DNA of 64,000 bases from Sulfolobales archaeon HS-7 (lineage in GTDB: Archaea > Thermoproteota > Thermoprotei_A > Sulfolobales > Sulfolobaceae). The DNA is taken from the NCBI GenBank assembly GCA_019704295.1, contig AP024596.1:1944501-2008500 (forward strand), given 5' to 3'. Below the pieces are notes generated by a model that saw only the letters and a list, made by a program, of their open reading frames with translations, was not told the DNA's origin and ran no database searches. The position numbers and the translations under genes are program-made. Positions 1 to 64,000 of this stretch are shown here, in pieces; positions within the stretch are counted from its first letter, which is position 1; the number at the start of each line of letters is the position of its first letter.

Positions 1-1128
1 ACAATAAATATATCCGCAAGGATTAGAAAGTTTAATAATCAGTTTTCAGTTAATGGTTCAACGCCTCCCAGTGTATTAGTTGGAGAAAAATTCTACCCTA
101 AAATTAACGTCATGTTGAACGTTCCTCCTGAAGTTTACGGTGATGAGGCAAGGAAATATGAAGATCCTATAGGATGGTGGGGAAAGGCTTCCCTTAACGA
201 CATTATTCGTTACAGATCCTCGATGCTCTATTTGTCGAACAGAGTCGACGTTAAAGACCCTTGGAAATTATATGAAAAGGAAATATCTCCGTCGGCGATT
301 TCACATACACCTGTATCAACTGAGGCTAAAATTGAACAGAGTATAATACCGACCCTCCGCTTTGATGGTGTTATCTATCCTCGGGGTCCAACAGTTAAAG
401 CCAATAACGTGAGGATAACGGACGACCCGAAAATCGACGAGGTCATGGAAAAGGTAATTTTCGATGATATAAAGGCGTCAACTGCTATCAAGGAGTTGTA
501 TTCTAATGGGACTGCGATTTACAAGATCATTCAAGCTCTCTCACTAGGTTTACTAGGGGAAAGGAAGAATAGGAAATTAGTTCCAACTAGATGGGCAATT
601 ACAGCAGTAGACACTACAATATCTAAGAGCATCCTTAATTCAATAAGGGAATATCAGGAATATGATAGAATTTCACTATTTTATTCTAAATATTTGGGAA
701 ATAAATTTTTCGTAATACTATATCCATCAAAATATCAGAGTACTTGGATAGAGATATGGCATCCAATGACGCCCTGGAGCGGAGATTTAGCGATAGTTGA
801 GCTAAAAGAGGATTATTTTGGAAAATATGAGTATATGGATGGTGGTTATATGGCAGCCCGTCTTTCCATACTAGAACATCTAAATAGCATGAAAAGGCAA
901 GCAGGAGTTATAATTATAAGGGAGATAACAAGTGATTACTTCGCACCCGTAGGAAACTGGCATATTAGAGAAACTGTAAAAAACTTAAGTAAGATGGGTG
1001 ATTTTGAAAACTTAGAGGATACGCTAAGGTTCGTTAAAAACAGACTTACAGCTAATATAGATTTAATGTCTCTAAGAAGTATCAAAACTGTTCTCGGACA
1101 AAGAAGAATTGACTCTTATTTTTCCTAA
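1..1128 (+). CDS. nreA: DNA repair protein NreA, 5'-truncated by window edge
   Basis: The reading frame is open from base 1, so the true start lies upstream; 375 residues are visible. The segment around codons 22-45 (TPPSVLVGEKFYPKINV) fits the conserved N-terminal part of the archaeal NreA family (DUF650/DUF651). The last residues, QRRIDSYF, form a PCNA-interacting (PIP) box of the Q-x-x-hydrophobic-x-x-aromatic-aromatic type, which is known from the C terminus of archaeal NreA. NreA is thought to act in DNA damage repair together with the sliding clamp. The gene ends 482 bases before the next gene, and insertion-sequence debris follows it. The family call is firm; the repair role is known for the family and not shown here. 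Confidence 0.88.
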   Translation, partial: TINISARIRKFNNQFSVNGSTPPSVLVGEKFYPKINVMLNVPPEVYGDEARKYEDPIGWWGKASLNDIIRYRSSMLYLSNRVDVKDPWKLYEKEISPSAISHTPVSTEAKIEQSIIPTLRFDGVIYPRGPTVKANNVRITDDPKIDEVMEKVIFDDIKASTAIKELYSNGTAIYKIIQALSLGLLGERKNRKLVPTRWAITAVDTTISKSILNSIREYQEYDRISLFYSKYLGNKFFVILYPSKYQSTWIEIWHPMTPWSGDLAIVELKEDYFGKYEYMDGGYMAARLSILEHLNSMKRQAGVIIIREITSDYFAPVGNWHIRETVKNLSKMGDFENLEDTLRFVKNRLTANIDLMSLRSIKTVLGQRRIDSYFS

Positions 1129-1610
1129 ATTATGCCTGCGAACTGTCCTTACTGACAGGGCTTTCCTCTTCTCCACCTTGCCATAAGAGTTCCATAGACA
1201 CCAAGAGTACACCAGCATGAGCTTCATATGGTATTCCATGCAGAGTCGTTGATTGGAGAGGAGGCGTACAGCACCGACCCTAACTTAGGCGTCTCGATGA
1301 CTCCGTCAGTGACTACTACCGATATAACGTCTGCGAACTGTTTTAGACGATGGACTACTCCATTAGACGTTCTGGGTAAAGTTGTTATCTCTTTTATTTT
1401 GGTTTTGAACACTCGGATACTATCTCCTTCCACAGGGAAAACGCGTAGCGCTAGGAATGAGGATAGCAATTCCCTGCAAGGGTTTAGTCGTGAAGAGGTC
1501 CAAGTTGCCCAGGCCTAAGAACGTCAAGGACTACGACGTAGATGTAGATAGGGTTCTGGACTCACTGTTCCCATAGCTGTGTTAGAGACGAAGTACGTAG
1601 CGCCTCACGG
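1129..1610. other. Intergenic stretch with decayed insertion-sequence debris
   Basis: No intact gene is supported. Short open frames on both strands overlap each other. Bases 1240-1340 resemble 3290-3400 (shared core near TTAGGCGT and CGTCAGTGACTA), and 1415-1579 match 51437-51598 in inverse orientation. The part from about 1469 reads in one frame as a peptide containing LVVKRSKL and KNVKD and then hits a stop, as expected for a transposase remnant. I read this as a graveyard of an insertion sequence downstream of nreA. Confidence 0.6.
1415..1579 (+). repeat. Transposase-derived repeat, copy 1
   Basis: About 165 bases are repeated with many substitutions and small indels in inverse orientation at 51437-51598. 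Both copies encode a peptide with LVVKRSKL followed by KNVKD, so the repeat comes from protein-coding sequence, most likely a transposase C-terminal region. Neither copy retains an intact gene. The IS family is not identified. Confidence 0.6.
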
Positions 1611-2396
1611 TCAATAATGTATTGTAACGATAGTTATTGCCTGGATAACGGAAAATAGATTCGCTATCTGTTCCGAGTAAACGCTTTTAGATAGTAGAGA
1701 ATCGCTGATCGTTGCATGTTCTGGTTTGTTTGACATGATAATTCCGTCCTCAGCGAGGTAACCCGCTAAATCTGACGGTATTTTATAATCTGGCAAATTA
1801 TCTATATAAATTACACGTGATCCTCTAGCTACGTGATATGCATCGTCAAGAAACTCGATCCAGTTTTGAGTATTATCAAATTTCCCTTCAACATATTCCT
1901 TGAACTCCTCAGTCAGTTTATTGTGGGAAAACGCTTTAATATTAAATCCTAAGAGGGCCCCAAAACTGCTTAAACTATCAATAATTTCGTTTTCCCCTAT
2001 TATTGAGATATCCGGTACTGTCCCAAACCTTTCTATCACTACAATTATATCCGCCACGGACCTTGCTAGCCTACAATCCGCTAATTTGATAACCTTTTTA
2101 TCGTTAATTAGCTTCGTGTCCTTATCCAGTGAGATAATCAAGTCTATAGAAGGTAATACAGGCAAGTAGTTTATATCCTCATTCAATGTGCTGTACTTTA
2201 CTCCAAGTTCATCTAAAGAGATCTCAGCGATAGCTTTCAGTAATGACTCTTCTTTTGATTTAAGTATACCCCTTTTTCCTTGTAACTTAGGGAGCTTCGC
2301 CCCAGCTTGTCTTAGATTTTTCAGTGTTCTCGCTGCATTTATTATTTCCTTGATTTCCCATTTAGAAAGACCTAGGGAACAAATGTTTTCAACCAT
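1611..2396 (-). CDS. Ornithine/aspartate carbamoyltransferase-like protein lacking the carbamoyl-phosphate site
   Basis: This 261-aa protein follows the fold order of carbamoyltransferases. The opening LSKWEIKEIINAARTLKNLR matches the first OTCase helix region. The block SVADIIVVIERFGT matches the ALADLLTIYEKFG segment before the second domain, and IGENEIIDSLSSFGALLGF matches the Rossmann-like ornithine domain. The C-terminal third ends in the usual place, with family length about 300 to 310. The catalytic signatures are gone: the S-T-R-T-R loop is replaced by SKEESLL near residues 47-53 and the H-P-C-Q motif by ADCR. It is therefore probably not an active transferase and may be a regulatory or structural paralogue. 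It is divergent from the HTH gene at 2432 with a 35-base gap, which suggests shared control. The homology is my reading of motifs and needs a profile search. Confidence 0.55.
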   Translation of the reverse strand: MVENICSLGLSKWEIKEIINAARTLKNLRQAGAKLPKLQGKRGILKSKEESLLKAIAEISLDELGVKYSTLNEDINYLPVLPSIDLIISLDKDTKLINDKKVIKLADCRLARSVADIIVVIERFGTVPDISIIGENEIIDSLSSFGALLGFNIKAFSHNKLTEEFKEYVEGKFDNTQNWIEFLDDAYHVARGSRVIYIDNLPDYKIPSDLAGYLAEDGIIMSNKPEHATISDSLLSKSVYSEQIANLFSVIQAITIVTIHY

Positions 2397-2431
2397 AAAA
2401 GATAAGGACTTTTCTCAACATATTATTATTA

Positions 2432-3038
2432 ATGAATCAGCTAGAGGTCATTGAGACTTTGATAAAAGAGAGGCAGGGGAACAGGCCTCGGTATGAGAAG
2501 GGTCATGTAATTTTGGCACTTAACGTAATAAGAACTAAGCAACCTATAGGAAGAATAACGATAATGAAAGAAGTTGGGTTATCAGAGGCTTCTGTGAAGA
2601 CCCTGATTAAAAGGATGAAAGAAGTTGGGTTAGTTACCGTAGATAAGGTAGGTGGGGTTTAGTCTAACTAACCTTGGTATTGAGTTCCTTAGAGAATGGA
2701 GTGGCCGGTATGAAATAATTAACGGAGAAATAGGTAGTCTAGGATGGGAAGTCACTGGGCTAAGGATAATAGAAGGGGAGTATATCTTGCAAAAGTTTAC
2801 TCCTGTCGAGCTGAGAGATATGGCGGTAAAATGTGGTGCTGATGCAGCGCTAATCATAGTATACAGAAAAGGGGTAATAGAAATGCCTCCCATGACTGTT
2901 AAGGAGGTGGAACCTATCATAGCCGAAATAAGAAATATATGTACATCATGTAAGGAAAATGACGTATTGATTTTATCAAGTCCGCAGAACCCGCTAATAT
3001 CTTATGAAATATCTATAAAACTTATGAATTTATCTTAA
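2432..3038 (+). pseudogene. HTH regulator with DUF4443-like C terminus, interrupted by a +1 frame break
   Basis: Two overlapping frames form one protein. The first (2432-2662) gives a winged-helix region (GRITIMKEVGLSEASVKTLI and following). The second runs to 3038 and continues with LTNLGIEFLREW and a C-terminal domain containing GADAALIIVYRKG, which recalls the archaeal DUF4443 family. The break lies at the GGTGGGGTTT run at 2651-2660; removing one G fuses the frames as VDKVGGFSLTN. The intact product would be about 200 aa. The cause could be a real lesion, a sequencing error in the homopolymer or recoding. The gene starts back-to-back with the carbamoyltransferase-like gene, so it may regulate it. 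Confidence 0.55.
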
Positions 3039-3685
3039 TAATTATCTTATACTGATAATTTTTCTTTAAGAGAAATATGCACTTCTCGTAGCCGTCAGGT
3101 AGTACAAGGATACACTTAACTAATGATAATACTCTAACAGGTAGAACAAAACTTGTCTTACTTTCAATGCATATCTAAGGCACATTAATGGATCTACGGT
3201 GACGAACAGGGTCGTCCACCGCTAGCAATAGGGGGTTCGACAGGTACTTAACCTGTTTTACCTAACATTGAACTCGATGCTTACAGTATCTCGCGTTGGA
3301 CTAGTTGGAGTAGAGGCTTATCACAACCACATACTTAGGCGTGTCGGTGGCTGCGTCAGTGACTATGAATTAAGGAGTCAACAAACTGTTTTGGACGATG
3401 GGTTACCCTTCTGTCCTCCGTTCCCGTTTTTGAAATTGAAGTTGTCAATAATCTGTACGCAAAAGGAACTCTGAAACTAAGGAAAGGACGTGCTGCTACG
3501 CCTGTCACCTGATAGAGTAATGTGTGTTACCGTCGGAGTGCTACACTACATCAAGAACAATCTCTTTGAATACGCCTTACGTGATCCCCAGAGGCTTTAC
3601 TGTTCTTAAAATATAGGTACAATAGTCTGGAAATAAAATATATAACGAAAGACCCTTATCTTTAACACGAGCAAGTAAAGAAGAC
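3039..3685. other. Intergenic stretch with insertion-sequence remnants
   Basis: This stretch holds no intact gene. Part of it (about 3290-3400) resembles 1240-1340. A short open segment from 3521 to 3609 reads MCVTVGVLHYIKNNLFEYALRDPQRLYCS and stops, which looks like the tail of a lost protein. The remainder lacks coding features I can support. The last 60 bases before 3686 are A+T-rich and should carry the promoter of the next gene. Confidence 0.5.
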
Positions 3686-4729
3686 ATGATAGGAGTCATA
3701 ATAAACCCTTATGCAGGTACTGGTGGACGATTAGGTCTTAAAGGAAGTGACAGAATAAGAATTAAAAACCCAGAAACTCCTAAAAAAGTTAGAAGATTTC
3801 TAAGCGAACTACATAACGTGCCGATAATTACCGCGAAGGGAAACATGGGTCAGAACTTTCTCGAAGGCAGATACAGTGAGCTTATAGAAGTTGGAGGAGA
3901 AGAAACTTACCCCGACGACACTATTTTCGCGGTAAGGGAGCTAATTAACCGGGGGGTAAAAGCAGTTATTTTCGGTGGAGGAGATGGTACGGCGAGAATT
4001 ATTGCACCAATTACCCGTTCTAAAGTACCAATATTAGGGATACCTTTAGGAGTCAAAATGTATAGTGGCGTATTCGCCCAGACACCTGAAGATGCTGCCA
4101 GAATAGTAAATGGGTTCGTGAAAGGTAACGCCGAACTGGAATTAAGGAGAATAATGGATTTAGATGAATACGAGTACTTTAGGGGCATTTACCACTTGAG
4201 AGATTACGGAGAAGCTCTTACCATAACATATGAAAACCTTGTCCCATACGGAAAAGAAGAGGTATATGACGACGCTAACGCGTTAGCAGATTACATCCTG
4301 AGTATTATGAATGACGACGTATATTACATTATGGGTCCGGGAAACACTGTTAAACTCGTCGAGAGAAAGTTAGGAGTTACAAGTGATTTACTTGCGGTAG
4401 ATGTAATTCAAAACAGGAAACTAGTATTCAAGGACGCAGACTATCTAACCCTATCTGCTCTTACTGGAAAAATAAGACTAATCGTATCTCCAATTGGCGG
4501 TCAGGGCTTCATTTTAGGAAGAGGAAACCAACAAATAGGGCCAAACGTTCTTTCTAAGATCGCTAAGGACGATATAATTATTATAAGTTCCCTAAGCAAG
4601 GCTGTCAAATTACAATGCATTAGAGTTGATACAGGAGATTCGATTTTAGATAGGAAATTTTCGGGGATATATAGGATAATAGTCGGAGAAGGTGAGTACT
4701 TGGCTATATCAACGTGTAGTCATACTTAA
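3686..4729 (+). CDS. ATP-NAD kinase family protein (COG3199-type)
   Basis: The 347-aa protein begins with IGVIINPYAGTGGRLGLKGSD, the glycine-rich start of the AcoX/COG3199 branch of NAD kinases. It has the nucleotide-binding motif GGGDGTAR near residues 92-99, followed by PILGIPLGVKMYSGVFA. NAD kinases phosphorylate NAD to NADP, and COG3199 members share the fold. Their substrate is often unproved, so this protein need not be the cell's main NAD kinase. It stands alone, upstream of the replication initiator gene at 4805, with a 75-base gap and the same direction. The start ATG follows an A+T-rich region. Confidence 0.8.
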   Translation: MIGVIINPYAGTGGRLGLKGSDRIRIKNPETPKKVRRFLSELHNVPIITAKGNMGQNFLEGRYSELIEVGGEETYPDDTIFAVRELINRGVKAVIFGGGDGTARIIAPITRSKVPILGIPLGVKMYSGVFAQTPEDAARIVNGFVKGNAELELRRIMDLDEYEYFRGIYHLRDYGEALTITYENLVPYGKEEVYDDANALADYILSIMNDDVYYIMGPGNTVKLVERKLGVTSDLLAVDVIQNRKLVFKDADYLTLSALTGKIRLIVSPIGGQGFILGRGNQQIGPNVLSKIAKDDIIIISSLSKAVKLQCIRVDTGDSILDRKFSGIYRIIVGEGEYLAISTCSHT

Positions 4730-4804
4730 GATAAGAATTAATAATGTATAACCAGTTTCTTCCTTCACTTACAGTTTTAACTTAGTCTGAGTTTATGATA
4801 ACTT

Positions 4805-5506
4805 ATGTCCCCCAATGATAAGCGTGAGGAATTTACGGAAGAGTTAAAGAGAGGGGGACCTAGGTCTAGGCTAATGGAAGCTGTCCTTCTACTTCTCCAA
4901 GGTCGACCAATGAAAACCTCTGAAATATCTAGGAATTTAGGATATGAAACAAAATATATTAGTAGTTACCTTAGCTATTGGAAAAGGAAAGGACTAGTGT
5001 ATTTAGAGGGGGGAAGGTGGCATCTATCTCCGCTAGGGGAGGATCTCGCCAAGGATATAGCCGACGCCATGACGAACTCCAGGGCTGACAAATACATAGC
5101 TATGGCAAAGCAAATTGTGGAAGAACATGTTAAAGAGTCAATAAACAACAAAGTAAATATTAAGAAAAACAATAGGAAACAAGAATCTTTGTCGTTCATT
5201 GACTCTTTAACAAGTAAAGAGGACAAAGAACGACAAAAGCAGAACTGTATGGATGAGATATTGGACAAATTAAATGAGGAAGAGAAATCTGTGGTGGAGT
5301 ACTTACTCTCAAAGTACATTGAGTGGGGATCTGCTTACGTGTATAGCGACCAGATACAAGAGGAAATGGGCGCGGATCACGTATGGTTATTTAAGGTTCT
5401 TAGAATGTTGCAGAGTAAAAGGTTAATTTATCTATATCACGACCCTAAGTTGGGATTAAGGGTAGGCTTTTCCACGTCAATAAAAAGGCTACTTGAGTCC
5501 TGCTAG
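4805..5506 (+). CDS. whiP: Winged-helix replication initiator protein WhiP
   Basis: The 233-aa protein has two winged-helix domains: residues about 20-85 (MKTSEISRNLGYETKYISSY, then a wing) and about 156-233 (VYSDQIQEEMGADHVWLFKV). A charged Lys/Asn/Gln-rich linker lies between. This is the arrangement of WhiP, the Cdt1-like initiator encoded beside the third replication origin (oriC3) in Sulfolobus. The gene is followed by a 303-base gap without a gene, a plausible origin, then a small Cys-cluster gene and tRNA-Arg. The call rests on architecture and on remembered gene context, not on an alignment. The alternative is an ordinary two-domain transcription factor. Confidence 0.65.
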   Translation: MSPNDKREEFTEELKRGGPRSRLMEAVLLLLQGRPMKTSEISRNLGYETKYISSYLSYWKRKGLVYLEGGRWHLSPLGEDLAKDIADAMTNSRADKYIAMAKQIVEEHVKESINNKVNIKKNNRKQESLSFIDSLTSKEDKERQKQNCMDEILDKLNEEEKSVVEYLLSKYIEWGSAYVYSDQIQEEMGADHVWLFKVLRMLQSKRLIYLYHDPKLGLRVGFSTSIKRLLESC

Positions 5507-5809
5507 AAGACACGGTCCGCTTTCTAAAATTGCATGTAATTAACTTTTCGTCTTATTCAAAGGTCTTGGTAGACTGAAGCTACTTGATTATATTACTTAA
5601 ATTGTAATAGAGTCCTAAGAACTCAGGAAAGAGACTTTTACTTTCCGTATAGTACTCTACTTCTTCTATAAGGTGATAAAATCATTAAGACTTGAACACA
5701 TATAAGTTATACAAACCTAATCTAGTATCGTTATTGATATACAGACCTTAGTAGTAGTAGAAATCTATATAATAGTTCTCAGTATGTAATTAGGTTAGGG
5801 GTAATTGTT
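5507..5809. other. Candidate replication origin region (oriC3-like) next to whiP
   Basis: A 303-base gap without coding potential lies directly downstream of the WhiP-like gene. It is A+T-rich, especially 5670-5790, and contains short inverted repeats such as GGAAAG/CTTTCC at about 5628-5650. In Sulfolobus species oriC3 is linked to whiP. I cannot recognise canonical Orc1/Cdc6 ORB boxes by eye, so the origin call is inference from neighbourhood and composition. Confidence 0.35.
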
Positions 5810-6130
5810 TTGAGCAACAAACCCGTAAAGATGACCGATGAGGAGCTAACAAAGGAGTTATCTAAGACAGAGAAGGAAGCAGAGAAAAAAGATAAAAAGA
5901 AACAGTGGGTTGAAAAAATGATAAAAAGCGCTAAGACTTATTATAAAATATGTCCCTACTACGATAAAAAAAATGGGAAATGCTTCCTATCTCTAGGCGA
6001 TAGGTGTACACGTGATGGAAAATTTGAGACGTGTCCGGTATTTCTCAACTTCCTTGAGAATAAGTATAATGAAATATCAGCTAGGAAAAAGATTTTGCCT
6101 ATGGATTTCACTGATTTAACAGTAGCTTAA
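5810..6130 (+). CDS. Small Cys-cluster protein, unknown function
   Basis: This 106-aa protein starts at TTG, after a purine-rich stretch that may act as a weak ribosome site. Its first 40 residues are highly charged (KEAEKKDKKK) and probably disordered or helical. Then follow four cysteines, C48, C58, C66 and C75, in the pattern CPYYDKKNGKC, GDRC, TCPVF. Four well-spaced cysteines suggest a metal or Fe-S site. The same CPYY...C...C...C pattern occurs twice in the protein at 11989-12363, so both belong to a Sulfolobales-type Cys-cluster group. The location next to whiP and the putative origin is notable, but no role can be assigned. Confidence 0.7.
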   Translation: MSNKPVKMTDEELTKELSKTEKEAEKKDKKKQWVEKMIKSAKTYYKICPYYDKKNGKCFLSLGDRCTRDGKFETCPVFLNFLENKYNEISARKKILPMDFTDLTVA

Positions 6131-6258
6131 CGTAATTTATCGTTCAACTATTACTGAGAGCTCATTAGTATGTCGCACGTGGTTTGTCCCTCATAAGCGT
6201 ATAGGAAAGCCCGAATAGATAAGAGATATTTAGATTGCTAATGTGAGTATTTATGGGA

Positions 6259-6337
<79 letters not shown>

Positions 6338-6426
6338 CTTCTATTAAAATGAAGGGGAGTTACGTTCTCCTCATAGAGGCATGAATAAAACATAAAGCCT
6401 TATTTTTGGAAAGCTGTTACTTAATC

Positions 6427-6596
6427 ATGAAAGAGGGTACTGCTGCACTAATTTACGTAACAAAGTTTGGCGGGAACAAGGGAGGAGAATCCTGGAGGAG
6501 AAACTTGGACTGACGCAGGCAATAAAGCAATTGGGAGTAGGTAGGACTACTTTATACAGGACATGTGAACGTCTCGAAAGCCCTGTTCGGACTTAA
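6427..6596 (+). pseudogene. Decayed helix-turn-helix gene fragment
   Basis: From ATG 6427 a frame reads MKEGTAALIYVTKFGGNK. A second frame at 6471 continues with RRILEEKLGLTQAIKQLGVG and RTTLYRTCERLE, then stops at 6596. The second part is a clear helix-turn-helix (LTQAIKQLGVGRTTLYR). The two parts overlap in the wrong frame, so this looks like the frameshifted 5' end of a regulator or recombinase gene stranded next to tRNA-Arg. Its original family is unknown. Confidence 0.4.
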
Positions 6597-6712
6597 TTAC
6601 CCTGGAACTACTCTTTCACTCCTCTTTTGCCGTACTCCTTAATGGTAGCTATTATTAGCAGTTGAATTTCCCTCGGTTGACCGGGGAGTTAATAATAATA
6701 TCCATTTATATT

Positions 6713-6882
6713 GGTCGATTTATCGTTCTTTTGCGAACTGTAATTAATTTATGGGAAAGATAGATGAAATACAGTAAATTGCTGAGCGTAATTCCCCGCC
6801 CAGTGATTGTAGTAATATTGAATTTAAATTCGTTATAGTTATTAAAATAAACTGAATTCGTAATGGAGACGTGAATTACACC
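6713..6882 (-). repeat. MITE-like element, family A, copy 1 (complete)
   Basis: This is a 170-bp non-coding element with terminal inverted repeats of about 27 bp. The inner part of one terminus reads TTGCGAACTGTAATT and of the other AATTCGTAATGGAGACGTG. The interior matches the copies at 9739-9900 and 26847-27010, for example GAAAGATAGATGAAA shared with the latter. It is joined directly to an insertion-sequence end at 6883, as is the copy at 59865. Confidence 0.7.
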
Positions 6883-7039
6883 TATACGTGTAAAAACTAG
6901 GTTACGCACCTTCTTCTGAGATAAAAATCGATCCTTTCCCTACTTTAATGGAAATTTGACTAATTTCTACTCTTGTGAACGAGATTTTCTCGTGTTTTCG
7001 AAATTGTCTCATTTTTAGTAGAATTGGCGAAACACGACT
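6883..7039 (-). repeat. Left end of the DDE insertion sequence, fragment
   Basis: On the minus strand this reads from a TIR (CGTGTTTCGCC near 7036) through the A+T-rich left end to TTTTTACACGTATAG at 6883. It matches the left end of the nearly complete insertion sequence at 58339-58500. No transposase sequence follows; the MITE begins instead. Confidence 0.65.
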
Positions 7040-7156
7040 GCTAAATCGGCTTTCTCAATAAAACTCGTTTTTACTTCTCTAAGTAGTAAATACTGACAGA
7101 GGGCATAGAAGTACATTAATAGTTTCAAGAAAAGCGATATCTTTAGTTTTTCCCTT

Positions 7157-8389
7157 CTACAAAATAGCCTTATCTTTTCTAGCTAATTTCACTATGATAT
7201 CTTTAACTGCTTGGTAACCCAATATCGATTTTATGTCTTTAGTTCGTTTAATCTCAGTATATTTTTTCTCGGCATAAACTACTTCTACTACTTTAAAGAG
7301 CTTATACACGGCATTTACAGCCTTATTATAAATATCTAGTTTTTTCTTAAATTGTTCTTCTGATTCGCTAGGTTCTTTCTTAGGACGAACCATTATTTTC
7401 TGTAATACAGGGAGTACCGTTTTTTCAATTAACGGATCATTAACTCCAGTTTCTTTAAGTAACTTCTTAAGATAGTCAGGCTTACGAAGAGCCTCTGCAA
7501 GGGATATCTCCTTTAGTGAATAGATATCCAGGACTTTTATTAAAGTAGGATCAATCTCATTTGGTACAGGTTTCATTCGAAACGTTGATTTTGGTATTGA
7601 AATATCTATATTAAAGAAAGGAGCAATAAATACTGTAGGAATTTCTATCATTTGTTTATATGTATAATTAAATTTTAGTGTACGGTCAGTATCAAGACTT
7701 ATTATAAGAACGTCTTTATTTGATAAATTATTCAGCATAAAAGTATAATTTTTTCTAATTATTTTATTTTTGGAATCAAATTTATGGAACTTAAAAGCTA
7801 GATTATATACTCCTTCGTCCAATAGTCTTGTGACAAACTCACTAAACCTATTGTCATCTAAATCAAGAACTGGAATAGCATTTAACCTTTCGTCTATGGC
7901 CGAGATCTCTTTATATATTTTCAAATAATCATCTGGGTTTAACCTTAAATATGGAACAAAGATATCTGAAAAACCACAGTCTTTTAATACATTTACGCCT
8001 TCTAACAAAAGATCTTTCTTATTTACCTCAGATAGATTATCTACATCTTTCTTTGGAACATATAAGTAAGCAGCGTTGACTTTAGTATTTTCTGTCTGAC
8101 TATCTAGAAACTCTTGAGAAATACGCTGAAGTCCGCTAGCTGGCGCTCCTTTTCTAAGGATATCATGTATACGTATTAAATCAAGTAAAGGACTATTCAA
8201 TACTCTAAATACGTCAGGAATATAGATTCTTGATGGTATATCGGCTTTCGCATTTAGATACGTACTAGTTATTGCTGCTTCTGGAGTAACGAAATTACCT
8301 TTATCAGTATTTACTTCTAAAATTCTCACTTCTATGTTAGAATATTCAGATGAGTTCACAAAATCTCTTAATTTTATTGACTTAATCAT
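7157..8389 (-). CDS. 410-aa protein of unknown function, third gene of accessory cassette
   Basis: I do not recognise a family. The 410-aa protein has no membrane segment and no signal peptide. The middle (about residues 135-240) alternates hydrophobic strands with helices, for example SDIFVPYLRL, NAIPVLDLDD, NLAFKFHKF and DVLIISLDTDR. This suggests an alpha/beta, possibly TIM-barrel-like domain, distantly recalling phage beta-protein or transglycosylase-like barrels. The C-terminal 120 residues are Lys-rich and helical (KKEPSESEEQFKKKLDIYNK). The gene starts 14 bases after the wHTH-like gene stops and is co-directional, so it is the last gene of a three-gene operon. The region is visibly A+T-rich and is bounded by repeats, consistent with horizontal acquisition. 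A toxin or effector role is only a hypothesis. Confidence 0.75.
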   Translation of the reverse strand: MIKSIKLRDFVNSSEYSNIEVRILEVNTDKGNFVTPEAAITSTYLNAKADIPSRIYIPDVFRVLNSPLLDLIRIHDILRKGAPASGLQRISQEFLDSQTENTKVNAAYLYVPKKDVDNLSEVNKKDLLLEGVNVLKDCGFSDIFVPYLRLNPDDYLKIYKEISAIDERLNAIPVLDLDDNRFSEFVTRLLDEGVYNLAFKFHKFDSKNKIIRKNYTFMLNNLSNKDVLIISLDTDRTLKFNYTYKQMIEIPTVFIAPFFNIDISIPKSTFRMKPVPNEIDPTLIKVLDIYSLKEISLAEALRKPDYLKKLLKETGVNDPLIEKTVLPVLQKIMVRPKKEPSESEEQFKKKLDIYNKAVNAVYKLFKVVEVVYAEKKYTEIKRTKDIKSILGYQAVKDIIVKLARKDKAIL

Positions 8390-8403
8390 AGTAGTTTCAC
8401 CAA

Positions 8404-8934
8404 CTAAAGCTCGTTAATTTTGTCCCATATAGTCTCTATTTTCGCTTCAGATTTGGTTGTGTAAGGCTTCCATTCTTCGTATGTATATTTAATATAACCA
8501 CGTTTAAGCCTAGATTGTTCTAGGCCCATCCTAATCTCCTTAAGTCTATTTACATCTTCCTTTTTCAATAACTTCAGTAACTCTTTTGCCTTCCTCTTCC
8601 CTTTTTCAGTCAATTTGTAAATTTGCCTTTCCCTTAATGTACCTTCAATATCAATTTTGTTTGCGTACCACAATAACTCCAAGTTATACAATACAAAATC
8701 ACTGTAAGGCCCATACTTATAGCCGTAAAATTCCGGGTCCTCTATCTGGTAACCTAACAACTTAAGCTCATTCCACATGTTAAAAACTAACTTAGTGAGG
8801 AAAGTCCTTCCCTTTATGGGTATATCTGGTTCTAGACCAAGGATTATTAGTAATAACTCGTCTAGAGTAAAATCGTCGAGATCATCCCTACACTCATGTT
8901 CGTCTTTTATGTATACGGTATCATCCCTAATCAA
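8404..8934 (-). CDS. YwgA/Panacea (DUF4065)-like winged-helix protein
   Basis: This 176-aa protein carries GRTFLTKLVFNMWNEL (residues 42-57) and FYGYKYGPYSDFVLYNLELL (69-88), followed by IYKLTEKGKRKA. This order, a helix with [G/R]-x-x-LxKLVF, then YGPYS, then a wing with LTxKG, is typical of YwgA-like and SocA/Panacea proteins, which often act as antitoxins or phage-associated regulators. It overlaps the upstream Zn-ribbon gene by 8 bases and precedes the 410-aa gene by 14 bases. If the Panacea reading holds, a toxin-antitoxin arrangement with a neighbour is possible. The family call is by motif only. The alternative is a plain winged-helix DNA-binding protein. Confidence 0.55.
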   Translation of the reverse strand: MIRDDTVYIKDEHECRDDLDDFTLDELLLIILGLEPDIPIKGRTFLTKLVFNMWNELKLLGYQIEDPEFYGYKYGPYSDFVLYNLELLWYANKIDIEGTLRERQIYKLTEKGKRKAKELLKLLKKEDVNRLKEIRMGLEQSRLKRGYIKYTYEEWKPYTTKSEAKIETIWDKINEL

Positions 8935-9469
8935 TTAGTATTACCCCCTTAACTTCCTTTTCAAAAGTATTGTTATCTAAAATTGTATCAATTAGCACTC
9001 TGTGTTTTTGCCCTTGATTATCATGATAATCTAGGAATATGTGAATATGCGTTACTTTCCTACCAATATTTTTGAGCCAAGCTAACGGAGAAGCAACAGG
9101 TATAACCTCAGCTACTAGATGTTCAATATATGCATTTTGATCTAAATCTCTTCCACATAAACCATATTCTGTTAGCTTCCTTAAAATCTTTTTAGACTCT
9201 TTCGAACCTTTACTATATAACCTATTATATTGGATTCTCTTACCATCTTCCGCAACTTTCAAGAGTATGAATTTCTTGCCACATTTAAGACATTTGAAAA
9301 CGCTAGGCTTATTTCCTGTTTTTCTCTTTTCCTTAGTACTGTACTGTCCACCTACACTTCCAAGCTTCAGGATATTCAGATCCGCATGAAACTCTTTCTT
9401 TACTTCCTTAGATAACGTCTCATTAGCATCTATCTCGTTACCACAATATGGACATACTATCTTACTCAT
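8927..9469 (-). CDS. Zn-ribbon protein, first gene of accessory cassette
   Basis: The 180-aa protein has a split zinc ribbon: CPYCG at residues 6-10 and CLKCG at 60-64, with the 50 residues between them rich in Lys. The C-terminal part (about 110-180) looks like a small alpha/beta domain (THIHIFLDYHD, HRVLIDTIL). A Shine-Dalgarno-like GAGGT lies 8 bases upstream of the ATG, unusual in a genome where many genes are leaderless, and it supports this start. It begins the cassette and overlaps the next gene by 8 bases. I do not recognise the family. A nucleic-acid-binding role is suggested by the ribbon only. Confidence 0.75.
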   Translation of the reverse strand: MSKIVCPYCGNEIDANETLSKEVKKEFHADLNILKLGSVGGQYSTKEKRKTGNKPSVFKCLKCGKKFILLKVAEDGKRIQYNRLYSKGSKESKKILRKLTEYGLCGRDLDQNAYIEHLVAEVIPVASPLAWLKNIGRKVTHIHIFLDYHDNQGQKHRVLIDTILDNNTFEKEVKGVILID

Positions 9470-9933
9470 TGAAGGTACCTCTTTTCGCCATGGGAGCCAA
9501 AGCCCTAAAATACACGCCGGCTAAAATAATAATGTAAGTATGATGGAATTTTGGATATCCCTTCAATGGAGTGGGCATAACATATTCCATAAACTGTTAT
9601 CGTTACTCCTTAAAACTTTTGTTTATTATTTTACAGATATATAGTAAAATTTTTACATTAAGTTTGATAAATATTTACCTGAAGTCTACCGGAGGCTTAG
9701 CTTTCACTCATTATTTTGCTTTCAAAACTCTTAGTAGTGGGCCGTTCCGCGTTCATTGTGAATTCAGTTTATTTAGAAAAAAAGAATGAATTTAATTGAA
9801 TGCTATCATATGGACTAGTGGAGATTGGCACTTAACAATTTCCTTTATTTAATCCCTATTTGCCATAATTACAATTCGCAATGGAAACCTGAATCACCCG
9901 CATATTATCTTAATCTATAGAATACTAATAAAA
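9470..9933. other. Intergenic region with MITE between cassette and argS
   Basis: The first 80 bases carry the promoter side of the minus-strand cassette. The rest contains the complete MITE-like copy at 9739-9900. Bases 9570-9738 show no feature I can support. The argS stop lies at 9934. Confidence 0.5.
9739..9900 (+). repeat. MITE-like element, family A, copy 2 (complete)
   Basis: This is a 162-bp element without coding capacity. Its left end contains GTTCATTGTGAATTCAG and its right end AATTCGCAATGGAAACCTGA, which are inverted repeats of each other. The left 60 bases match the other family copies. It flanks the upstream side of the 7.2-9.5 kb cassette, while copy 1 flanks the downstream side in opposite orientation. 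Confidence 0.7.
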
Positions 9934-11754
9934 CTACATTTTTTCAACTTTATCAATACCTAACGCATTAAACGAGTTTCCTAGCACAGTCTTAACCCCC
10001 TTAACTAGGTAAAGTCTACTCGTCTTTTTCCTCTCATCCTCTTCTTGGAGAATCCTCTCCCTAGAGTACCAACTATTGAATAAATCTGCGAGGTTCTTTA
10101 TATAAATTGTTAAATTTTCTAATTGTAACGACTCATATGTAATTTTTAAAATATACGGAAACTTTGCAATAGAAATAAGTATGTCCCTCTTTGTATTAAC
10201 GATATCCTTAGTATCAGCTAGCTCTAAGTTTAACTCCCCGGTAAACTTCGACATTATACTATTAGCCCTTACGTAAGTATATTGTAAATACGGTCCGCTG
10301 TTCTCATTCAGATCCGTAACTCTGTTCACGCTGAAGCTTAACGGCTTAGTAGCTGAAGCGCTCAGTATAGCGTACCTTATTGCAGATCTGGCTAGACTTG
10401 CCGATGTGGAAATATCTCCGTTCTTCTCCAAAATTTTCTGTTTAACAACGCTCTCGACTGCGTTAAAGAGTTCGTCAATAGTGACGTATCTTCCCCTCCT
10501 TCCACTCATCTTAGTTCCCTCCAAATTAACCATAGCGTATGAGTAATGATATAGGTTTTCGGCAATTCTTGTAAATCCTAAAAGGTAAAGTGCAGCTCTT
10601 AACTGAATTTGAGGAATTGTCTGTTCTTCGGCGATGACATTTATAACTAAATCCGAATTTTTGAACTTCTCCAGCGTATAGGCGATATCCCTTATTGTAT
10701 ATAAAGAGGTTCCGTCTTTCCTCGTAACTACTAATGGCGGTATCTTTAAACCTCTGGGTATCTTTAAAATATCTTTCACGTCTTCGGGTAGCTTCTCGAA
10801 AGATATGGCCTTAGCATCCTTATGATAAATTACGTGAGGCGAGCTGAGTATTTCATCAATTATTTTCTTAACTTTTCCACTCCACAATAACTCGCTTTCG
10901 TAATCGTAAAAGTTAAACGACACCCCTAAATTGCTAAGAGTTTCGTTAAATCCGTTTAGTATTTCATTAACAAACTTCCTTATCCTCTCCTTATACTCGT
11001 TATTTCCCTCTTCATATTCTTTGAGGATTCTATTTATTTCTGCTTCTGGATCCGCGTCTTTTTCTATTTCCTCCTTAAGTTTCCAGAATTCGGGAAATCT
11101 TTCGGATAGCTCTTTTGCTATGGCTACTAACTCATCTATTTTTCCCTTATCATTTGGGGTTTTAGATAGCTTAACTATATCAACTATTGTACTGGTCGAG
11201 GCGTACACCAATCCGTAGAAATAGTCTGCTTTAATAGACGGTAGAGGAGATGGCCAATGGAGTTTTTCTAATCCATAAGCTAGTACTCCTACTTGCCTAC
11301 CAGAATCGTTAACGTAGAATCTAGTTGTGACTTCGTCACCCATATAACTGAGAAATCTAGCTAATGCGTCGCCTATTACCGCGTTCCTTAGCGCACCGAT
11401 ATGTAATGGATGTATAGGGTTTGCACTAGTATGTTCTACTACAGTCCTCCTTCCAGTTTTTTTCTCAGGGAATCCATACCTATCGTCTAATTGGGAAAAG
11501 AGAGAACTAAATAGATTATCTACGTTTATTACTGCGTTATAGTATATTCCTACTTTATTTATTTCTTTAATATATTTTTTCCCTATAATTTTGTCAGGTG
11601 CGTTAGCACCTTTTAGCGGAGTTGATAAATCGCCAAACTCCTTCCGAGGGGGTTCGGATATTTTCTTATAAATTATTTCCCGCGACAGACCTGTATATCC
11701 TTCTAGAATTTCCGACATCTCTAACATCGCTTCTTCAATTAAGTCCTGACTCAT
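9934..11754 (-). CDS. argS: Arginyl-tRNA synthetase
   Basis: The class I synthetase of 606 aa attaches arginine to tRNA-Arg. The HIGH signature appears as HPLHIGALRN at residues 115-124, and the KMSKS loop as TKMSGRRGRYVT about two-thirds along. The C-terminal DALR anticodon-binding region contains NSGPYLQYTYVRANSIM, a family hallmark. I chose the ATG at 11754 (MSQDLIEEAM); the frame stays open to a TTG at 11811, but that would overlap the divergent start and add 19 residues without family support. The divergent gene at 11811 leaves 56 bases for two promoters; an A+T-rich CTTTTAA lies about 22 bases upstream of this ATG. A tRNA-Arg gene lies about 3.6 kb away. Confidence 0.95.
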   Translation of the reverse strand: MSQDLIEEAMLEMSEILEGYTGLSREIIYKKISEPPRKEFGDLSTPLKGANAPDKIIGKKYIKEINKVGIYYNAVINVDNLFSSLFSQLDDRYGFPEKKTGRRTVVEHTSANPIHPLHIGALRNAVIGDALARFLSYMGDEVTTRFYVNDSGRQVGVLAYGLEKLHWPSPLPSIKADYFYGLVYASTSTIVDIVKLSKTPNDKGKIDELVAIAKELSERFPEFWKLKEEIEKDADPEAEINRILKEYEEGNNEYKERIRKFVNEILNGFNETLSNLGVSFNFYDYESELLWSGKVKKIIDEILSSPHVIYHKDAKAISFEKLPEDVKDILKIPRGLKIPPLVVTRKDGTSLYTIRDIAYTLEKFKNSDLVINVIAEEQTIPQIQLRAALYLLGFTRIAENLYHYSYAMVNLEGTKMSGRRGRYVTIDELFNAVESVVKQKILEKNGDISTSASLARSAIRYAILSASATKPLSFSVNRVTDLNENSGPYLQYTYVRANSIMSKFTGELNLELADTKDIVNTKRDILISIAKFPYILKITYESLQLENLTIYIKNLADLFNSWYSRERILQEEDERKKTSRLYLVKGVKTVLGNSFNALGIDKVEKM

Positions 11755-11810
11755 AACCAACTCACAATCCTTAAAAGGAATAATAGGCGAATAGTATATA
11801 ATGATTTTCA

Positions 11811-12002
11811 ATGAAAAAGAAAATCGATATACTAATAATAGAGGACTTTACTGGAGAAAGGATTGATGTTCCAGACCATCAGCTTCTTGATACCGGAGAC
11901 TCGGAGATAATAATAACGAAAATCCATATCCCAGACTGGTTAGGGGAGTCGACAGAAACCGGTATTCACGTTAATATCGTGAAGGACGTTGTCGAAACGT
12001 AA
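11811..12002 (+). CDS. Small conserved-looking protein, unknown function
   Basis: The 63-aa acidic protein has alternating hydrophobic strands (IDILIIEDF, SEIIITKIHIPDWLG, GIHVNIVKDVVE). It is divergent from argS, preceded by GTATATAATG as a TATA-like element. Its last 14 bases overlap the start of the Cys-cluster gene, so the two are probably co-transcribed and translationally coupled. The overlap and the coding-like sequence support a real gene. I recognise no family. Confidence 0.6.
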   Translation: MKKKIDILIIEDFTGERIDVPDHQLLDTGDSEIIITKIHIPDWLGESTETGIHVNIVKDVVET

Positions 12003-12363
12003 AACGTGTCCATATTATAATTCAGGGTTCTGTTTTTCACCCGCATTAGACAAACCGACACAGGATGTGACTTCACCTAGGACTTGTATGGGTGAATACA
12101 CCACATGTAATCTTTACCGACCGACTGATGAGAAGGAGGGAATTGAAAAATTTGAAGCGGACACAGTTGTCGGTTTTTATAAAGAGGTCAACAGTATTAC
12201 GGAAGATATATCAAGTGAGTGTCCCTTCTTTAAACTTATCGATATCGATAATGTAAAACTTGCAATATGCAAGGTTGAAAATAGAGTTTTAACTAAAAGT
12301 CAGGCGTCATTATGTAACAAAAATTGGAGAGATTGCCCTTTTTACAACAGGGAGGTTTTTTAG
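11989..12363 (+). CDS. Cys-rich protein with two four-Cys clusters
   Basis: This 124-aa protein (TTG start inside the preceding gene) has two similar quartets: C7, C15, C33, C40 and C78, C94, C109, C116. Each opens with CPYY or CPFF and closes with C-x6-C followed by an aromatic residue (TTCNLY, RDCPFY). The duplication and the eight cysteines point to two metal or [4Fe-4S] sites. The pattern resembles the single cluster of the protein at 5810-6130. The gene ends convergently with the wHTH gene at 12360, overlapping by 4 bases. The function is unknown. Confidence 0.7.
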   Translation: MSKRKTCPYYNSGFCFSPALDKPTQDVTSPRTCMGEYTTCNLYRPTDEKEGIEKFEADTVVGFYKEVNSITEDISSECPFFKLIDIDNVKLAICKVENRVLTKSQASLCNKNWRDCPFYNREVF

Positions 12364-12656
12364 GTACCTAATTTGGCGTATTTTCCGTCGGAAAGTATTG
12401 TCACCACACCGCTCTCGGAAAGGCTATTCAGTGCCCTCCTTATCTTATCCTCGCTTGCAATACCTGAGAGTTTACTATGAAGCTCTTTAAGATTCATTGG
12501 TTGTTCTGACAGTAAATCCAGTAAAATCTGTTTTAATTCATCCTCATTAGGGGCGGTCATCACGGTAACCTCTTTATCGACATACACGACTTTGAGTTTG
12601 TCCTCTACCTCATTTTTCTTGTCAGCGGTAATTTTCCTTTTTCGGGGCATAAACAT
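12360..12656 (-). CDS. Small winged-helix protein
   Basis: The 98-aa protein has a Lys/Arg-rich N terminus (PRKRKITADKK) and a C-terminal winged helix: ELKQILLDLLSEQPMNLKEL, SEDKIRRALNSLSESGVVTI, then a short wing ending DGKYAKLG. The likely start is the second Met (12650), though the frame opens at 12656. The basic tail plus wHTH suggests DNA or RNA binding. It converges with the Cys-cluster gene. I cannot name the family. Confidence 0.65.
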   Translation of the reverse strand: MFMPRKRKITADKKNEVEDKLKVVYVDKEVTVMTAPNEDELKQILLDLLSEQPMNLKELHSKLSGIASEDKIRRALNSLSESGVVTILSDGKYAKLGT

Positions 12657-12738
12657 CTACCTTATATTACATTCTACCTTCTACTTTATAAAATTTTTAA
12701 CAATTTCCATTTTAGTCTTTTACAAGCCTATTTATTAC

Positions 12739-13497
12739 TTAATAGTTTAAATATTTAATCATATCTCTCTCCGTAATTATACCGTCATCAATAATTATTG
12801 CTCCGACCTCTGGGCTTTCATATAATTCTTTTGCAGCCTCTCCTACGGATATGTTGGGGTATTGCTTTATTGGTACTGCGACCACCGATGCTGGCTCGAA
12901 GAGTGTAGTTGTATCGTAGCCTTCTTCAGCTAATTTTGAGAAGATCCACTTTATTACGTTAAAGAGAGTAACGACGCTAACTATACTAGAGTTGCTTCTT
13001 AGCGGAATTCTTCTTATGTTCTTCGCTATCATCATCTCTAAGATCTCCTCTATAATAGAGTTTTCCTCAAGGGAGATTATCGGTTTAGACACTTCTACAA
13101 CCTTGTCTCCTCTATTGAAGAGTGCTTGAAGAATAGATCTTTCCGAGACTACACTAATCCTATTATTGTGCTCCATGGGGACTACCCCGAATTTCCCCTC
13201 TCGTAATACCTTTACAGCTTCGTCTATAGAAGACGCCTTTACTATGTTTCGCGTCATAATCTCAGAACATTTCTTTTTAAGTAAATTCCTCAGGTTTCCT
13301 ATCTCTAAAAGTTCTATACCTTCCTCGGCTGGCAGAAACAGTCTGCTTGCCAGATCTTTAATGCTAAGGACCCCTACAGCTCTCCCGTTCTGAGATATTA
13401 TTGCATGTTCTGCCTTTTGTTTTACCATGAGACTTACTGCATACCCTATATCCATTTCAGGTGCTATTAACGGAATGAATTTATCTGTTAAATCCAT
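12739..13497 (-). CDS. CBS-domain protein with four CBS motifs
   Basis: The 252-aa protein is built almost wholly of CBS repeats. Their recognisable pieces are AEHAIISQNGRAVGVLSIKD, GKFGVVPMEHNNRISVVSER, KNIRRIPLRSNSSIVSVVT and PEVGAIIIDDGIITERDM. Two Bateman modules are therefore likely. Such proteins bind adenine nucleotides or S-adenosylmethionine and usually sense energy state or regulate a partner. No catalytic domain is fused and the adjacent genes do not reveal a partner. Upstream, an inverted repeat (13555-13576) could be an operator. Confidence 0.85.
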   Translation of the reverse strand: MDLTDKFIPLIAPEMDIGYAVSLMVKQKAEHAIISQNGRAVGVLSIKDLASRLFLPAEEGIELLEIGNLRNLLKKKCSEIMTRNIVKASSIDEAVKVLREGKFGVVPMEHNNRISVVSERSILQALFNRGDKVVEVSKPIISLEENSIIEEILEMMIAKNIRRIPLRSNSSIVSVVTLFNVIKWIFSKLAEEGYDTTTLFEPASVVAVPIKQYPNISVGEAAKELYESPEVGAIIIDDGIITERDMIKYLNY

Positions 13498-13554
13498 AGG
13501 CTTATACTAAGTTTCATCTTCGAATAATAAAACATATCATTTCAAGAACATACG

Positions 13555-13576
13555 GAAATACAACCAATTGTATTTC
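13555..13576. promoter_or_regulatory. Inverted repeat upstream of the CBS gene
   Basis: Nine-base arms GAAATACAA and TTGTATTTC are separated by four bases, 58 bases upstream of the CBS gene start on the minus strand. The position suits an operator upstream of the TATA box. No cognate regulator is known. Confidence 0.35.
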
Positions 13577-14015
13577 TTAACGCTTAAAATGTCCTTGTAA
13601 GATCGAAAGATGGGCAAAGTTAATACTACTATGCCTTTGCGGCACTTCCTGAGTTTTGTGTAACTAGCTTTAACAGATACTAGAGTTAACTTGCTAAGAT
13701 CTAAAGCCTTCAATTACTTTCTACCAAATTGTAGAATCTCCTGAAATTCAGGAAAACGCTGTTTTTATTGTGCTAAGAATTTGCTCAAATCCAACGTTGG
13801 AATTATGAGTTGAATAATTTAAGGTAAAATCTCATTCTGTTTTCAGGAACTTAAAGTTCAGACAAAAGACATTCGCTTTCCTTATAACTCAATATTATTT
13901 CAAATTATTAGTCATACATAATTGATATATATTTATAATAATCTAAATCATAACTTCTAACCTATATGTATGGTAATTTTCTTCTTAATAACTAGCTCTT
14001 TTAGAGAGTCTATCA

Positions 14016-14036
14016 GGGGATAACTTAATTATCCCC
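14016..14036 (+). promoter_or_regulatory. Perfect inverted repeat just upstream of the pyruvoyl decarboxylase gene
   Basis: Eight-base arms GGGGATAA and TTATCCCC flank a five-base loop and end 12 to 18 bases before the possible start codons. The nearest strong TATA-like block is about 90 bases upstream, so the repeat could lie in a transcribed leader and form a hairpin. It could also be an operator. The purpose is inferred. Confidence 0.45.
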
Positions 14037-14053
14037 CGTGTCACACGTTGATA

Positions 14054-14461
14054 ATGGAGGCTATAGGTAAGGAAATGGCAGAGGAATCCCTCACCACAAA
14101 ACCCCGTGATAGAATCATTGGGAAGCACGTTTTTGGAAACTTATATAGTATCGACGAGAAGATATTAAGGGATAGGGAATACCTACATAGTGTCGTACTT
14201 GATGCAGTTAAGATCGCAAATATGAAACTGGTAGAGTCGAAAAGTTGGGAGTTTGGAGGTCAAAAAGGAGGAGTCTCGGTTATCTCGCTAGTAGAGGAAA
14301 GTCATATCGCTTTACATACATGGGTAGAGTATAGCTATGCGACTGTAGATGTATATACGTGTGGAGAGAATAGCAATCCTGAAGCTGCGTTCAATTACAT
14401 TGTTTCTAAATTAAAACCTAGAGATTACCAAGTGTTTTATGCCGATAGGAGTAGTCAATAA
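14054..14461 (+). CDS. Pyruvoyl-dependent arginine decarboxylase (AdoMet decarboxylase family)
   Basis: The 135-aa proenzyme belongs to the SpeD family. The self-cleavage site is [10 protein letters not shown], where the Ser (residue 83 from this ATG) becomes the pyruvoyl group; the family also uses the nearby His and a Cys in VDVYTCGE. In crenarchaea one such paralogue makes agmatine from arginine and the other decarboxylates S-adenosylmethionine. The position immediately before the HMG-CoA synthase operon is, as I recall it, that of the arginine decarboxylase in S. solfataricus, and the extended N terminus (about 20 residues before [12 protein letters not shown]) fits that branch. True AdoMet decarboxylase remains possible. 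A TTG at 14048 is an alternative start. A perfect hairpin lies just upstream. Confidence 0.75.
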
Positions 14462-14530
14462 CCAGATCGCAGGGTAACAGTTTCTTAAAGATAGAATAGA
14501 CATTTGTCTATACTCCCCCTAGACGCTAGT

Positions 14531-14544
14531 CGAAAAATTTATAG
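14531..14544 (+). promoter_or_regulatory. Promoter (BRE/TATA) of the HMG-CoA synthase operon
   Basis: CGAAAAATTTATAG contains a purine-rich BRE-like part followed by a TATA box. Its centre lies about 30 bases upstream of the ATG at 14569, which predicts an almost leaderless transcript, as is common in Sulfolobales. Confidence 0.55.
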
Positions 14545-14568
14545 AGGGCCTAATATGTATTAGGTAGC

Positions 14569-15615
14569 ATGAAAGCTGGTATAGTCGGATGGGGAGCTTA
14601 CGTCCCAAGATACAGAGTAAGAGTAGCAGACATAGCTAATTTGTGGGGCATAGAGAAAACCACTGTTAAATCTCTAGGTTTACAAGAGAAGTCAGTCCCC
14701 TCTCCAGATGAGGATTCATCAACGTTGGCATGGGAAGCATCGATAAATGCTATAAGAAGGGCAAAGGTTTCACCTAAACAGATAGAAGCAGTTTTCTTTG
14801 GTTCCGAATCAAAGGTATACGCTGTTAAACCCACTGCAACAATTCTAATAGACGCGTTGGGAATAACCAATAATTCTCTAGGTGTTGACATGGAATTTGC
14901 GTGTAGAGGCGCATCAATAGGGCTTAAAACAGCATTAGCGATGACTATTTCCTCACAAACAAAGTACAGTTTGGTTGTAGGGGCTGATATAGCGCAATCT
15001 AATCCCGGTGATGTGCTCGAATTAAGTAGCGCTGCAGCAGCTGTAAGCTTTGTAACAGGTCCTGAAGGTGAATCCGCTGCTGTACTCGAGGAATCCACGT
15101 CTTTTACGAGCGATACTCCAGATTTCTGGCGTAGGGATGGTATGCCATATCCTCATCACGGTGAGGGTTTTACTGGTGAACCAGCGTACTTTTACCACAT
15201 TGAAAACGCCGTCTTGAACCTTCTTGAGAAAACTGGATTAAGGCAGTCCGATTTCGATCACGTTATATTTCATCAACCAAATGGAAAGTTTCCTATTCAA
15301 GTAGCTAGGAAACTTGGCTTCCCTATAGAGAGAACTAAGGAGGGAATGGTTGCCCCGTATATAGGAAACCCCTATAACGCTTCAGCACTTTTAGGTTTCG
15401 CAAAAGTTCTTGATATAGCTAAACCTGGGCAGCGGGTACTAGTGGTTCCTTTTGGAAGTGGAGCAGGAAGCGATGCGTTTAGTTTCCTCATAACTGATAA
15501 GATAGAGGAGAAGAAGGCCTTAGCTCCCACAACGTCCTATTACATAGACAGGAAGAGCGTAGTCGATTACGCGTTTTACGCGAAGCATACTCATAAAATA
15601 AAGGTGATAGAATGA
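14569..15615 (+). CDS. Hydroxymethylglutaryl-CoA synthase
   Basis: The 348-aa archaeal enzyme condenses acetoacetyl-CoA with acetyl-CoA to HMG-CoA, the second step of the mevalonate pathway for archaeal ether lipids. It shows the nucleophile Cys112 in [10 protein letters not shown] and His235 in [11 protein letters not shown], and ends with the family's C-terminal [17 protein letters not shown]. Length matches the archaeal family (about 350). The stop overlaps the thiolase start by 4 bases, so the genes are co-translated. Archaeal HMG-CoA synthase, thiolase and the DUF35 protein form a channelling complex, so the operon order is meaningful. Confidence 0.95.
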
Positions 15616-16712
15616 GTAAAGTTTACATAGCAGGAGCCTCAATGACGAAAGTTGATAGACATTATGATATGGGAATAAATGAGTTATATCTGGAGACATT
15701 CCAGGGCTTGAGAAATACAGTTAAAGAATGGATAAAACCAGATACGTTAATAGTGGCTAATACGTATGGAGAGGCCGTAGAGAACTCGTTAGCTCTTGGA
15801 GAAAAACTAGCGTCCACATCGTCACTACAGGGAATAAGAACTTTTCGCGTTGAGAATGGAGATGCGAGTGGAGGGGCAGCAATAGATTTAGCCTTCACGC
15901 TGGTGAAGTCTGGGGTTTCCAAAACAGTTTTGGTATCTGGGGTTGAAAAAACTTCAGACTACCCATCAAAATATATGACAGAATTTTATTCTAAAACTCT
16001 AAATAAATATGAGTTTTATAGTGGGATAAATCCCGCATCAATTGCGGCATTAATGATGAATATGTATATGAAAAAATACGGAAAAGACTCGTCCTATTTC
16101 GCAAAATGGCCAATAAGAATGCATTCAAACGCAGTAGAGAATCCATACGCTTATTTGAAATTTAAGATAGATGAAAACACTTATTACAACTCTCAAGTTA
16201 TATCGTCGCCGTTAAGGCTATTCGATTCTGGAGCTAGAGCAGACGGAGCAGCAAGTGTAATCGTAACTGACGAGGAAAATGCTAGGAAAATATCCGATTC
16301 ACCTATAGAGATATTAGGCGTATCAACATCATCCTATTGTTACCAACCTGAGTTAACACTTCCCGCTGTTAAGGACTCCTTTTCTAACGTTACCAATAAA
16401 CTGGGGGGAGTTCCTAAGATTATAGAGATTCACGATTCTTACTCCATTCTAGCAGCGCTGGTGCTAGAGTCATCCGGCTTATCAAAGTACGGTTCTTCGT
16501 TAGATGATATACCGGACGGAGTAAACTTAAGTGGTGGTCTGAAAGCAAGAGGATATCCTGGTGGCGCCACCGGAATATATCAGCTAGGTGAGATATATAT
16601 GCAGCTAGCTGGAACTTTTCCAGGAAAAAGAGAAACAGGTGAAAGCGGAGCTATAATTTCTACAGGCGAATTAGGAAGTTCCGCATATTCAGTTGTGCTG
16701 GTGAGAAAATGA
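15612..16712 (+). CDS. Acetyl-CoA acetyltransferase-like thiolase with altered active site
   Basis: The 366-aa protein is an archaeal SCP2/thiolase-type subunit in the position of acetoacetyl-CoA thiolase, which supplies HMG-CoA synthase. The fold is clear: [26 protein letters not shown] near residue 275, and [20 protein letters not shown]. Key residues differ. The nucleophilic Cys expected before ASGG (usual A-C-A-S-G-G) is Asp84 (NGDASGG), and the GHP histidine is Tyr (RGYPGGATG). His in EIHDS remains. It may be a non-catalytic scaffold of the complex or use a different mechanism. Both junctions overlap by 4 bases, so it is a fully integrated operon member. Confidence 0.85.
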
Positions 16713-17104
16713 GGCTAACACCTCCAATCTTATGGAGAAGCAAGGGGTCATTTTACCAACTTGTTGCATCAAAATGTGAAGAATGCGGTAAATTCACTTT
16801 TCCCGTACAAAGCGTATGTATGCATTGTGGCAGTAGTAAGGTAATCCAAGAAAAGTTAAGTGGAAGAGGAAAAGTAGTCTCTTTTACTGTAAATTATCAA
16901 CATAGAACGGGGTTTGAAAAGGAGATGCCCCAGATCATAGGACTAATAGAGTTGGAGGAGGGGATCACTATAACGGCTCCCATAGTTGAAGTCTCTCCCG
17001 ATGAGTTAAAGGAAGGGACTGAAGTTACTGCATGTCTTAGAAGAGCTAGAGCGGATTCCACAAACGGTTTAATACAATATATTTTTAAATTTAGGCCGGT
17101 GTAG
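16709..17104 (+). CDS. DUF35 OB-fold/Zn-ribbon protein of the thiolase-HMGCS complex
   Basis: The 131-aa protein has a rubredoxin-like zinc ribbon with C23, C26, C37 and C40 (CEECGKFTFP, CMHCG). It is followed by an OB fold (GKVVSFTVNYQHR, PQIIGLIELEEG). In archaea this protein bridges thiolase and HMG-CoA synthase and shares its CoA-binding tunnel with them, passing acetoacetyl-CoA directly. It overlaps the thiolase gene by 4 bases and is immediately followed by HMG-CoA reductase with no gap. The function comes from the family. Confidence 0.9.
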   Translation: MRLTPPILWRSKGSFYQLVASKCEECGKFTFPVQSVCMHCGSSKVIQEKLSGRGKVVSFTVNYQHRTGFEKEMPQIIGLIELEEGITITAPIVEVSPDELKEGTEVTACLRRARADSTNGLIQYIFKFRPV

Positions 17105-18331
17105 ATGGAATTAGACGAACTGTTAAAAAAATTGGAAAAAAAAGAAATTGATTTCAATAAGCTGGAGAGTTACTTAAATCCAAATGAAGCTGCTCTTCTC
17201 CGTAGGCTATTCATAGAGAAGAACAGTGGTAAAAGCTTATCCTCTATCGGTTCTACTATAATAGATTTTAAAGACGTTTATGGGAAAAACATAGAGAATC
17301 CTATAGGTGCAACTCAGATTCCGTTAGGAGTAGCCGGTCCCATCAATATTAATGGGAACTATGCAAAGGGATCATTTTACGTACCTCTTGCAACAACTGA
17401 AGGAGCTCTAGTAGCGAGCGTTAATAGAGGGATAAAGGCAGTAAATGCATCAGGGGGCGTAAACGTAATTATCATTCATGATAGTATGACACGAGCTCCA
17501 GTTTTCTCGCTTCCCTCTATTAGCTATTGCAAATTATTCATTAATTGGATTAATGAGAATTTTAGTAAAATAAAGGAAGTTGCGGAAAGCACTACTAAAT
17601 ACGGAAAGCTTAAGAGCATTGATACGTTTGTTACTGGAAACAACGTGTGGCTTAGATTCTCATTTTCTACAGGTGACGCAATGGGAATGAATATGGTAAC
17701 GTTAGCAGTGGAGAAAGCTTGCGAATATATAGAAAAAGGTTTTCCTGAAGCTAAGTGCATCGCCGTTAGCGGAAACATGTGTTCAGATAAGAAATTATCA
17801 TATGTCAACACTCTTCTTGGGAGAGGAAAGACAGTAATTGCTGAAGCAATATTACCAGGTAAGATCGTAAAAGAGTTTCTAAAATCCAGAGCAGAAGAAA
17901 TAGTAGAAACTAATCTCAGGAAGAATTGGCTGGGGAGCGCTAGAGCTGGTAGTCCCCAGTTCAACGCACATTTTGCAAACATAATTACCGCTATTTTCAT
18001 AGCAACAGGACAGGATGTAGCACAAGTGATAGAAAGTAGTAGCGGATACACATGGGCGGAAGTAAGGGAGGATAACCTTTATTTTTCCGTAACTTTGCCT
18101 TCATTAGAAGTGGGTACTGTCGGAGGAGGAACACAATTGCCTACGCAGTCCGAAGCCCTTAATTTGCTTGAGGTTAAGGGTAGCGGAAATCCGCCTGGTT
18201 CCAACTCCTTAAAATTTGCGGAAATTATAGCAGCAACTGTTCTCGCAGGAGAGTTAAATTTACTTGCGGCAATTACGTCGAGAGAACTAGGTAAGGCGCA
18301 TATGAAATATGGAAGAAAAATGAATGTTTAA
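17105..18331 (+). CDS. hmgA: HMG-CoA reductase (class I)
   Basis: The 408-aa enzyme reduces HMG-CoA to mevalonate with NADPH. Catalytic residues are visible: Glu99 in [10 protein letters not shown], the Lys of SGNMCSDKK near 224, Asp in [16 protein letters not shown], and His399 in KAHMKYGRK near the C terminus. The motif order and length fit the soluble archaeal class I form without membrane domain. It starts on the base after the DUF35 stop, closing a four-gene mevalonate operon. The hydrophilic N-terminal 45 residues are typical. Confidence 0.96.
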
Positions 18332-18355
18332 AAGTAAAGAAAATAATGTTGATAT

Positions 18356-19651
18356 ATGAGCGAATCGCAAACGTTAGAGGAAATAATTAAAATTACATAC
18401 AGTCATAATAAGTGGAGGAGAACGGAAACTCTTAATCTGATTCCTTCCGAAAACGTAATGAGTCCATTAGCGGAGTCCCTTTACCTTACGGACATGATGT
18501 CTAGATATGCTGAGGGCAAACCTTATAAAAGGTACTATCAGGGGACTAAGTTCGTGGACGAGATCGAGGTTTTAGCAAATAAGTTAATTTCGCAGGTATC
18601 TAATGCTAAGTATTCAGATCTAAAGGCGACAAGCGGAACTATAGCTAATGCGGCGGTATTTAGAACACTAGCAAACTGCGGAGACAAGGCTGTCATAGCA
18701 CCAGTACAAGCGGGAGCCCATGTGAGCCACACCCGCTTCGGAACATTGGGAGCTTTAGGCATAAAGCAAATAGACATGTCTTATGATCAGGAGATATATA
18801 ATATTGATGTGGACAACGCAGTGAAGTTAATTGAAAAAGAGGCACCTAAGTTTGTAGTTTTAGGGGGAAGCCTTTACCTATTCCCTCACCCAGTGAAGGA
18901 AATTGCTGAGGCAGCGCATTCAGTAAACGCTCAGCTAGTGTATGACGCTGCACATGTTTACGGTCTTATAACAGGTGGAGTATGGGAAAATCCTTTAAGT
19001 CAAGGGGCTGACGTAATGACGGCATCTACACATAAGACTTTTCCCGGACCTCAGGGAGGCGTCATAGTTTCTAATGAGGAGGAAGTATTTAAGCCTATAT
19101 CAAAGAACGTATTTCCCTGGTTTGTAAGTAACCACCACTTACATAGACTGCCAGCAACCGCAGTAACTGCTCTTGAAATGATAAAATTCGGTCACGAATA
19201 CGCTTCACAAATTGTAAAAAATGCAAAATCGTTGGCGGAAAGTTTAGTTTCTAGGGGATTTAAGGTGATTGGCGAAGAGTTAGGATACACGTCAAGTCAT
19301 CAAGTGGCAATAAACGTTAAAGAACTTGGAGGTGGTGCATACGTAGCTAAGGAATTGGAGGAAGCTAACATTATTACAAATAAAAATCTGCTTCCACAAG
19401 ATACCCCAGACAAGGTTGAAAATCCTAGTGGTATAAGACTTGGGGTACAGGAAATGACACGTTATGGAATGAAGGAGGATGATATGGATAGGATTGCGTC
19501 GTTTATGGAGTCGTTATTAATAAGAAAAGAAAGTAAAGATAAAATTAAGCACGAAGTTATCGAATTCAGGTCTCAATTCCTCGAAGTCAAGTATACGTTT
19601 AATATAGACTTAGGTAAGTATTCTAGTTTTAAAATACCCATGCTTATCTAA
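18356..19651 (+). CDS. glyA: Serine hydroxymethyltransferase
   Basis: The 431-aa PLP enzyme interconverts serine and glycine using a (tetrahydro)pterin carrier. It has the PLP lysine in [14 protein letters not shown] near residue 228, and [12 protein letters not shown] plus [14 protein letters not shown] at the N terminus as in all family members. It starts 24 bases after HMG-CoA reductase and may be read through from that operon, though the pathway is unrelated. It pairs functionally with the glycine-cleavage genes at 34.4-38.8 kb. The end overlaps the convergent usp gene by 8 bases. Confidence 0.96.
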
Positions 19652-20051
19652 CTAAAATCACGGTAGTTATTGCGTTAGCTCCTATTGATAATGCCACGGA
19701 ACCTATATTTATGTCATTGTTCACAGAAGAGCCTCTAGCCCCTAGGATCACTGCATCATAGGTATTTGCGTTCATTTCGTTCAAGATTTCATTCGCGATA
19801 CTGCTGGTAGTTAGATCGAGTTTAACTTTCTTATAGCTAAGTTTAACCTTATCGCTAACCCTTTCCTCTACTTTCTTTTCTACTTCCTCACATTCATTGC
19901 TACATACGTTTATTACCGTAATTTTTGAACCGTATCGCATCGCGAAATCGATAGCTAAATCTAAAGCTCTCATACTATTCGCTGAACCGTCAACTGGGAC
20001 TAATACATTCCGAAACCAGAAGCTGACCTCGTAAGTAGGGGGGAAACTCAT
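19644..20051 (-). CDS. Universal stress protein (UspA family)
   Basis: The 135-aa protein has the Usp fold. It opens [20 protein letters not shown] and closes with [20 protein letters not shown], the G-x2-G-x9-G-[S/T] motif that marks ATP-binding members. The start overlaps the gap stop by 4 bases, so it is the distal gene of a pgk-gap-usp transcript. Its cellular role is unknown; it may sense energy state in step with glycolysis. Confidence 0.85.
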
Positions 20052-21061
20052 AATAACTCTCCTCTCATAATCCCTAGATTTCTATCAGTTAGTTCTTTTG
20101 AATCTTTATATCCCATAGATGCCCTTATTGCATCTATGTTCTCCGGAACCACTATAGATTCTTGGTGAACTGCGTAAACTAAATTGATAAGGTTCTGTCT
20201 TACGTCTATCGAACCTTCAAATACGGCGACTTCGTACAGATCTCCTCTGATTCTACCGAGATCCCTAGTAACTTCTAGTATTTCTGCCGTGCCCTCTATT
20301 TCGGCTGTTAGTGGAATTACTACTATTCGACTAGTATTCCTAAGAGTGTCAAGTACTTCTTCTTTCGTAACATCTCTTTTTGTCCTTACTTCTAAAGAGT
20401 GCATATGCATTAGAGTGGTTGGTGCTATTATGGCAGTAGTATATATATCTAAGTCCTTAAGCACTGTTTTCACGTCTGCGGCGTGATGACTTGGCTGTGT
20501 AACGGGATCTAAATCCAGCGAGTTTATTGGGCCCTTTCCCGTTTCTTTAGGATCAGCCCCTCTTCTGACTATTGTCGCTCTAACTCTTTCCAACCCAGCT
20601 AAACCATTTATTGTACATAGAACTCTAAGGAGACCGGTTGTGTTACATGAGACTACTCTTATATACTTCTTATCAATTCCCTCGTCATAATTACATAATG
20701 CGGAGAAGGAGATGTCAGCGACATTGGCCTTCTCGCCGCCCTGAAATATAGCTTTTTTCCCAAGCTTACTATACTGTTCTTTATACTTTACTCCTATCCC
20801 CCCTGGAGTTGCATCCACTATGATATCAGCTTTCTCGAATAGAGCATTAATGTCGCCTGCAACCTTAATTCCCCTTTTTTCGAACTCATCTTCACTTTGA
20901 TGTGGAACGAATAAGGGATATCCTTTCCTTATAGCGATCATTGCCTCATATGACGGTCTAGTCTTGGAAACACCTACTAGTTCCATATCGTTCTGTTGCT
21001 TTATCGCGTCCGCGACTCTCTTGCCTATAGTTCCATAACCGTTAACTGCTACTTTTATCAT
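20048..21061 (-). CDS. gap: Glyceraldehyde-3-phosphate dehydrogenase, archaeal type II
   Basis: This 337-aa enzyme interconverts glyceraldehyde-3-phosphate and 1,3-bisphosphoglycerate. It begins [20 protein letters not shown], the archaeal NAD(P)-binding start, and has the nucleophile Cys139 in [12 protein letters not shown] chose the ATG at 21061; an in-frame GTG three codons upstream is possible. The start overlaps pgk by about 20 bases, so the genes are coupled. In Sulfolobales this pair works mainly in gluconeogenesis. Confidence 0.95.
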
Positions 21062-22277
21062 CCTGTACACCCCTACTTAGAGCTTCGATGGCAGGAAGCT
21101 TTTCGCCTGCAAGAAACAAAAGCAGCGCCCCGCCACCAGTAGATACGTGAGTTTTTGAAGGATCTATTGTCGTATAATCTAACATACTAATCATGTGGCC
21201 GCCACCAACTATTACAAACCCTTTGCTTTCCATTGCTGAAGTCATAATCCTAATCGTCCCTTCCCTAAACCTTTCGTCTTCAATAACACCCATAGGACCC
21301 CTCAATACTATCACGCTTGCTTCCTTCATAAGTGAGGAATAAACACTAACTGTAGTTTCCCCTACGTCCTTTATTAGATTTTCAACTTTTGACGCCGGTT
21401 CGTTACGGATCTCCCCTTTTTCATCAACAGTTTTGAAATCTAAAGGTATTTCTAAAGGAGCACCGCTTAGCAGGGTTTTTCTAGCCCTTGGAATAAGTGA
21501 CGTCGCTCCAGTCTTTTCTAAAACCTCTAAATTCGCTTTTCCCAGATTAAGTCCTTTTGCTGCAGCGAATAGGACTGATACGAGGCCTCCGAGAAGAATT
21601 CTATCCGCTACCCTATGTCTTGATAAATTTTCTATAATCCTTATACTATCGTGAATTTTCCCCCCGCCCATAACAAATACCTTAGGGCCGTCATTGGGGT
21701 TGAATATTTTAGAAAGGGCGCTAACTTCCTTTTCCATTACTCTTCCAGCCGCTGAGGGTAATAAATAAGGGAACCCAACTAAACTTGGTTGACTCCTATG
21801 GGATGCTGCAAAAGCATCATTTATAAAAAGGTTGAAAAGAGGGGCTAACTTCTTTACTAAAAAAGTTCTTGCCTGCCTCTCCATCTCCGTTTCCACGATT
21901 TCCTCGGAAATCATTCTAATATTCTCAAGAAGTAATACGTCTTTAGGACCAGCCTGCTTTATCTTTTGAATCGCATAAGGACCTATAATATCCTCTACAA
22001 ATTCCACAGTGTGTCCTAGATGCCTGGATAACAGTTCTGCATGCTGATTTAGTGAGATGAAATCATCGTCACCAGGTCTTCCCTGATGAGATAATATTGT
22101 AATAGAAGCGTTATTTTCCAGAAGTTCTTTGATAGTTTGTATGTGGGACTTTATTCTAGAATCATCAAGTACCTTACCTGTTTTCTTGTCGACAGGAGAA
22201 TTTATATCTACTCTTAACAAGACCTTTTTGTTTTTGATTTCCACATCATCCATTGTTGGTATAGTAAGCGAATTCAC
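21042..22277 (-). CDS. pgk: Phosphoglycerate kinase
   Basis: The enzyme (411 aa from the chosen GTG) transfers phosphate between 1,3-bisphosphoglycerate and ADP. Family blocks are [12 protein letters not shown] near the N terminus, [13 protein letters not shown] (usual SHLGRP), [27 protein letters not shown] (usual GG-K) and [14 protein letters not shown], ending with [22 protein letters not shown]. The frame stays open to GTG 22346, but a TATA-like TATTTAAAG falls inside that extension. The GTG at 22277 before [11 protein letters not shown] also fits the family's length. It is first in the pgk-gap-usp operon. Confidence 0.94.
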
Positions 22278-22346
22278 TCTTATCAGATGTAAACCACCAC
22301 ATTCTATTTCGCTAATATCTTTAAATATATTATAGTACAAGGACAC

Positions 22347-23113
22347 TATTAATTTCTTCTATAATTTATTCGAAATTAATAAAAATACTTATTAGAATGA
22401 TCTATTAATAATTATAAAGTCATTATTAATATAAATTACACTCTATTAAAAATTTAAGAACGTTAGATGTACAGTAAGTTTATGATGGTTACAAGTTGCA
22501 TTGATCTTATATGGGGGTTAAGCCAGGAGAAGATTCGTGATAGCGTCTAATGTGTAATAAATGTAATTTACTTTAAAAACTAAATTACCGACTTCTTAAG
22601 CTTAAAGTATTCAGCGGTACATTCTGCAAACTTTCAACTTATGGTACTCGAAACCCCTTTTTAGCCTTAACTCTTGAGAAATACGTAATTATTTGTGATT
22701 GTTCTTAATAAACTTATTTTATATTATCTATCTTCTAGTAATTAAACGGATTTAATTCGGAAGAGACGTATTTTATAACTTTTTAGTTTATCTAGTTATT
22801 CTGTTAATTACGCACTGGATACTGTCACGTGATGATAGCCTTCCTCATTAAAAAAGACTTTGCAGAGAATGCGTAAACGATAATATTAATGGAGCAGGTT
22901 CCGTCGAGACGTCTATGCTCCACCAAGCAGTCTCGTGGGACACCATGAACATCAACCCTACTGGGAGTGGGAGCGACCCTCAGTGTTATAGAGTCCTCTA
23001 TTACTAGGAGAAGGCAGTGAGTCCCATTCATAGGGGCGCAGTACTTCCCAAATTCACGACTTATACTGATATTCTCATATACTATAAAGACAAGTAATTA
23101 GAATGAGATCATT
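22347..23113. other. Repeat-bearing intergenic region between pgk and gatC
   Basis: There is no intact gene. Bases 22548-22832 are one copy of a roughly 300-bp non-coding repeat shared with 53291-53664. Bases 22850-23040 are less A+T-rich and have a minus-strand frame (HCLLLVIEDSITLRVAP and following) that looks like the remains of a coding region, probably a transposon-borne gene, but I cannot identify it. The last 60 bases hold the gatC promoter side. Confidence 0.55.
22548..22832 (+). repeat. Family B non-coding repeat, copy 1
   Basis: This matches 53291-53664 over its whole length with substitutions and a 75-base insertion in the other copy. Well-conserved parts are CTTAAGCTTAAA/CCTAAGCTTAAA, TCTTGAGAA, GGATTTAATTC and TTAATTACGCA. 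It has no open frame of note. Both copies lie upstream of plus-strand housekeeping genes (gatC here, nnr there). Confidence 0.65.
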
Positions 23114-23398
23114 ATGGACATAGAGATCGAACTGATAAGGAAATTAGAGACACTTGCCTTATTGAAGTTATCAGAGGAAGAAGAAAACAATATAATTAAT
23201 GATATAAAAAAAATACTAGACTTTTTCAATACCATACAAAAGGCGCAATTAAGTGATGTCGAGCCATTGTTCCATCCCATTAAAAGTACACATCTCCGTC
23301 CAGACGAAGTTAAGAACGGACTAACAAAAGAAGAAGCGTTAGCTAATGCGAGTAGTGTTGAAGGGGGATACATCAGAGGTCCACGCACTGGTGAGTAA
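23114..23398 (+). CDS. gatC: Asp-tRNA(Asn)/Glu-tRNA(Gln) amidotransferase subunit C
   Basis: The 94-aa GatC has the family pattern: LETLALLKLSEEEENNIIND at the start, ILDFFNTIQKAQLSDVEPLF in the middle, and LRPDEVKNGLTKEEALANAS near the end. It stabilises GatA and links it to GatB in the enzyme that converts misacylated Asp-tRNA(Asn) (or Glu-tRNA(Gln)) to the correct amide. It lies 3 bases before gatA; gatB is not in the window. Confidence 0.93.
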   Translation: MDIEIELIRKLETLALLKLSEEEENNIINDIKKILDFFNTIQKAQLSDVEPLFHPIKSTHLRPDEVKNGLTKEEALANASSVEGGYIRGPRTGE

Positions 23399-23401
23399 AA
23401 G

Positions 23402-24802
23402 TTGATTTCTGAATACATAAAATGCGTCACTGATGAAGGTATAGAAGAATGCATATCAAGAGTTTATGACAGAGTAACCAAGCTAGAACCCAAACTGCAC
23501 GCATTCATAACATTAGTAGATAAGGATACTGTAATTAATAATGCAAAGCAAGTTAGGTCGAGGAAATTAATGGGGTTACCTGTCGCGGTTAAGGACAATA
23601 TATCCACTAAGGGGATAAGAACAACGTGTGGATCAAGAATGCTATCAGAATACGTTCCGGTTTATGATGCTACTGTGATTGAGAGATTAGCTTCCAAGGG
23701 AGCAACCATTCTCGGAAAAACAAATATGGATGAGTTCGCTATGGGTTCGACAACGGAAACGAGCTTTTTTGGTCCGTCTAGAAATCCATGGGATTTGACC
23801 AGAGTTCCAGGTGGCTCATCTGGGGGCAGTGGAGTGGCTATAGCGAGCAAGATGGTTGAGATTGCTTTAGGCAGCGACACCGGTGGTTCTATAAGAGCAC
23901 CCGCTTCGTTTAATGGTGTTTACGGATTAAAGCCGTCCTACGGAACGGTAAGTCGCTACGGACTTGTTGCTTACGCAAACAGTTTAGAACAAATTGGACC
24001 CATGGCTAGAAACGCATCTGATCTAAAAATTCTTTTCTCGATTATATCAGGGTTCGATATTAAGGACGCAACTACCGTAAGTTTTGACAAAAAGGACGAT
24101 GTTGACATTAAGTTAAATGGATTTCGTATAGGTATATTAAAAGACATTATGGATCGTTCTTCACCAGAAGTACAAAATGTGATGTCGAGTTTTATCGAGA
24201 AGCTATCTTCCGAAGGAGCTTTAATAGAAGAAGTGCAGTTAGGCTATATCGACTATATTTTACCTGCATATTACATAATAGCCATGTCAGAAGCCTCGTC
24301 AAACCTAGCGAGATTCGATGGCGTAAGATATGGCTACGGTAGATATAAAGAAGGCACTTGGATACAAACTTTTTCTGCAAATAGAGCAGAGGGATTCGGG
24401 AGCGAAGTGAAAAAGAGGATTCTGCTAGGTTCGTTTATTTTGAGCGCTGGATATTACGACGAGTATTATATTAAGGCACTCAAAATAAGGAAGTTGGTTA
24501 AGGAAAGTGTAGATAACATACTTAAGAGTCATGATGTAATCCTTTCACCAACAATGCCGATCCTTCCACCTAAACTAGGAGATGTGATTGACGATCCGTT
24601 AAAAATGTACGCAATGGATCTTAATACAGTCGTTGCAAACTTAACTGGAATACCTGCTGTTTCAGTTCCCGTGGGATTTTATCAAGGACTGCCTGTAGGG
24701 GCACAATTTATGGGCAAATACCTTAATGACTTTTTCCTATTAAATCTCGTATCAGAGGTCGAGAAGATAACTAAGATGGCAGAGTTAACGCCATCAATAT
24801 AA
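23402..24802 (+). CDS. gatA: Asp-tRNA(Asn)/Glu-tRNA(Gln) amidotransferase subunit A
   Basis: The 466-aa amidase-signature subunit releases ammonia from glutamine for GatB. The Ser-cisSer-Lys triad is visible as Lys64 (VAVKDN), Ser139 (PGGSSGGSG) and Ser163 (DTGGSIRAP). It starts at TTG, 3 bases after gatC. The protein shares its fold with the shorter amidase at 60425. The family call is firm; in archaea GatCAB works mainly on Asp-tRNA(Asn), as GatDE makes Gln-tRNA. Confidence 0.95.
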
Positions 24803-24840
24803 ATATTTTTATTTCGAGAATTCTCACTTTCTCATATAAG

Positions 24841-25917
24841 GTGATTTGTGCTCTGACGCAAGACGCTTATAGTTTTCTCTTTAGGGAATTGGAGAAGCAG
24901 CGGTATCACATAATTGGTTCCCATAGCGTATATAAGAAATGTCATTGGACTCATGAAGCCATTACTAAAAACAGATTTTGTTATAAAGGAAAGTTCTACG
25001 GAATAGAGAGTCATAGATGTGCGCAAATGAGTCCATCTGCTCTTTGGTGCTGGTTTAGATGTGAACATTGCTGGAGATTAGAACCAGAAGATGTGGGCCT
25101 TGATTGGGATGAAACGAAGATCCCAACAGAGGACGATCCAGAGTTAATAGCTGAAAAAAGCATAGAGGAACACATAAGATCGGTATCTGGCTACTATGGA
25201 ATGAAGGGTGTTAACAAAGAAAAAGTGAAAGAAGCTGAGGATGTCAAACATGTAGCCATAAGCCTAACGGGAGAACCCACGTTATACGAGAGAATAGGGG
25301 AGTTAATTAAGGAATATCACAAAAGGGGTATTACCACGTTTTTAGTAACTAGTGGAGTGAGACCTGACATACTAGCTAACTTGGAGGAGGAACCTACACA
25401 ACTGTTTGTTTCCTTACAGGCTCCTAATGAATATAAACACAAGATATTTAATAGACCAATTATCGCAAATTCCTGGAACTTAGTCATGAAGACCTTGAGG
25501 ATTTTACCTAGTTTCAGTTGTCCCACGGTTATACGATTGACTATGATAAACGGATTTAACATGTCAGATAAAGATGCCGAAGAGTTCGCCAAGCTTTTTG
25601 AGATAGCTAAGCCCACCTATATAGAAGTGAAGGCGTATATGCACGTCGGACCGTCAACGTTAAGACTATCAAAAGACGCCATGCCTAGACATAATGAAAT
25701 AAGATTATTCGCAGAAAAGTTGGCAGAATTAACAGGGTATAACATTTTATCAGAACATATACCTAGTAGAATAGTTCTCCTTTCTCAGTTGAATCGCCCA
25801 ATAAAAATAGGCAACGCATGGAGCGATTCGTGGAATTGGTCAACCAGAGATCTGGAGGACGATGTTTCTGGTGAATATAGAGAAGCAGAAACTAGCTGTA
25901 CGGAGGGTCAGATTTGA
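24841..25917 (+). CDS. taw1: tRNA 4-demethylwyosine synthase (TYW1/Taw1)
   Basis: The 358-aa radical-SAM enzyme makes 4-demethylwyosine at G37 of tRNA-Phe using pyruvate. The SAM cluster is C-x3-C-x2-C in [12 protein letters not shown]. Three further cysteines upstream (KKCHW, RFCYKG, SHRCAQ) fit the second [4Fe-4S] cluster known in this enzyme. [15 protein letters not shown] and [15 protein letters not shown] are family blocks. The start is GTG, following ATAAGGTG. Its UGA stop is followed in the same frame by the open HTH part of ribK, which is odd (see ribK). Confidence 0.95.
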
Positions 25918-25920
25918 AAA

Positions 25921-26574
25921 GTTAGTGATACATGCTGTTTCGTAGCCCTTATTGTAGTATCATCTGCAAGTGGCGCAATATCACAAAACGAGCTAGCAAA
26001 AAAACTCCAGGTTTCACAACAGACCATTTCAAGGAAACTTGCTGAACTGGAAGCTGAGGGTCTTATTAAAAGAATAATAGGAAAAGATGGTGAAATAATA
26101 AAATTAACTGACAGTGGAGCTAATATACTTCAGGAATGTGGGAAATATGTCCTAGACGCTTTGAAGAATAAGTTTATCCTTGAGATATCAGGCAAAGTAG
26201 TAAGCGGTTTAGGTGAGGGAAAAATTTTCCTAATGCAATCTTATTATTTAAATGCCTTTAAGGAAAAACTTGGTTTTGGACCTTATCCAGGCACACTTAA
26301 TGTAGTAATTGATGATATTTTATCAATGCAAAATAGAGTAGAATTAGATATGCTCAGAGGTATTGAGATCCCTGAGTATAGAGAGAAAGAGAGAGTTCTT
26401 GGTTCTGTGAAAGCCTTTTTTGCCAAGATAAATGATGAAATTGATGGAGCAGTTGTTATACCTGCAAGGACTATACACCCTAAAAGTGTAATCGAAATTA
26501 TATCGCCTTACTATCTACGGGAAAAATTAAGTCTAAAAGATGGAGTTAGAGTTAAGATAACCGTATTCGCTTAA
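25921..26574 (+). CDS. ribK: HTH-fused CTP-dependent riboflavin kinase, start uncertain
   Basis: From 26161 the frame encodes the archaeal CTP-dependent riboflavin kinase domain (FGPYPGTLNVVIDD, IPARTIHPKSVIEII), which makes FMN from riboflavin. Upstream, without a stop, the same frame encodes a complete winged helix: ISQNELAKKLQVSQQTISRK, then LEAEGLIKRI and KLTDSGANIL. The whole matches the RbkR-like two-domain proteins (about 220 aa). No ATG, GTG or TTG occurs in this frame between the taw1 stop (25915) and TTG 26161. Either a non-standard start is used (for example ATT 25951), or there is a base error, or the HTH is lost and translation begins at 26161. Confidence 0.8.
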   Translation, partial: VSDTCCFVALIVVSSASGAISQNELAKKLQVSQQTISRKLAELEAEGLIKRIIGKDGEIIKLTDSGANILQECGKYVLDALKNKFILEISGKVVSGLGEGKIFLMQSYYLNAFKEKLGFGPYPGTLNVVIDDILSMQNRVELDMLRGIEIPEYREKERVLGSVKAFFAKINDEIDGAVVIPARTIHPKSVIEIISPYYLREKLSLKDGVRVKITVFA

Positions 26575-27111
26575 TCTGAACTCTAACAGAGATTTAAACG
26601 TTACTTATCTTAACGGATAACATCGTATAAATATTTCGATTTAACTTCAAACATAGTGTTAGCTAGTATTGTTAAGTAGATGTCTCAATCTACAGTGAAA
26701 TAAGGGAGGATCACTCGGTTCGTAAGGTTATTATACCAGGCTCTAAACTCGGTAGCTCCCTGGTGAGTAGAGAGCTTCCAGAAAATTCTTACGTGTTTCA
26801 TAAAACTTGAGCGGTGTGAGTAATTCGTCTCGACAATGAGAAACCAGACCCTCACCGCGTATATTGTAAACTGTAATTTATGAGAAAGATAGATGAAATG
26901 CAGTAAATTGTTGAGCGTAAATTCCCATACCGTCAATGCGGCAGTATTGAATTAAATTTGTTATATTTATTGAAATAAACTGAATTTGCAAAGGAGGCGT
27001 GAATCACCCGTTGTAGAACACCCTAGTTTTCTTTTACCTCTTCTTATACACTCACACGTAATTAACTTAGTTAACTAGCCTTAAGAGAATATGATTAAAA
27101 TCTCTTTAACT
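26575..27111. other. Intergenic region with MITE between ribK and TFE-beta
   Basis: Bases 26847-27010 are a MITE-like family A copy. Bases 26680-26846 are slightly richer in G+C and contain a minus-strand frame (WKLSTHQGATEFRAWYNN) that may be a transposon remnant, but nothing is recognisable. The rest is A+T-rich spacer. Confidence 0.5.
26847..27010 (-). repeat. MITE-like element, family A, copy 3 (complete)
   Basis: A 164-bp element whose interior (GAAAGATAGATGAAATGCAG, then TAAATTGTTGAGCGTAA) matches copy 1 base for base over long stretches. On the minus strand it starts GGGTGATTCACGCCTCC, corresponding to the end GGAAACCTGAATCACCC of copy 2. The lower-coordinate terminus is more diverged. 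Confidence 0.7.
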
Positions 27112-27477
27112 TCATAACGCTTCTATTAGCCAGCGGTTCATCTTGTTACAGGATTGCGGACTCACGTGACTTCCGTTTTGACATTTATTTATTAATTTGC
27201 ATGAAAAACAAGGTATATCTATTATGTTTCCTAAGTTTGCAATAATATCTATGTTATCGTTATTGGCAATATATAACATGACGACCTTTTTCCCATCAAC
27301 GATTGTCGCCTCTTTCCTTACCAATCCTTTTCGGATTAACCTGGTAACATTTCTCGCTGCTTCGGCGCTCGATATTCCCAATATTTTACTGACGTCTGCT
27401 TGTTTTATTCCCTTTTCCCCAGCTTGTCTTATTTTTGAATATATTATCTCTTCTATCTGTGAGGCAGTACTTTCCAT
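27112..27477 (-). CDS. Transcription initiation factor TFE beta subunit
   Basis: The 121-aa protein has a winged-helix domain (KQADVSKILGISSAEAARNV, TRLIRKGLVRKEA) followed by a C-terminal Fe-S motif, CFSCKLINKCQNG...SC, i.e. C-x2-C-x5-C-x10-C. This is the layout of archaeal TFE-beta, homologous to RPC39 of RNA polymerase III. With TFE-alpha it helps open the promoter. The gene is 108 bases from the TFB gene on the same strand, which suits a transcription-factor neighbourhood. Calls such as conserved hypothetical are common for it. Confidence 0.85.
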   Translation of the reverse strand: MESTASQIEEIIYSKIRQAGEKGIKQADVSKILGISSAEAARNVTRLIRKGLVRKEATIVDGKKVVMLYIANNDNIDIIANLGNIIDIPCFSCKLINKCQNGSHVSPQSCNKMNRWLIEAL

Positions 27478-27585
27478 TTAGAACCCCATTGCGACTATAT
27501 ATATTTCGCTACATTTGTTATTAACCTTTATCATAATGATCAATAGGAAAAAGATTTATAAGGAGAACAAGAAAAACTATTTTAA

Positions 27586-28500
27586 TTACATATAAACTTT
27601 TATATCTAAATTATCAACTATATCTCTATATCTATTCCTTACTGTGACCTCTGTAATACTTCCTGCTTTAGCTACTTCCTCCTGAGTTTTCTTGTGCCCA
27701 AGGAGAACCGCTATTAAATACACTGAAGCGGCTGCTATTGGCAAGGGACTTTTCCCGCTCGCTAAACCGCTTTTCTTAACTTCATTGATAAGCTCAGCAG
27801 CTTTAGTAACAATGTTTTCTTCAAGTTGAAGGTTGCTTACTATCTGAGGCACAAATCTAACTGGTTCGTAACCTTTTCTCTTCTTTGTCAGATCTGGGTT
27901 TGCTAAGGTTATCTTATCTTTAGCCCTCCACATTTCCTCCTTAGTTATTCCTACGATCCTCAGAATTTCGGGTTCCGATTTAGGTTCTCCCTTAATATTA
28001 CATGCCTCCTCAATAGCTGCGGCAACTACAGCCCTTACGTCGATGCGCTTCATTAGACCTTTATCTACTACCTTTCTTATTAGTTTCCCAGCTTCCTCTT
28101 TAACCGAAGGCGTTACTCCTAGCTTTCCGCTAATATCATGCAAAGTGCTTAAGGCCGTGATAAGTTTTTTATCTGCTTGCTTGATTCTCGATTTTTTATT
28201 TTCTCGATTATTATAGATTTTTTCACGTATTCCCCTAATCCTGTTTCTTCTACTCACTCCTATTCTAGTTCCTAACCCTTCATCGTGTACTAGAGGATTC
28301 ACCGGACTGTATGTGTTCCTTTGTTTCTTCTGTTCCTGATTATAGATTCCATAGCCAAGACCATCATCTATCATTTGTTCTTCAAGAACAATTCCACACT
28401 TACAACATTTTACCTCTCCATTTACTTTATCGGTTATTGGTTCATGTTTTCCTCCTAATGGACACTCCGAGTTAGACGTATTATCAGTTACTGTTGCCAT
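27586..28500 (-). CDS. tfb: Transcription initiation factor B (TFB)
   Basis: The 304-aa factor bridges TBP-DNA and RNA polymerase. N-terminal residues 13-35 form a zinc ribbon with C13, H19, C32 and C35 rather than four cysteines. Then come a B-reader-like segment (RNTYSPVNPLVHDEGLGTRI) and two cyclin folds (ALSTLHDISGKLGVTPSVKE and LINEVKKSGLASGKSPLPIA). It ends with the recognition helix AGSITEVTVRNRYRDIV. Sulfolobales have several paralogues; proximity to TFE-beta suggests the second one, but this cannot be settled here. It starts directly after gar1. Confidence 0.93.
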   Translation of the reverse strand: MATVTDNTSNSECPLGGKHEPITDKVNGEVKCCKCGIVLEEQMIDDGLGYGIYNQEQKKQRNTYSPVNPLVHDEGLGTRIGVSRRNRIRGIREKIYNNRENKKSRIKQADKKLITALSTLHDISGKLGVTPSVKEEAGKLIRKVVDKGLMKRIDVRAVVAAAIEEACNIKGEPKSEPEILRIVGITKEEMWRAKDKITLANPDLTKKRKGYEPVRFVPQIVSNLQLEENIVTKAAELINEVKKSGLASGKSPLPIAAASVYLIAVLLGHKKTQEEVAKAGSITEVTVRNRYRDIVDNLDIKVYM

Positions 28501-28761
28501 TCATCTCCTCCTCTCCTCAAAGAAGACTTTCTCCCCTTTCTTTATCTCTTCTAGACTCTTAACTAAAATATAAGGCTCGTTTACATTTCCAACGACATCT
28601 AGGACTTGACCTACCTTTCGTTTTTTTTCATCAAAGATATACTTTCCAACAAGCTTATATTTAGTATAATCCATCTTGTTTATTCCCTTGACTAGCACCT
28701 TATACCTAGGTAAGCTATTATAAACGTAACCCAATTGAGTTAATCTGCTCTTTGCCATCAT
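28501..28761 (-). CDS. gar1: H/ACA RNP protein Gar1
   Basis: The 86-aa protein matches archaeal Gar1: RLTQLGYVYNSLPRYKVLVKG and a beta-barrel core GKYIFDEKKRKVGQVLDVVGNVNEPYILVK (glycine-rich tails absent, as in archaea). Gar1 binds Cbf5 in box H/ACA particles that make pseudouridine in RNA. The start could be either of two adjacent Mets. The stop abuts the TFB start codon, so the genes form one transcript. The same gar1-tfb order is, to my knowledge, common in archaea. Confidence 0.85.
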   Translation of the reverse strand: MMAKSRLTQLGYVYNSLPRYKVLVKGINKMDYTKYKLVGKYIFDEKKRKVGQVLDVVGNVNEPYILVKSLEEIKKGEKVFFEERRR

Positions 28762-28978
28762 CTCTCTATATTATCAGTCATTTTATATATACGTTAGTAT
28801 TGTAATACTTCAATAGTTCTCTCGATAAGTAATATCATTATTAACACGGCGGATTACGTCAAACTTTATTTATAAACGTAGGCAAAATAATTAGTTTTAT
28901 TTACTATCGACATTAGGATAACCATATATAATAAGTTAAATCCAAAGATAAAAATATAAACATACTTATATCGAATAG

Positions 28979-30085
28979 TTATAGAGCCTTGAATTTTTCC
29001 TGCCACGCTTCATAGATTTTCGTAATTTCTGCACTGACGCTAGGCTTTCTTAATTTGAAAGCCTCTTCAAATTCCTTCATAGTAACAGGCCGTGGCTCTT
29101 TACTTCCCGTCTTGAACATCTCCTTAACAATTATCATATGGGCGGTCTGCACTAGATCCCTTATATCGCTAGCTGTGTAACCCTCAGCCTTTTCGGCTAA
29201 CGTCTGTATATCGAGCCCGGTAGTTTTTATTTTCGACGTATAGAATCTAAAGAGCTCTACCCTTTGCTCCCTGTCTGGAAGTCCTATGTAAATTCTTTTC
29301 TGGAAACGTCTTATAAAGGCCTCGTCTAATTTCCATGGTTTATTTGTAGCACCGATAACATAGACTTTAAAAGTCTCTGATTTGTCCTGTAATCCATCCA
29401 TTTCCTTCAAAAACTGATTTCTTACCCTAGCTTCTCCGCCAATTTCGTTGTTAAAAGAACCAAGCAGTGCGTCTAACTCATCTATGAAAACGACAACAGG
29501 TTTATTTTCCTGTTTTGATAATTCCCTTGCCTTTACGAAGACTTTTGACACGTTTTTCTCTGACTCACCGAGCCACTTTGACATAACTGAAGCGGCGTCA
29601 ATATGCATAAATTCTGAGTCGATTTCATTAGCCACCGCAGCGGCAATCATTGTCTTTCCGCATCCAGGGGGACCATAAAGCAAGATGCCCCTAGGCCAGC
29701 CGAGTGGAAAAAGATCGGGTCGCATTGATGGATATATTATCGATTCCCGTAACGCTTCTTTTACGTTATCTAGCCCCACTATATCATCAAACCTTACTTT
29801 AGGTTTTTCCGATAGTACAATGACTTCTGACGTTTTTTCTTGAGGGGAATCGCCTTCCGGCAGCATTTCCTTAAGGACTTGGATTCTCTTTTTATATTCA
29901 TTAATCATCTGTTCATACGCATGACGAGCTACGGAATCAGGATATAACGCTACCAACTGTGTTAGGACATCTATCGCACGTTGATAATTGGTTATAGCAT
30001 CATCCTTTCTCCCTTCCTTGTCTGCTCTAACAGCAGTTATAGCATATTTTCTCGCTAGATCTTCTAGCATTATTTGAGCGCTCAA
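28979..30085 (-). CDS. cdvC: CdvC, Vps4-like AAA ATPase of the division machinery
   Basis: The 368-aa protein has an N-terminal MIT domain (residues about 1-75, three helices) and one AAA domain. Walker A is GPPGCGKT (138-145) and Walker [11 protein letters not shown] (198-207), with the arginine-finger region [16 protein letters not shown]. It disassembles ESCRT-III filaments during cytokinesis and vesicle release. The MIT domain binds the C-terminal MIM of CdvB. It follows cdvB by 6 bases, the last gene of the cdvABC operon. Confidence 0.96.
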
Positions 30086-30091
30086 CTTCTA

Positions 30092-30862
30092 TCACGTAAA
30101 GACTATTTTCCCCTCTTTGCTCATTCTTTCTAACACTCTTATTACGGTTTCCCTATCCGCGTTGTACGTCTTGCAGAAGTCGTCTATATCGAATATGTTA
30201 CCGTGTGTTGTTATATAAAATAAAACGTCAGTTTCGCTTATTGGATTATAACTTTGAATATGTCCTTCTGTAGATGGGACGTGAGGGAATGTATTAGATA
30301 TTTCTTGTAACTTAGTCTTCATCTGATCTTCAGCTAACTTTGACGCTTCTTCGTATATTTGTCTCGCCTGCTGATCCATTATACTTAATGAAGAAGTATC
30401 AATAATTGGGATTTTAGAATTAGCAACTATCTCATTTAGATTACTATTTAGGTTCTCAAAACCTATTGCAAGCTCTGGTACTGCCTTCTTCACCTTATCG
30501 ACGATTAGAGATATAGCCTTTGATGTTGAATAGAGATTCATCCCTATTTCCTGCATAGTCTGAGCTTTCTCTAGTCTTAACCTTATTTTCTCTAACGTGA
30601 GGTAAGCCGTATAAACGATCTTAATCATATTCCTTAGCTCCGCTATCTCCTGAGCGTATATTGATGCTCTAAGCTTATCTTCATCTAAGTGGGCTACCTT
30701 TAACCTTCTGAATAGCTCCTTATCTCTCTCCTCTAATCTTCTCTTAACACCGTCAAGCTTGTCCATCTGTTCGCTGATAGCAGCTTGGACCCTTGTTATA
30801 ACCTCAGGTAGATTCCCTCTTCTCCCTCCGCCAGTCATCCTCTGGAAAAAATCCCTTATCAT
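30092..30862 (-). CDS. cdvB: CdvB, ESCRT-III-like division protein
   Basis: The 256-aa protein has a charged, helical ESCRT-III core (AAISEQMDKLDGVKRRLEERD and the following long helices up to about 180). A Pro-containing linker and a C-terminal winged helix (SETDVLFYITTHGNIFDIDD and onward, about 200-256) that binds CdvA follow. The winged helix distinguishes CdvB from its paralogues B1-B3. It is the middle gene of cdvA-cdvB-cdvC, 18 bases after cdvA. Confidence 0.95.
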   Translation of the reverse strand: MIRDFFQRMTGGGRRGNLPEVITRVQAAISEQMDKLDGVKRRLEERDKELFRRLKVAHLDEDKLRASIYAQEIAELRNMIKIVYTAYLTLEKIRLRLEKAQTMQEIGMNLYSTSKAISLIVDKVKKAVPELAIGFENLNSNLNEIVANSKIPIIDTSSLSIMDQQARQIYEEASKLAEDQMKTKLQEISNTFPHVPSTEGHIQSYNPISETDVLFYITTHGNIFDIDDFCKTYNADRETVIRVLERMSKEGKIVFT

Positions 30863-30880
30863 TTTCTCCTTTCCCCGCGA

Positions 30881-31573
30881 TTAACTCGGCGTTACTTTCA
30901 CAGGTATGGGCATCTGAAACTGCGCCTCCTCTTTCTTTTCCGAGGCCGACGCAATGGGCTTTACATCTAGACTATCCTTATCTATCGATTCCATCTTGTC
31001 TAATGTCTTTCTTATGTCGTCTTTCTCTAAGGAGTATGCATCTCTTGACTGTCTCAGAGCGTCGACAGATAGCTTATATGACGTTTCTGGAACTTCATTA
31101 GAAATATAATTCATCTTTAACATAGCAAGCGCTTTTTCTATATGTAGTAATTGATCGTCGATCTCATTAATTTTGCTCTTAAGCTTGTTTTTAAGCTTTA
31201 CGTAATCGTCTTTTAATTTTAACGCCTCTGTGTCTAGTTTCCTTTTCATCTCGTCGTACATTCCCTTCGAAATGTCTCCTTTACCATACAGTTCCTCCAA
31301 AGCTCTTTGCCTTCTTCTTGTCTTCTCCATTAATGTCATAATTCTTATCGCATCTGCCTTCCATTCAGGGAGGACATAAACTTTTTCATCCTCTGCTCTT
31401 AGCATAGAGGGTTCTAATGTTACCACGTCTTTACCTACTATAGCCTCAATACCAGTTACTGTTCCGTCAATCTCAGTGTAAACATTAACTATTAGTCCAA
31501 ACTCCCTCCCATAAATATCCTTAACCTTCTGACCTACATACTTTGATATTTCATCCGAGGATAATATTGGCAT
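30881..31573 (-). CDS. cdvA: CdvA, membrane-recruiting division protein
   Basis: This 230-aa protein has an N-terminal PRC-barrel-like domain (KYVGQKVKDIYGREFGLIVN, about 1-70), a long coiled-coil central region rich in Lys/Glu, and a short C-terminal tail (FQMPIPVKVTPS) that fits the CdvB-binding peptide. CdvA assembles at midcell first and recruits CdvB. I chose the ATG at 31573; an in-frame TTG five codons upstream is possible. A TATA-like CTTAAAAA lies about 45 bases upstream. It heads the operon. Confidence 0.93.
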   Translation of the reverse strand: MPILSSDEISKYVGQKVKDIYGREFGLIVNVYTEIDGTVTGIEAIVGKDVVTLEPSMLRAEDEKVYVLPEWKADAIRIMTLMEKTRRRQRALEELYGKGDISKGMYDEMKRKLDTEALKLKDDYVKLKNKLKSKINEIDDQLLHIEKALAMLKMNYISNEVPETSYKLSVDALRQSRDAYSLEKDDIRKTLDKMESIDKDSLDVKPIASASEKKEEAQFQMPIPVKVTPS

Positions 31574-31721
31574 ATGAACGATCCTCAATTTGTTCTTGCC
31601 TATAGGTTTGTTTTTAAGGATTATTCCTAGAAAAGCCTCAGCAGGTCCCAGAACATCACCGGTAAGTGCTTTTAACCTTCATCATAGGCTCATTATTCCT
31701 TACGAATTTCTAGCTTTTTAA

Positions 31722-32000
31722 ATGAAACTAGACAATATCATTTACAGTATGTCGCTTGAAACACTTCAAGGTTATCTCCATAATGTTACAGGGTTTGTGC
31801 ATAATATCAACTTAAGTGGTATCTCGAACATTCTGATTTTACTAGGTTTTTCATTACTGGTTCTGCTGTTTTTCGCTTTATTGATTTATGGTATGGTAAG
31901 GGCCTTTTCATCTGTGCCTAATATGACAACTAAACAGTTCATTGGACTCCTAGTTTTGATAGGTGCTACTCTATTACTAATCGGACTACTGCTTCCCTAA
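31722..32000 (+). CDS. Small membrane protein, two transmembrane helices
   Basis: The 92-aa protein has two hydrophobic helices, ILILLGFSLLVLLFFALLIY and FIGLLVLIGATLLLIGLLLP, separated by a short polar turn (SSVPNMTTKQ). It is divergent from cdvA with 148 bases between, and its last 4 bases overlap the convergent enolase gene. There is no family I recognise. Position beside cdvA is suggestive only. Confidence 0.65.
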   Translation: MKLDNIIYSMSLETLQGYLHNVTGFVHNINLSGISNILILLGFSLLVLLFFALLIYGMVRAFSSVPNMTTKQFIGLLVLIGATLLLIGLLLP

Positions 32001-33256
32001 AGATAAAGTGCGTTCTTTCCTAAATATTTTAACTCGTATAACTTTTCTAACGTGAGAAGTCTGTTATATTTTGATATCCTCTCCCCTCGTGCCGGTGCTC
32101 CAGACTTTATAAAATCTGATGACAAACCCACAGCAAGATCTGCGACGTAGTTATCCTCTGTATCCCCGCTTCTATGGCTTACGATAGTTTTAATGTTATT
32201 TCTCTTTGCTAGTTCGACGAAGTCAAAAGTTCCCGACAGCGTACCTATCTGATTCGGCTTAACAATAACTCCCTTCGTGGCTTTCCCCTTTATTCCCTCA
32301 GTAAGATAAACACTATTCGTCGCATATAGATCATCTCCTACAATTATCGTCTTCTTTAAATTCTTCTGTAGTTCAGTAAAAGAGTCCATATCGTTCTCGT
32401 GAAATGGATCCTCTAAGTAGAGTAAAGGATATTCATCGACTAGTCCCCTGTAATAGTCTAGTAATTCGTCCTTTGAGAACTCCTTATCATCTAAAACGTA
32501 AGCTAATTTTTCTTTATAGTAAAATTCACTTGCAGCAGCATCCATTCCCATGGCTATTCTACCATCAAATCCTGCATCCTTAATAGACGAATATACTAGA
32601 TTTAAGGCTTCCTCTGTTCTACTGAGAGGTGGAGAGAAACCCCCTTCGTCTGCAACAGAGGTAAATATCGGTCCGAATTTTTCTTTAATTTTCCCCTTTA
32701 ACTTATGGTATACAAGCGATGATGCCTCTATTGCCTCCTTAAATGTCTCAAAGTTGAAGGGTATAATCAAGAACTCCTGAATCCTTAAGTTATTTCCTGC
32801 ATGAACTCCTCCATTGATAATGTTAAGAAGAGGAACTGGAATTGTTCGAGCGAATTTCCCACCAATATAAAAGAAATAGTCTACACCCAACTCTAAGGAT
32901 GCAGTACGAGACGCAGCTAATGAGGTAGCTATAGCTACGTTTCCTCCTATCTTGCTGAAATTATTCGTTCCGTCTATATCCTTTAGTATTTTGTCAATAT
33001 TCCTCTGGTCTGTAACATTAACGCCTTTCAGAGCAGGTTCAACATAATTTTCAATTACCCTTAATGCATTGTTAAGAGTGATACCATTAGAATCTCTTAA
33101 CTCAAAGGCCTCTTTAGAACTTTTAGATTTTCCTGCAGGAGCGTCCGCGTACGCCGCATAACCACTTTTCGTTTTAACGAAGACTCGTAAAGTTAGATTT
33201 GCTCTCGAATCTATTATTTCCACGCCGATTATCGAATCTATTTGATACTCGTTCAT
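31997..33256 (-). CDS. eno: Enolase
   Basis: The 419-aa enzyme interconverts 2-phosphoglycerate and phosphoenolpyruvate. It contains NGGVHAGNNLRIQEFLIIP, the Mg-binding region LYLEDPFHENDMDSF and VGDDLYATN, the catalytic Lys in VIVKPNQIGTLSGTF, and SHRSGDTEDNYVADLAVG near the C terminus. The substrate-loop SGASTG is PAGKSKS here, as in some archaeal members. It is a single gene, convergent with the small membrane protein. Confidence 0.96.
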   Translation of the reverse strand: MNEYQIDSIIGVEIIDSRANLTLRVFVKTKSGYAAYADAPAGKSKSSKEAFELRDSNGITLNNALRVIENYVEPALKGVNVTDQRNIDKILKDIDGTNNFSKIGGNVAIATSLAASRTASLELGVDYFFYIGGKFARTIPVPLLNIINGGVHAGNNLRIQEFLIIPFNFETFKEAIEASSLVYHKLKGKIKEKFGPIFTSVADEGGFSPPLSRTEEALNLVYSSIKDAGFDGRIAMGMDAAASEFYYKEKLAYVLDDKEFSKDELLDYYRGLVDEYPLLYLEDPFHENDMDSFTELQKNLKKTIIVGDDLYATNSVYLTEGIKGKATKGVIVKPNQIGTLSGTFDFVELAKRNNIKTIVSHRSGDTEDNYVADLAVGLSSDFIKSGAPARGERISKYNRLLTLEKLYELKYLGKNALYL

Positions 33257-33311
33257 ATTTCTCCTTCCGATAGTTTATTATGTTATTTCGGGTATTATTT
33301 ATTGTCCTTAC

Positions 33312-33617
33312 ATGATAGAGGATTCGTTTATATTCATCGTCCTAATAACGTTTACACTGATCACCCCTTTATATTTTCGGTTACTTTACGGAAAACTAAG
33401 TAACGTAAAGGCGTTCGCGTTTGCATGGACTACGGCCTTTTACTACATTTCATATATTTTCAATTATGGCGTAATCCCAGCTTTCATCGCGTTAGTATTA
33501 CTAAACGTAAGTTCATACTTCCTTATCATAAAAGAGCACATTACCTTAATTTCTACCGGAATAATATTTTTATTAACTATATGTGTTTTGGTCATAATTT
33601 ATTATGTATTGCTGTGA
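33312..33617 (+). CDS. Small integral membrane protein
   Basis: The 101-aa protein is almost entirely hydrophobic, with about four predicted helices (FIFIVLITFTLITPLYF, AFAFAWTTAFYYISYIF, VIPAFIALVLLNVSSYFLI and ISTGIIFLLTICVLVIIYYV). It is divergent from enolase by 55 bases and 12 bases ahead of the Zn-ribbon gene. I recognise no family. Confidence 0.65.
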   Translation: MIEDSFIFIVLITFTLITPLYFRLLYGKLSNVKAFAFAWTTAFYYISYIFNYGVIPAFIALVLLNVSSYFLIIKEHITLISTGIIFLLTICVLVIIYYVLL

Positions 33618-33629
33618 TCCATAACATAT

Positions 33630-33956
33630 ATGGCTAGAGGTAAAAAAACCCAAGATAAGGGAAAATGTCCGAGTTGCGGAAAGGAAGACGTTAAACCCAC
33701 TAAGACGTGGCAGTTAATATCTCCTCTTCCTGATGCTAAGGGGAGGATAACCATAACAGTAATGGGTTCTTATGTCTGCGAGCAATGTGGATATCATTGG
33801 AAAGGGGTAGTGTCTAAAATTAAGGCAGGGGGCAGTTCTGTGGAAATCGAGGGAAGGAAAGGTGTTAAACAGGTTGGAGAGGAGGATGAACAAGACAGGG
33901 GCTTTGTAATAGAAATAGACGCTGACAACTTGGGTGAAGATGACGAAGAAGAGTGA
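33630..33956 (+). CDS. Zn-ribbon protein with acidic tail
   Basis: The 108-aa protein has a TFIIS/Elf1-like zinc ribbon: C13 and C16 (CPSCG) and C50 and C53 (CEQCGYHW), preceded by a basic N terminus (RGKKTQDKGK). It ends with a strongly acidic tail (DADNLGEDDEEE). It is probably a nucleic-acid-associated or transcription-related protein, but no precise family is recognised. The gene overlaps the signal peptidase gene by 23 bases. Confidence 0.75.
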   Translation: MARGKKTQDKGKCPSCGKEDVKPTKTWQLISPLPDAKGRITITVMGSYVCEQCGYHWKGVVSKIKAGGSSVEIEGRKGVKQVGEEDEQDRGFVIEIDADNLGEDDEEE

Positions 33957-34371
33957 TGTAGCAGTAGTGGTATTGGTTTTGGTCATTTACCTAGCGATAC
34001 TGACAGGACTGGTAAACCCAGCTACTGTAGACGGGGTTTCAATGTATCCTATATTCCAGAATGGTTCATTAGTATTTTATGATCCGGGACACAGTAATAT
34101 ACAGTTATATTCGGTAATAATCTACAGGTCGCTTCAAAATACACCAATAATTCACAGGGTGATCGGGATTCGCAGAGTAGACAGCATTCCTTACTATATA
34201 ACGCAAGGTATAGATAAAATAACCAATCCGCTACCCGATAACGTAGTTGGCTTTGAAAGCAGAGAGGGTGCACCTGCTAATACCGTGATAGGAGTGGTTA
34301 TTAGCGTTGGAGGAATCCAAATTAGCATTCCCTACTTAGGATACATATCCATGCTGTTTTATGGAATTTAA
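33934..34371 (+). CDS. Signal peptidase I (archaeal Sec11 type)
   Basis: The 145-aa membrane protease has one N-terminal transmembrane segment (VAVVVLVLVIYLAILTGLV). The catalytic Ser36 lies in VDGVSMYP, and His74 in IIHRVIGI replaces the bacterial Lys, as in the archaeal/ER group. The third box is ITQGIDKITNPLPDNVVG with its Asp. It removes signal peptides from secreted proteins outside the membrane. The start is GTG 33934, or ATG 33940 two codons later. It overlaps the Zn-ribbon gene. Confidence 0.9.
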   Translation: MKMTKKSDVAVVVLVLVIYLAILTGLVNPATVDGVSMYPIFQNGSLVFYDPGHSNIQLYSVIIYRSLQNTPIIHRVIGIRRVDSIPYYITQGIDKITNPLPDNVVGFESREGAPANTVIGVVISVGGIQISIPYLGYISMLFYGI

Positions 34372-34448
34372 TTTATAAGGGAAAATGAGCTTAATTGAAC
34401 TGAACAATATTTTAATTAATTAAGATACTCTAATAATTATAAGACAAT

Positions 34449-35954
34449 TTATAGTGTGACATTTTCCCCTCTTTCCCTTCTCTTTAGAACTCTATATGTG
34501 GGAGTTATAGTAGTGGGCTTGTTTGCATATACGTTATCAATTCTTCTCACTGACGTGTTATAAGGACTCATCCTAATTTTTTCAGGTTCTTTTCTAGCCG
34601 TTTCCATTATTTTTCTTAAGGCTTCCGCAAGTAGTTCTAATGCGTATAAAGGTTCGCCTTCTGTAGGTTCTATCATTATAGCCTCCTCTGCTAGTTGAGG
34701 AAAATATATGGTAGGGGCGTATATACCATAGTCCAATATTGATTTAGCTATATCCTCTGCACTTACACCATAGGAGTCCTTGGCGTTTTTCGCTGAAAAA
34801 ACCACCTCGTGCTTTCTTATTCTGGAATTGTTAGGAAAAAGGGTGAGGCCCTCTACTCCCTTTAATTTTGTAATTAAGTAATTTGTGGCAAGAGTACTCA
34901 TTATAGCCACGCTCCTAACCCCCTCGCCTCCAAGCCCTAATAAATAAACGTAAGCTCTAACTAGATTGCCCACGTTACCGAAGTATGAAGACATCTTTCC
35001 TATAGTTTTCTCTGGTTCTTTAATTAAAATGCGATTATCCTGTTTTATTAATACCGGGGAAGGTAAATAATCTGTTAATTCGTTCTTAGCGCAGACTGCT
35101 GCAGCTCCAGGTCCTCCCCCTCCATGTGGAACAGCAAAGGTCTTATGAAGATTAAGGTGAACTATGTCAAAGCCCATATCTCCCGGTCTTACAATGCCTA
35201 ATATTCCGTTTAGATTAGCGCCGTCATAGTATAGCTTTCCGCCTTTTTCGTGAACTACCTTTGATATTTCCAATATATTTTGCTCGAACAGTCCTAGCGT
35301 ATTTGGATTAGTAAGCATTAGTCCCGCTGTTTTATCACTTACTATATTTTTTAAAATATTTAAGTCCAATAAACCTTCCTCGTTCGATTTTACATATATT
35401 ACCTTAAATCCTGCCATTGATGCACTAGCAGGATTAGTGCCGTGTGCAGTGTCTGCAACTAAAATCTCGTCCTTATTAATACCATTATCGATGTTTAGCT
35501 TCTTGATCATCAGCACGCCAGCTAACTCACCAGAACTACCTGCAGGAACGGCAAGACTGCATCGATCCATTCCTGTAAGTTCTTCAAAAATAGTCTGAAG
35601 TTCATATAAGGTTTCAAGTATTCCCTGAACTGTACTAGGATCCTGTGAAGGGTGAAATGTCTCGACAAGTTCTTGTCCTATAACCTCTGCTTTAGGGTTA
35701 TACTTCATAGTACATGATCCCAAGGGCATGATTCCGTTATCAACTCCAAAATTCATTTGAGAAAGTCTAATGAAGTGTCTTACTACTTCGATCTCATGTA
35801 AACCAGGCATATTAACTACGGTCCTTTTAAAAGCTCTAGATTTTACATTTGAAGCAACGTCCGGTACATCCTCTTTGCTTATAAGAAATCCATTGGTTCT
35901 AGTATCCCCTATCTCATGAATTAAAGGTTCCTCCCATCTTGCTTGTTTCCACAT
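34449..35954 (-). CDS. gcvPB: Glycine dehydrogenase (decarboxylating) subunit 2
   Basis: The 501-aa subunit is the PLP-binding half of the P protein. The PLP lysine lies in VHLNLHKTFAVPHGGGGPGA. It begins with TIG-like RWEEPLIHEI and has PLGSCTMKYNPK, both conserved. With GcvPA it decarboxylates glycine and passes the aminomethyl group to lipoyl-GcvH. The start is 2 bases from the gcvPA stop, so PA and PB are co-transcribed on the minus strand. Confidence 0.96.
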   Translation of the reverse strand: MWKQARWEEPLIHEIGDTRTNGFLISKEDVPDVASNVKSRAFKRTVVNMPGLHEIEVVRHFIRLSQMNFGVDNGIMPLGSCTMKYNPKAEVIGQELVETFHPSQDPSTVQGILETLYELQTIFEELTGMDRCSLAVPAGSSGELAGVLMIKKLNIDNGINKDEILVADTAHGTNPASASMAGFKVIYVKSNEEGLLDLNILKNIVSDKTAGLMLTNPNTLGLFEQNILEISKVVHEKGGKLYYDGANLNGILGIVRPGDMGFDIVHLNLHKTFAVPHGGGGPGAAAVCAKNELTDYLPSPVLIKQDNRILIKEPEKTIGKMSSYFGNVGNLVRAYVYLLGLGGEGVRSVAIMSTLATNYLITKLKGVEGLTLFPNNSRIRKHEVVFSAKNAKDSYGVSAEDIAKSILDYGIYAPTIYFPQLAEEAIMIEPTEGEPLYALELLAEALRKIMETARKEPEKIRMSPYNTSVRRIDNVYANKPTTITPTYRVLKRRERGENVTL

Positions 35955-35955
35955 C

Positions 35956-37296
35956 CTATTCCGCCACCTTCCGTATCATGTAGTCGATCATCGACTTTAG
36001 GTGAACTTCCGTAACACAGAATAATGCCACGTTGTCTTTTAATTGCAGACCTCCATGTATGCCGTTTTTAAGAAGTTTCTTATGTATCTCGTCATAATCT
36101 GTATTGAATAGTATAGTAAATTCTTCGAAGAAATCACTCTCAAGGTAAGGTTCTATTCCCCTTATCTCAGTAAGTCCTTTAAAAGCGTAATGGGCTCTAT
36201 TATATATTTCCCTAGCCAGTTCGCTGATTCCTTTTCCTCCAAGTAAGGAGAGATAAACTGCATTGGCTAATGCTATAAGAGCCTCGTTTGTGGTTATATT
36301 CGAAGTAGCTTTTTCTCTTCTTATGAATTGCTCCCTAGTTTGGAGTATTAAGGTAAATGCTCTATTATTCTCCACGTCTTTGGTAAGCCCAACTATTCTG
36401 CCCGGTAGCTGCTTAATTAATTTCTGTTCCCATCTCGTTGCAATAATTCCATTTAGAGGACCACCAAAATTCATCGGAATTCCTAGCTCCTGACCGTCTG
36501 ATACTGCAATATCCGCCCCATATTCGCCTGGCGACCGCAGTAATCCTAGACTTACTGGAGATACGCCTATTATTTTCAGAGCGTTATATTTCTCGGCTAA
36601 TTCGAAGACGTAATCTATATTTTCTTCTATAACTCCAAAGAAGTTTGGCTGTTGAATATATATTGCAGCTGTATCTTGCGACATTTTTTTCTCTATATCC
36701 TCTAGTATCAGTTGTCCACTACGATCGATATCTGCCTCAATAACTCTAATACCTTTACCGCTAATCCATGTTTTAACTACTTTAAGGTGACGTGGATTAA
36801 CAGATTTGGGAACAATGACAGTTTTTCTACCCGTTATCCTATATGCCATTAATAAAGCTTCAGCAAGAGCTGTACCCCATTCGTAATGTGACGACGTTAC
36901 TACATCCATTTCGAAGAGATCGGCAATAAGACTTTGATATTCAAATAAAGCTTGAAGGATGCCCTGTGACATCTCCGGCTGATAGGGCGTATATGAAGTA
37001 TAGAACTCTTGTCTGCCTAATATTTCCTTTATTACTTTTGGTGTATAATGAGGGTAAATTCCTCCTCCTAAGAAGGGGGGCATGATTAACTTAGCGTTTT
37101 TCTCCTTCCTATTATCTATTAAGTTTTGGATCTCATACTCCGATAATGGTTCCTGTGGTAATGAGGTGAAACTATTAACGAATTTGACGTAGGGAGGTAT
37201 GTCAGAGAATAGTTCCTCCGTATTAGCAAGACCTATTACTTTTAACATTTCGTTTATTTTAGATAAATTAGGCATCCACGGATGGAAGTCCAGCAT
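35956..37296 (-). CDS. gcvPA: Glycine dehydrogenase (decarboxylating) subunit 1
   Basis: The 446-aa subunit shows the family start FHPWMPNLSKINEML, then FLGGGIYPHYTPKVIKEILG and FYTSYTPYQPEMSQGILQAL (substrate cleft), and FGGPLNGIIATRWEQKLIKQ. It is divergent from gcvT with only 42 bases between the two starts, so the four gcv genes share a bidirectional promoter region. Complete system: PA, PB, T and H here; the E3 component (lipoamide dehydrogenase) is not in the window. Confidence 0.95.
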   Translation of the reverse strand: MLDFHPWMPNLSKINEMLKVIGLANTEELFSDIPPYVKFVNSFTSLPQEPLSEYEIQNLIDNRKEKNAKLIMPPFLGGGIYPHYTPKVIKEILGRQEFYTSYTPYQPEMSQGILQALFEYQSLIADLFEMDVVTSSHYEWGTALAEALLMAYRITGRKTVIVPKSVNPRHLKVVKTWISGKGIRVIEADIDRSGQLILEDIEKKMSQDTAAIYIQQPNFFGVIEENIDYVFELAEKYNALKIIGVSPVSLGLLRSPGEYGADIAVSDGQELGIPMNFGGPLNGIIATRWEQKLIKQLPGRIVGLTKDVENNRAFTLILQTREQFIRREKATSNITTNEALIALANAVYLSLLGGKGISELAREIYNRAHYAFKGLTEIRGIEPYLESDFFEEFTILFNTDYDEIHKKLLKNGIHGGLQLKDNVALFCVTEVHLKSMIDYMIRKVAE

Positions 37297-37338
37297 AATG
37301 TTATAACCTCACTTTACGCTATTTAACGTTGTATTTCT

Positions 37339-38379
37339 ATGAATACAACACCTCTCATTGAATTTGAGGAAAAGTTAGGGGCTAGTACTGGTGAATTTGC
37401 AGGTTGGACAATGCCTATGAGTTATAGAGGATATAAAGAGGAGCATATGGCAGTAAGGAACAATGTAGCACTTTTCGATATATCGCACATGGGAAGAATC
37501 ATTATTGAGGGAAAAGAGGAAGAACTTCAATACCTTTTAGCTGGGCTTGTAGGAGAGAGTTCGTTAAGAATGTACGGTCCGAACGCGTTTCTCAATGATA
37601 AGGCGACTTTCTTAGACGATGTCATGGTGTATAAATTAGCAGAAAATAGATGGTTGATAGTGACAAATGCTGTAAATAGAGAAAAGGTAATTGATTGGAT
37701 AAGAAGGAATTCCTCATTGAACGTGACAGATGCAACATTTGATTATTGCATGCTCGCCTTACAGGGTCCAAACAGTACGCGTCTAATTGGTAATGACGAA
37801 ATGTCTCGATTACAATTTAAGGTTAATGTGAAAGTTTTTGGAGAAAATGTCTTTATTTTAAGCCGATCCGGATGGACGGGAGAGGATGGGTTTGAATTAA
37901 TACTGAAACCCGATGCTGCCCATCAAGTAATGAGTAAAATGGTTCACGAGAAGGTGGAATTGGCAGGTTTAATAGCCAGAGACAGCTTAAGGCAAGAAAT
38001 GGGTTTTGTGCTATATGGCGAGGATATAGATGAGTCTACAAACCCTGTAGAAGCTAGATACTGGCTTTATTCATTAGAAAAGGAATTTATAGGAAGAGAA
38101 GCGATACTATCGATTTTAACTTCTGGAGTCAGTAGGATTAGAGTGGGGTTTAAATTTGAAAGAAATGAAAAAATTGTTCCTAAAAAGGACGGCAGTATAA
38201 CTGTAAGAGATAAGAAAATAGGTAAAATAACTAGCGCTACTTACTCTCCCTTTCTTAGCAGACCAATAGGAATGGGATATATCAACTCAACACATGCCTT
38301 GTTCGGACTTAAAGTTGAACATGAGCACAGGGGGAAGAAGTACGAAGTTAAAATCTCGGATTTCCCATTAATTAAGTGA
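37339..38379 (+). CDS. gcvT: Glycine cleavage system T protein
   Basis: The 346-aa aminomethyltransferase moves the one-carbon unit from GcvH to a (tetrahydro)pterin and releases ammonia. Conserved parts are FAGWTMPMSYRGYKEEHMAV, FDISHMGRIIIEG, LSRSGWTGEDGFELIL and GLIARDSLRQEMGFVLYGED. Sulfolobales use a modified pterin rather than folate. It overlaps gcvH by 4 bases. Confidence 0.96.
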   Translation: MNTTPLIEFEEKLGASTGEFAGWTMPMSYRGYKEEHMAVRNNVALFDISHMGRIIIEGKEEELQYLLAGLVGESSLRMYGPNAFLNDKATFLDDVMVYKLAENRWLIVTNAVNREKVIDWIRRNSSLNVTDATFDYCMLALQGPNSTRLIGNDEMSRLQFKVNVKVFGENVFILSRSGWTGEDGFELILKPDAAHQVMSKMVHEKVELAGLIARDSLRQEMGFVLYGEDIDESTNPVEARYWLYSLEKEFIGREAILSILTSGVSRIRVGFKFERNEKIVPKKDGSITVRDKKIGKITSATYSPFLSRPIGMGYINSTHALFGLKVEHEHRGKKYEVKISDFPLIK

Positions 38380-38795
38380 TAGTAATGAGTGACCAGGTTA
38401 AAGTCGGGAACTACGTTTTGCTTAAAGATCTATACTATACTGATTCTGACGAATATGTAAGAATTGAGGGGGATGTTGCAGTGGTAGGAATAACCGATTA
38501 TGCACAAAAGAAGTTAAGGGATATAGTGGGGGTGGATTTGCCAGAAACTAATAGGAAAGTATCAAAGGGGGATCCTGTGGCCACAATCGAGTCAGTAAAG
38601 GCAGCTGCTGATATTCTCTCACCATTAAGTGGTGAGATGATCGAGGTTAATGACGAACTAAGGGCTTCACCAGAGATCATAAATCAAGATCCGTATAATA
38701 AGGGATGGCTTTTCAAACTTAAGATACTTAATTCTAACGAGATCTCCGAATTGTGGAAATGGGAGAAATATGCGGAAAAAATAAAAGGTGACTAA
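38376..38795 (+). CDS. gcvH: Glycine cleavage system H protein
   Basis: The 139-aa lipoyl carrier has the lipoylated Lys75 in TIESVKAAADI and the family blocks YVRIEGDVAVVGITDYA and VNDELRASPEIINQDPYNKG. It shuttles the aminomethyl and reduced lipoyl group between P, T and E3 proteins. The start is GTG at 38376 or ATG 38385. The end overlaps the PAC2-family gene by 8 bases, so translation is coupled. Confidence 0.95.
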   Translation: MIVMSDQVKVGNYVLLKDLYYTDSDEYVRIEGDVAVVGITDYAQKKLRDIVGVDLPETNRKVSKGDPVATIESVKAAADILSPLSGEMIEVNDELRASPEIINQDPYNKGWLFKLKILNSNEISELWKWEKYAEKIKGD

Positions 38796-39537
38796 AACGG
38801 AAAACGTTCAATACATAGAATATGAAAGACCTGTTCTCCCTAAGATTTCCTTCATGATTATTGGAATTCCGGATGCGGGACTTGTAGGAGAAATAGCTAC
38901 CGAATATCTTATAAGAACTCTAAATATGAAAGAAATAGGGGAGATCGACGTAAAGTCGAATTCTCTACTTGTTGTGAATGTAAATAACGGAATTTCAAAA
39001 TCGCCTATTCGGGTATTTCATACCGGCAATATAGTTGCCGTCAACTCTTGGTCCCCAATTCCTCAAGAACTTATAATACCCATTACTGAAAAATTGTTGG
39101 AAACTTCGCAACTACTAGGTGTTACCGAAACTATTTCCATAACTGGATTACCAGTACAAAACAGGTTAGACATTCAGTCCCCCTCCCTCTACTGGATTGC
39201 TAGTAGTAAATTACTCGCTTCCTCCTTAGAGAAATTAGATAGTATAAAGAAATTCGATGAGGGATATATTGTAGGCCCATACGCAGGAATACTCCTTGAA
39301 TCTAGAAGGAGAAACATTTCAAACCTTGTCATAACGGCCGAATCCTTTCTCGATTTACCAGATCCTGAGGCAGCAGCCGCTTCACTCAATTTCCTATCCT
39401 ACTATACTGGCACGAAAATAGACGTAGAACAGCTATTAAAAGAAGCGGAGGACGTCAGGGCTAAAATAAAGGAATTAATGAGTCAAACTAGGAAGCAGAT
39501 CGTTAACTATCAGCAAAGGCCATTTACTTATGCGTGA
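38788..39537 (+). CDS. PAC2-family proteasome assembly chaperone-like protein
   Basis: The 249-aa protein matches the PAC2 family (PF09754): MIIGIPDAGLVGEIATEYLI at the start, YIVGPYAGILLESRRRN, and FLDLPDPEAAAASLNFLS, followed by a C-terminal helical region. Archaeal members relate to eukaryotic proteasome-assembly chaperones (PAC2/PbaB); a role in proteasome assembly is plausible but not shown. It overlaps gcvH by 8 bases and the next gene by 4 bases. Confidence 0.85.
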   Translation: MTKTENVQYIEYERPVLPKISFMIIGIPDAGLVGEIATEYLIRTLNMKEIGEIDVKSNSLLVVNVNNGISKSPIRVFHTGNIVAVNSWSPIPQELIIPITEKLLETSQLLGVTETISITGLPVQNRLDIQSPSLYWIASSKLLASSLEKLDSIKKFDEGYIVGPYAGILLESRRRNISNLVITAESFLDLPDPEAAAASLNFLSYYTGTKIDVEQLLKEAEDVRAKIKELMSQTRKQIVNYQQRPFTYA

Positions 39538-39908
39538 TCGTTATGCCAGCTTATCGAGAGTTCTGGGATCCTGAAATTGAAATAAGATTGCTACTGCACA
39601 GAATGGAGGAAATGAGAAAATTAGCTGAGAGATTAAGGAATAACATGTTATATATCGAGGGAGAGGAACCACTCTACTCGTTTCATGAGACCGAAAAAGC
39701 CTACGTATTCATAGTGGATGCACCATATTCGAATACGTGTGATATTAGGGCTAAAATTGAGGATAGAAAACTTCTAATCAGTATAACCAAGGGAAATAAC
39801 GTTTTATATAGGTTGATCTTATCTTTATCCTCCGATGCCGACACCTCTAAAATTGAGATTGATCGCGTAAAGTGGCTCATACGAATTGTAATTCCCAAAA
39901 TTGAATAA
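39534..39908 (+). CDS. Hsp20-like (alpha-crystallin/p23 fold) protein
   Basis: The 124-aa protein carries a compact beta-rich domain (AYVFIVDAPYSNTCDIRAKI, KLLISITKGNN, RLILSLSSDADTSKIEIDRV) with the layout of small heat-shock/p23 domains: strand, acidic turn, then the closing strand KWLIRIVIPK. The typical N- and C-terminal oligomerisation tails are weak. It is linked to the PAC2 gene, suggesting a chaperone context. A GTG start overlaps the upstream stop; ATG 39543 is possible. Confidence 0.65.
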   Translation: MIVMPAYREFWDPEIEIRLLLHRMEEMRKLAERLRNNMLYIEGEEPLYSFHETEKAYVFIVDAPYSNTCDIRAKIEDRKLLISITKGNNVLYRLILSLSSDADTSKIEIDRVKWLIRIVIPKIE

Positions 39909-40002
39909 TCCTTATATATCGACTTTCAATAAGACTTCTTCAGAATATAAATACCTTTATAAACAGCGTTAAAGATAATATAAGCTAGATAAGGGAGCTA
40001 TT

Positions 40003-40989
40003 TTGAGGAGTTCAGAACAGACCAAGGAACAGAGGGATATTGAGGCTAGAAAGGTTCAAAAATTGGGTTCATCTTCACTATTTGTTACATTACCGAAGAA
40101 ATGGATTAACAAGTGGAATATTAAGCCTGGAGACAAAGTTATTGTTGAGGTCGATTCTAACGGGGTACTAAAACTTGTAGCGGAAAAAATAAAGACCGGC
40201 AGTGGCAAAAGAGCTGTTATTATAGACATTGACTCCTCAAAGCAAGACGTGGAAAATATTTTGTTATGCATGTATTCCTTAGGATATGATGAAATAATTC
40301 TAGAATCAAAAAAGCCACTATCGCAGGAAGAACTTGAAGAAATAATGGAGGCGATAAAACAGATTAGTGGATTAGAAATTACGGAAATGTTTGGAACCAA
40401 AATTAAAATCGAATGTTTACTTGACAGCGATAAAATCGGAGAAGATTCCCTCTTAAGGAGGATGTTAAATATTGTTGCTAAGCAAATAGAAGACGCGTTT
40501 AACTCTAAACAGGATGAAGTTTTATCTCTTGCAGAGGAAATGCATCGTATATACCTTATTTTTTCCCGAAGAATACTAGGGAAATCTAACTATACTGAGT
40601 CACAAAAAGTTAGAGATACGATACTCTACTCAACAGCCTCCTTACTATATCAGTTGTCTAACACTTCAATTCAAATAATTAATTATCTTGATGAACTAAA
40701 AGGACAAGACAAAGAGAGTATAAATCAACTAGTATCAAAGATTAATAATACATTAGATGAAATTGTAATGAGTCTAATATTTCCTAGCGTTAAGCGAATA
40801 AATAACGCAATAGAATTAGTTAGAGAAATCAAGGAAATAGCCAAAGAATATGTATCGAATAAACCATTCTATATTTTCCTCACAAATTTAACTTCTCTAT
40901 TCGAGTTTCACGTGAGAAACTCCTCATGCGTCATGTACTTGGAGGAGTTCCCATGGATGGAGAAACTCATAACCTCAAATAGCTCCTAA
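40003..40989 (+). CDS. PhoU-family phosphate uptake regulator with AbrB-like N terminus
   Basis: The 328-aa protein begins with a SpoVT/AbrB-type DNA-binding segment (RKVQKLGSSSLFVTLPKKWI, then KWNIKPGDKVIVEVD, residues about 15-60). Two PhoU-like helical bundles follow (EMHRIYLIFSRRILG, SASLLYQL, KEYVSNKPFYI). Archaeal PhoU proteins of this type regulate phosphate transport or act as transcription factors. It starts with TTG, 14 bases before sufC downstream. A TATA-like CTTTATAAA lies about 45 bases upstream. No Pst genes are nearby. Confidence 0.85.
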   Translation: MRSSEQTKEQRDIEARKVQKLGSSSLFVTLPKKWINKWNIKPGDKVIVEVDSNGVLKLVAEKIKTGSGKRAVIIDIDSSKQDVENILLCMYSLGYDEIILESKKPLSQEELEEIMEAIKQISGLEITEMFGTKIKIECLLDSDKIGEDSLLRRMLNIVAKQIEDAFNSKQDEVLSLAEEMHRIYLIFSRRILGKSNYTESQKVRDTILYSTASLLYQLSNTSIQIINYLDELKGQDKESINQLVSKINNTLDEIVMSLIFPSVKRINNAIELVREIKEIAKEYVSNKPFYIFLTNLTSLFEFHVRNSSCVMYLEEFPWMEKLITSNSS

Positions 40990-41003
40990 GAGTGTGATAA
41001 GAA

Positions 41004-41744
41004 ATGTCCGAGTTAAAAATAGAAAATTTAACAGTTGAAGTTGAAGGAAAGGTAATTTTGCGTAATGTGAACCTATCTGTAAAGCAGGGTGAGATACACG
41101 CGCTTATGGGTCCTAACGGTTCTGGGAAAACCAGTCTCTCATTAGCCATAATGGGACATCAGAAGTACAAGATAAGAGAGGGCAGAATCCTACTAGACGG
41201 TGAGGATATAACAAACCTTGAGCCGAATGAAAAAGTGAAGAGGGGACTATTTTTGGCTTTTCAAAACCCCGTTGAGATTGATAGCATAAAGCTTTCTACC
41301 CTACTAGTAGCGGAGTACAATGCTTTTTATGGAGAACGAACGACACCACTAGAGGTTCTAAATTACGTGAAATCCTCGGTAAAAAACGTAGGATTAACCG
41401 AATCTATATTAAACCGAGGAGTATTCCAAGGATTTAGCGGCGGGGAAAAGAAGCGGATTGAAATGGCACAGATGCTTCTTCTTAAACCCAAGATATCCAT
41501 CCTTGATGAACCGGATTCTGGAGTAGATGTTGATGGCTTAAAAATTATAGCGGATGCGATAAACAAGCTAAAAGTTGAAAATAATACCGGATATATTATA
41601 ATTACCCACTATAGAAGAATTCTGGATTACGTTAATCCAGACTTAGTTCACGTTTTAAATAAAGGAACGGTTGTAGCGTCTGGAGGAAAAGAGCTTGCCA
41701 GACTAATAGATGAGAAAGGATACGAAGCAGTAATAAAGAACTAA
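41004..41744 (+). CDS. sufC: Fe-S assembly ATPase SufC
   Basis: The 246-aa ABC ATPase has Walker A GPNGSGKT near residue 35, the signature FSGGEKKRIEMAQ and Walker B KISILDEPDSGVD. The RRILDYVNPDLVHVLNKGTV end is typical of SufC. It drives the SufBC(D) scaffold. It starts 14 bases after the PhoU gene and precedes sufB by 67 bases with its own possible promoter. Confidence 0.95.
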   Translation: MSELKIENLTVEVEGKVILRNVNLSVKQGEIHALMGPNGSGKTSLSLAIMGHQKYKIREGRILLDGEDITNLEPNEKVKRGLFLAFQNPVEIDSIKLSTLLVAEYNAFYGERTTPLEVLNYVKSSVKNVGLTESILNRGVFQGFSGGEKKRIEMAQMLLLKPKISILDEPDSGVDVDGLKIIADAINKLKVENNTGYIIITHYRRILDYVNPDLVHVLNKGTVVASGGKELARLIDEKGYEAVIKN

Positions 41745-41811
41745 AGTATAATGTTTTTATAATCAACATGCTTAAAAGTTATCTTTAACATAGTTAAAGT
41801 AGTGATGCAGT

Positions 41812-43251
41812 GTGGAAGAGAAGCAGCTAGGCCTTGATCTCAAGGAAATAATTGAGGCGTCGTTAGACGCTAGAGATGAGAGAATTTCGTTACAGGAGTT
41901 CCATAGTAGAGTTGTTAATGCAGGTCTAAGAAGGGACGTAATAGAGGAGATATCGAGAACGAAAAGAGAACCTGAGTGGATGCTTAAGTTAAGGCTTAAA
42001 GGACTTGAACTTTTTGAAAAACTTCCTACCCCTAATTGGCTTCCTGACGTATTAGCCGGACTAGATATTTCATCGATGAACTTATACGTAAAGCCTAATA
42101 CGGGAACAGCCAGGAACTGGGATGAGGTTCCTAACGAAATAAGAAACTACTATGATGAGTTAGGGATAATAAAGTCTGAACAGGATTATCTAGCTGGATT
42201 AGTAGCTCAATTTGAATCAGAACCAATATATGAGAATGTCAAGAAGGAACTAGAGAAAAAGGGAGTAATAATGCTATCAATGGAAAGCGCAGTTCAAAAA
42301 TATCCAGATTTAGTTAAGGAGTATTACATGAGAATTTTCCCTCCATCGGATCATAAATTCGCCGCGTTGCACGCGGCTCTATCTAGTGGCGGAGTCTTTG
42401 TATATGTTCCTAAGAATGTGAGATTAGTAACGCCCATAGAGGGCTTCTTCGTAATAGGAACGCCTCAAGAAGCACAATTTGAACACACGTTAATAGTGGC
42501 AGATGAAAATTCTTCGATTCACTTTATAGAAGGTTGCAGTGCCCCTCGATTATCTAAGGATTCATTCCATGACGGGATGGTAGAGTTATATGCGAAAAGA
42601 AATGCTAGAATAAAGTTCACTACAATACAAAATTGGAGTAAAAACGTAATAAACTTTAATAACAAGAGGGCATGGGCTGACGAAAACGCGACAATTGAGT
42701 GGGTAGAAGGATCCTTAGGCGCGAAAGTAAGTTTAGTTTATCCATCTACAATTCTCAGAGGTGAAGGTGCAACCTCTACCAGTCTGGTTGTAACTATGGC
42801 AGGGAGTCCTGGAGATTGGAAAGATAGCGGTTCTAAGATGATCCATTCAGCGCCTAACACCAAATCTAAAGTAGTTAACAAGAATATAGGATTTAATGGA
42901 GGAGTTAACGTGTATAGAGGTCTAATAAGAGTGAATAAAGGGGCAACAGCAGCTAGGGCTTACGTTAAGTGTGACTCGTTAATGCTTGATGATATAACTA
43001 AGGCTTATACTTTTCCCCATAACGAGGTTATGGAGGAGGACGCAGACGTTGCGCACGAAGCACACACTTTAAGGATGAATGAAGAACAACTTTTCTATCT
43101 TAAGGTAAGAGGAATTGATGAAAAGGAAGCCACGTCTATGTTAGTACTAGGCTTTATTGATGATATCATGCGCGAGCTTCCGTTTGAGTACGCTACTATG
43201 TTAAATCAAGTGATAAAATTGGAACTAGAAAAATTAGGCGCTGTGGCTTAA
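41812..43251 (+). CDS. sufB: Fe-S cluster assembly scaffold SufB
   Basis: The 479-aa protein binds SufC and is the scaffold for new Fe-S clusters. Signatures are SEPIYENVKKELEKKGVIML, EGCSAPRLSKDSFHDGMVE, FNNKRAWADENATIEWVEGS and LGFIDDIMRELPFEYATMLN. A GTG start is used. No cysteine desulfurase (SufS) or SufU lies in the window, as is usual in Sulfolobales, where the sulfur source is separate. It is followed by sufD after 11 bases. Confidence 0.96.
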   Translation: MEEKQLGLDLKEIIEASLDARDERISLQEFHSRVVNAGLRRDVIEEISRTKREPEWMLKLRLKGLELFEKLPTPNWLPDVLAGLDISSMNLYVKPNTGTARNWDEVPNEIRNYYDELGIIKSEQDYLAGLVAQFESEPIYENVKKELEKKGVIMLSMESAVQKYPDLVKEYYMRIFPPSDHKFAALHAALSSGGVFVYVPKNVRLVTPIEGFFVIGTPQEAQFEHTLIVADENSSIHFIEGCSAPRLSKDSFHDGMVELYAKRNARIKFTTIQNWSKNVINFNNKRAWADENATIEWVEGSLGAKVSLVYPSTILRGEGATSTSLVVTMAGSPGDWKDSGSKMIHSAPNTKSKVVNKNIGFNGGVNVYRGLIRVNKGATAARAYVKCDSLMLDDITKAYTFPHNEVMEEDADVAHEAHTLRMNEEQLFYLKVRGIDEKEATSMLVLGFIDDIMRELPFEYATMLNQVIKLELEKLGAVA

Positions 43252-43262
43252 AGGGGTTTTTT

Positions 43263-44402
43263 TTGGGAGTAATAGGAAAGGATTACTTTCTAGAAGGGGT
43301 AAAGAGATTCAAAACTAAAGACCAGCGATTTAAGCTATATGAGCTCTTTGAAAGAGTTCCATACCAGCTAATAAACGATAGTCCGACGACTAAACATTAC
43401 ACCGACTGGACACTATATGATAAGGCAGATCTTCACTTATTACCTTCTAGTGCAGAGGAGGTTAAGATAGGATACGAGAACGCTTACAGCAATGTTATAC
43501 GTATAGTAAATGGCAGTGTAAGTGGGAATATACCTTATTTTGACGAACCTGATAATGCTTTTTTAAATGAACCATCTAAATTGGATTACTTAACACTGGC
43601 GTCGGCATATAAGATTAGAGTAACTAAACCAGGTATATACGCTATTTATAACATAAATAAAGAGAATAAGCTCTTATCCCCAATTAATGTAGAGCTTTCG
43701 CTGGAAAGTGGAAAAGCCGAAATAGTTTATATTAGTGATAGTGCTGGAGGCATGAATTCGGCTATAATAGGGGGAGAAGTAGGAAAAGGTGCAGAACTTG
43801 ATGTAAGGATAGTTATCTCGGGAAACAACGGATTAGACTATCTAAGAAATAACCTGTTAATATATGGAAAATCGAATTTCAATATTTTTTCTACTGGAAC
43901 AAGGATGTCACATGTAAAATGTTCGTTCTTTCTATACGATTGGGGAACTTCAAATTTTAGCGCTAGGGCTTTTAGTATAGAGGATAATAAGATTGACATA
44001 AGTATTGATACCACACATCTGGGGATCAACAGTCAAAGTAACGGCCTACTGAAGGGTGCGTCTGCGGAAAGAGGCTATACTTCAATAAGAGGAATTGCAT
44101 CAATAACAGAGAAGGCCTTTGACTCCTCGACTTCAATTATAGGTCGTTCACTAATTCTCCATAACTCGGCAAAAGCCGTGGTAACCCCTATGCTTGAGGT
44201 GAAAACAGGGCGAGTAAGAGAAGCTAGACACTCCGCCTCAATATCTAGAGTAAATGACGAATACATCTTTTATCTTCAGAATAGGGGCTTCGCAAAGCAT
44301 TATGCTGAAAGTCTTATAATTAGAGGATTCCTGATCGAGGATGCTGACATTGAAGAAGTGAAGCAGATAATTATGGAATCACTTACTAAAATAGGTTATT
44401 AA
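43263..44402 (+). CDS. sufD: Fe-S cluster assembly protein SufD (SufB/D family)
   Basis: The 379-aa protein is the shorter SufB/D paralogue. It keeps the C-terminal family pattern (VTPMLEVKTGRVREARHSAS, YFLQNRGFAKHYAESLIIRG as YLQNRGFAKHY, then FLIEDADIEEV). The central beta-helix is divergent. It starts at TTG after a purine-rich stretch (AAAGGGG). It completes a sufCBD operon whose proteins form the SufBC2D complex. Confidence 0.93.
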   Translation: MGVIGKDYFLEGVKRFKTKDQRFKLYELFERVPYQLINDSPTTKHYTDWTLYDKADLHLLPSSAEEVKIGYENAYSNVIRIVNGSVSGNIPYFDEPDNAFLNEPSKLDYLTLASAYKIRVTKPGIYAIYNINKENKLLSPINVELSLESGKAEIVYISDSAGGMNSAIIGGEVGKGAELDVRIVISGNNGLDYLRNNLLIYGKSNFNIFSTGTRMSHVKCSFFLYDWGTSNFSARAFSIEDNKIDISIDTTHLGINSQSNGLLKGASAERGYTSIRGIASITEKAFDSSTSIIGRSLILHNSAKAVVTPMLEVKTGRVREARHSASISRVNDEYIFYLQNRGFAKHYAESLIIRGFLIEDADIEEVKQIIMESLTKIGY

Positions 44403-44480
44403 TAATAAGTCCATTTATTTATACGTATATGTGAAAAATATTAGTAAAATCTTAAAAGGATGATCAACAAAATAATTCTC

Positions 44481-44554
44481 GCCGCTGTAGCTCAGCTCGG
44501 TAGAGCGCCGGCCTTGTAAGCCGGTGGTCGTGGGTTCAAACCCCACCGGCGGCT
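44481..44554 (+). tRNA. tRNA-Thr (TGT)
   Basis: The acceptor GCCGCTG pairs with CGGCGGC (one G-T wobble). The anticodon stem CCGGC/GCCGG encloses CTTGTAA, giving anticodon TGT, and the T-arm is GTGGG/CCCAC with TTCAAAC. There is no intron; the discriminator is T. It reads codon ACA. It lies 79 bases after sufD. Confidence 0.95.
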
Positions 44555-44605
44555 TATAATTATGTATGACAAAACATAATTATTACTCAAGCAACAACTT
44601 TAGCC

Positions 44606-45367
44606 ATGGAGTCCATAATACTCTTCTCATTAATAGTAGTTATATTACTTATATTGCCTGTTGCGATAATAGTGTTTTACGGGTTCGCCGTATATCATTC
44701 TGTGTCAGCCTTTAGTAAAATGGTATATCGTTCTATCTCGCTTACTCTGGCTAGTTCGTTTTTAACCGGCGTTATAACTGTGGTTTTATTCACGCCACTG
44801 GCCTATTTCCTCTCAAGAACAAAAAGCTTCGCGTTGGATACTTTAGTAGACTTACCAGTATCTGTTCCTCATCCGATAATAGGTATAGGACTCCTTTTAC
44901 TCGACAGTCCAGTGACGCCTATTGGTAGATTTTTGCTTTCAATAGGTATCAATTTCTTTGACACATTGACTGGTCTTATCGCTGCACTAATACTCGTCTC
45001 TGCTCCAATATACATAAGGAGTATCCAGACGTATTTTGAAGGCATTAACATAGATAGAGAAATATACGCGATGGGTTTAGGTCTTTCTAAATTTAAAATA
45101 CTTTGGAAAATTATAGTACCAACTTCAATTCGTCAAATAGTTAGTTCGTGCTTAATATCGGTTGGAAGGGCCATGAGCGAGTTTGGATCTATTGCTATTG
45201 TTGCGTTTTACATAATTTCACCACCATTTAAAGGTACCGAACCTGCTTCAATATTAATCTATGAAGATTACGGGTATTATGGTCCTGAAATAGCGGTAAC
45301 GATCTCCGCATTACTTATCATCGTAGCAATTCCGATAATGATTACAGCGAGAATAATAACCAGGTGA
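44606..45367 (+). CDS. ABC transporter permease (molybdate/tungstate type), orphan
   Basis: The 253-aa membrane protein has about six transmembrane helices. It carries the permease EAA loop EIYAMGLGLSKFKILWKIIV and the segment GRAMSEFGSIAIVAFYI, characteristic of ModB/WtpB/CysW permeases. Oxyanion substrates are likely (tungstate or molybdate), but neither the ATPase nor the binding protein is adjacent. It stands between tRNA genes. The function is inferred from the family. Confidence 0.8.
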   Translation: MESIILFSLIVVILLILPVAIIVFYGFAVYHSVSAFSKMVYRSISLTLASSFLTGVITVVLFTPLAYFLSRTKSFALDTLVDLPVSVPHPIIGIGLLLLDSPVTPIGRFLLSIGINFFDTLTGLIAALILVSAPIYIRSIQTYFEGINIDREIYAMGLGLSKFKILWKIIVPTSIRQIVSSCLISVGRAMSEFGSIAIVAFYIISPPFKGTEPASILIYEDYGYYGPEIAVTISALLIIVAIPIMITARIITR

Positions 45368-45618
45368 CTTACTTCTTCATATCTAAGCAGATATTCAAGC
45401 TTAGAACCTTTATAATCATGTCTGTATTCTATAAGAGTCTTAAGTGTAGTGCAAGGATGGGAGATTTAGGCTAGCTAAGCGAAAAGGACTTCTATGTGAA
45501 AAGCGTTTCGTTAGGAATACCTTAAGCTTAAATCCGACTCTTCCTCTTCATACTTTGGTATCCCCCACGCAATTAGTGGGCTTAGTTTTTTTATATTTTT
45601 ACCCAACTAGTAATTAGG

Positions 45619-45712
<94 letters not shown>

Positions 45713-45819
45713 TTAAATATTAATTGATTCGAGGTTAGCTAATTATAAATCAGGGTATACTCTTCTCTAGCGTTTATTTACGATTTAATTTAAATATTTC
45801 CCTTGTCTCATTCTACATT

Positions 45820-46530
45820 ATGCGATTTACGGTCGTCATTTCAATAATTCTAGTAATAATTGCTACATTAGGTGGATTATTCTTAGCTGAAGATTTAAGT
45901 ATAAAAGTAACGATATCGCCGATAGGCTACTTATACTACTTTACTCAACCGCCATATCTTATTTTTAACGTTAGTATTGTAAACGGTTTATTACCTTTCG
46001 GTGGTACCATAAATATATGCTCCTTTCAGTTTTACAAGGTAGTAAATACTACTACGTTTCATATATCATCTTATTCAAAATATCATACCATAGTATGGAT
46101 AAAGTATCCTAAGTTTGTGTACTCATATATTACAACTCTTATAAAGGCGAGAGGTACAGGGATGTATAGTTGGTCTTATAATAGCGTTCCAATAACTGTA
46201 TCATACGGTCCTATACCTACGTTTTCAGTAATTTCCTCTCCGTCTAACCCTGCTGTTTCTCCAATCTTACAACAATTAGGAATAATGAATAAATCGTCTC
46301 TAATTACGTTAATAGTCTCACTTCAAATCAATAATTATACGTATTATGCAACTCATAATTATCGAATGGCGGTTTATGTAAAAACTCCTGAATTAACTCA
46401 AGTTTTCTCATCATCAGTCAGTAATATGAAAAGTAACAGCGTGTTATTTTTACCGAATAGTTCAGTAGTAATAGTATCTTTGATAGGAAGCAATACGTTT
46501 AATTCTACGTATTACATTTCTTTCGTTTAA
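45820..46530 (+). CDS. Probable exported or membrane-anchored protein, unknown function
   Basis: The 236-aa protein starts with a signal anchor (FTVVISIILVIIATLGGLFLAED) and continues with a long, Ser/Thr/Asn/Tyr-rich beta-type exterior. It has many N-glycosylation sequons (NVS, NTT, NYT, NSS, NST), typical of archaeal surface proteins. No family is recognised. An A+T-rich promoter region precedes it. It is probably outside the cytoplasmic membrane. Confidence 0.7.
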   Translation: MRFTVVISIILVIIATLGGLFLAEDLSIKVTISPIGYLYYFTQPPYLIFNVSIVNGLLPFGGTINICSFQFYKVVNTTTFHISSYSKYHTIVWIKYPKFVYSYITTLIKARGTGMYSWSYNSVPITVSYGPIPTFSVISSPSNPAVSPILQQLGIMNKSSLITLIVSLQINNYTYYATHNYRMAVYVKTPELTQVFSSSVSNMKSNSVLFLPNSSVVIVSLIGSNTFNSTYYISFV

Positions 46531-46592
46531 CTGTCTCTCTATGGATCAAAAGTATAGTTTCATATATATTTTTCAAATGGTAAGTCTTACTT

Positions 46593-46724
46593 ATGCGAAC
46601 ATTAAGCGTTAAGTTGTCAGAAGAATTAGCTGAAAAGCTAGACGTATACGTTATGAATAAAGGTATAAGTAGGAGTTCTGCAATAAGAGATGCTATACTT
46701 CAATATATTAAGGAGGGCAGTTAA
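46593..46724 (+). CDS. Small ribbon-helix-helix (CopG-like) protein
   Basis: This 43-aa protein is too short for most gene finders. It reads MRTLSVKLSEELAEKLDVYV, then MNKGISRSSAIRDAILQYIK, a ribbon-helix-helix unit: one beta strand followed by two helices with the conserved G-x-S/T-R-S turn. Such dimers bind DNA and repress promoters. It lies 9 bases before the 113-aa gene, co-directional, so it may belong to that transcript. It is shorter than most CopG proteins but complete. Confidence 0.65.
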   Translation: MRTLSVKLSEELAEKLDVYVMNKGISRSSAIRDAILQYIKEGS

Positions 46725-46732
46725 GAGTTTCT

Positions 46733-47074
46733 ATGAGACTCTCCGATATCATAAAGGATCAAAAGTATAAGACTATACTATATTACGCGGAGACTGAGGC
46801 TGAACTTCTTGGGAGTAAATTTGTAATAATCGGTGCGTTAGATACTGAGTTTATCGTTAGGCTCAATCCGTACACCTCGGAAATAGAGAAAGTATACGAG
46901 AGGCGGCCTTTATCTGATAATCAAAAAGCTAGTAAGGGGAAGATAATAACTACAATAGTTAATGGAAACGAGATGTGGGCTATATATGAACTCGACACTT
47001 TGCCAGATATACCTGGAGAACTCATTAAGTACGTAATGGTGGATAAGGGTGAGCTTGAGGAAATTCTCGATTAA
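46733..47074 (+). CDS. 113-aa protein of unknown function, linked to XPB-like helicase
   Basis: The protein is soluble and mixed alpha/beta (KFVIIGALDTEFIVRLNPYT, KGKIITTIVNGNEMWAIYEL, then an acidic C terminus). Its last 26 bases overlap the start of the XPB-like gene, so the two are translated from one message and may act together. It follows the RHH gene by 9 bases. It is not the nuclease Bax1 usually paired with archaeal XPB (no large DUF790-like domain). Function unknown. Confidence 0.7.
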   Translation: MRLSDIIKDQKYKTILYYAETEAELLGSKFVIIGALDTEFIVRLNPYTSEIEKVYERRPLSDNQKASKGKIITTIVNGNEMWAIYELDTLPDIPGELIKYVMVDKGELEEILD

Positions 47075-48662
47075 TGATCGAGTTTCTGACGCTCTTATTA
47101 GCGATATCATGAAATTTTCCAGGTATTTAGGGAGAGAACTGAGGAAGAAAATCTTCGTCATAGATACTGCGAAAGCAAAACAAAATCAAGTAAGCGCAGA
47201 ACATATCAAGGGTATACTAGCAAGGGTCGGCATTACAATACCAGAGAAAGTTTTTAATGAAATGAAAGATGAGATTGAGGGGAATTTTAATGCATTAGTA
47301 TGGAGCAAGGGAAATCACATTATCATAAAACCATATGCAGATCTATCTGCTGTCATATACACACTAAACGAATTATGTAAACATAACATGTTATTAGATA
47401 TATATATATGTGATAATTTCAGATATAGTGATTTAATCGAGTTATTTAAACAAAAAAATATACATATAAGTAACAAAATTCGATTACGTTTACATACGTT
47501 AGATGCTCATTTTTTAGGAAACTTAAGAGAATATCAAATTCAAGCCTTAGAACGCTGGAAGGCTAACGGTTCAAGGGGCGTAATATCTTTGCCAACGGGA
47601 ACGGGTAAAACCATAATAGGGGCTGCAGCTATTAGCGAACTGAATATACCTACTGTTATTATTGGTTATACTTTAGAGCAACTTAGACAATGGGAGAATT
47701 TGCTCAGGCAACATCTAGGAGGTCAGTATGTTTTCGGATATCTTTACGGGAGAAGCAAAACCTTAGGCGATATTGTTTTAGCGACATATCAAAGCGCATT
47801 TAGGAACTTTATGCTTCTAAAAGATTATCCCTTTCTTATCGTTGACGAAGTTCATCATTTGCCGGCGGAGAAGTTTCGATTCATAGCCACAAACGCCCTT
47901 GCTCCATTTAGATTAGGACTGTCTGCAACGCCCTTCAGAGATGATGGAATGCATACATTTCTTTTTGAGATAATGGGTGGTTTAGTATATTATAAAGATC
48001 CAGAAGAACTTAAGGATTATTTAGCTCATTACGAGAGTAAAACAATCAAGATTTCACTAACCGAAGAAGAACGTATTCGTTATCTAGCCCTTCTAAAGGA
48101 GATTAGAGAAGCAAGTAAGGGCAGGACTCTGGGAAAATTACTTCAAGATGCAAGGAAAAAAGACCCTTCTGCCATTTACGCTTTAAAAATTAGTACAGAA
48201 ATCAGGGAATTCGTAGGTTTGGTTAGAAAAAAACAGGACCTATGCAAGCTCATACTTCAGGAGGAATTGGAAAGAGGTAGTAAAGTAATCATATTTACTC
48301 AATACGTTGACCATGCAAGAAGATTATCCGAACTTTTAAACGTGGATTATATAACTGGCAAAACGTCACGAAAAGAAAGGGAAAAAAGGCTAGAGAAGTT
48401 CAGACAGGCTAAGAGCGCAGGAATTATACTTACAACTATTGGAGATGAAGGACTTGATATACCTGACGTAAATGTAGGAATAATTGTTTCAGGAACTAGT
48501 TCTAAGAGGCAGTATGTTCAGCGACTTGGACGAGTAATCAGGAAAAATGGAGATAAAAGAGCGATATTATACGAACTTATAGCTAAAGGGACGTTCGAAG
48601 AATATCAGGCTAAAAAAAGAAAAAGGGTCTCTCTAGACGAAATGTTTTACTTCGGAGATTAA
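47049..48662 (+). CDS. XPB-like SF2 DNA helicase
   Basis: The 537-aa helicase belongs to the archaeal XPB group. Motif I is SLPTGTGKT, motif II VDEVHHLPA (DEVH), motif III LSATPFRDDG, motif V/VI GDEGLDIPDVN and QRLGRVIRKNGDKRA. The N-terminal 150 residues hold the damage-recognition-like domain, and a thumb-like helical insert (LTEEERIRYLALLKEIREAS) follows motif III. XPB unwinds DNA in repair or transcription. The start GTG overlaps the upstream 113-aa gene. Confidence 0.93.
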   Translation: MSLRKFSINDRVSDALISDIMKFSRYLGRELRKKIFVIDTAKAKQNQVSAEHIKGILARVGITIPEKVFNEMKDEIEGNFNALVWSKGNHIIIKPYADLSAVIYTLNELCKHNMLLDIYICDNFRYSDLIELFKQKNIHISNKIRLRLHTLDAHFLGNLREYQIQALERWKANGSRGVISLPTGTGKTIIGAAAISELNIPTVIIGYTLEQLRQWENLLRQHLGGQYVFGYLYGRSKTLGDIVLATYQSAFRNFMLLKDYPFLIVDEVHHLPAEKFRFIATNALAPFRLGLSATPFRDDGMHTFLFEIMGGLVYYKDPEELKDYLAHYESKTIKISLTEEERIRYLALLKEIREASKGRTLGKLLQDARKKDPSAIYALKISTEIREFVGLVRKKQDLCKLILQEELERGSKVIIFTQYVDHARRLSELLNVDYITGKTSRKEREKRLEKFRQAKSAGIILTTIGDEGLDIPDVNVGIIVSGTSSKRQYVQRLGRVIRKNGDKRAILYELIAKGTFEEYQAKKRKRVSLDEMFYFGD

Positions 48663-48703
48663 GTATGTATTAATATCATAACAGTATCCGTTAAATATCG
48701 ATT

Positions 48704-48720
48704 CGAAAGTTTTTTATAGA
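48704..48720 (+). promoter_or_regulatory. Promoter and ribosome site of the thermosome gene
   Basis: CGAAAGTTTTTTATAGA gives a BRE (CGAAAG) followed by a strong TATA box, about 40 bases before the ATG at 48755. A GGTGATT just upstream of that ATG is complementary to 16S rRNA and indicates a short leader with a Shine-Dalgarno site. It likely supports heat-induced expression, an inference from the gene. Confidence 0.55.
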
Positions 48721-48754
48721 AGTGTTCCTAGATGTTTTTAGACGGTGATTTGGA

Positions 48755-50440
48755 ATGTCGGCTGGTGGAATACCTGTTCTCCTTCTTAAAGAGGGTACAT
48801 CAAGAAACACAGGAAGGGATGCAATAAAGAATAACATAGTAGCTGCATCTACATTAGCTGAAATGTTAAGAACAAGTCTAGGTCCAAAAGGATTAGACAA
48901 GATGTTAATTGATAGTTTTGGAGATGTAACAATTACTAATGACGGTGCAACAATAGTAAAAGAGATGGAAATCCAACATCCTGCAGCTAAGCTCCTGGTG
49001 GAAACAGCCAAGGCTACAGACGCAGAAGTTGGAGACGGTACTACAACTTCCGTAGTATTAGCGGGGTTACTTCTTCAGAAAGCAGAGTCTTTATTGGATC
49101 AGAATATACACCCAACAATAATTATAGAAGGCTACAAGAAAGCTCAAGCTAAATCCCTAGAGCTTTTAAGGCAAATAGCAACAAAAGTTGATATATCTGA
49201 TCTAAATTCGCCAACTACTAGGGTAGAGTTAAAGAAGGTACTTTACACTACAATGGCAAGTAAGTTTATGGCAGGGGAAGGAGTATCGTTTGATAAGTTA
49301 ATGGACATTATGGTTGATGCTGTAGTTACTGTCGCAGATCCTATGCCAACTGGAGGATTTAATGTAAGTCTGGATAATGTAAAGATTGACAAGAAAAAAG
49401 GCGGTACAATAGAAGATTCCATGCTAATTCATGGGTTGGTATTAGATAAGGAAGTAGTTCATCCTGGAATGCCGAGGAGAGTGGAAAAAGCTAAAATAGC
49501 GGTTTTGGACGCTGCTTTAGAGGTCGAAAAGCCCGAAATCAGTGCAAAAATCAGTATAACAAGTCCTGAGCAAATAAAGGCGTTCCTGGATGAGGAGGCT
49601 AACTACCTCAAGAAGATGGTAGATAAATTAGCCTCAATAGGGGCAAATGTTGTTGTTTGCCAGAAGGGAATCGACGATGTCGCGCAACACTTTCTCGCAA
49701 AGAAGGGGATTCTTGCCGTTAGAAGAGTTAAGAGAAGCGATATCGAGAAACTAGAAAGAGCATTAGGCGCTAAGATAATAAGCAGCATTGAAAACGCTAC
49801 TGCTGAGGATCTAGGTTATGCAGAATTGGTCGAGGAAAGAAAGGTGGGCAATGACAAGATGGTGTTTATCGAAGGAGCAAAGAATCCGAAGGCAGTTAAC
49901 ATTTTAATTAGGGGATCTAACGACATGGCACTTGATGAGGCTGAGAGGAGTATAAATGACGGACTCCACTCACTGAGAAACATATTAAGAGATCCATATA
50001 CATTGCCTGGAGGAGGTGCGACTGAGGTCGAACTTGCCACCAGATTAAGAGAGTACGCGAAATCCGTTGGCGGAAAGGAACAACTTGCTATAGAGGCCTA
50101 TGCAGACGCTCTGGAGGAGATAGCGAACGTTCTTATCGAAACTGCAGGTCTCGACTCTATCTCAACTTTGATGGAGCTTAGGAGCAAGCATGCTTCAGGT
50201 CACGTTAATGCAGGTGTAGATGTGATAAACGGGAAGATAATGGACGATATGTATAAGATAAATGTTGTCGATGCGATAAGGGTTAAGGAACAAGTAATAA
50301 AGGGTGCTACAGAAGCGGCTACTGCTATAATGAAAATTGACGATATAATTGCAGCGGCTCCTCCAAAAGCAGGCGAAAAGAAAGGAGGTAGCGAAGGTCC
50401 TGAAGGAATGCCCGGCGCAGGAATGGGAGGACTAGACTAA
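48755..50440 (+). CDS. Thermosome subunit (group II chaperonin)
   Basis: The 561-aa ATP-dependent protein-folding chaperonin forms double nine-membered rings in Sulfolobales. It has [10 protein letters not shown], the ATPase motif [12 protein letters not shown] and [17 protein letters not shown], and ends in a Gly/Met-rich tail ([11 protein letters not shown]). Which of the alpha, beta or gamma subunits it is cannot be decided here. It is monocistronic with its own strong promoter. Confidence 0.96.
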
Positions 50441-50459
50441 TAATATACTTTTTTACTTT

Positions 50460-50813
50460 TTATTGTATTAATATTCTACTATTTCCCATAGTTTCGTTAT
50501 ATTCGTCAAATCCTTTAAGTTCCTCTTTCAATTTCCTTGCAGTGGAAACTATTTCAGGATCGGAATAAGATTCTTCAATAGCGTCTAATAGTTTTGTAGC
50601 AGTGTCCGTACCTATTACTAATACTAATTCTATGAAGTCAGGACTATTCAGGTACTCTATTAAATTTTTTGGATTACCACCAAAAGAGGAAAATTTATAC
50701 TTACTTTCAGCTTTGCTTAATAGCTTCCTTGCCTCATCTATTTTCTTTTGATCAAGTGCACTAGGTTTGAGGACTCTAGTTACTATATGACGGAGGAAAT
50801 CCAGTTGTGACAA
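50460..50813 (-). CDS. 117-aa helical protein, unknown function
   Basis: The soluble protein is mostly helical and charged (KIDEARKLLSKAESKYKFSS, FIELVLVIGTDTATKLLDAI, ARKLKEELKGFDEYNE). It converges with the thermosome gene 19 bases away. Both 3' regions are T-rich, serving as terminators. I recognise no family, but length, start ATG and codon pattern look like a real gene. Confidence 0.6.
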   Translation of the reverse strand: MSQLDFLRHIVTRVLKPSALDQKKIDEARKLLSKAESKYKFSSFGGNPKNLIEYLNSPDFIELVLVIGTDTATKLLDAIEESYSDPEIVSTARKLKEELKGFDEYNETMGNSRILIQ

Positions 50814-51003
50814 TTTTACTCCTAATTAAGGATAACAGGAACGGAGTTATTTAAGCAGATCGCTAAATTAGACATGTTATACTATTATGAGGAAAACGGC
50901 TCTTTCATAAACATACGCCCATTGCTTGGGGGGTTTTGAAATAGTCCTAATGAAAATGAAATTTTTCTAATTGTTTTACCGCGGTGAGGCTTCAGATAAT
51001 GAA

Positions 51004-51115
51004 GGGTGGTTGTTCACATGTCCATTGTGAATTCACTTTATTTTATTAGTTTGAAATCAACCAATTCATTATGAACTCGATAATACTGAATTATGGACGA
51101 GTAGAGATATAATAC
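51004..51115 (+). repeat. MITE-like element, family A, partial copy 4
   Basis: The left terminus is present (TCCATTGTGAATTCA) and followed by about 80 bases similar to other copies. The right terminus is not seen; the remnant runs into the frame at 51117. Confidence 0.5.
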
Positions 51116-51436
51116 TATGGAACAAATTGAGGTAACAACCCTTACGGAATATGATATTACGTTCCAGCTTGCGCCACCTTCTAGAGGAGGCATTGTTAAA
51201 CAACTCATTCGAGGAGAGAGGAAAGCTCTTGAGGAGATGATTCAAAGGAGTGGGAAGAAGGTTAAGAGGAAAGGGTACTCCGGGTACCGCATTTCTTAAG
51301 GCCTTCATGATCTTGATGAAGGGTGGGAGAAAGGTCTATGGGCTCTTCTACGTCAACATGAAACTACTTGTCTTGTATAAGGAGGGTAAGAGGGTTAAAA
51401 TGCGTATAGAGTCGCTATATACTTCGCCTCTAATAT

Positions 51437-51598
51437 AGCTATGGGAACAGTGGGTCCAGAAACACACATAAACGTAGCAATCCTTGACGTTCTTACCCTT
51501 GGACAACTTGGACCTCTTCACGACTAAACTCTGGTAGGGACTCACTATCCTCACCTCCTCTGCTTCATGTTTCCCCCGTCGAAGAAGTACCATCAAAG
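51437..51598 (-). repeat. Transposase-derived repeat, copy 2
   Basis: Inverse counterpart of 1415-1579. On the minus strand it encodes SPYQSLVVKRSKLSKGKNVK, the better preserved of the two peptides. Its position inside a frameshifted region confirms that it is a remnant. Confidence 0.6.
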
Positions 51599-51801
51599 GA
51601 AACTTTCCTTAATTTTACGCAATTAGCGTTAACTGGTGCAAAACGGTATAATTTGAATTGAAAGCTTCAATTGCTTGCTACTTAATATTCTAGAGCTCCC
51701 AGATTTCACGAAATTTATATCATAAGAAGTGAAGAAAGTATGTGAAAACTTTTTAGAACTAAATTAATTTCAAAATTCTAACTTAACTCTAATTAGTAAC
51801 T

Positions 51802-52098
51802 CTAACTGTCATCTTTTAGGGAATCTATTTTTCTTGCGAGTTCTACATCGAGGTCTGAAAGAGCATTAATATCATGAGTAAAAAGTGAAATAACGACTTT
51901 ACTATAGTAAACGCATATGTCTGGATGATGATCCATTGCATTGGCTATAGGAACTATTTTACTCACAAATTGTATTGCCTGAGTAAAATCACTGAAGTTA
52001 TATTCCTTCGTTAATGTTCCACTTTTAAAACTCCATCCCTTTGATTGATTTACAAAAGCCTGAACTTCTCCCTCTGTTAACTTCTTCAAGAATATCAC
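51802..52098 (-). CDS. Pterin-4a-carbinolamine dehydratase-like protein
   Basis: The 98-aa protein has the PCD signature DHHPDICVYYSKVVISLFTH (usual H-H-P-x) and the closing SDLDVELARKID, with family length near 100. PCD dehydrates 4a-hydroxytetrahydropterin; in archaea lacking aromatic amino-acid hydroxylases the substrate may be a modified pterin. It is 49 bases from the nucleotidyltransferase gene, same strand. Confidence 0.9.
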   Translation of the reverse strand: MIFLKKLTEGEVQAFVNQSKGWSFKSGTLTKEYNFSDFTQAIQFVSKIVPIANAMDHHPDICVYYSKVVISLFTHDINALSDLDVELARKIDSLKDDS

Positions 52099-52147
52099 CA
52101 GTAATTTTTATCTTAAATTTCTTGATATTTATAACTGGTGTTTGTTT

Positions 52148-52924
52148 TCAGGAACGTGATTGCCATTTAGTTAACATATTATATGTATAACTAAGTGCGT
52201 TAAAATAGCTGTCTGGATCACCGACGTTAAGCCACTTTTCATCTTCAAGCAATAAACCTAGAATTTCGCCCCCGTTATCTATAATACCTTTTATACCGTA
52301 AGTTAACTCGAGTTCTCCAGAGTACTCTACATTCCTCAAGGCATTAAATATTTTACTTGAGAAAATATAAACTGCTGATATTGCGATATCGCTCTTTGGA
52401 TTCATCGGTTTTTCTTCTGCTTCTATTACTTGAACAAATCTATGATTCATGAATATCCCTCTATCTTTAACTGATACAATTCCGTATCTTTGCGGATTAT
52501 TCACTTTTCTTAACAGTAAGACGCCATCTGGAGAGTTCTGTTCAAACACTTCTTTTGCCTCATTATATCCTCCGGTTAGAATTCCATCATCCGCGTGAAC
52601 GAAAAAAGGCTCATTATTTGTAAAATCCTCGGCTCTCATTATTGCATCTCCAAAACCTCTAGGAACGCTTTGGACCACGAATTGGAAATTCCTCTCGAAA
52701 AGGTAGTCCATTAAAAGTCTGCCATGAGAACCCACTACCAGGCAAAACTTCTTTACGCCAATATCTATTAACGCGTTTGATATAAGATCTATTATTGGAC
52801 GCATTACTTTTTTGCCTTCCTCATTTCTAAATAACGGCAAAAGCGCTTTTGGCATAACGGAAGATATATACTTCATTCTACTACCCTTTCCAGCGGCTGT
52901 TATTACAGCCCTTTCTATCTTCAC
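52148..52924 (-). CDS. Sugar-phosphate nucleotidyltransferase (UTP-glucose-1-phosphate type)
   Basis: The 258-aa enzyme activates a sugar phosphate with an NTP. The signature AVITAAGKGSRMKYISSVMP contains G-x-G-x-R and the downstream MPKALLPLF the catalytic Lys. The Mg-binding segment FFVHADDGILTG has the D-D pair. The ending EDEKWLNVGDPDSYFNAL is typical of GalU-like proteins. It probably makes UDP-glucose or a related donor for surface glycosylation. Substrate not proven. Confidence 0.85.
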   Translation of the reverse strand: MKIERAVITAAGKGSRMKYISSVMPKALLPLFRNEEGKKVMRPIIDLISNALIDIGVKKFCLVVGSHGRLLMDYLFERNFQFVVQSVPRGFGDAIMRAEDFTNNEPFFVHADDGILTGGYNEAKEVFEQNSPDGVLLLRKVNNPQRYGIVSVKDRGIFMNHRFVQVIEAEEKPMNPKSDIAISAVYIFSSKIFNALRNVEYSGELELTYGIKGIIDNGGEILGLLLEDEKWLNVGDPDSYFNALSYTYNMLTKWQSRS

Positions 52925-52984
52925 GACATATCGAGAAGACTTTTAGTTTAATCCCTTTAAACATTATTATCAATGATGCTACAG

Positions 52985-53290
52985 TAATTTTACTAATAAT
53001 GAGATAATCTCCAAAAGATGGTAAAATCTCGTTAGCGAGAGTAAAAATTAGCTAAGTTTCCAACTTAGTGGGAAGAGGATGAAACTATCCTCTTAAGAGA
53101 AAAGGACTAAACGAGTTTTCCATATGTCGTAATATCCTCCATGTTATCGAGTGAGAAGAAATGATGACATTAAAGTTTAACTGAGGGATTTTTAATTTGA
53201 TGTGACGCTTATAGTAAAGGCGGGTGAGTCCTCGCTAATAAACTAATACTGGAGGCGTTCAAGTTTACTCCTGATCCAAGGACGGTGTAC
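52985..53290 (+). repeat. Decayed insertion-sequence left half
   Basis: Starts AATTTTACTAATAATGA, similar to the 58343 end (AATTTTACTAAAAATGA in the intact copy). The left-end sequence follows, then ATGATGACATTAAAGTTTAA and CTCGCTAATAAACTAATA, corresponding to the start of the transposase gene. No catalytic domain is left. Confidence 0.6.
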
Positions 53291-53664
53291 AATGTAGAAT
53301 AAATGTTATTTACTTTATTAACTAAGCATTAGTATATAGGAATAATTCATTTTGCAACGCATAATTAGGACGATAGCACAGGGAAATTACGAGAACTAAA
53401 ATTCCACTATTAACTTCCTAAGCTTAAAAATATTCGGTTCTTCTCGTGCTAACTTTTGACTTATCACGCTTAAAACCTCTTTTTACCCTAGATTCTTGAG
53501 AAGTCTTTGATTACTTGTGAGCGGGCTCAATAAACTTACCTTACATCAACTCTCTACTCGTAATTAAGCGGATTTAATTCTAGGCACACGCGTTTTATAA
53601 CTTTTTTAGATTATTTAGTTATTCTATTAATTACGCATTGGATATTGTGTCATGCTTGAAGCGT
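53291..53664 (+). repeat. Family B non-coding repeat, copy 2
   Basis: Counterpart of 22548-22832, with an insertion of about 75 bases after the first 40. Conserved blocks include CCTAAGCTTAAA, TTCTTGAGAAGT, GGATTTAATTC and TTAATTACGCA. It lies directly after the insertion-sequence relic and ends 51 bases before nnr. Confidence 0.65.
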
Positions 53665-53723
53665 ATGGAAACGCCGGATTGAATAACCTTTATACTCTTA
53701 ATACTGTAAAATAAATGAGAAAT

Positions 53724-55214
53724 ATGGACCAAATTACAACTGAGGAAATGCGTATCTTAGAGATAAATTCTGAAGCACTTGGAATTTCTACCATTCAACT
53801 TATGGAAAATGCAGGTAAAGCTGTCGCTAATAAAATATTAGAAAAAGTACGCACTGGAAAGGCTTACATATTTGTGGGGCATGGCGGAAAAGGAGGGGAC
53901 GGTTTGGCAGCTGCGCGACACTTAGATTCTTATGGATTTGACGTTACTATTCTGCTTTTTGGGGAAATTAAACACCCCGCGGCTACTGTTAACCTGAATA
54001 TAATTAGGGAACTTGATACAGTAAGGCTGGTTGAAGTTAAGGACGTTTCGGAACTTTCTCCAGTTCATGGGGACGTAATAGTAGACGCTCTATTAGGTAC
54101 AGGATTTTCAGGAAAGCCTAGAGAGCCATTCAGAACTGGAATAGACATATTCAATAAATCGAAAGGATATAAAGTGTCAATAGATATTCCTTCAGGTGTT
54201 AATCCAGATACTGGGGAAAATTACGGCGATCACGTCATTCCAGACCTAGTAGTTACTTTTCATAAGATGAAAAGAGGGCTTATCGGAATTAGTAATGTTA
54301 TAGTTGAAAGTATCGGCATACCAAAAGAAGCAGAATTGTTCACAGGTCCTGGCGAGTTAATGGTTAGAATGAAACCACGACCTATGTTAACAAAAAAAGG
54401 CGATTGGGGAAGATTACTTATAATTGGAGGAAGTGAAACCTTCTCTGGAGCTCCAACCCTGGCAGCACTCGGTGCTCTAAGGACAGGAATCGATTTAGTT
54501 TACGTGGCAGCTCCCGAGGAAACAGCAAAGATAATTGCAGGCTATTCACCAGATCTTATTACGATAAAGTTAAGCGGATCCCATTTAAACGAAGACAATA
54601 TAGAACAATTATTAGATTTTATAAAAAAATCAAATGTAATAATATTGGGGCCAGGCCTAGGAACGCATGAGGAAACGGCTAAGGCAGTACACAACTTGAT
54701 CGAAATATTAAAGGATGAGAATAAAAGGGCAATTATTGATGCAGACGCTCTTAAGCTCTACGCCAGAAATAAGTTGTATTCTCAGGTCGTTATAACTCCT
54801 CATTCAAGGGAATTCGAAATCTTCTTCGGAACAGTCCTTCCTAGTGAGATAAAAGAGAGAGTAAATGCTGTAACTAACTGCGCTAAACAATGTGAATGCA
54901 CAGTTGTCGCCAAAGGGTATTATGATGTGATAAGCGACGGTAGCAGAGTAAAGCTTAACAAAACTGGACAACCAGGAATGGCAGTAGGCGGTACAGGTGA
55001 TATATTAACAGGTATAATTGGCGCGTTACTAACTAGGCATCTCCCATTTGAAGCTTCAACAATGGGGACATTCATTAACGGTTTAGCTGGAAGTCTAGCT
55101 TATGAAGAATTAAGGGAAAGAATATCAGCTACAGATGTAATTGCGAGGATCCCTAAAGTTTTAATCGATCCGCTTGATGCCTATAAGAAACGAGTATACA
55201 GAAGAGTGATATGA
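53724..55214 (+). CDS. nnr: Bifunctional NAD(P)H-hydrate epimerase/dehydratase
   Basis: The protein repairs hydrated NAD(P)H. The N-terminal YjeF_N epimerase domain has MDQITTEEMRILEINSEALG, FVGHGGKGGDGLAAARHLDS and VDALLGTGFSGKPREPF. The C-terminal dehydratase domain (ribokinase-like fold) has GDWGRLLIIGGSETFSGAP and the catalytic region TGQPGMAVGGTGDILTGIIG. I start at ATG 53724 (MDQIT), 496 aa; ATG 53715 three codons upstream is also open. A hairpin follows the gene. Confidence 0.94.
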   Translation: MDQITTEEMRILEINSEALGISTIQLMENAGKAVANKILEKVRTGKAYIFVGHGGKGGDGLAAARHLDSYGFDVTILLFGEIKHPAATVNLNIIRELDTVRLVEVKDVSELSPVHGDVIVDALLGTGFSGKPREPFRTGIDIFNKSKGYKVSIDIPSGVNPDTGENYGDHVIPDLVVTFHKMKRGLIGISNVIVESIGIPKEAELFTGPGELMVRMKPRPMLTKKGDWGRLLIIGGSETFSGAPTLAALGALRTGIDLVYVAAPEETAKIIAGYSPDLITIKLSGSHLNEDNIEQLLDFIKKSNVIILGPGLGTHEETAKAVHNLIEILKDENKRAIIDADALKLYARNKLYSQVVITPHSREFEIFFGTVLPSEIKERVNAVTNCAKQCECTVVAKGYYDVISDGSRVKLNKTGQPGMAVGGTGDILTGIIGALLTRHLPFEASTMGTFINGLAGSLAYEELRERISATDVIARIPKVLIDPLDAYKKRVYRRVI

Positions 55215-55793
55215 AGTCTAGCCTATAGCATTAGGCTATCTTTAACCTGAAAACGTAACTTGTTGGTTAATCATTCTTAATCGTATTTATAGGGGATTCT
55301 ATAGGGATGACGGCTCAATCCCTGCTTCATGCAGATCTCTCACAGCGACACTTTATCTTGTTCGGTGATTCAAAGGGAGCGGAAGACCCGCAGGGATGGA
55401 CAGTCCTTTATAGAAACGTTTTTGTTTTTATATCAAAATTTTCTTACACCTGGGCCGCAAGAGCGGGGTCAGTACCATCGGGACTGGAGGATTTAAGCCT
55501 GTGGAGAGAAAACCCTCCGTAACCCCTCTTCCGGGCGGCATTACAGAACGGTTCCGCTCGGTGGAACCTTCGCTAACGATGAAGGGGTAACGAGGTCTCT
55601 CTGAGAGACGGACATCTCCATCGTAAGACAGAGAGGCTCCGATCGCAAGCGAGTAGTTGATTGCGTTCTTCACCGCTTTCAGCATTAGTTTTCGAGGAAC
55701 GATCCTTAAAGAAGAGAGAATTCAACCCTATTGTCTGAGGTAATTAGGAATTATAATAAGAGTAGAAAAACTTCTATATATTAACGCAGAACT
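55215..55793. other. G+C-rich structured stretch, likely tnpB 3' end remnant
   Basis: Contrasting with the A+T-rich surroundings, 55290-55690 is clearly richer in G+C and holds several hairpins: GGTTCC/GGAACC at about 55549-55567 and GTCTCT/AGAGAC near 55595-55609. On the minus strand a frame reads LKAVKNAINYSLAIGASLSY, then SEGSTERNRSVMPPGRGVTE, ending in another frame as LKSSSPDGTDPALAAQV. These recall, from memory, the C-terminal tails of Sulfolobales IS605-type TnpB, whose 3' end carries the guide RNA scaffold. A TATA-like ATTTATAG at about 55285 on the plus strand precedes it. Confidence 0.4.
55219..55238 (+). terminator. Hairpin after nnr
   Basis: TAGCCTA and TAGGCTA form a seven-base stem with a six-base loop, 4 bases after the nnr stop, followed by CTTTAA. 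It may act in 3'-end formation; archaeal terminators are usually only T-rich, so the role is uncertain. Confidence 0.4.
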
Positions 55794-56075
55794 CTATACG
55801 ATGTATGGAATAATATAAATGATAACGAGTATAATAGTAATAGCTAGTGCTATTGCTAACATAATTTTTGTAATATTCTTTGATGAACCGAATATTATTG
55901 GAATAGGGCCGATGAAGATTATTCCTCCCGCTTCAGTTTTTCTTTCAGTCTCTTCTTGTCTGTCCACACTTTTTTTCGAAGCATGAAAGAACTCGTAAAA
56001 TGTGCCCACTAGGATCACGAGAAAACCTACTATAAACAGGAGAATCCCTATTCCGATTAGTAAATCCCCTATCAT
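55794..56075 (-). CDS. TIGR00304-family membrane protein
   Basis: The 93-aa protein has an N-terminal membrane helix (LLIGIGILLFIVGFLVILVG) and a C-terminal one (IMLAIALAITIILVIIYIIP). The central motif AGGIIFIGPIPIIFGSSK is the hallmark of the TIGR00304/DUF131 archaeal family. Function is unknown. It lies 33 bases downstream of truD start side, same strand, likely in one transcript with pth2 and truD. Confidence 0.85.
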   Translation of the reverse strand: MIGDLLIGIGILLFIVGFLVILVGTFYEFFHASKKSVDRQEETERKTEAGGIIFIGPIPIIFGSSKNITKIMLAIALAITIILVIIYIIPYIV

Positions 56076-56108
56076 AAGTTAAGTTCTATCCTTAAACGAA
56101 ATAAATAC

Positions 56109-57188
56109 TTAAGTAAACCTTCTAGGATCACCTCCTATTAATTCCCTGAGCACTACTGTTGCATACATTCCTCTTTCCAACCAAAACGTCAGAACGTTAT
56201 TTGTGATGTTTATTTCATTAATTCTCATTAATAATTTTCTCTCAACTTTATTGACTCTAACCTTTATTTCAGATATATTAAAAGAATTTTTCTCTATTCC
56301 TTCGTCAATATAGATTTGTTTACATAAATCGTCACAGTCGTAAAAATTTGTAGGGAGTGTTAATACGGTATTCAGATCCTCTACTTTACGTTCTTGTAGA
56401 TGATAAGAAATAAGTCTGTTCATAAGGTAAGATTGATAGGCCTCAACGTAAAACTTAAGCGGAATTATACTACTCTTTATTGCACTATAGCAAGAATATG
56501 TATGAATGAAGTTTTTCAATATCACCCTTTCTTGATTTAAATATGCAGGACAGTTAATAAGTGCTTCCTCGTATTTCCCTCGATCTATTAAATTTCTGAA
56601 TCTTATTGACTCTTTACTCTCTCCTACAAAAGGTCTTCCTAATATAGCATACATCGCGTCGCACCAGTCTCTCTTTATTAAGAAATAACCTATTATATGG
56701 GTATTAGGTCTCCTTGAACCAAACCGCTGATATCCATAGAACGCAGGCAAATATGGATCTAGCCTAACCTCTTTTACTCTTAGGGCTATGTCCTCCCCAA
56801 CTAATGTTATTCTAAATAGGTTACCTGTATGATTAAGCCTAGCGTTAGTAAACCCCTTAAGCTCCAACTCAGTTTTTTCGTTACTCAAAATTATGGGTTT
56901 TTTAGTTTCAATTAAACTCGCATCAGTGTAAACCAGTTGATATGTTTCAGCATTAGCGTCCTTCATTCCTAAGTAATTTAACCTAATTTTCAGACTAGAC
57001 TGTATACTCCTTATCACTGAAAAGTGGTCTATTCCTCTTTTTTTAAGTAGAAAAACCGCATATTTTCCTTCACTCTCTCCTAACCATCTGGAAACAGGTA
57101 CATTGTCAACTATTTCCTCCACAATAAATCCTTCGGGCCTCGGTATTGATACATCAGCAGGCTTCCAGTCATATTTTTTATACTCCAT
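56109..57188 (-). CDS. truD: tRNA pseudouridine synthase D
   Basis: The 359-aa enzyme converts U13 of tRNA to pseudouridine. The catalytic Asp lies in LNYLGMKDANAETYQLV (G-x-K-D), FRITLVGED and FYGYQRFGSRRPNTHIIGYF are family motifs, and FYVEAYQSYLMNRL follows. It lies between pth2 (23 bases upstream) and the TIGR00304 gene. Confidence 0.94.
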   Translation of the reverse strand: MEYKKYDWKPADVSIPRPEGFIVEEIVDNVPVSRWLGESEGKYAVFLLKKRGIDHFSVIRSIQSSLKIRLNYLGMKDANAETYQLVYTDASLIETKKPIILSNEKTELELKGFTNARLNHTGNLFRITLVGEDIALRVKEVRLDPYLPAFYGYQRFGSRRPNTHIIGYFLIKRDWCDAMYAILGRPFVGESKESIRFRNLIDRGKYEEALINCPAYLNQERVILKNFIHTYSCYSAIKSSIIPLKFYVEAYQSYLMNRLISYHLQERKVEDLNTVLTLPTNFYDCDDLCKQIYIDEGIEKNSFNISEIKVRVNKVERKLLMRINEINITNNVLTFWLERGMYATVVLRELIGGDPRRFT

Positions 57189-57211
57189 ACCGACTACAAG
57201 GTCTACGGGGT

Positions 57212-57571
57212 CTATAGTAATTTCAAATCACCTGTTACCTTATCTATGAGGAAATCTGGAGAAGGACCGAATGATACGCAGGTTATTGTACCTGGAGTTA
57301 TCTGCGTTTTACCTGCGTCTTCCACAACCGAGTATGGTATTCTCTCATTTTTAGCGATATCTACCCTGGACAACAGTTCATTTAGATCTGGAACTTTTAC
57401 CACAATTTTTGGTTGTCCCTCATTTAACCATACATTGAGCCACTCCTTCCACTCCTTATTACTTGAATTTATTATTTTTAAAACATTCATAACTGCTCCA
57501 TGTGCAACTTGCGCTGCTATTTTACCCTTACCTATCTTTAGATCAGTCCTAACAGCAATAGCCATCTTCAT
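57212..57571 (-). CDS. pth2: Peptidyl-tRNA hydrolase, archaeal/eukaryal type
   Basis: The 119-aa Pth2 frees tRNA from abandoned peptidyl-tRNA. It matches the family at MAIAVRTDLKIGKGKIAAQV, AHGAV, and the C-terminal DAGKTQITPGTITCVSFGPS. It is divergent from the Zn-ribbon gene by 35 bases, and leads the pth2-truD-TIGR00304 transcript. Confidence 0.95.
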   Translation of the reverse strand: MKMAIAVRTDLKIGKGKIAAQVAHGAVMNVLKIINSSNKEWKEWLNVWLNEGQPKIVVKVPDLNELLSRVDIAKNERIPYSVVEDAGKTQITPGTITCVSFGPSPDFLIDKVTGDLKLL

Positions 57572-57606
57572 TATTCTATGGTTAAGTTTTATATACCTAA
57601 AAATAC

Positions 57607-57825
57607 ATGGTTACGATGATTGTGATGAGCTCAGTAAGACTGAGTATAAAAGAGGAAGCGGAGGTACCAATTTGCTCGAGCTGTAGTAAGCCAATACATC
57701 CCAAGGAAAAAGGGGTCTTATTCTACTGCCCTAACTGCGGAGAAGTACAGATATGGCGGTGTAACATGTGTAGGAAACAAGGAGTAGTGTATAAATGCCC
57801 TAACTGCGGTTTTGAAGGCGTATAA
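57607..57825 (+). CDS. Small zinc-finger protein (HVO_2753/DUF1610 type)
   Basis: The 72-aa protein has four CxxC knuckles: CSSCSKP, CPNCGEV, CNMCRKQ and CPNCGFEG, i.e. two zinc sites. It is the archaeal short zinc protein that commonly precedes EF-1beta. The start may be ATG 57607, 57616 or 57625; the TATA-like TTTTATATA at about 57588 favours the later two for a leaderless message. It lies 2 bases before ef1b. Confidence 0.85.
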
Positions 57826-57827
57826 AA

Positions 57828-58103
57828 ATGGCAAATGTACTAGTAACGATAAGAATAGCACCCGAAAGCGATAAGGTCGATCTCGACGACGTGCTAAATG
57901 AAATAAGGGGGAAATTGCCAAAAGAGTACTCTATAGTAAGCTCGGAAAAACAACCAATAGCCTTCGGTATTGAGGCGTTAGTTGTAAATGTGGTCATGCC
58001 AGAGAATACGGAAGGAGGAACAGACGTTCTAGAGGAACTATTAATGGGAGTTCAGGGTGTAGGCGGCGTAGAGGTAGAGAATGTAAGCAGGCTCGGGTTC
58101 TAA
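57828..58103 (+). CDS. ef1b: Elongation factor 1-beta
   Basis: The 91-aa archaeal EF-1beta catalyses GDP/GTP exchange on EF-1alpha. It has VLVTIRIAPESDKVDLDDVL, PIAFGIEALVVNVVMPENTE and GVQGVGGVEVENVSRLGF, all conserved. It directly follows the small zinc protein, and the pair forms an operon. Confidence 0.93.
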   Translation: MANVLVTIRIAPESDKVDLDDVLNEIRGKLPKEYSIVSSEKQPIAFGIEALVVNVVMPENTEGGTDVLEELLMGVQGVGGVEVENVSRLGF

Positions 58104-58172
58104 AAAGGTTAATAGAGAACAATTGAAAAGCAAACTTATTTATACTCGGAGCTATATCGGTTTTATTGATAT

Positions 58173-58261
58173 GCCGCGGTAGTATAGCCCGGTCAAGTAT
58201 GCGGGCCTTTCGAGCACTGCGGGGATAGCCCGTGACCCGGGTTCAAATCCCGGCCGCGGCA
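58173..58261 (+). tRNA. tRNA-Glu (TTC) with 14-base intron
   Basis: The acceptor GCCGCGG pairs with CCGCGGC, discriminator A. The anticodon stem CGGGC/GCCCG encloses CTTTCG, an intron and A; removing 58213-58226 gives loop CTTTCGA with anticodon TTC. The intron lies at the canonical 37/38 site. The D-arm TAGTATAGCCCGGTCAAGTATG is typical of Glu tRNA. An insertion sequence follows 78 bases later. Confidence 0.9.
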
Positions 58262-58299
58262 TTATACTTCCATGAGTAGTTTTTCAGAAGTGCAGTGCT

Positions 58300-58365
58300 G
58301 TTTCGCCAATTTTACTAAAAATGAGATATTTTCCAGTCTTGTTTCGCCAATTTTACTAAAAATGA
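58300..58365 (+). repeat. Direct duplication of the insertion-sequence end
   Basis: A 25-base sequence starting GTTTCGCCAATTTTACTAAA occurs at 58300-58324 and again exactly at 58341-58365. Only the second copy continues into the insertion sequence, so the first is a leftover end of an earlier or adjacent insertion. Confidence 0.6.
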
Positions 58366-59732
58366 TACAATTTCTAAAACAAGGGAAAATCTCGTTCTGA
58401 AGAGTCGAAATTAGCTAAATTTCCGTAAAAGTTGAGAAAAGATCGACTTTTATCTCAGTAGAAGGTGTGTAACCTAGTTTTTACACGTATAGTAATACCT
58501 TGTGTATAGTATTATCAAGTGGGTAGAAATGAGGACGTTAAAGTTTAAGCGAGGGACTTCCCAGATTTTGATATGCGGAAACCAAAGCCAAGGTATAAGT
58601 CCCTCGCTAATGAATTAGTAGAGGAAGCGTTTAAGAAGATTTCCTCTAATCCCCGCGACGTTATCAAGAGGAGTAAATCTCTCCTCTTGGGGAATAGAGG
58701 AAAGGATTACATTTCCCTTGTAAGACAAGGGAAAAAGCTAGGGGAACTCTTGGGTAAAACCTTCGAGTTCTGGGAGCTGTGTACAATTTTCGCGAATGAG
58801 AACATCGTGCTGGGATTTGACGAGACCTTCCTGAGGGTGGGAGAGAAGGAAGCAGAGAGAGTGGGGGACAAACTCTTCTCGGGAAAGGCCAAGGTTAGAT
58901 CCGCAGATCTCTTGTCTCCCGTGAGATGTAACGTGGTTACCCAATTCGCGGTTAAAGGGGATCAAAAGCCCTCCGAGTTCCTTGAAGAGTTCGTCAACAA
59001 GGCTGTACAGCGCGACAGCTTGAGTTACGTTGTTGCCGACGCTGGATTCCTCAACCTCGAGATCCTCAAGGAGTTACCCGCAAAGGCCGTGATCAGAGGG
59101 AAAACTAACTTAAAGGGAGTCAAGGAACTCTTTGCTCAGTCCCTTACCGTGAAGTACTACACGGTTGAGGACAGAACTTACGTTGCCCACAGAAAGTTAG
59201 AGTACAAGGGACTCTACTATTACGACGTGATTTACGTGAAGCACAAGGGGAAACCAACGCACTTCGTTTTCGTCTCAAACGTTGAGGGAGATCCCTACGA
59301 GTTGGCCGAGACCTACAGGTTGAGGTATAGAGGAGGGGTTCAAGACGAGGAAAGCGAGGATAGAACTCATAAGGAGGTTGCGCAACAAGCTCTACCTCTA
59401 CCTGATCTACGCGCTCCTCGACACTTCCTGGAACTTGTACCTCTTCCTCTCGTTTAACTTCAAAGCACCGGGAGAGAAGCCCCTCGCGTTTGACCAGTTC
59501 GTCAATCTCCTCTAGGCGTTTTCAAGCTAGAGGGTGGACTATGTACCTCGTTTTGAACACGTAAAATAAATTCAGAACTTCTTGTGTTTGTTACTATTAA
59601 CTTGCAAAATATACCAGATTTTGACTAAACATATGATATTGTTACGCCTCTTGAGTTAACTTAATCCTATATTTTTATACACTAATTACTCTAATAATAT
59701 CTTACAATCATGAGATTTTTTGGCGAAACAAG
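58339..59732 (+). mobile_element. Nearly full-length DDE-type insertion sequence (inactive)
   Basis: The element of about 1.39 kb is bounded by inverted repeats with the core CTTGTTTCGCCAA (left, 58339) and TTGGCGAAACAAG (right, 59717-59732). It carries one transposase gene (58573-59515) that is frame-broken. Fragments of its left end appear at 6883, 52985 and 59733. The transposase has a DDE-like pattern; the IS4-like group is my guess. Confidence 0.7.
58573..59515 (+). pseudogene. Transposase, frame-interrupted
   Basis: The first frame encodes 256 residues with LGFDETFLRVGE (first Asp), SYVVADAGFLNLEIL (second Asp) and VSNVEGDPYELAETYRLRY. Right at the catalytic Y-R-x-x-I-E-E-G-F motif the frame shifts: frame 2 continues IEEGFKTRKARIELI and LYLYLIYALLDTSWNLYLFL up to a stop at 59515. 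The unbroken protein would be about 313 aa. Loss of frame in the motif with the third acidic residue means it is inactive unless recoded. Confidence 0.75.
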
Positions 59733-59864
59733 ACTGGATATTTTCTAAAATATGGGAAAATCTCGCTCAAGAGAGTAGAAGTTAGCAAAATTTCCGTTAA
59801 AGTGGAGAAAGGATCGACTTTTATCTCAGTAGAAGGTATGTAATCAAGTTTTTACACGTATAGG
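59733..59864 (+). repeat. Second insertion-sequence left-end fragment
   Basis: Starts TATTTTCTAAAATATGGG and follows the left end of the intact copy to TTTTTACACGTATAG. It directly abuts the right end of the full element and then the MITE. Confidence 0.6.
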
Positions 59865-59970
59865 GGGCCGTTCATATATCCGTTACGAATTCAGTTTATT
59901 TAAGAAAATCAAATAAATTTAATTGAGTGTTATTGTTTAGACTAGGTAGGAATTCTCACTCAACAATTTG
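59865..59970 (+). repeat. MITE-like element, family A, copy 5 (interrupted)
   Basis: Begins GGGCCGTTC and continues GTTACGAATTCAGTTTATT and AATTTAATTGAGTG, ending in CTCACTCAACAATTTG, which match copies 1-3. The remainder is replaced by the inverted-repeat element that follows, suggesting insertion into the MITE. As at 6883, the MITE is joined to the insertion-sequence left end. Confidence 0.65.
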
Positions 59971-60255
59971 GAAGTGTTCTCAATGCAGTCATCTTATTCG
60001 ATAAGTTGTATGAAATTATTACTTGATTAGGTATGCCATCTTTAAACGGTAATTAACCTCGTTAACCAATTTAGTGTGGAAGGTATAGGGTTATAGGGTG
60101 GTTAAGTAGTGGCTTACTGAACATTGCTTACAAGGTGATTTACTGGGTGCATAGCGGTGTTAAACGAGGCATATTTTAGGTAAGTACAGTATATCGCATT
60201 TATGATATAATTTTACATATACATATCGAATAAGACGACTGGATGAGAACACTCC
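59971..60255. mobile_element. 285-bp element with terminal inverted repeats
   Basis: Left terminus GAAGTGTTCTC...GTC...CTTATTCGATA at 59971-60002 is the inverse of TATCGAATAAG...GAC...GAGAACACTC at about 60223-60254. The arms extend over some 36 to 45 bases with a few mismatches. No transposase fits inside, so it would be non-autonomous. No matching autonomous element is seen in the window. Confidence 0.6.
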
Positions 60256-60424
60256 CGATAAGATTAATGTGTCAGCGTAACTCTGATTCATCATTTATCA
60301 TTTCAGTTCAGATTCATCATCATTTGAATTTTTTCCATATAGTAGATATTAAATGGAATATTAGTTAACCTTAACATAATGTCTCTTGATCAAAGTATTA
60401 AGTTTAATCATCTAAAACTTAATT

Positions 60425-61573
60425 ATGGATAGCTATAACGCAGTTATTTTACCCACTGAAATAAAGAGAGGTGAAGGTCCTCTATCGCATCTTACCTTTG
60501 CAGTAAAGGACGTTATACATATTAAAGGACTTAAGACCACAGCATGTTCGAGGATTTTATCAAATTATATAGCAAATTCAGATTCATACATTGTAGATTT
60601 AATTTTAAATAAAGGAGGAGAAATAATAGGCAAAACTAATACCCATGAATTTGCCATCGGAGCCACTAATACCTCATCAACTTTTGGCCCAGTTAAGAAC
60701 CCTAATGATGTGGAGAGAATCTCCGGAGGTTCGAGTGGTGGATCTGCAGTAGCTGTCAAAGCGAAAATCGCTGATGTAGGAATAGGGACAGATACTGGGG
60801 GTTCAGTGAGAATACCTTCAGCATTATGCGGAACAATAGGATTTAAGCCAACAACCGGTATTATACCTATACACGATATAATACCATTCAGTAGAACTCT
60901 TGATACTATAGGTTTCATCTCACGAGTATCTAGTGATATAAAAGTTGTTATTAGTAATATCGTTAAAGAAAACGTAAATTTCAGGAAGAAAAAAAGCGAG
61001 ACATTAAGGAAGTTAACAGTACTTCCAATGATGTTTGATTCCTCGAAAACTTCAGAAATTGTTCTCAAAAGGGCAAGTGAAATATTTAACATTATTGAAG
61101 AAAAAGTTATTCAAGAGGATATTCTAGTCTCATTAAGGAGAATAAGAAGGATTATTGCGTCATACGAAGGGGCGAAATTTCATGAGAGATGGCTAAAGAC
61201 TATGAGCGACAAATATTTCCCCGATGTAAGAGATGCTCTCCTAGATGGCCTGAATATAACACAGGAAGAGTACAATGCGACTTTTAGAGAGCTAGTTTAC
61301 TACAAGAAGATATTCGAAGGCGTTATGTCCAGTGTTGACTATATAATAAGTCCTACAGTTCCTATAACTGCTCCTAAAATAAGTGATGTTATAGGCCATG
61401 AAAAAGAATATAGACGCATTTTAGTTTCTAACACAGAAATAGCTAATATACTAGGTCTCCCGTCTATTTCTGTCCCGGTAGGTATACTCGACGGTTTACC
61501 AGTAGGATTAATGATTACAGGAAAGCAATTCAGCGACTTGGAGATCTTAGATATTGCTGTATTCTTAGAATAG
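60425..61573 (+). CDS. Amidase-signature enzyme (GatA paralogue)
   Basis: The 382-aa protein keeps the Ser-cisSer-Lys triad: Lys28 in FAVKDVIH, Ser103 in SGGSSGGSAVA and Ser127 in DTGGSVRIPS. It is about 85 residues shorter than GatA at 23402 and lacks the N-terminal GatC-binding helix. It is therefore probably a stand-alone amidase on small amides. Substrate unknown. It is followed by psmB after 36 bases, co-directional. Confidence 0.85.
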   Translation: MDSYNAVILPTEIKRGEGPLSHLTFAVKDVIHIKGLKTTACSRILSNYIANSDSYIVDLILNKGGEIIGKTNTHEFAIGATNTSSTFGPVKNPNDVERISGGSSGGSAVAVKAKIADVGIGTDTGGSVRIPSALCGTIGFKPTTGIIPIHDIIPFSRTLDTIGFISRVSSDIKVVISNIVKENVNFRKKKSETLRKLTVLPMMFDSSKTSEIVLKRASEIFNIIEEKVIQEDILVSLRRIRRIIASYEGAKFHERWLKTMSDKYFPDVRDALLDGLNITQEEYNATFRELVYYKKIFEGVMSSVDYIISPTVPITAPKISDVIGHEKEYRRILVSNTEIANILGLPSISVPVGILDGLPVGLMITGKQFSDLEILDIAVFLE

Positions 61574-61609
61574 AATAGTTATTTTATCTTTGCACCAGTA
61601 TAACTACCC

Positions 61610-62221
61610 ATGGCAGAATCGAACAGGATAAAATATCTTAAAGGGACAACAACAGTAGGTTTAAAGGTTAAAAAGGCGGTAATATTAGCAGCTGATAGAA
61701 GGGCGAGTGCAGGGAATTACGTAGCACATAAGTACGTAAGAAAAGTAGTATATATTACGGACAAAATAGGTATGACGACAGCAGGAGGAGTTGCAGATAT
61801 ACAGTTTCTCTATGATTATATGAAAAACATCTATCATTTCAACCAGATCTCTGGCATGCCTATAACAGTACGATCAATAGCAACCTACTTGGCTAACGTT
61901 CTTTCATTTTCAAAATATTTTCCTTATCTAGTTCAATTACTTATTGGGGGCTATGACCAGGAGGGACCCCATCTTTTTAACTTAGACTATCTCGGCGATT
62001 TTACGGAAGAGAAGTACGTGGCCACCGGTTCTGGCTCGCCAGTAGCTATGGGCGTTCTTGAGGATAATTACTCAGAAGAGTTAGAACCTGAGCAAGCTAT
62101 ACATGTTGCAAGAAGGGCAATAACGTCAGCAATAAAACGTGATTCGTATACAGGTACATCGGTCATTGTTGCAAGATTTAATGAAAACGGACACGAAGAG
62201 TTCGAGTTCCCAGTTAAGTAA
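61610..62221 (+). CDS. psmB: Proteasome beta subunit
   Basis: The 203-aa subunit has a propeptide of about 12 residues ([12 protein letters not shown]) cleaved before Thr13 in [20 protein letters not shown], the N-terminal nucleophile. Lys in ADRRASAG and [17 protein letters not shown] are conserved. Sulfolobales have two beta subunits; this one bears the catalytic Thr in the sequence, though its paralogue may activate it. It degrades proteins inside the 20S core. Confidence 0.93.
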
Positions 62222-62261
62222 GAGATAGCTATTTTTAACGTAATCAAACAAAGATATAAGC

Positions 62262-62711
62262 ATGAAAGTAGTACTGGACTCGTTTAAGGAAGGAGAGAGT
62301 ATACCTGTAAAATTTACTTGCGACGGTGAAAATCTATCTCCATCGATTAGATGGGAGACCATAAACGGAGCAAAAAGTTATGCTATTATAATGGAAGATC
62401 CTGATGCGCCAAGGAGGACGTTCGTACATTGGGTAATATATAATATAACTTCGAACAGTCTCCCAGAGGGAGTACCAAAAAGGGAAAAAACAGATTACGG
62501 ACTTCAGGGGGTTAACGACTTTAATGAGATAGGTTACGGTGGTCCATGTCCTCCTAGAACTCATCCTTATCATCGATATTACTTTAATGTATATGCGATC
62601 AATTCTATTTTCAATGAAAAAAGTGGTTTAACAGCGGAGGAGCTTAGGGAAATGATTATCAGTAAAATTATAGATTCTGGAAAATATATGGGAAAATATA
62701 AGAGGCTATAA
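62262..62711 (+). CDS. YbhB/YbcL-type PEBP family protein
   Basis: The 149-aa phosphatidylethanolamine-binding-like protein has the signature YAIIMEDPDAPRRTFVHWVI and GYGGPCPPRTHPYHRYYFNVYA. The fold binds small anions; in prokaryotes the function is unclear (Raf-kinase-inhibitor-like annotation is by homology). It lies 2 bases before rfcS. Confidence 0.93.
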   Translation: MKVVLDSFKEGESIPVKFTCDGENLSPSIRWETINGAKSYAIIMEDPDAPRRTFVHWVIYNITSNSLPEGVPKREKTDYGLQGVNDFNEIGYGGPCPPRTHPYHRYYFNVYAINSIFNEKSGLTAEELREMIISKIIDSGKYMGKYKRL

Positions 62712-62713
62712 AA

Positions 62714-63688
62714 TTGGCCGAGGCACTCTGGGCCGAAAAGTACCGCCCTAGGACTCTTTCAGAAATAGTGAATCAGAAAGATATAGTAAATAGATTAATG
62801 AAATTCGTTGAAGAAAAAAACATGCCTCACCTGTTGTTCGCAGGTTCTCCCGGCACTGGCAAGACAACTGCTGCTCTAGCTTTAGTTAGAGATCTTTACG
62901 GTGATAATTACGAGCAGTTCTTTTTGGAATTAAACGCAAGTGATGAGAGAGGAATCGATGTAATTAGGAACAAGGTAAAGGAGTTCGCTAGAATCTCAGT
63001 ACAGGGTGACGTTAAGTTTAAGGTAATTTTACTTGATGAAGCAGATAATATGACTTCTGACGCACAACAGGCTTTAAGGCGAATTATGGAAGTATACACA
63101 TCTGCAACTAGATTTATATTAGCGTGTAATTATCTAAGTAAGATAATTGAGCCAATTCAGTCTAGGACAGCATTATTCAGATTTTATCCATTAAAAAAGG
63201 AGGACGTAATTACTAGACTTAAATATATTGCAGAGGAAGAAGGGGTTTCCTATGACGAGAAAGGTCTTGATACAATATATGAAGTGGTCTCGGGGGATAT
63301 GCGAAGGGCAATAAACCTTTTACAGGCTTCCTCCTCGTACGGAAAAGTTACCCAAGAATCCGTATTTAAAGTTCTTGGTATGACGAAACCAAAGGAAGTA
63401 CAAGATATGGTGAAATCGGCACTAAAAGGAGATTTCGCCAAGGCTAGGGAGTCGTTAAGAGTTTTATTAGTAAATGAAGGTCTTAGTGGCGAGGATATAA
63501 TAAAGCAGATGCACCGAATAATATTCTCAAATGATATGGATATGCCTGAAGAGCTAAGGGTTATAATTGCCGATTATCTCGGAGAGGCCGAGTTTAGACT
63601 AACTGAAGGCGCAGATGATGAGATTCAACTATCCGCGATCTTGGCACGAATTGTTCTTCTTGGGGAGAAATATATAGGGAATAAGTAA
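62714..63688 (+). CDS. rfcS: Replication factor C small subunit
   Basis: The 324-aa AAA+ clamp-loader subunit places PCNA on DNA. Walker A is GSPGTGKT, Walker B VILLDEADNMT, and the arginine-finger region reads QSRTALFRF in place of the usual SRC. AEKYRPRTLSEIVNQ is the family start. It begins at TTG and its stop TAA shares a base with the rfcL ATG (TAATG), so the subunits are translated in step. Confidence 0.95.
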   Translation: MAEALWAEKYRPRTLSEIVNQKDIVNRLMKFVEEKNMPHLLFAGSPGTGKTTAALALVRDLYGDNYEQFFLELNASDERGIDVIRNKVKEFARISVQGDVKFKVILLDEADNMTSDAQQALRRIMEVYTSATRFILACNYLSKIIEPIQSRTALFRFYPLKKEDVITRLKYIAEEEGVSYDEKGLDTIYEVVSGDMRRAINLLQASSSYGKVTQESVFKVLGMTKPKEVQDMVKSALKGDFAKARESLRVLLVNEGLSGEDIIKQMHRIIFSNDMDMPEELRVIIADYLGEAEFRLTEGADDEIQLSAILARIVLLGEKYIGNK

Positions 63689-64000
63689 TGAGTTGGTTTA
63701 TAAAATACAGACCTAAGAGCTTAAGTGAAGTTGAAAATCAGGATCAAGTTAAGGAGGAACTTAAACGATGGATAGATTCATGGTTAAAAGGAAAACCGAC
63801 TAATAAGGCTGTTCTACTTTATGGGAGACCAGGAAGCGGAAAAACTACACTAGCCTATGCTATTGCAAGGGATAATAACTTCGAAATATTAGAAACTAAT
63901 GCGAGTGACACGAGGAATTTAGGTAATATAAGGAGAATAGTTGAGGTAGGAATGCAACAGAGCTCCCTCTTCGGAAAATCTAAACTGATTCTGCTTGATG
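63688..64000 (+). CDS. rfcL: Replication factor C large subunit, 3'-truncated by window end
   Basis: The first 104 codons are present. They read MSWFIKYRPKSLSEVENQDQ, then Walker A YGRPGSGKTTLAYAIA and the DEVH-box region KLILLD cut at the window edge. RFC-L pairs with four RfcS in the clamp loader. The start overlaps the rfcS stop by one base. Confidence 0.93.
   Translation, partial: MSWFIKYRPKSLSEVENQDQVKEELKRWIDSWLKGKPTNKAVLLYGRPGSGKTTLAYAIARDNNFEILETNASDTRNLGNIRRIVEVGMQQSSLFGKSKLILLD

Follow-up and report, generated by a model that had tools for sequence, protein, structure and literature searches.

Among the closest described relatives of the locus considered here are complexes that combine a thiolase or thiolase-like protein, an HMG-CoA synthase (HMGCS) or HMGCS-like protein, and a DUF35 protein. 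In the archaeal structure 6ESQ, CoA is bound by residues from all three proteins (thiolase, HMGCS, and DUF35) (PMC6392133). PhlABC is needed as a complete complex; its HMGCS-like PhlA lacks the Cys and the Glu, and its PhlC has retained the Cys (PMC6392133). The present locus lies in a stretch of 64,000 nucleotides (the window) from Sulfolobales archaeon HS-7, whose archaeal genome consists of a single contig of 2.15 Mb. It is an operon on the + strand that encodes, in order, HMGCS, a thiolase-fold protein, DUF35, and HMG-CoA reductase.

The operon and the active site of its thiolase-fold protein

The features of the operon, in window positions, are as follows.

14569..15615, + strand: HMG-CoA synthase (HMGCS), 348 aa; NCBIfam PRK04262/TIGR00748 above cut-offs
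HMGCS catalytic residues, + strand: Glu80, Cys112, and His235 present; invariant in 111 homologues, in Cys-bearing and Cys-less operons alike
15612..15615, + strand: ATGA overlap of the HMGCS stop and the thiolase start
15612..16712, + strand: pseudo-thiolase (thiolase fold without the nucleophilic Cys), 366 aa; Pfam Thiolase_N and Thiolase_C_1, AlphaFold model, fold match to 6et9_C
15852..15875, + strand: former nucleophile motif E81-N-G-D84-A-S-G-G88, with D84 at the Cys position
15861-15863, + strand: GAT codon of Asp84
16338..16340, + strand: C243, the sole Cys of the window thiolase, in an unconserved column
16431..16442, + strand: HDSY, residues 274-277, counterpart of HD(C/A)F in SCP2/archaeal thiolases; His274 and Asp275 kept
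16533..16565, + strand: GHP loop, residues 308-318; His replaced by Tyr315 (16554-16556), rest of the loop conserved
16665..16670, + strand: Gly-Glu, residues 352-353, counterpart of the Gly-Gly oxyanion loop that is invariant in Cys-bearing homologues
16709..16712, + strand: ATGA overlap of the thiolase stop and the DUF35 start
16709..17104, + strand: DUF35 (OB_ChsH2_C with zinc ribbon), 131 aa; Pfam
DUF35 zinc ligands C23, C26, C37, and C40: intact; invariant in 104 homologues, in Cys-bearing and Cys-less operons alike
17105..18331, + strand: HMG-CoA reductase, 408 aa; Pfam, and TIGR00533 above cut-off

A sequence-only reading of this DNA had described the thiolase gene as intact and joined to its neighbors by 4-base overlaps, with G-D-A-S-G-G at residues 83-88 instead of A-C-A-S-G-G and with Tyr in place of the GHP His. 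All of this is borne out: both ATGA overlaps are present, the 366-aa frame is intact, and the ORF translation together with a profile alignment places D84 opposite the catalytic Cys of the 6esq thiolase (RVEAACASG), from the Methanothermococcus thermolithotrophicus complex. In profile alignment to solved thiolases, Y315 falls on the His of GHP/GHA in 6esq and 7yvy (GHA in 6esq). An alignment of homologues, which that reading had proposed as a check, likewise gives an active site without Cys in the window's family. Beyond what had been listed there, the oxyanion-loop glycines are also altered, to Gly-Glu in the window thiolase.

An active acetyl-CoA C-acetyltransferase would be recognized by a nucleophilic Cys (CxSG), the GHP His, and scores above the NCBIfam cut-offs. 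The window thiolase has neither residue, and its scores are 222.6 bits against a cut-off of 420 for PRK06064 and 146.2 bits against 600 for AcCoTHIOL_METTL. It does belong to the thiolase superfamily by its Pfam thiolase domains and its predicted fold. The AlphaFold model has a pLDDT of 96.9, and its best fold match is 6et9_C, the thiolase chain of the M. thermolithotrophicus complex (TM 0.90, ~26% identity); no solved structure of a member of the window's family was found.

Distribution and history of the Cys loss

In the window's family (f1, which we take, from gene content and the label given earlier, to be Sulfolobaceae), an order-level search found the gene in 31/31 sampled genomes, each time in the HMGCS operon and without the Cys, and the HMGCS, thiolase, and DUF35 genes are linked in every sampled genome. 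A single-sequence search of genome contigs gave no match, and an alignment-based search returned mostly metagenome-assembled relatives. For a wider survey, HMGCS or thiolase neighborhoods were fetched across the order and the phylum. In this phylum-wide sample (n=111), HMGCS-linked thiolases are Cys-less in 84 genomes and Cys-bearing in 27. The nucleophile position holds Cys in all 39 Cys-bearing proteins; among 80 Cys-less proteins it holds Asp in 42, Glu in 24, Gly in 8, and other residues in 6, so that Asp or Glu accounts for 66/80. The observation is thus confirmed, and what had been noted in a single gene recurs across the sampled phylum. The earlier claim, confined to one operon thiolase in this genome, had the site right but was too narrow, since the trait is family-wide and was acquired repeatedly within the phylum. 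A search of the literature, with most subscription papers outside its coverage, found no report of the missing Cys.

Other catalytic elements have changed as well. The oxyanion glycines at 352-353 are Gly-Gly in 39/39 Cys-bearing homologues and mostly Asp-Asp in the window's family; the GHP His is Tyr in 24/26 aligned proteins of the family, a change nearly confined to it; and His274 is usually kept. As 20/26 aligned family members contain no Cys anywhere, a relocated Cys nucleophile is ruled out.

Gene arrangement varies elsewhere in the sample. In family f8, the copy in the HMGCS operon is Cys-less, and a second, Cys-bearing copy lies separately beside another DUF35. In family f4, HMGCS is followed directly by DUF35 in an operon without thiolase (L098-L100; an HMGR-like match comes next in L098 and L099), and the sampled Cys-bearing thiolases are located away from the HMGCS operon. 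No thiolase or DUF35 was detected beside HMGCS in L107-L109 (f7) or in L120, L186, L195, and L196 (f26), and in G302 and G307 the Cys-less thiolase is encoded away from HMGCS. Relatives of the archaeal-type thiolase also occur on contigs labelled Anaerolineae or Chloroflexota (L251, L266, L268, L270, L272, L275, and L276).

In a thiolase tree built with the active-site columns excluded, the Cys state must have changed at least 4-5 times; rooting on Cys-bearing paralogues makes Cys ancestral. Placing all Cys-less proteins in one clade is rejected by the AU test (p-AU 9.5e-5), which rules out a single ancient loss. As read from these trees, the Cys losses are independent; their exact number is uncertain because the trees are quick ones with long branches among the Cys-less rows.

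The gene shows no decay. Between close pairs of family f1 genomes, the dN/dS of the Cys-less thiolase is 0.034-0.093; that of HMGCS in the same pairs is 0.008-0.11 and usually below the thiolase's. The thiolase/HMGCS distance ratio between genomes is 1.9 for Cys-less and 1.27 for Cys-bearing operons, so that relative to HMGCS the thiolase evolves ~1.5x faster in the former, and columns conserved at >=90% number 30 in Cys-less versus 67 in Cys-bearing thiolases. Taken together, the purifying selection, the kept operon and predicted fold, and the smaller number of conserved columns suggest that the gene is needed but is less fixed than an active enzyme, a pattern that argues for a relaxation of constraint after the chemistry was lost.

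Probable role of the retained subunit and supply of acetoacetyl-CoA

The pseudo-thiolase is probably kept as a noncatalytic subunit of an HMGCS complex, with acetoacetyl-CoA made elsewhere. In this model, the protein's ancestor would be the subunit that serves as acetoacetyl-CoA thiolase in the archaeal thiolase/HMGCS/DUF35 complex, and the thiolase chemistry would since have been lost. Together with DUF35, the pseudo-thiolase would complete the shared CoA-binding site and hold HMGCS in its working form. Acetoacetyl-CoA would come from another enzyme and reach the HMGCS site from solution; in this genome the likeliest sources are the classical thiolase and two SCP2-type Cys thiolases, all encoded outside the operon. 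The noncatalytic reading is well supported by the joint loss of catalytic elements, the repeated losses, the purifying selection combined with a faster rate, and the kept fold and operon. Also in favor of the model are the intact HMGCS catalytic residues and DUF35 zinc ligands and, in f8, the pairing of the Cys-less copy with a Cys-bearing one. The earlier proposal of a noncatalytic scaffold stands in its noncatalytic part; for its other part, the solved archaeal and PhlABC complexes are the models from which we infer that the HS-7 proteins may form a complex and use the subunit as a scaffold. Some relatives have HMGCS without a neighboring thiolase or DUF35, and thus HMGCS does not need this subunit beside it in every case. 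The model is weakened by the preference for Asp/Glu, seen in several lineages that lost the Cys independently: passive decay would predict a less specific outcome, and a new role may be indicated.

The same proposal had acetoacetyl-CoA supplied by another thiolase. The window genome has three further Cys-bearing thiolases: L347, a classical thiolase (VCSSGM) whose C-terminal domain is at C1:1858764-1859129, and L149 and L150, SCP2-type Cys thiolases beside DUF35 genes. Most Cys-less genomes carry another Cys thiolase. A classical thiolase is present in 65/84 Cys-less versus 2/38 Cys-bearing genomes (Fisher p 1e-14, kinship uncorrected); on the tree, this link comes down to 3-5 independent contrasts, of which nearly all point the expected way, and significance is not reached. 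In two f5 genomes, however, G098 (99% complete) and G101 (98%), no Cys thiolase was found in any search, and the one further thiolase that they encode carries Ser in place of the nucleophile (TSGSGG; L307 1495-2655, and L308). Supply by another thiolase consequently fits the window genome and most Cys-less genomes but not these two. In L307, a DUF35-like ORF lies immediately downstream of the Ser-type gene. The window genome has a Ser-type paralogue of its own, L151 (C1:1008519-1009634; TSGSGG), related to PDB 4yzo (ST0096), and a protein like L151 is also found in G196 (L325). At L152 (C1:336422-338655) there are two adjacent Cys-less thiolase-like genes, and comparable pairs were seen in several more genomes from the phylum.

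A different route of supply would be the 4-hydroxybutyrate CO2-fixation cycle, which runs via acetoacetyl-CoA (PMC12794621; PMC7078158). If acetoacetyl-CoA were tapped from this cycle, where it is formed from crotonyl-CoA, the thiolase step would become redundant and the Cys could be lost. This idea rivals only the supply part of the model above and is compatible with a retained pseudo-thiolase. Within the HMGCS-linked set, 4-hydroxybutyryl-CoA dehydratase is found in 42 Cys-less genomes versus 1 Cys-bearing genome, and in family f9 the sole dehydratase genome whose operon was read is Cys-less, and the five Cys-bearing genomes have no dehydratase. However, the enzyme is absent from 42 other Cys-less genomes, including that of the window, and tree-controlled pairs leave at most 2-3 informative contrasts. 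As a general account the cycle is rather improbable; it explains some losses at best, and as the sole cause it was rejected, since the window genome has no dehydratase and the tree-controlled contrasts are too few. A PF11794 match in the window genome was considered and rejected as a dehydratase: it is an HpaB-type protein (L147, C1:193503-194300), ~25% identical and without the Fe-S Cys residues, located downstream of a probable ring-cleavage dioxygenase.

Other explanations give the pocket itself a function. A new catalytic role, in which Asp/Glu84 and His274 (with Tyr315 in the window's family) would perform acid-base chemistry on acyl-CoA, has precedents among Cys-less thiolase relatives, namely the aldolases Ltp2 and Sal and the very weak malonyl-CoA decarboxylation of TbSLP; Cys-less thiolase-fold aldolases with DUF35 partner domains also exist (PMC12329534). 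Such a role would fit the recurrence of Asp/Glu, independent losers included, and the conservation of His274, Asp275, and the GGLKARG loop. It is nonetheless unlikely. Ltp2 and Sal use as their base the Tyr that opens YDxx, and the window thiolase carries His there (HDSY); the oxyanion glycines are gone in the window's family, the mevalonate operon suggests no substrate, and the faster evolution with fewer conserved columns points to relaxed chemistry. Membership among the Ltp2/Sal aldolases was itself rejected for want of this Tyr, although some other Cys-less proteins do carry a YD motif. It may be suggested, tentatively, that the acidic replacement is adaptive and equips the pocket for another job within the HMGCS complex; it might, for example, gate acetoacetyl-CoA or position it for HMGCS, or sense acyl-CoA and so regulate the flux into isoprenoids. 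The strongest sign of something beyond scaffolding is the preference for Asp/Glu in independent lineages. That the protein still acts as a thiolase, through another nucleophile (e.g., Ser86 or Asp84) or by HMGCS-assisted thiolysis, is very unlikely. In the two f5 genomes where no Cys thiolase was found, acetoacetyl-CoA must arise otherwise, and Ser86 is nearly invariant; but it is equally so in Cys-bearing enzymes and is Asn in 5 members of the window's family, the GHP His and oxyanion glycines have been lost too, and the second, Ser-type thiolase of the f5 genomes (beside DUF35 in L307) is an alternative source. Finally, a decaying, functionless gene or a sequencing error, for which only the missing Cys itself would speak, is ruled out for practical purposes by the recurrence of this state throughout the family (31 genomes) and in many other genomes, by the dN/dS of 0.03-0.09, and by the intact frame with its 4-base overlaps and confident fold.

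A gene of this kind would naturally be annotated as carrying out the first step of archaeal lipid synthesis, yet in most sampled operons it is unlikely to do so; pathway models or metabolic engineering that assigned acetoacetyl-CoA synthesis to a Cys-less gene would be wrong. Furthermore, the repeated loss with retention offers a natural series in which to ask what the complex is for. Channelling as its only purpose would be useless without the first enzyme, and thus it may be a structural or regulatory role that persists.

Comparison with known systems

The M. thermolithotrophicus complex (6esq, 6et9) shares with the window the three kinds of genes, the HMGCS Cys/Glu, the DUF35 zinc site, and the thiolase fold, to which the TM score given above refers. 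Unlike its thiolase, which has Cys85, the window thiolase has no nucleophilic Cys, no GHP/GHA His, and no usual oxyanion loop. ST0096 of Sulfolobus tokodaii (4yzo) and the paralogue L151 resemble the window protein in their archaeal SCP2-type thiolase fold with no Cys at the nucleophile position, but they have Ser at the site and an intact GHP, there is no HMGCS beside the copies examined, and L151 is a separate gene. Ltp2, Sal (6ok1, 9myr), and TbSLP (5ab4-5ab7) also have a thiolase fold that lacks the N-terminal nucleophilic Cys, and Ltp2 and Sal have a DUF35 partner. In these proteins the motif is YDHF, YDCY, or YDCF, with Tyr as the base in Ltp2 and Sal, whereas the window has HDSY and a mevalonate context.

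The Friedel-Crafts acylase PhlABC of Pseudomonas protegens (PpATase; 5m3k, 5mg5) offers a further parallel, in that thiolase-like, HMGCS-like, and DUF35 proteins are combined and one condensing subunit is without catalytic residues; for the window, the corresponding complex is predicted from the genes. The roles are reversed, however. In PhlABC, the HMGCS-like PhlA is dead (Gly115 for Cys) and the thiolase-like PhlC is active (Cys88), and the window would have the opposite arrangement. Thus, the HS-7 operon would mirror PhlABC, the dead subunit being the other one.
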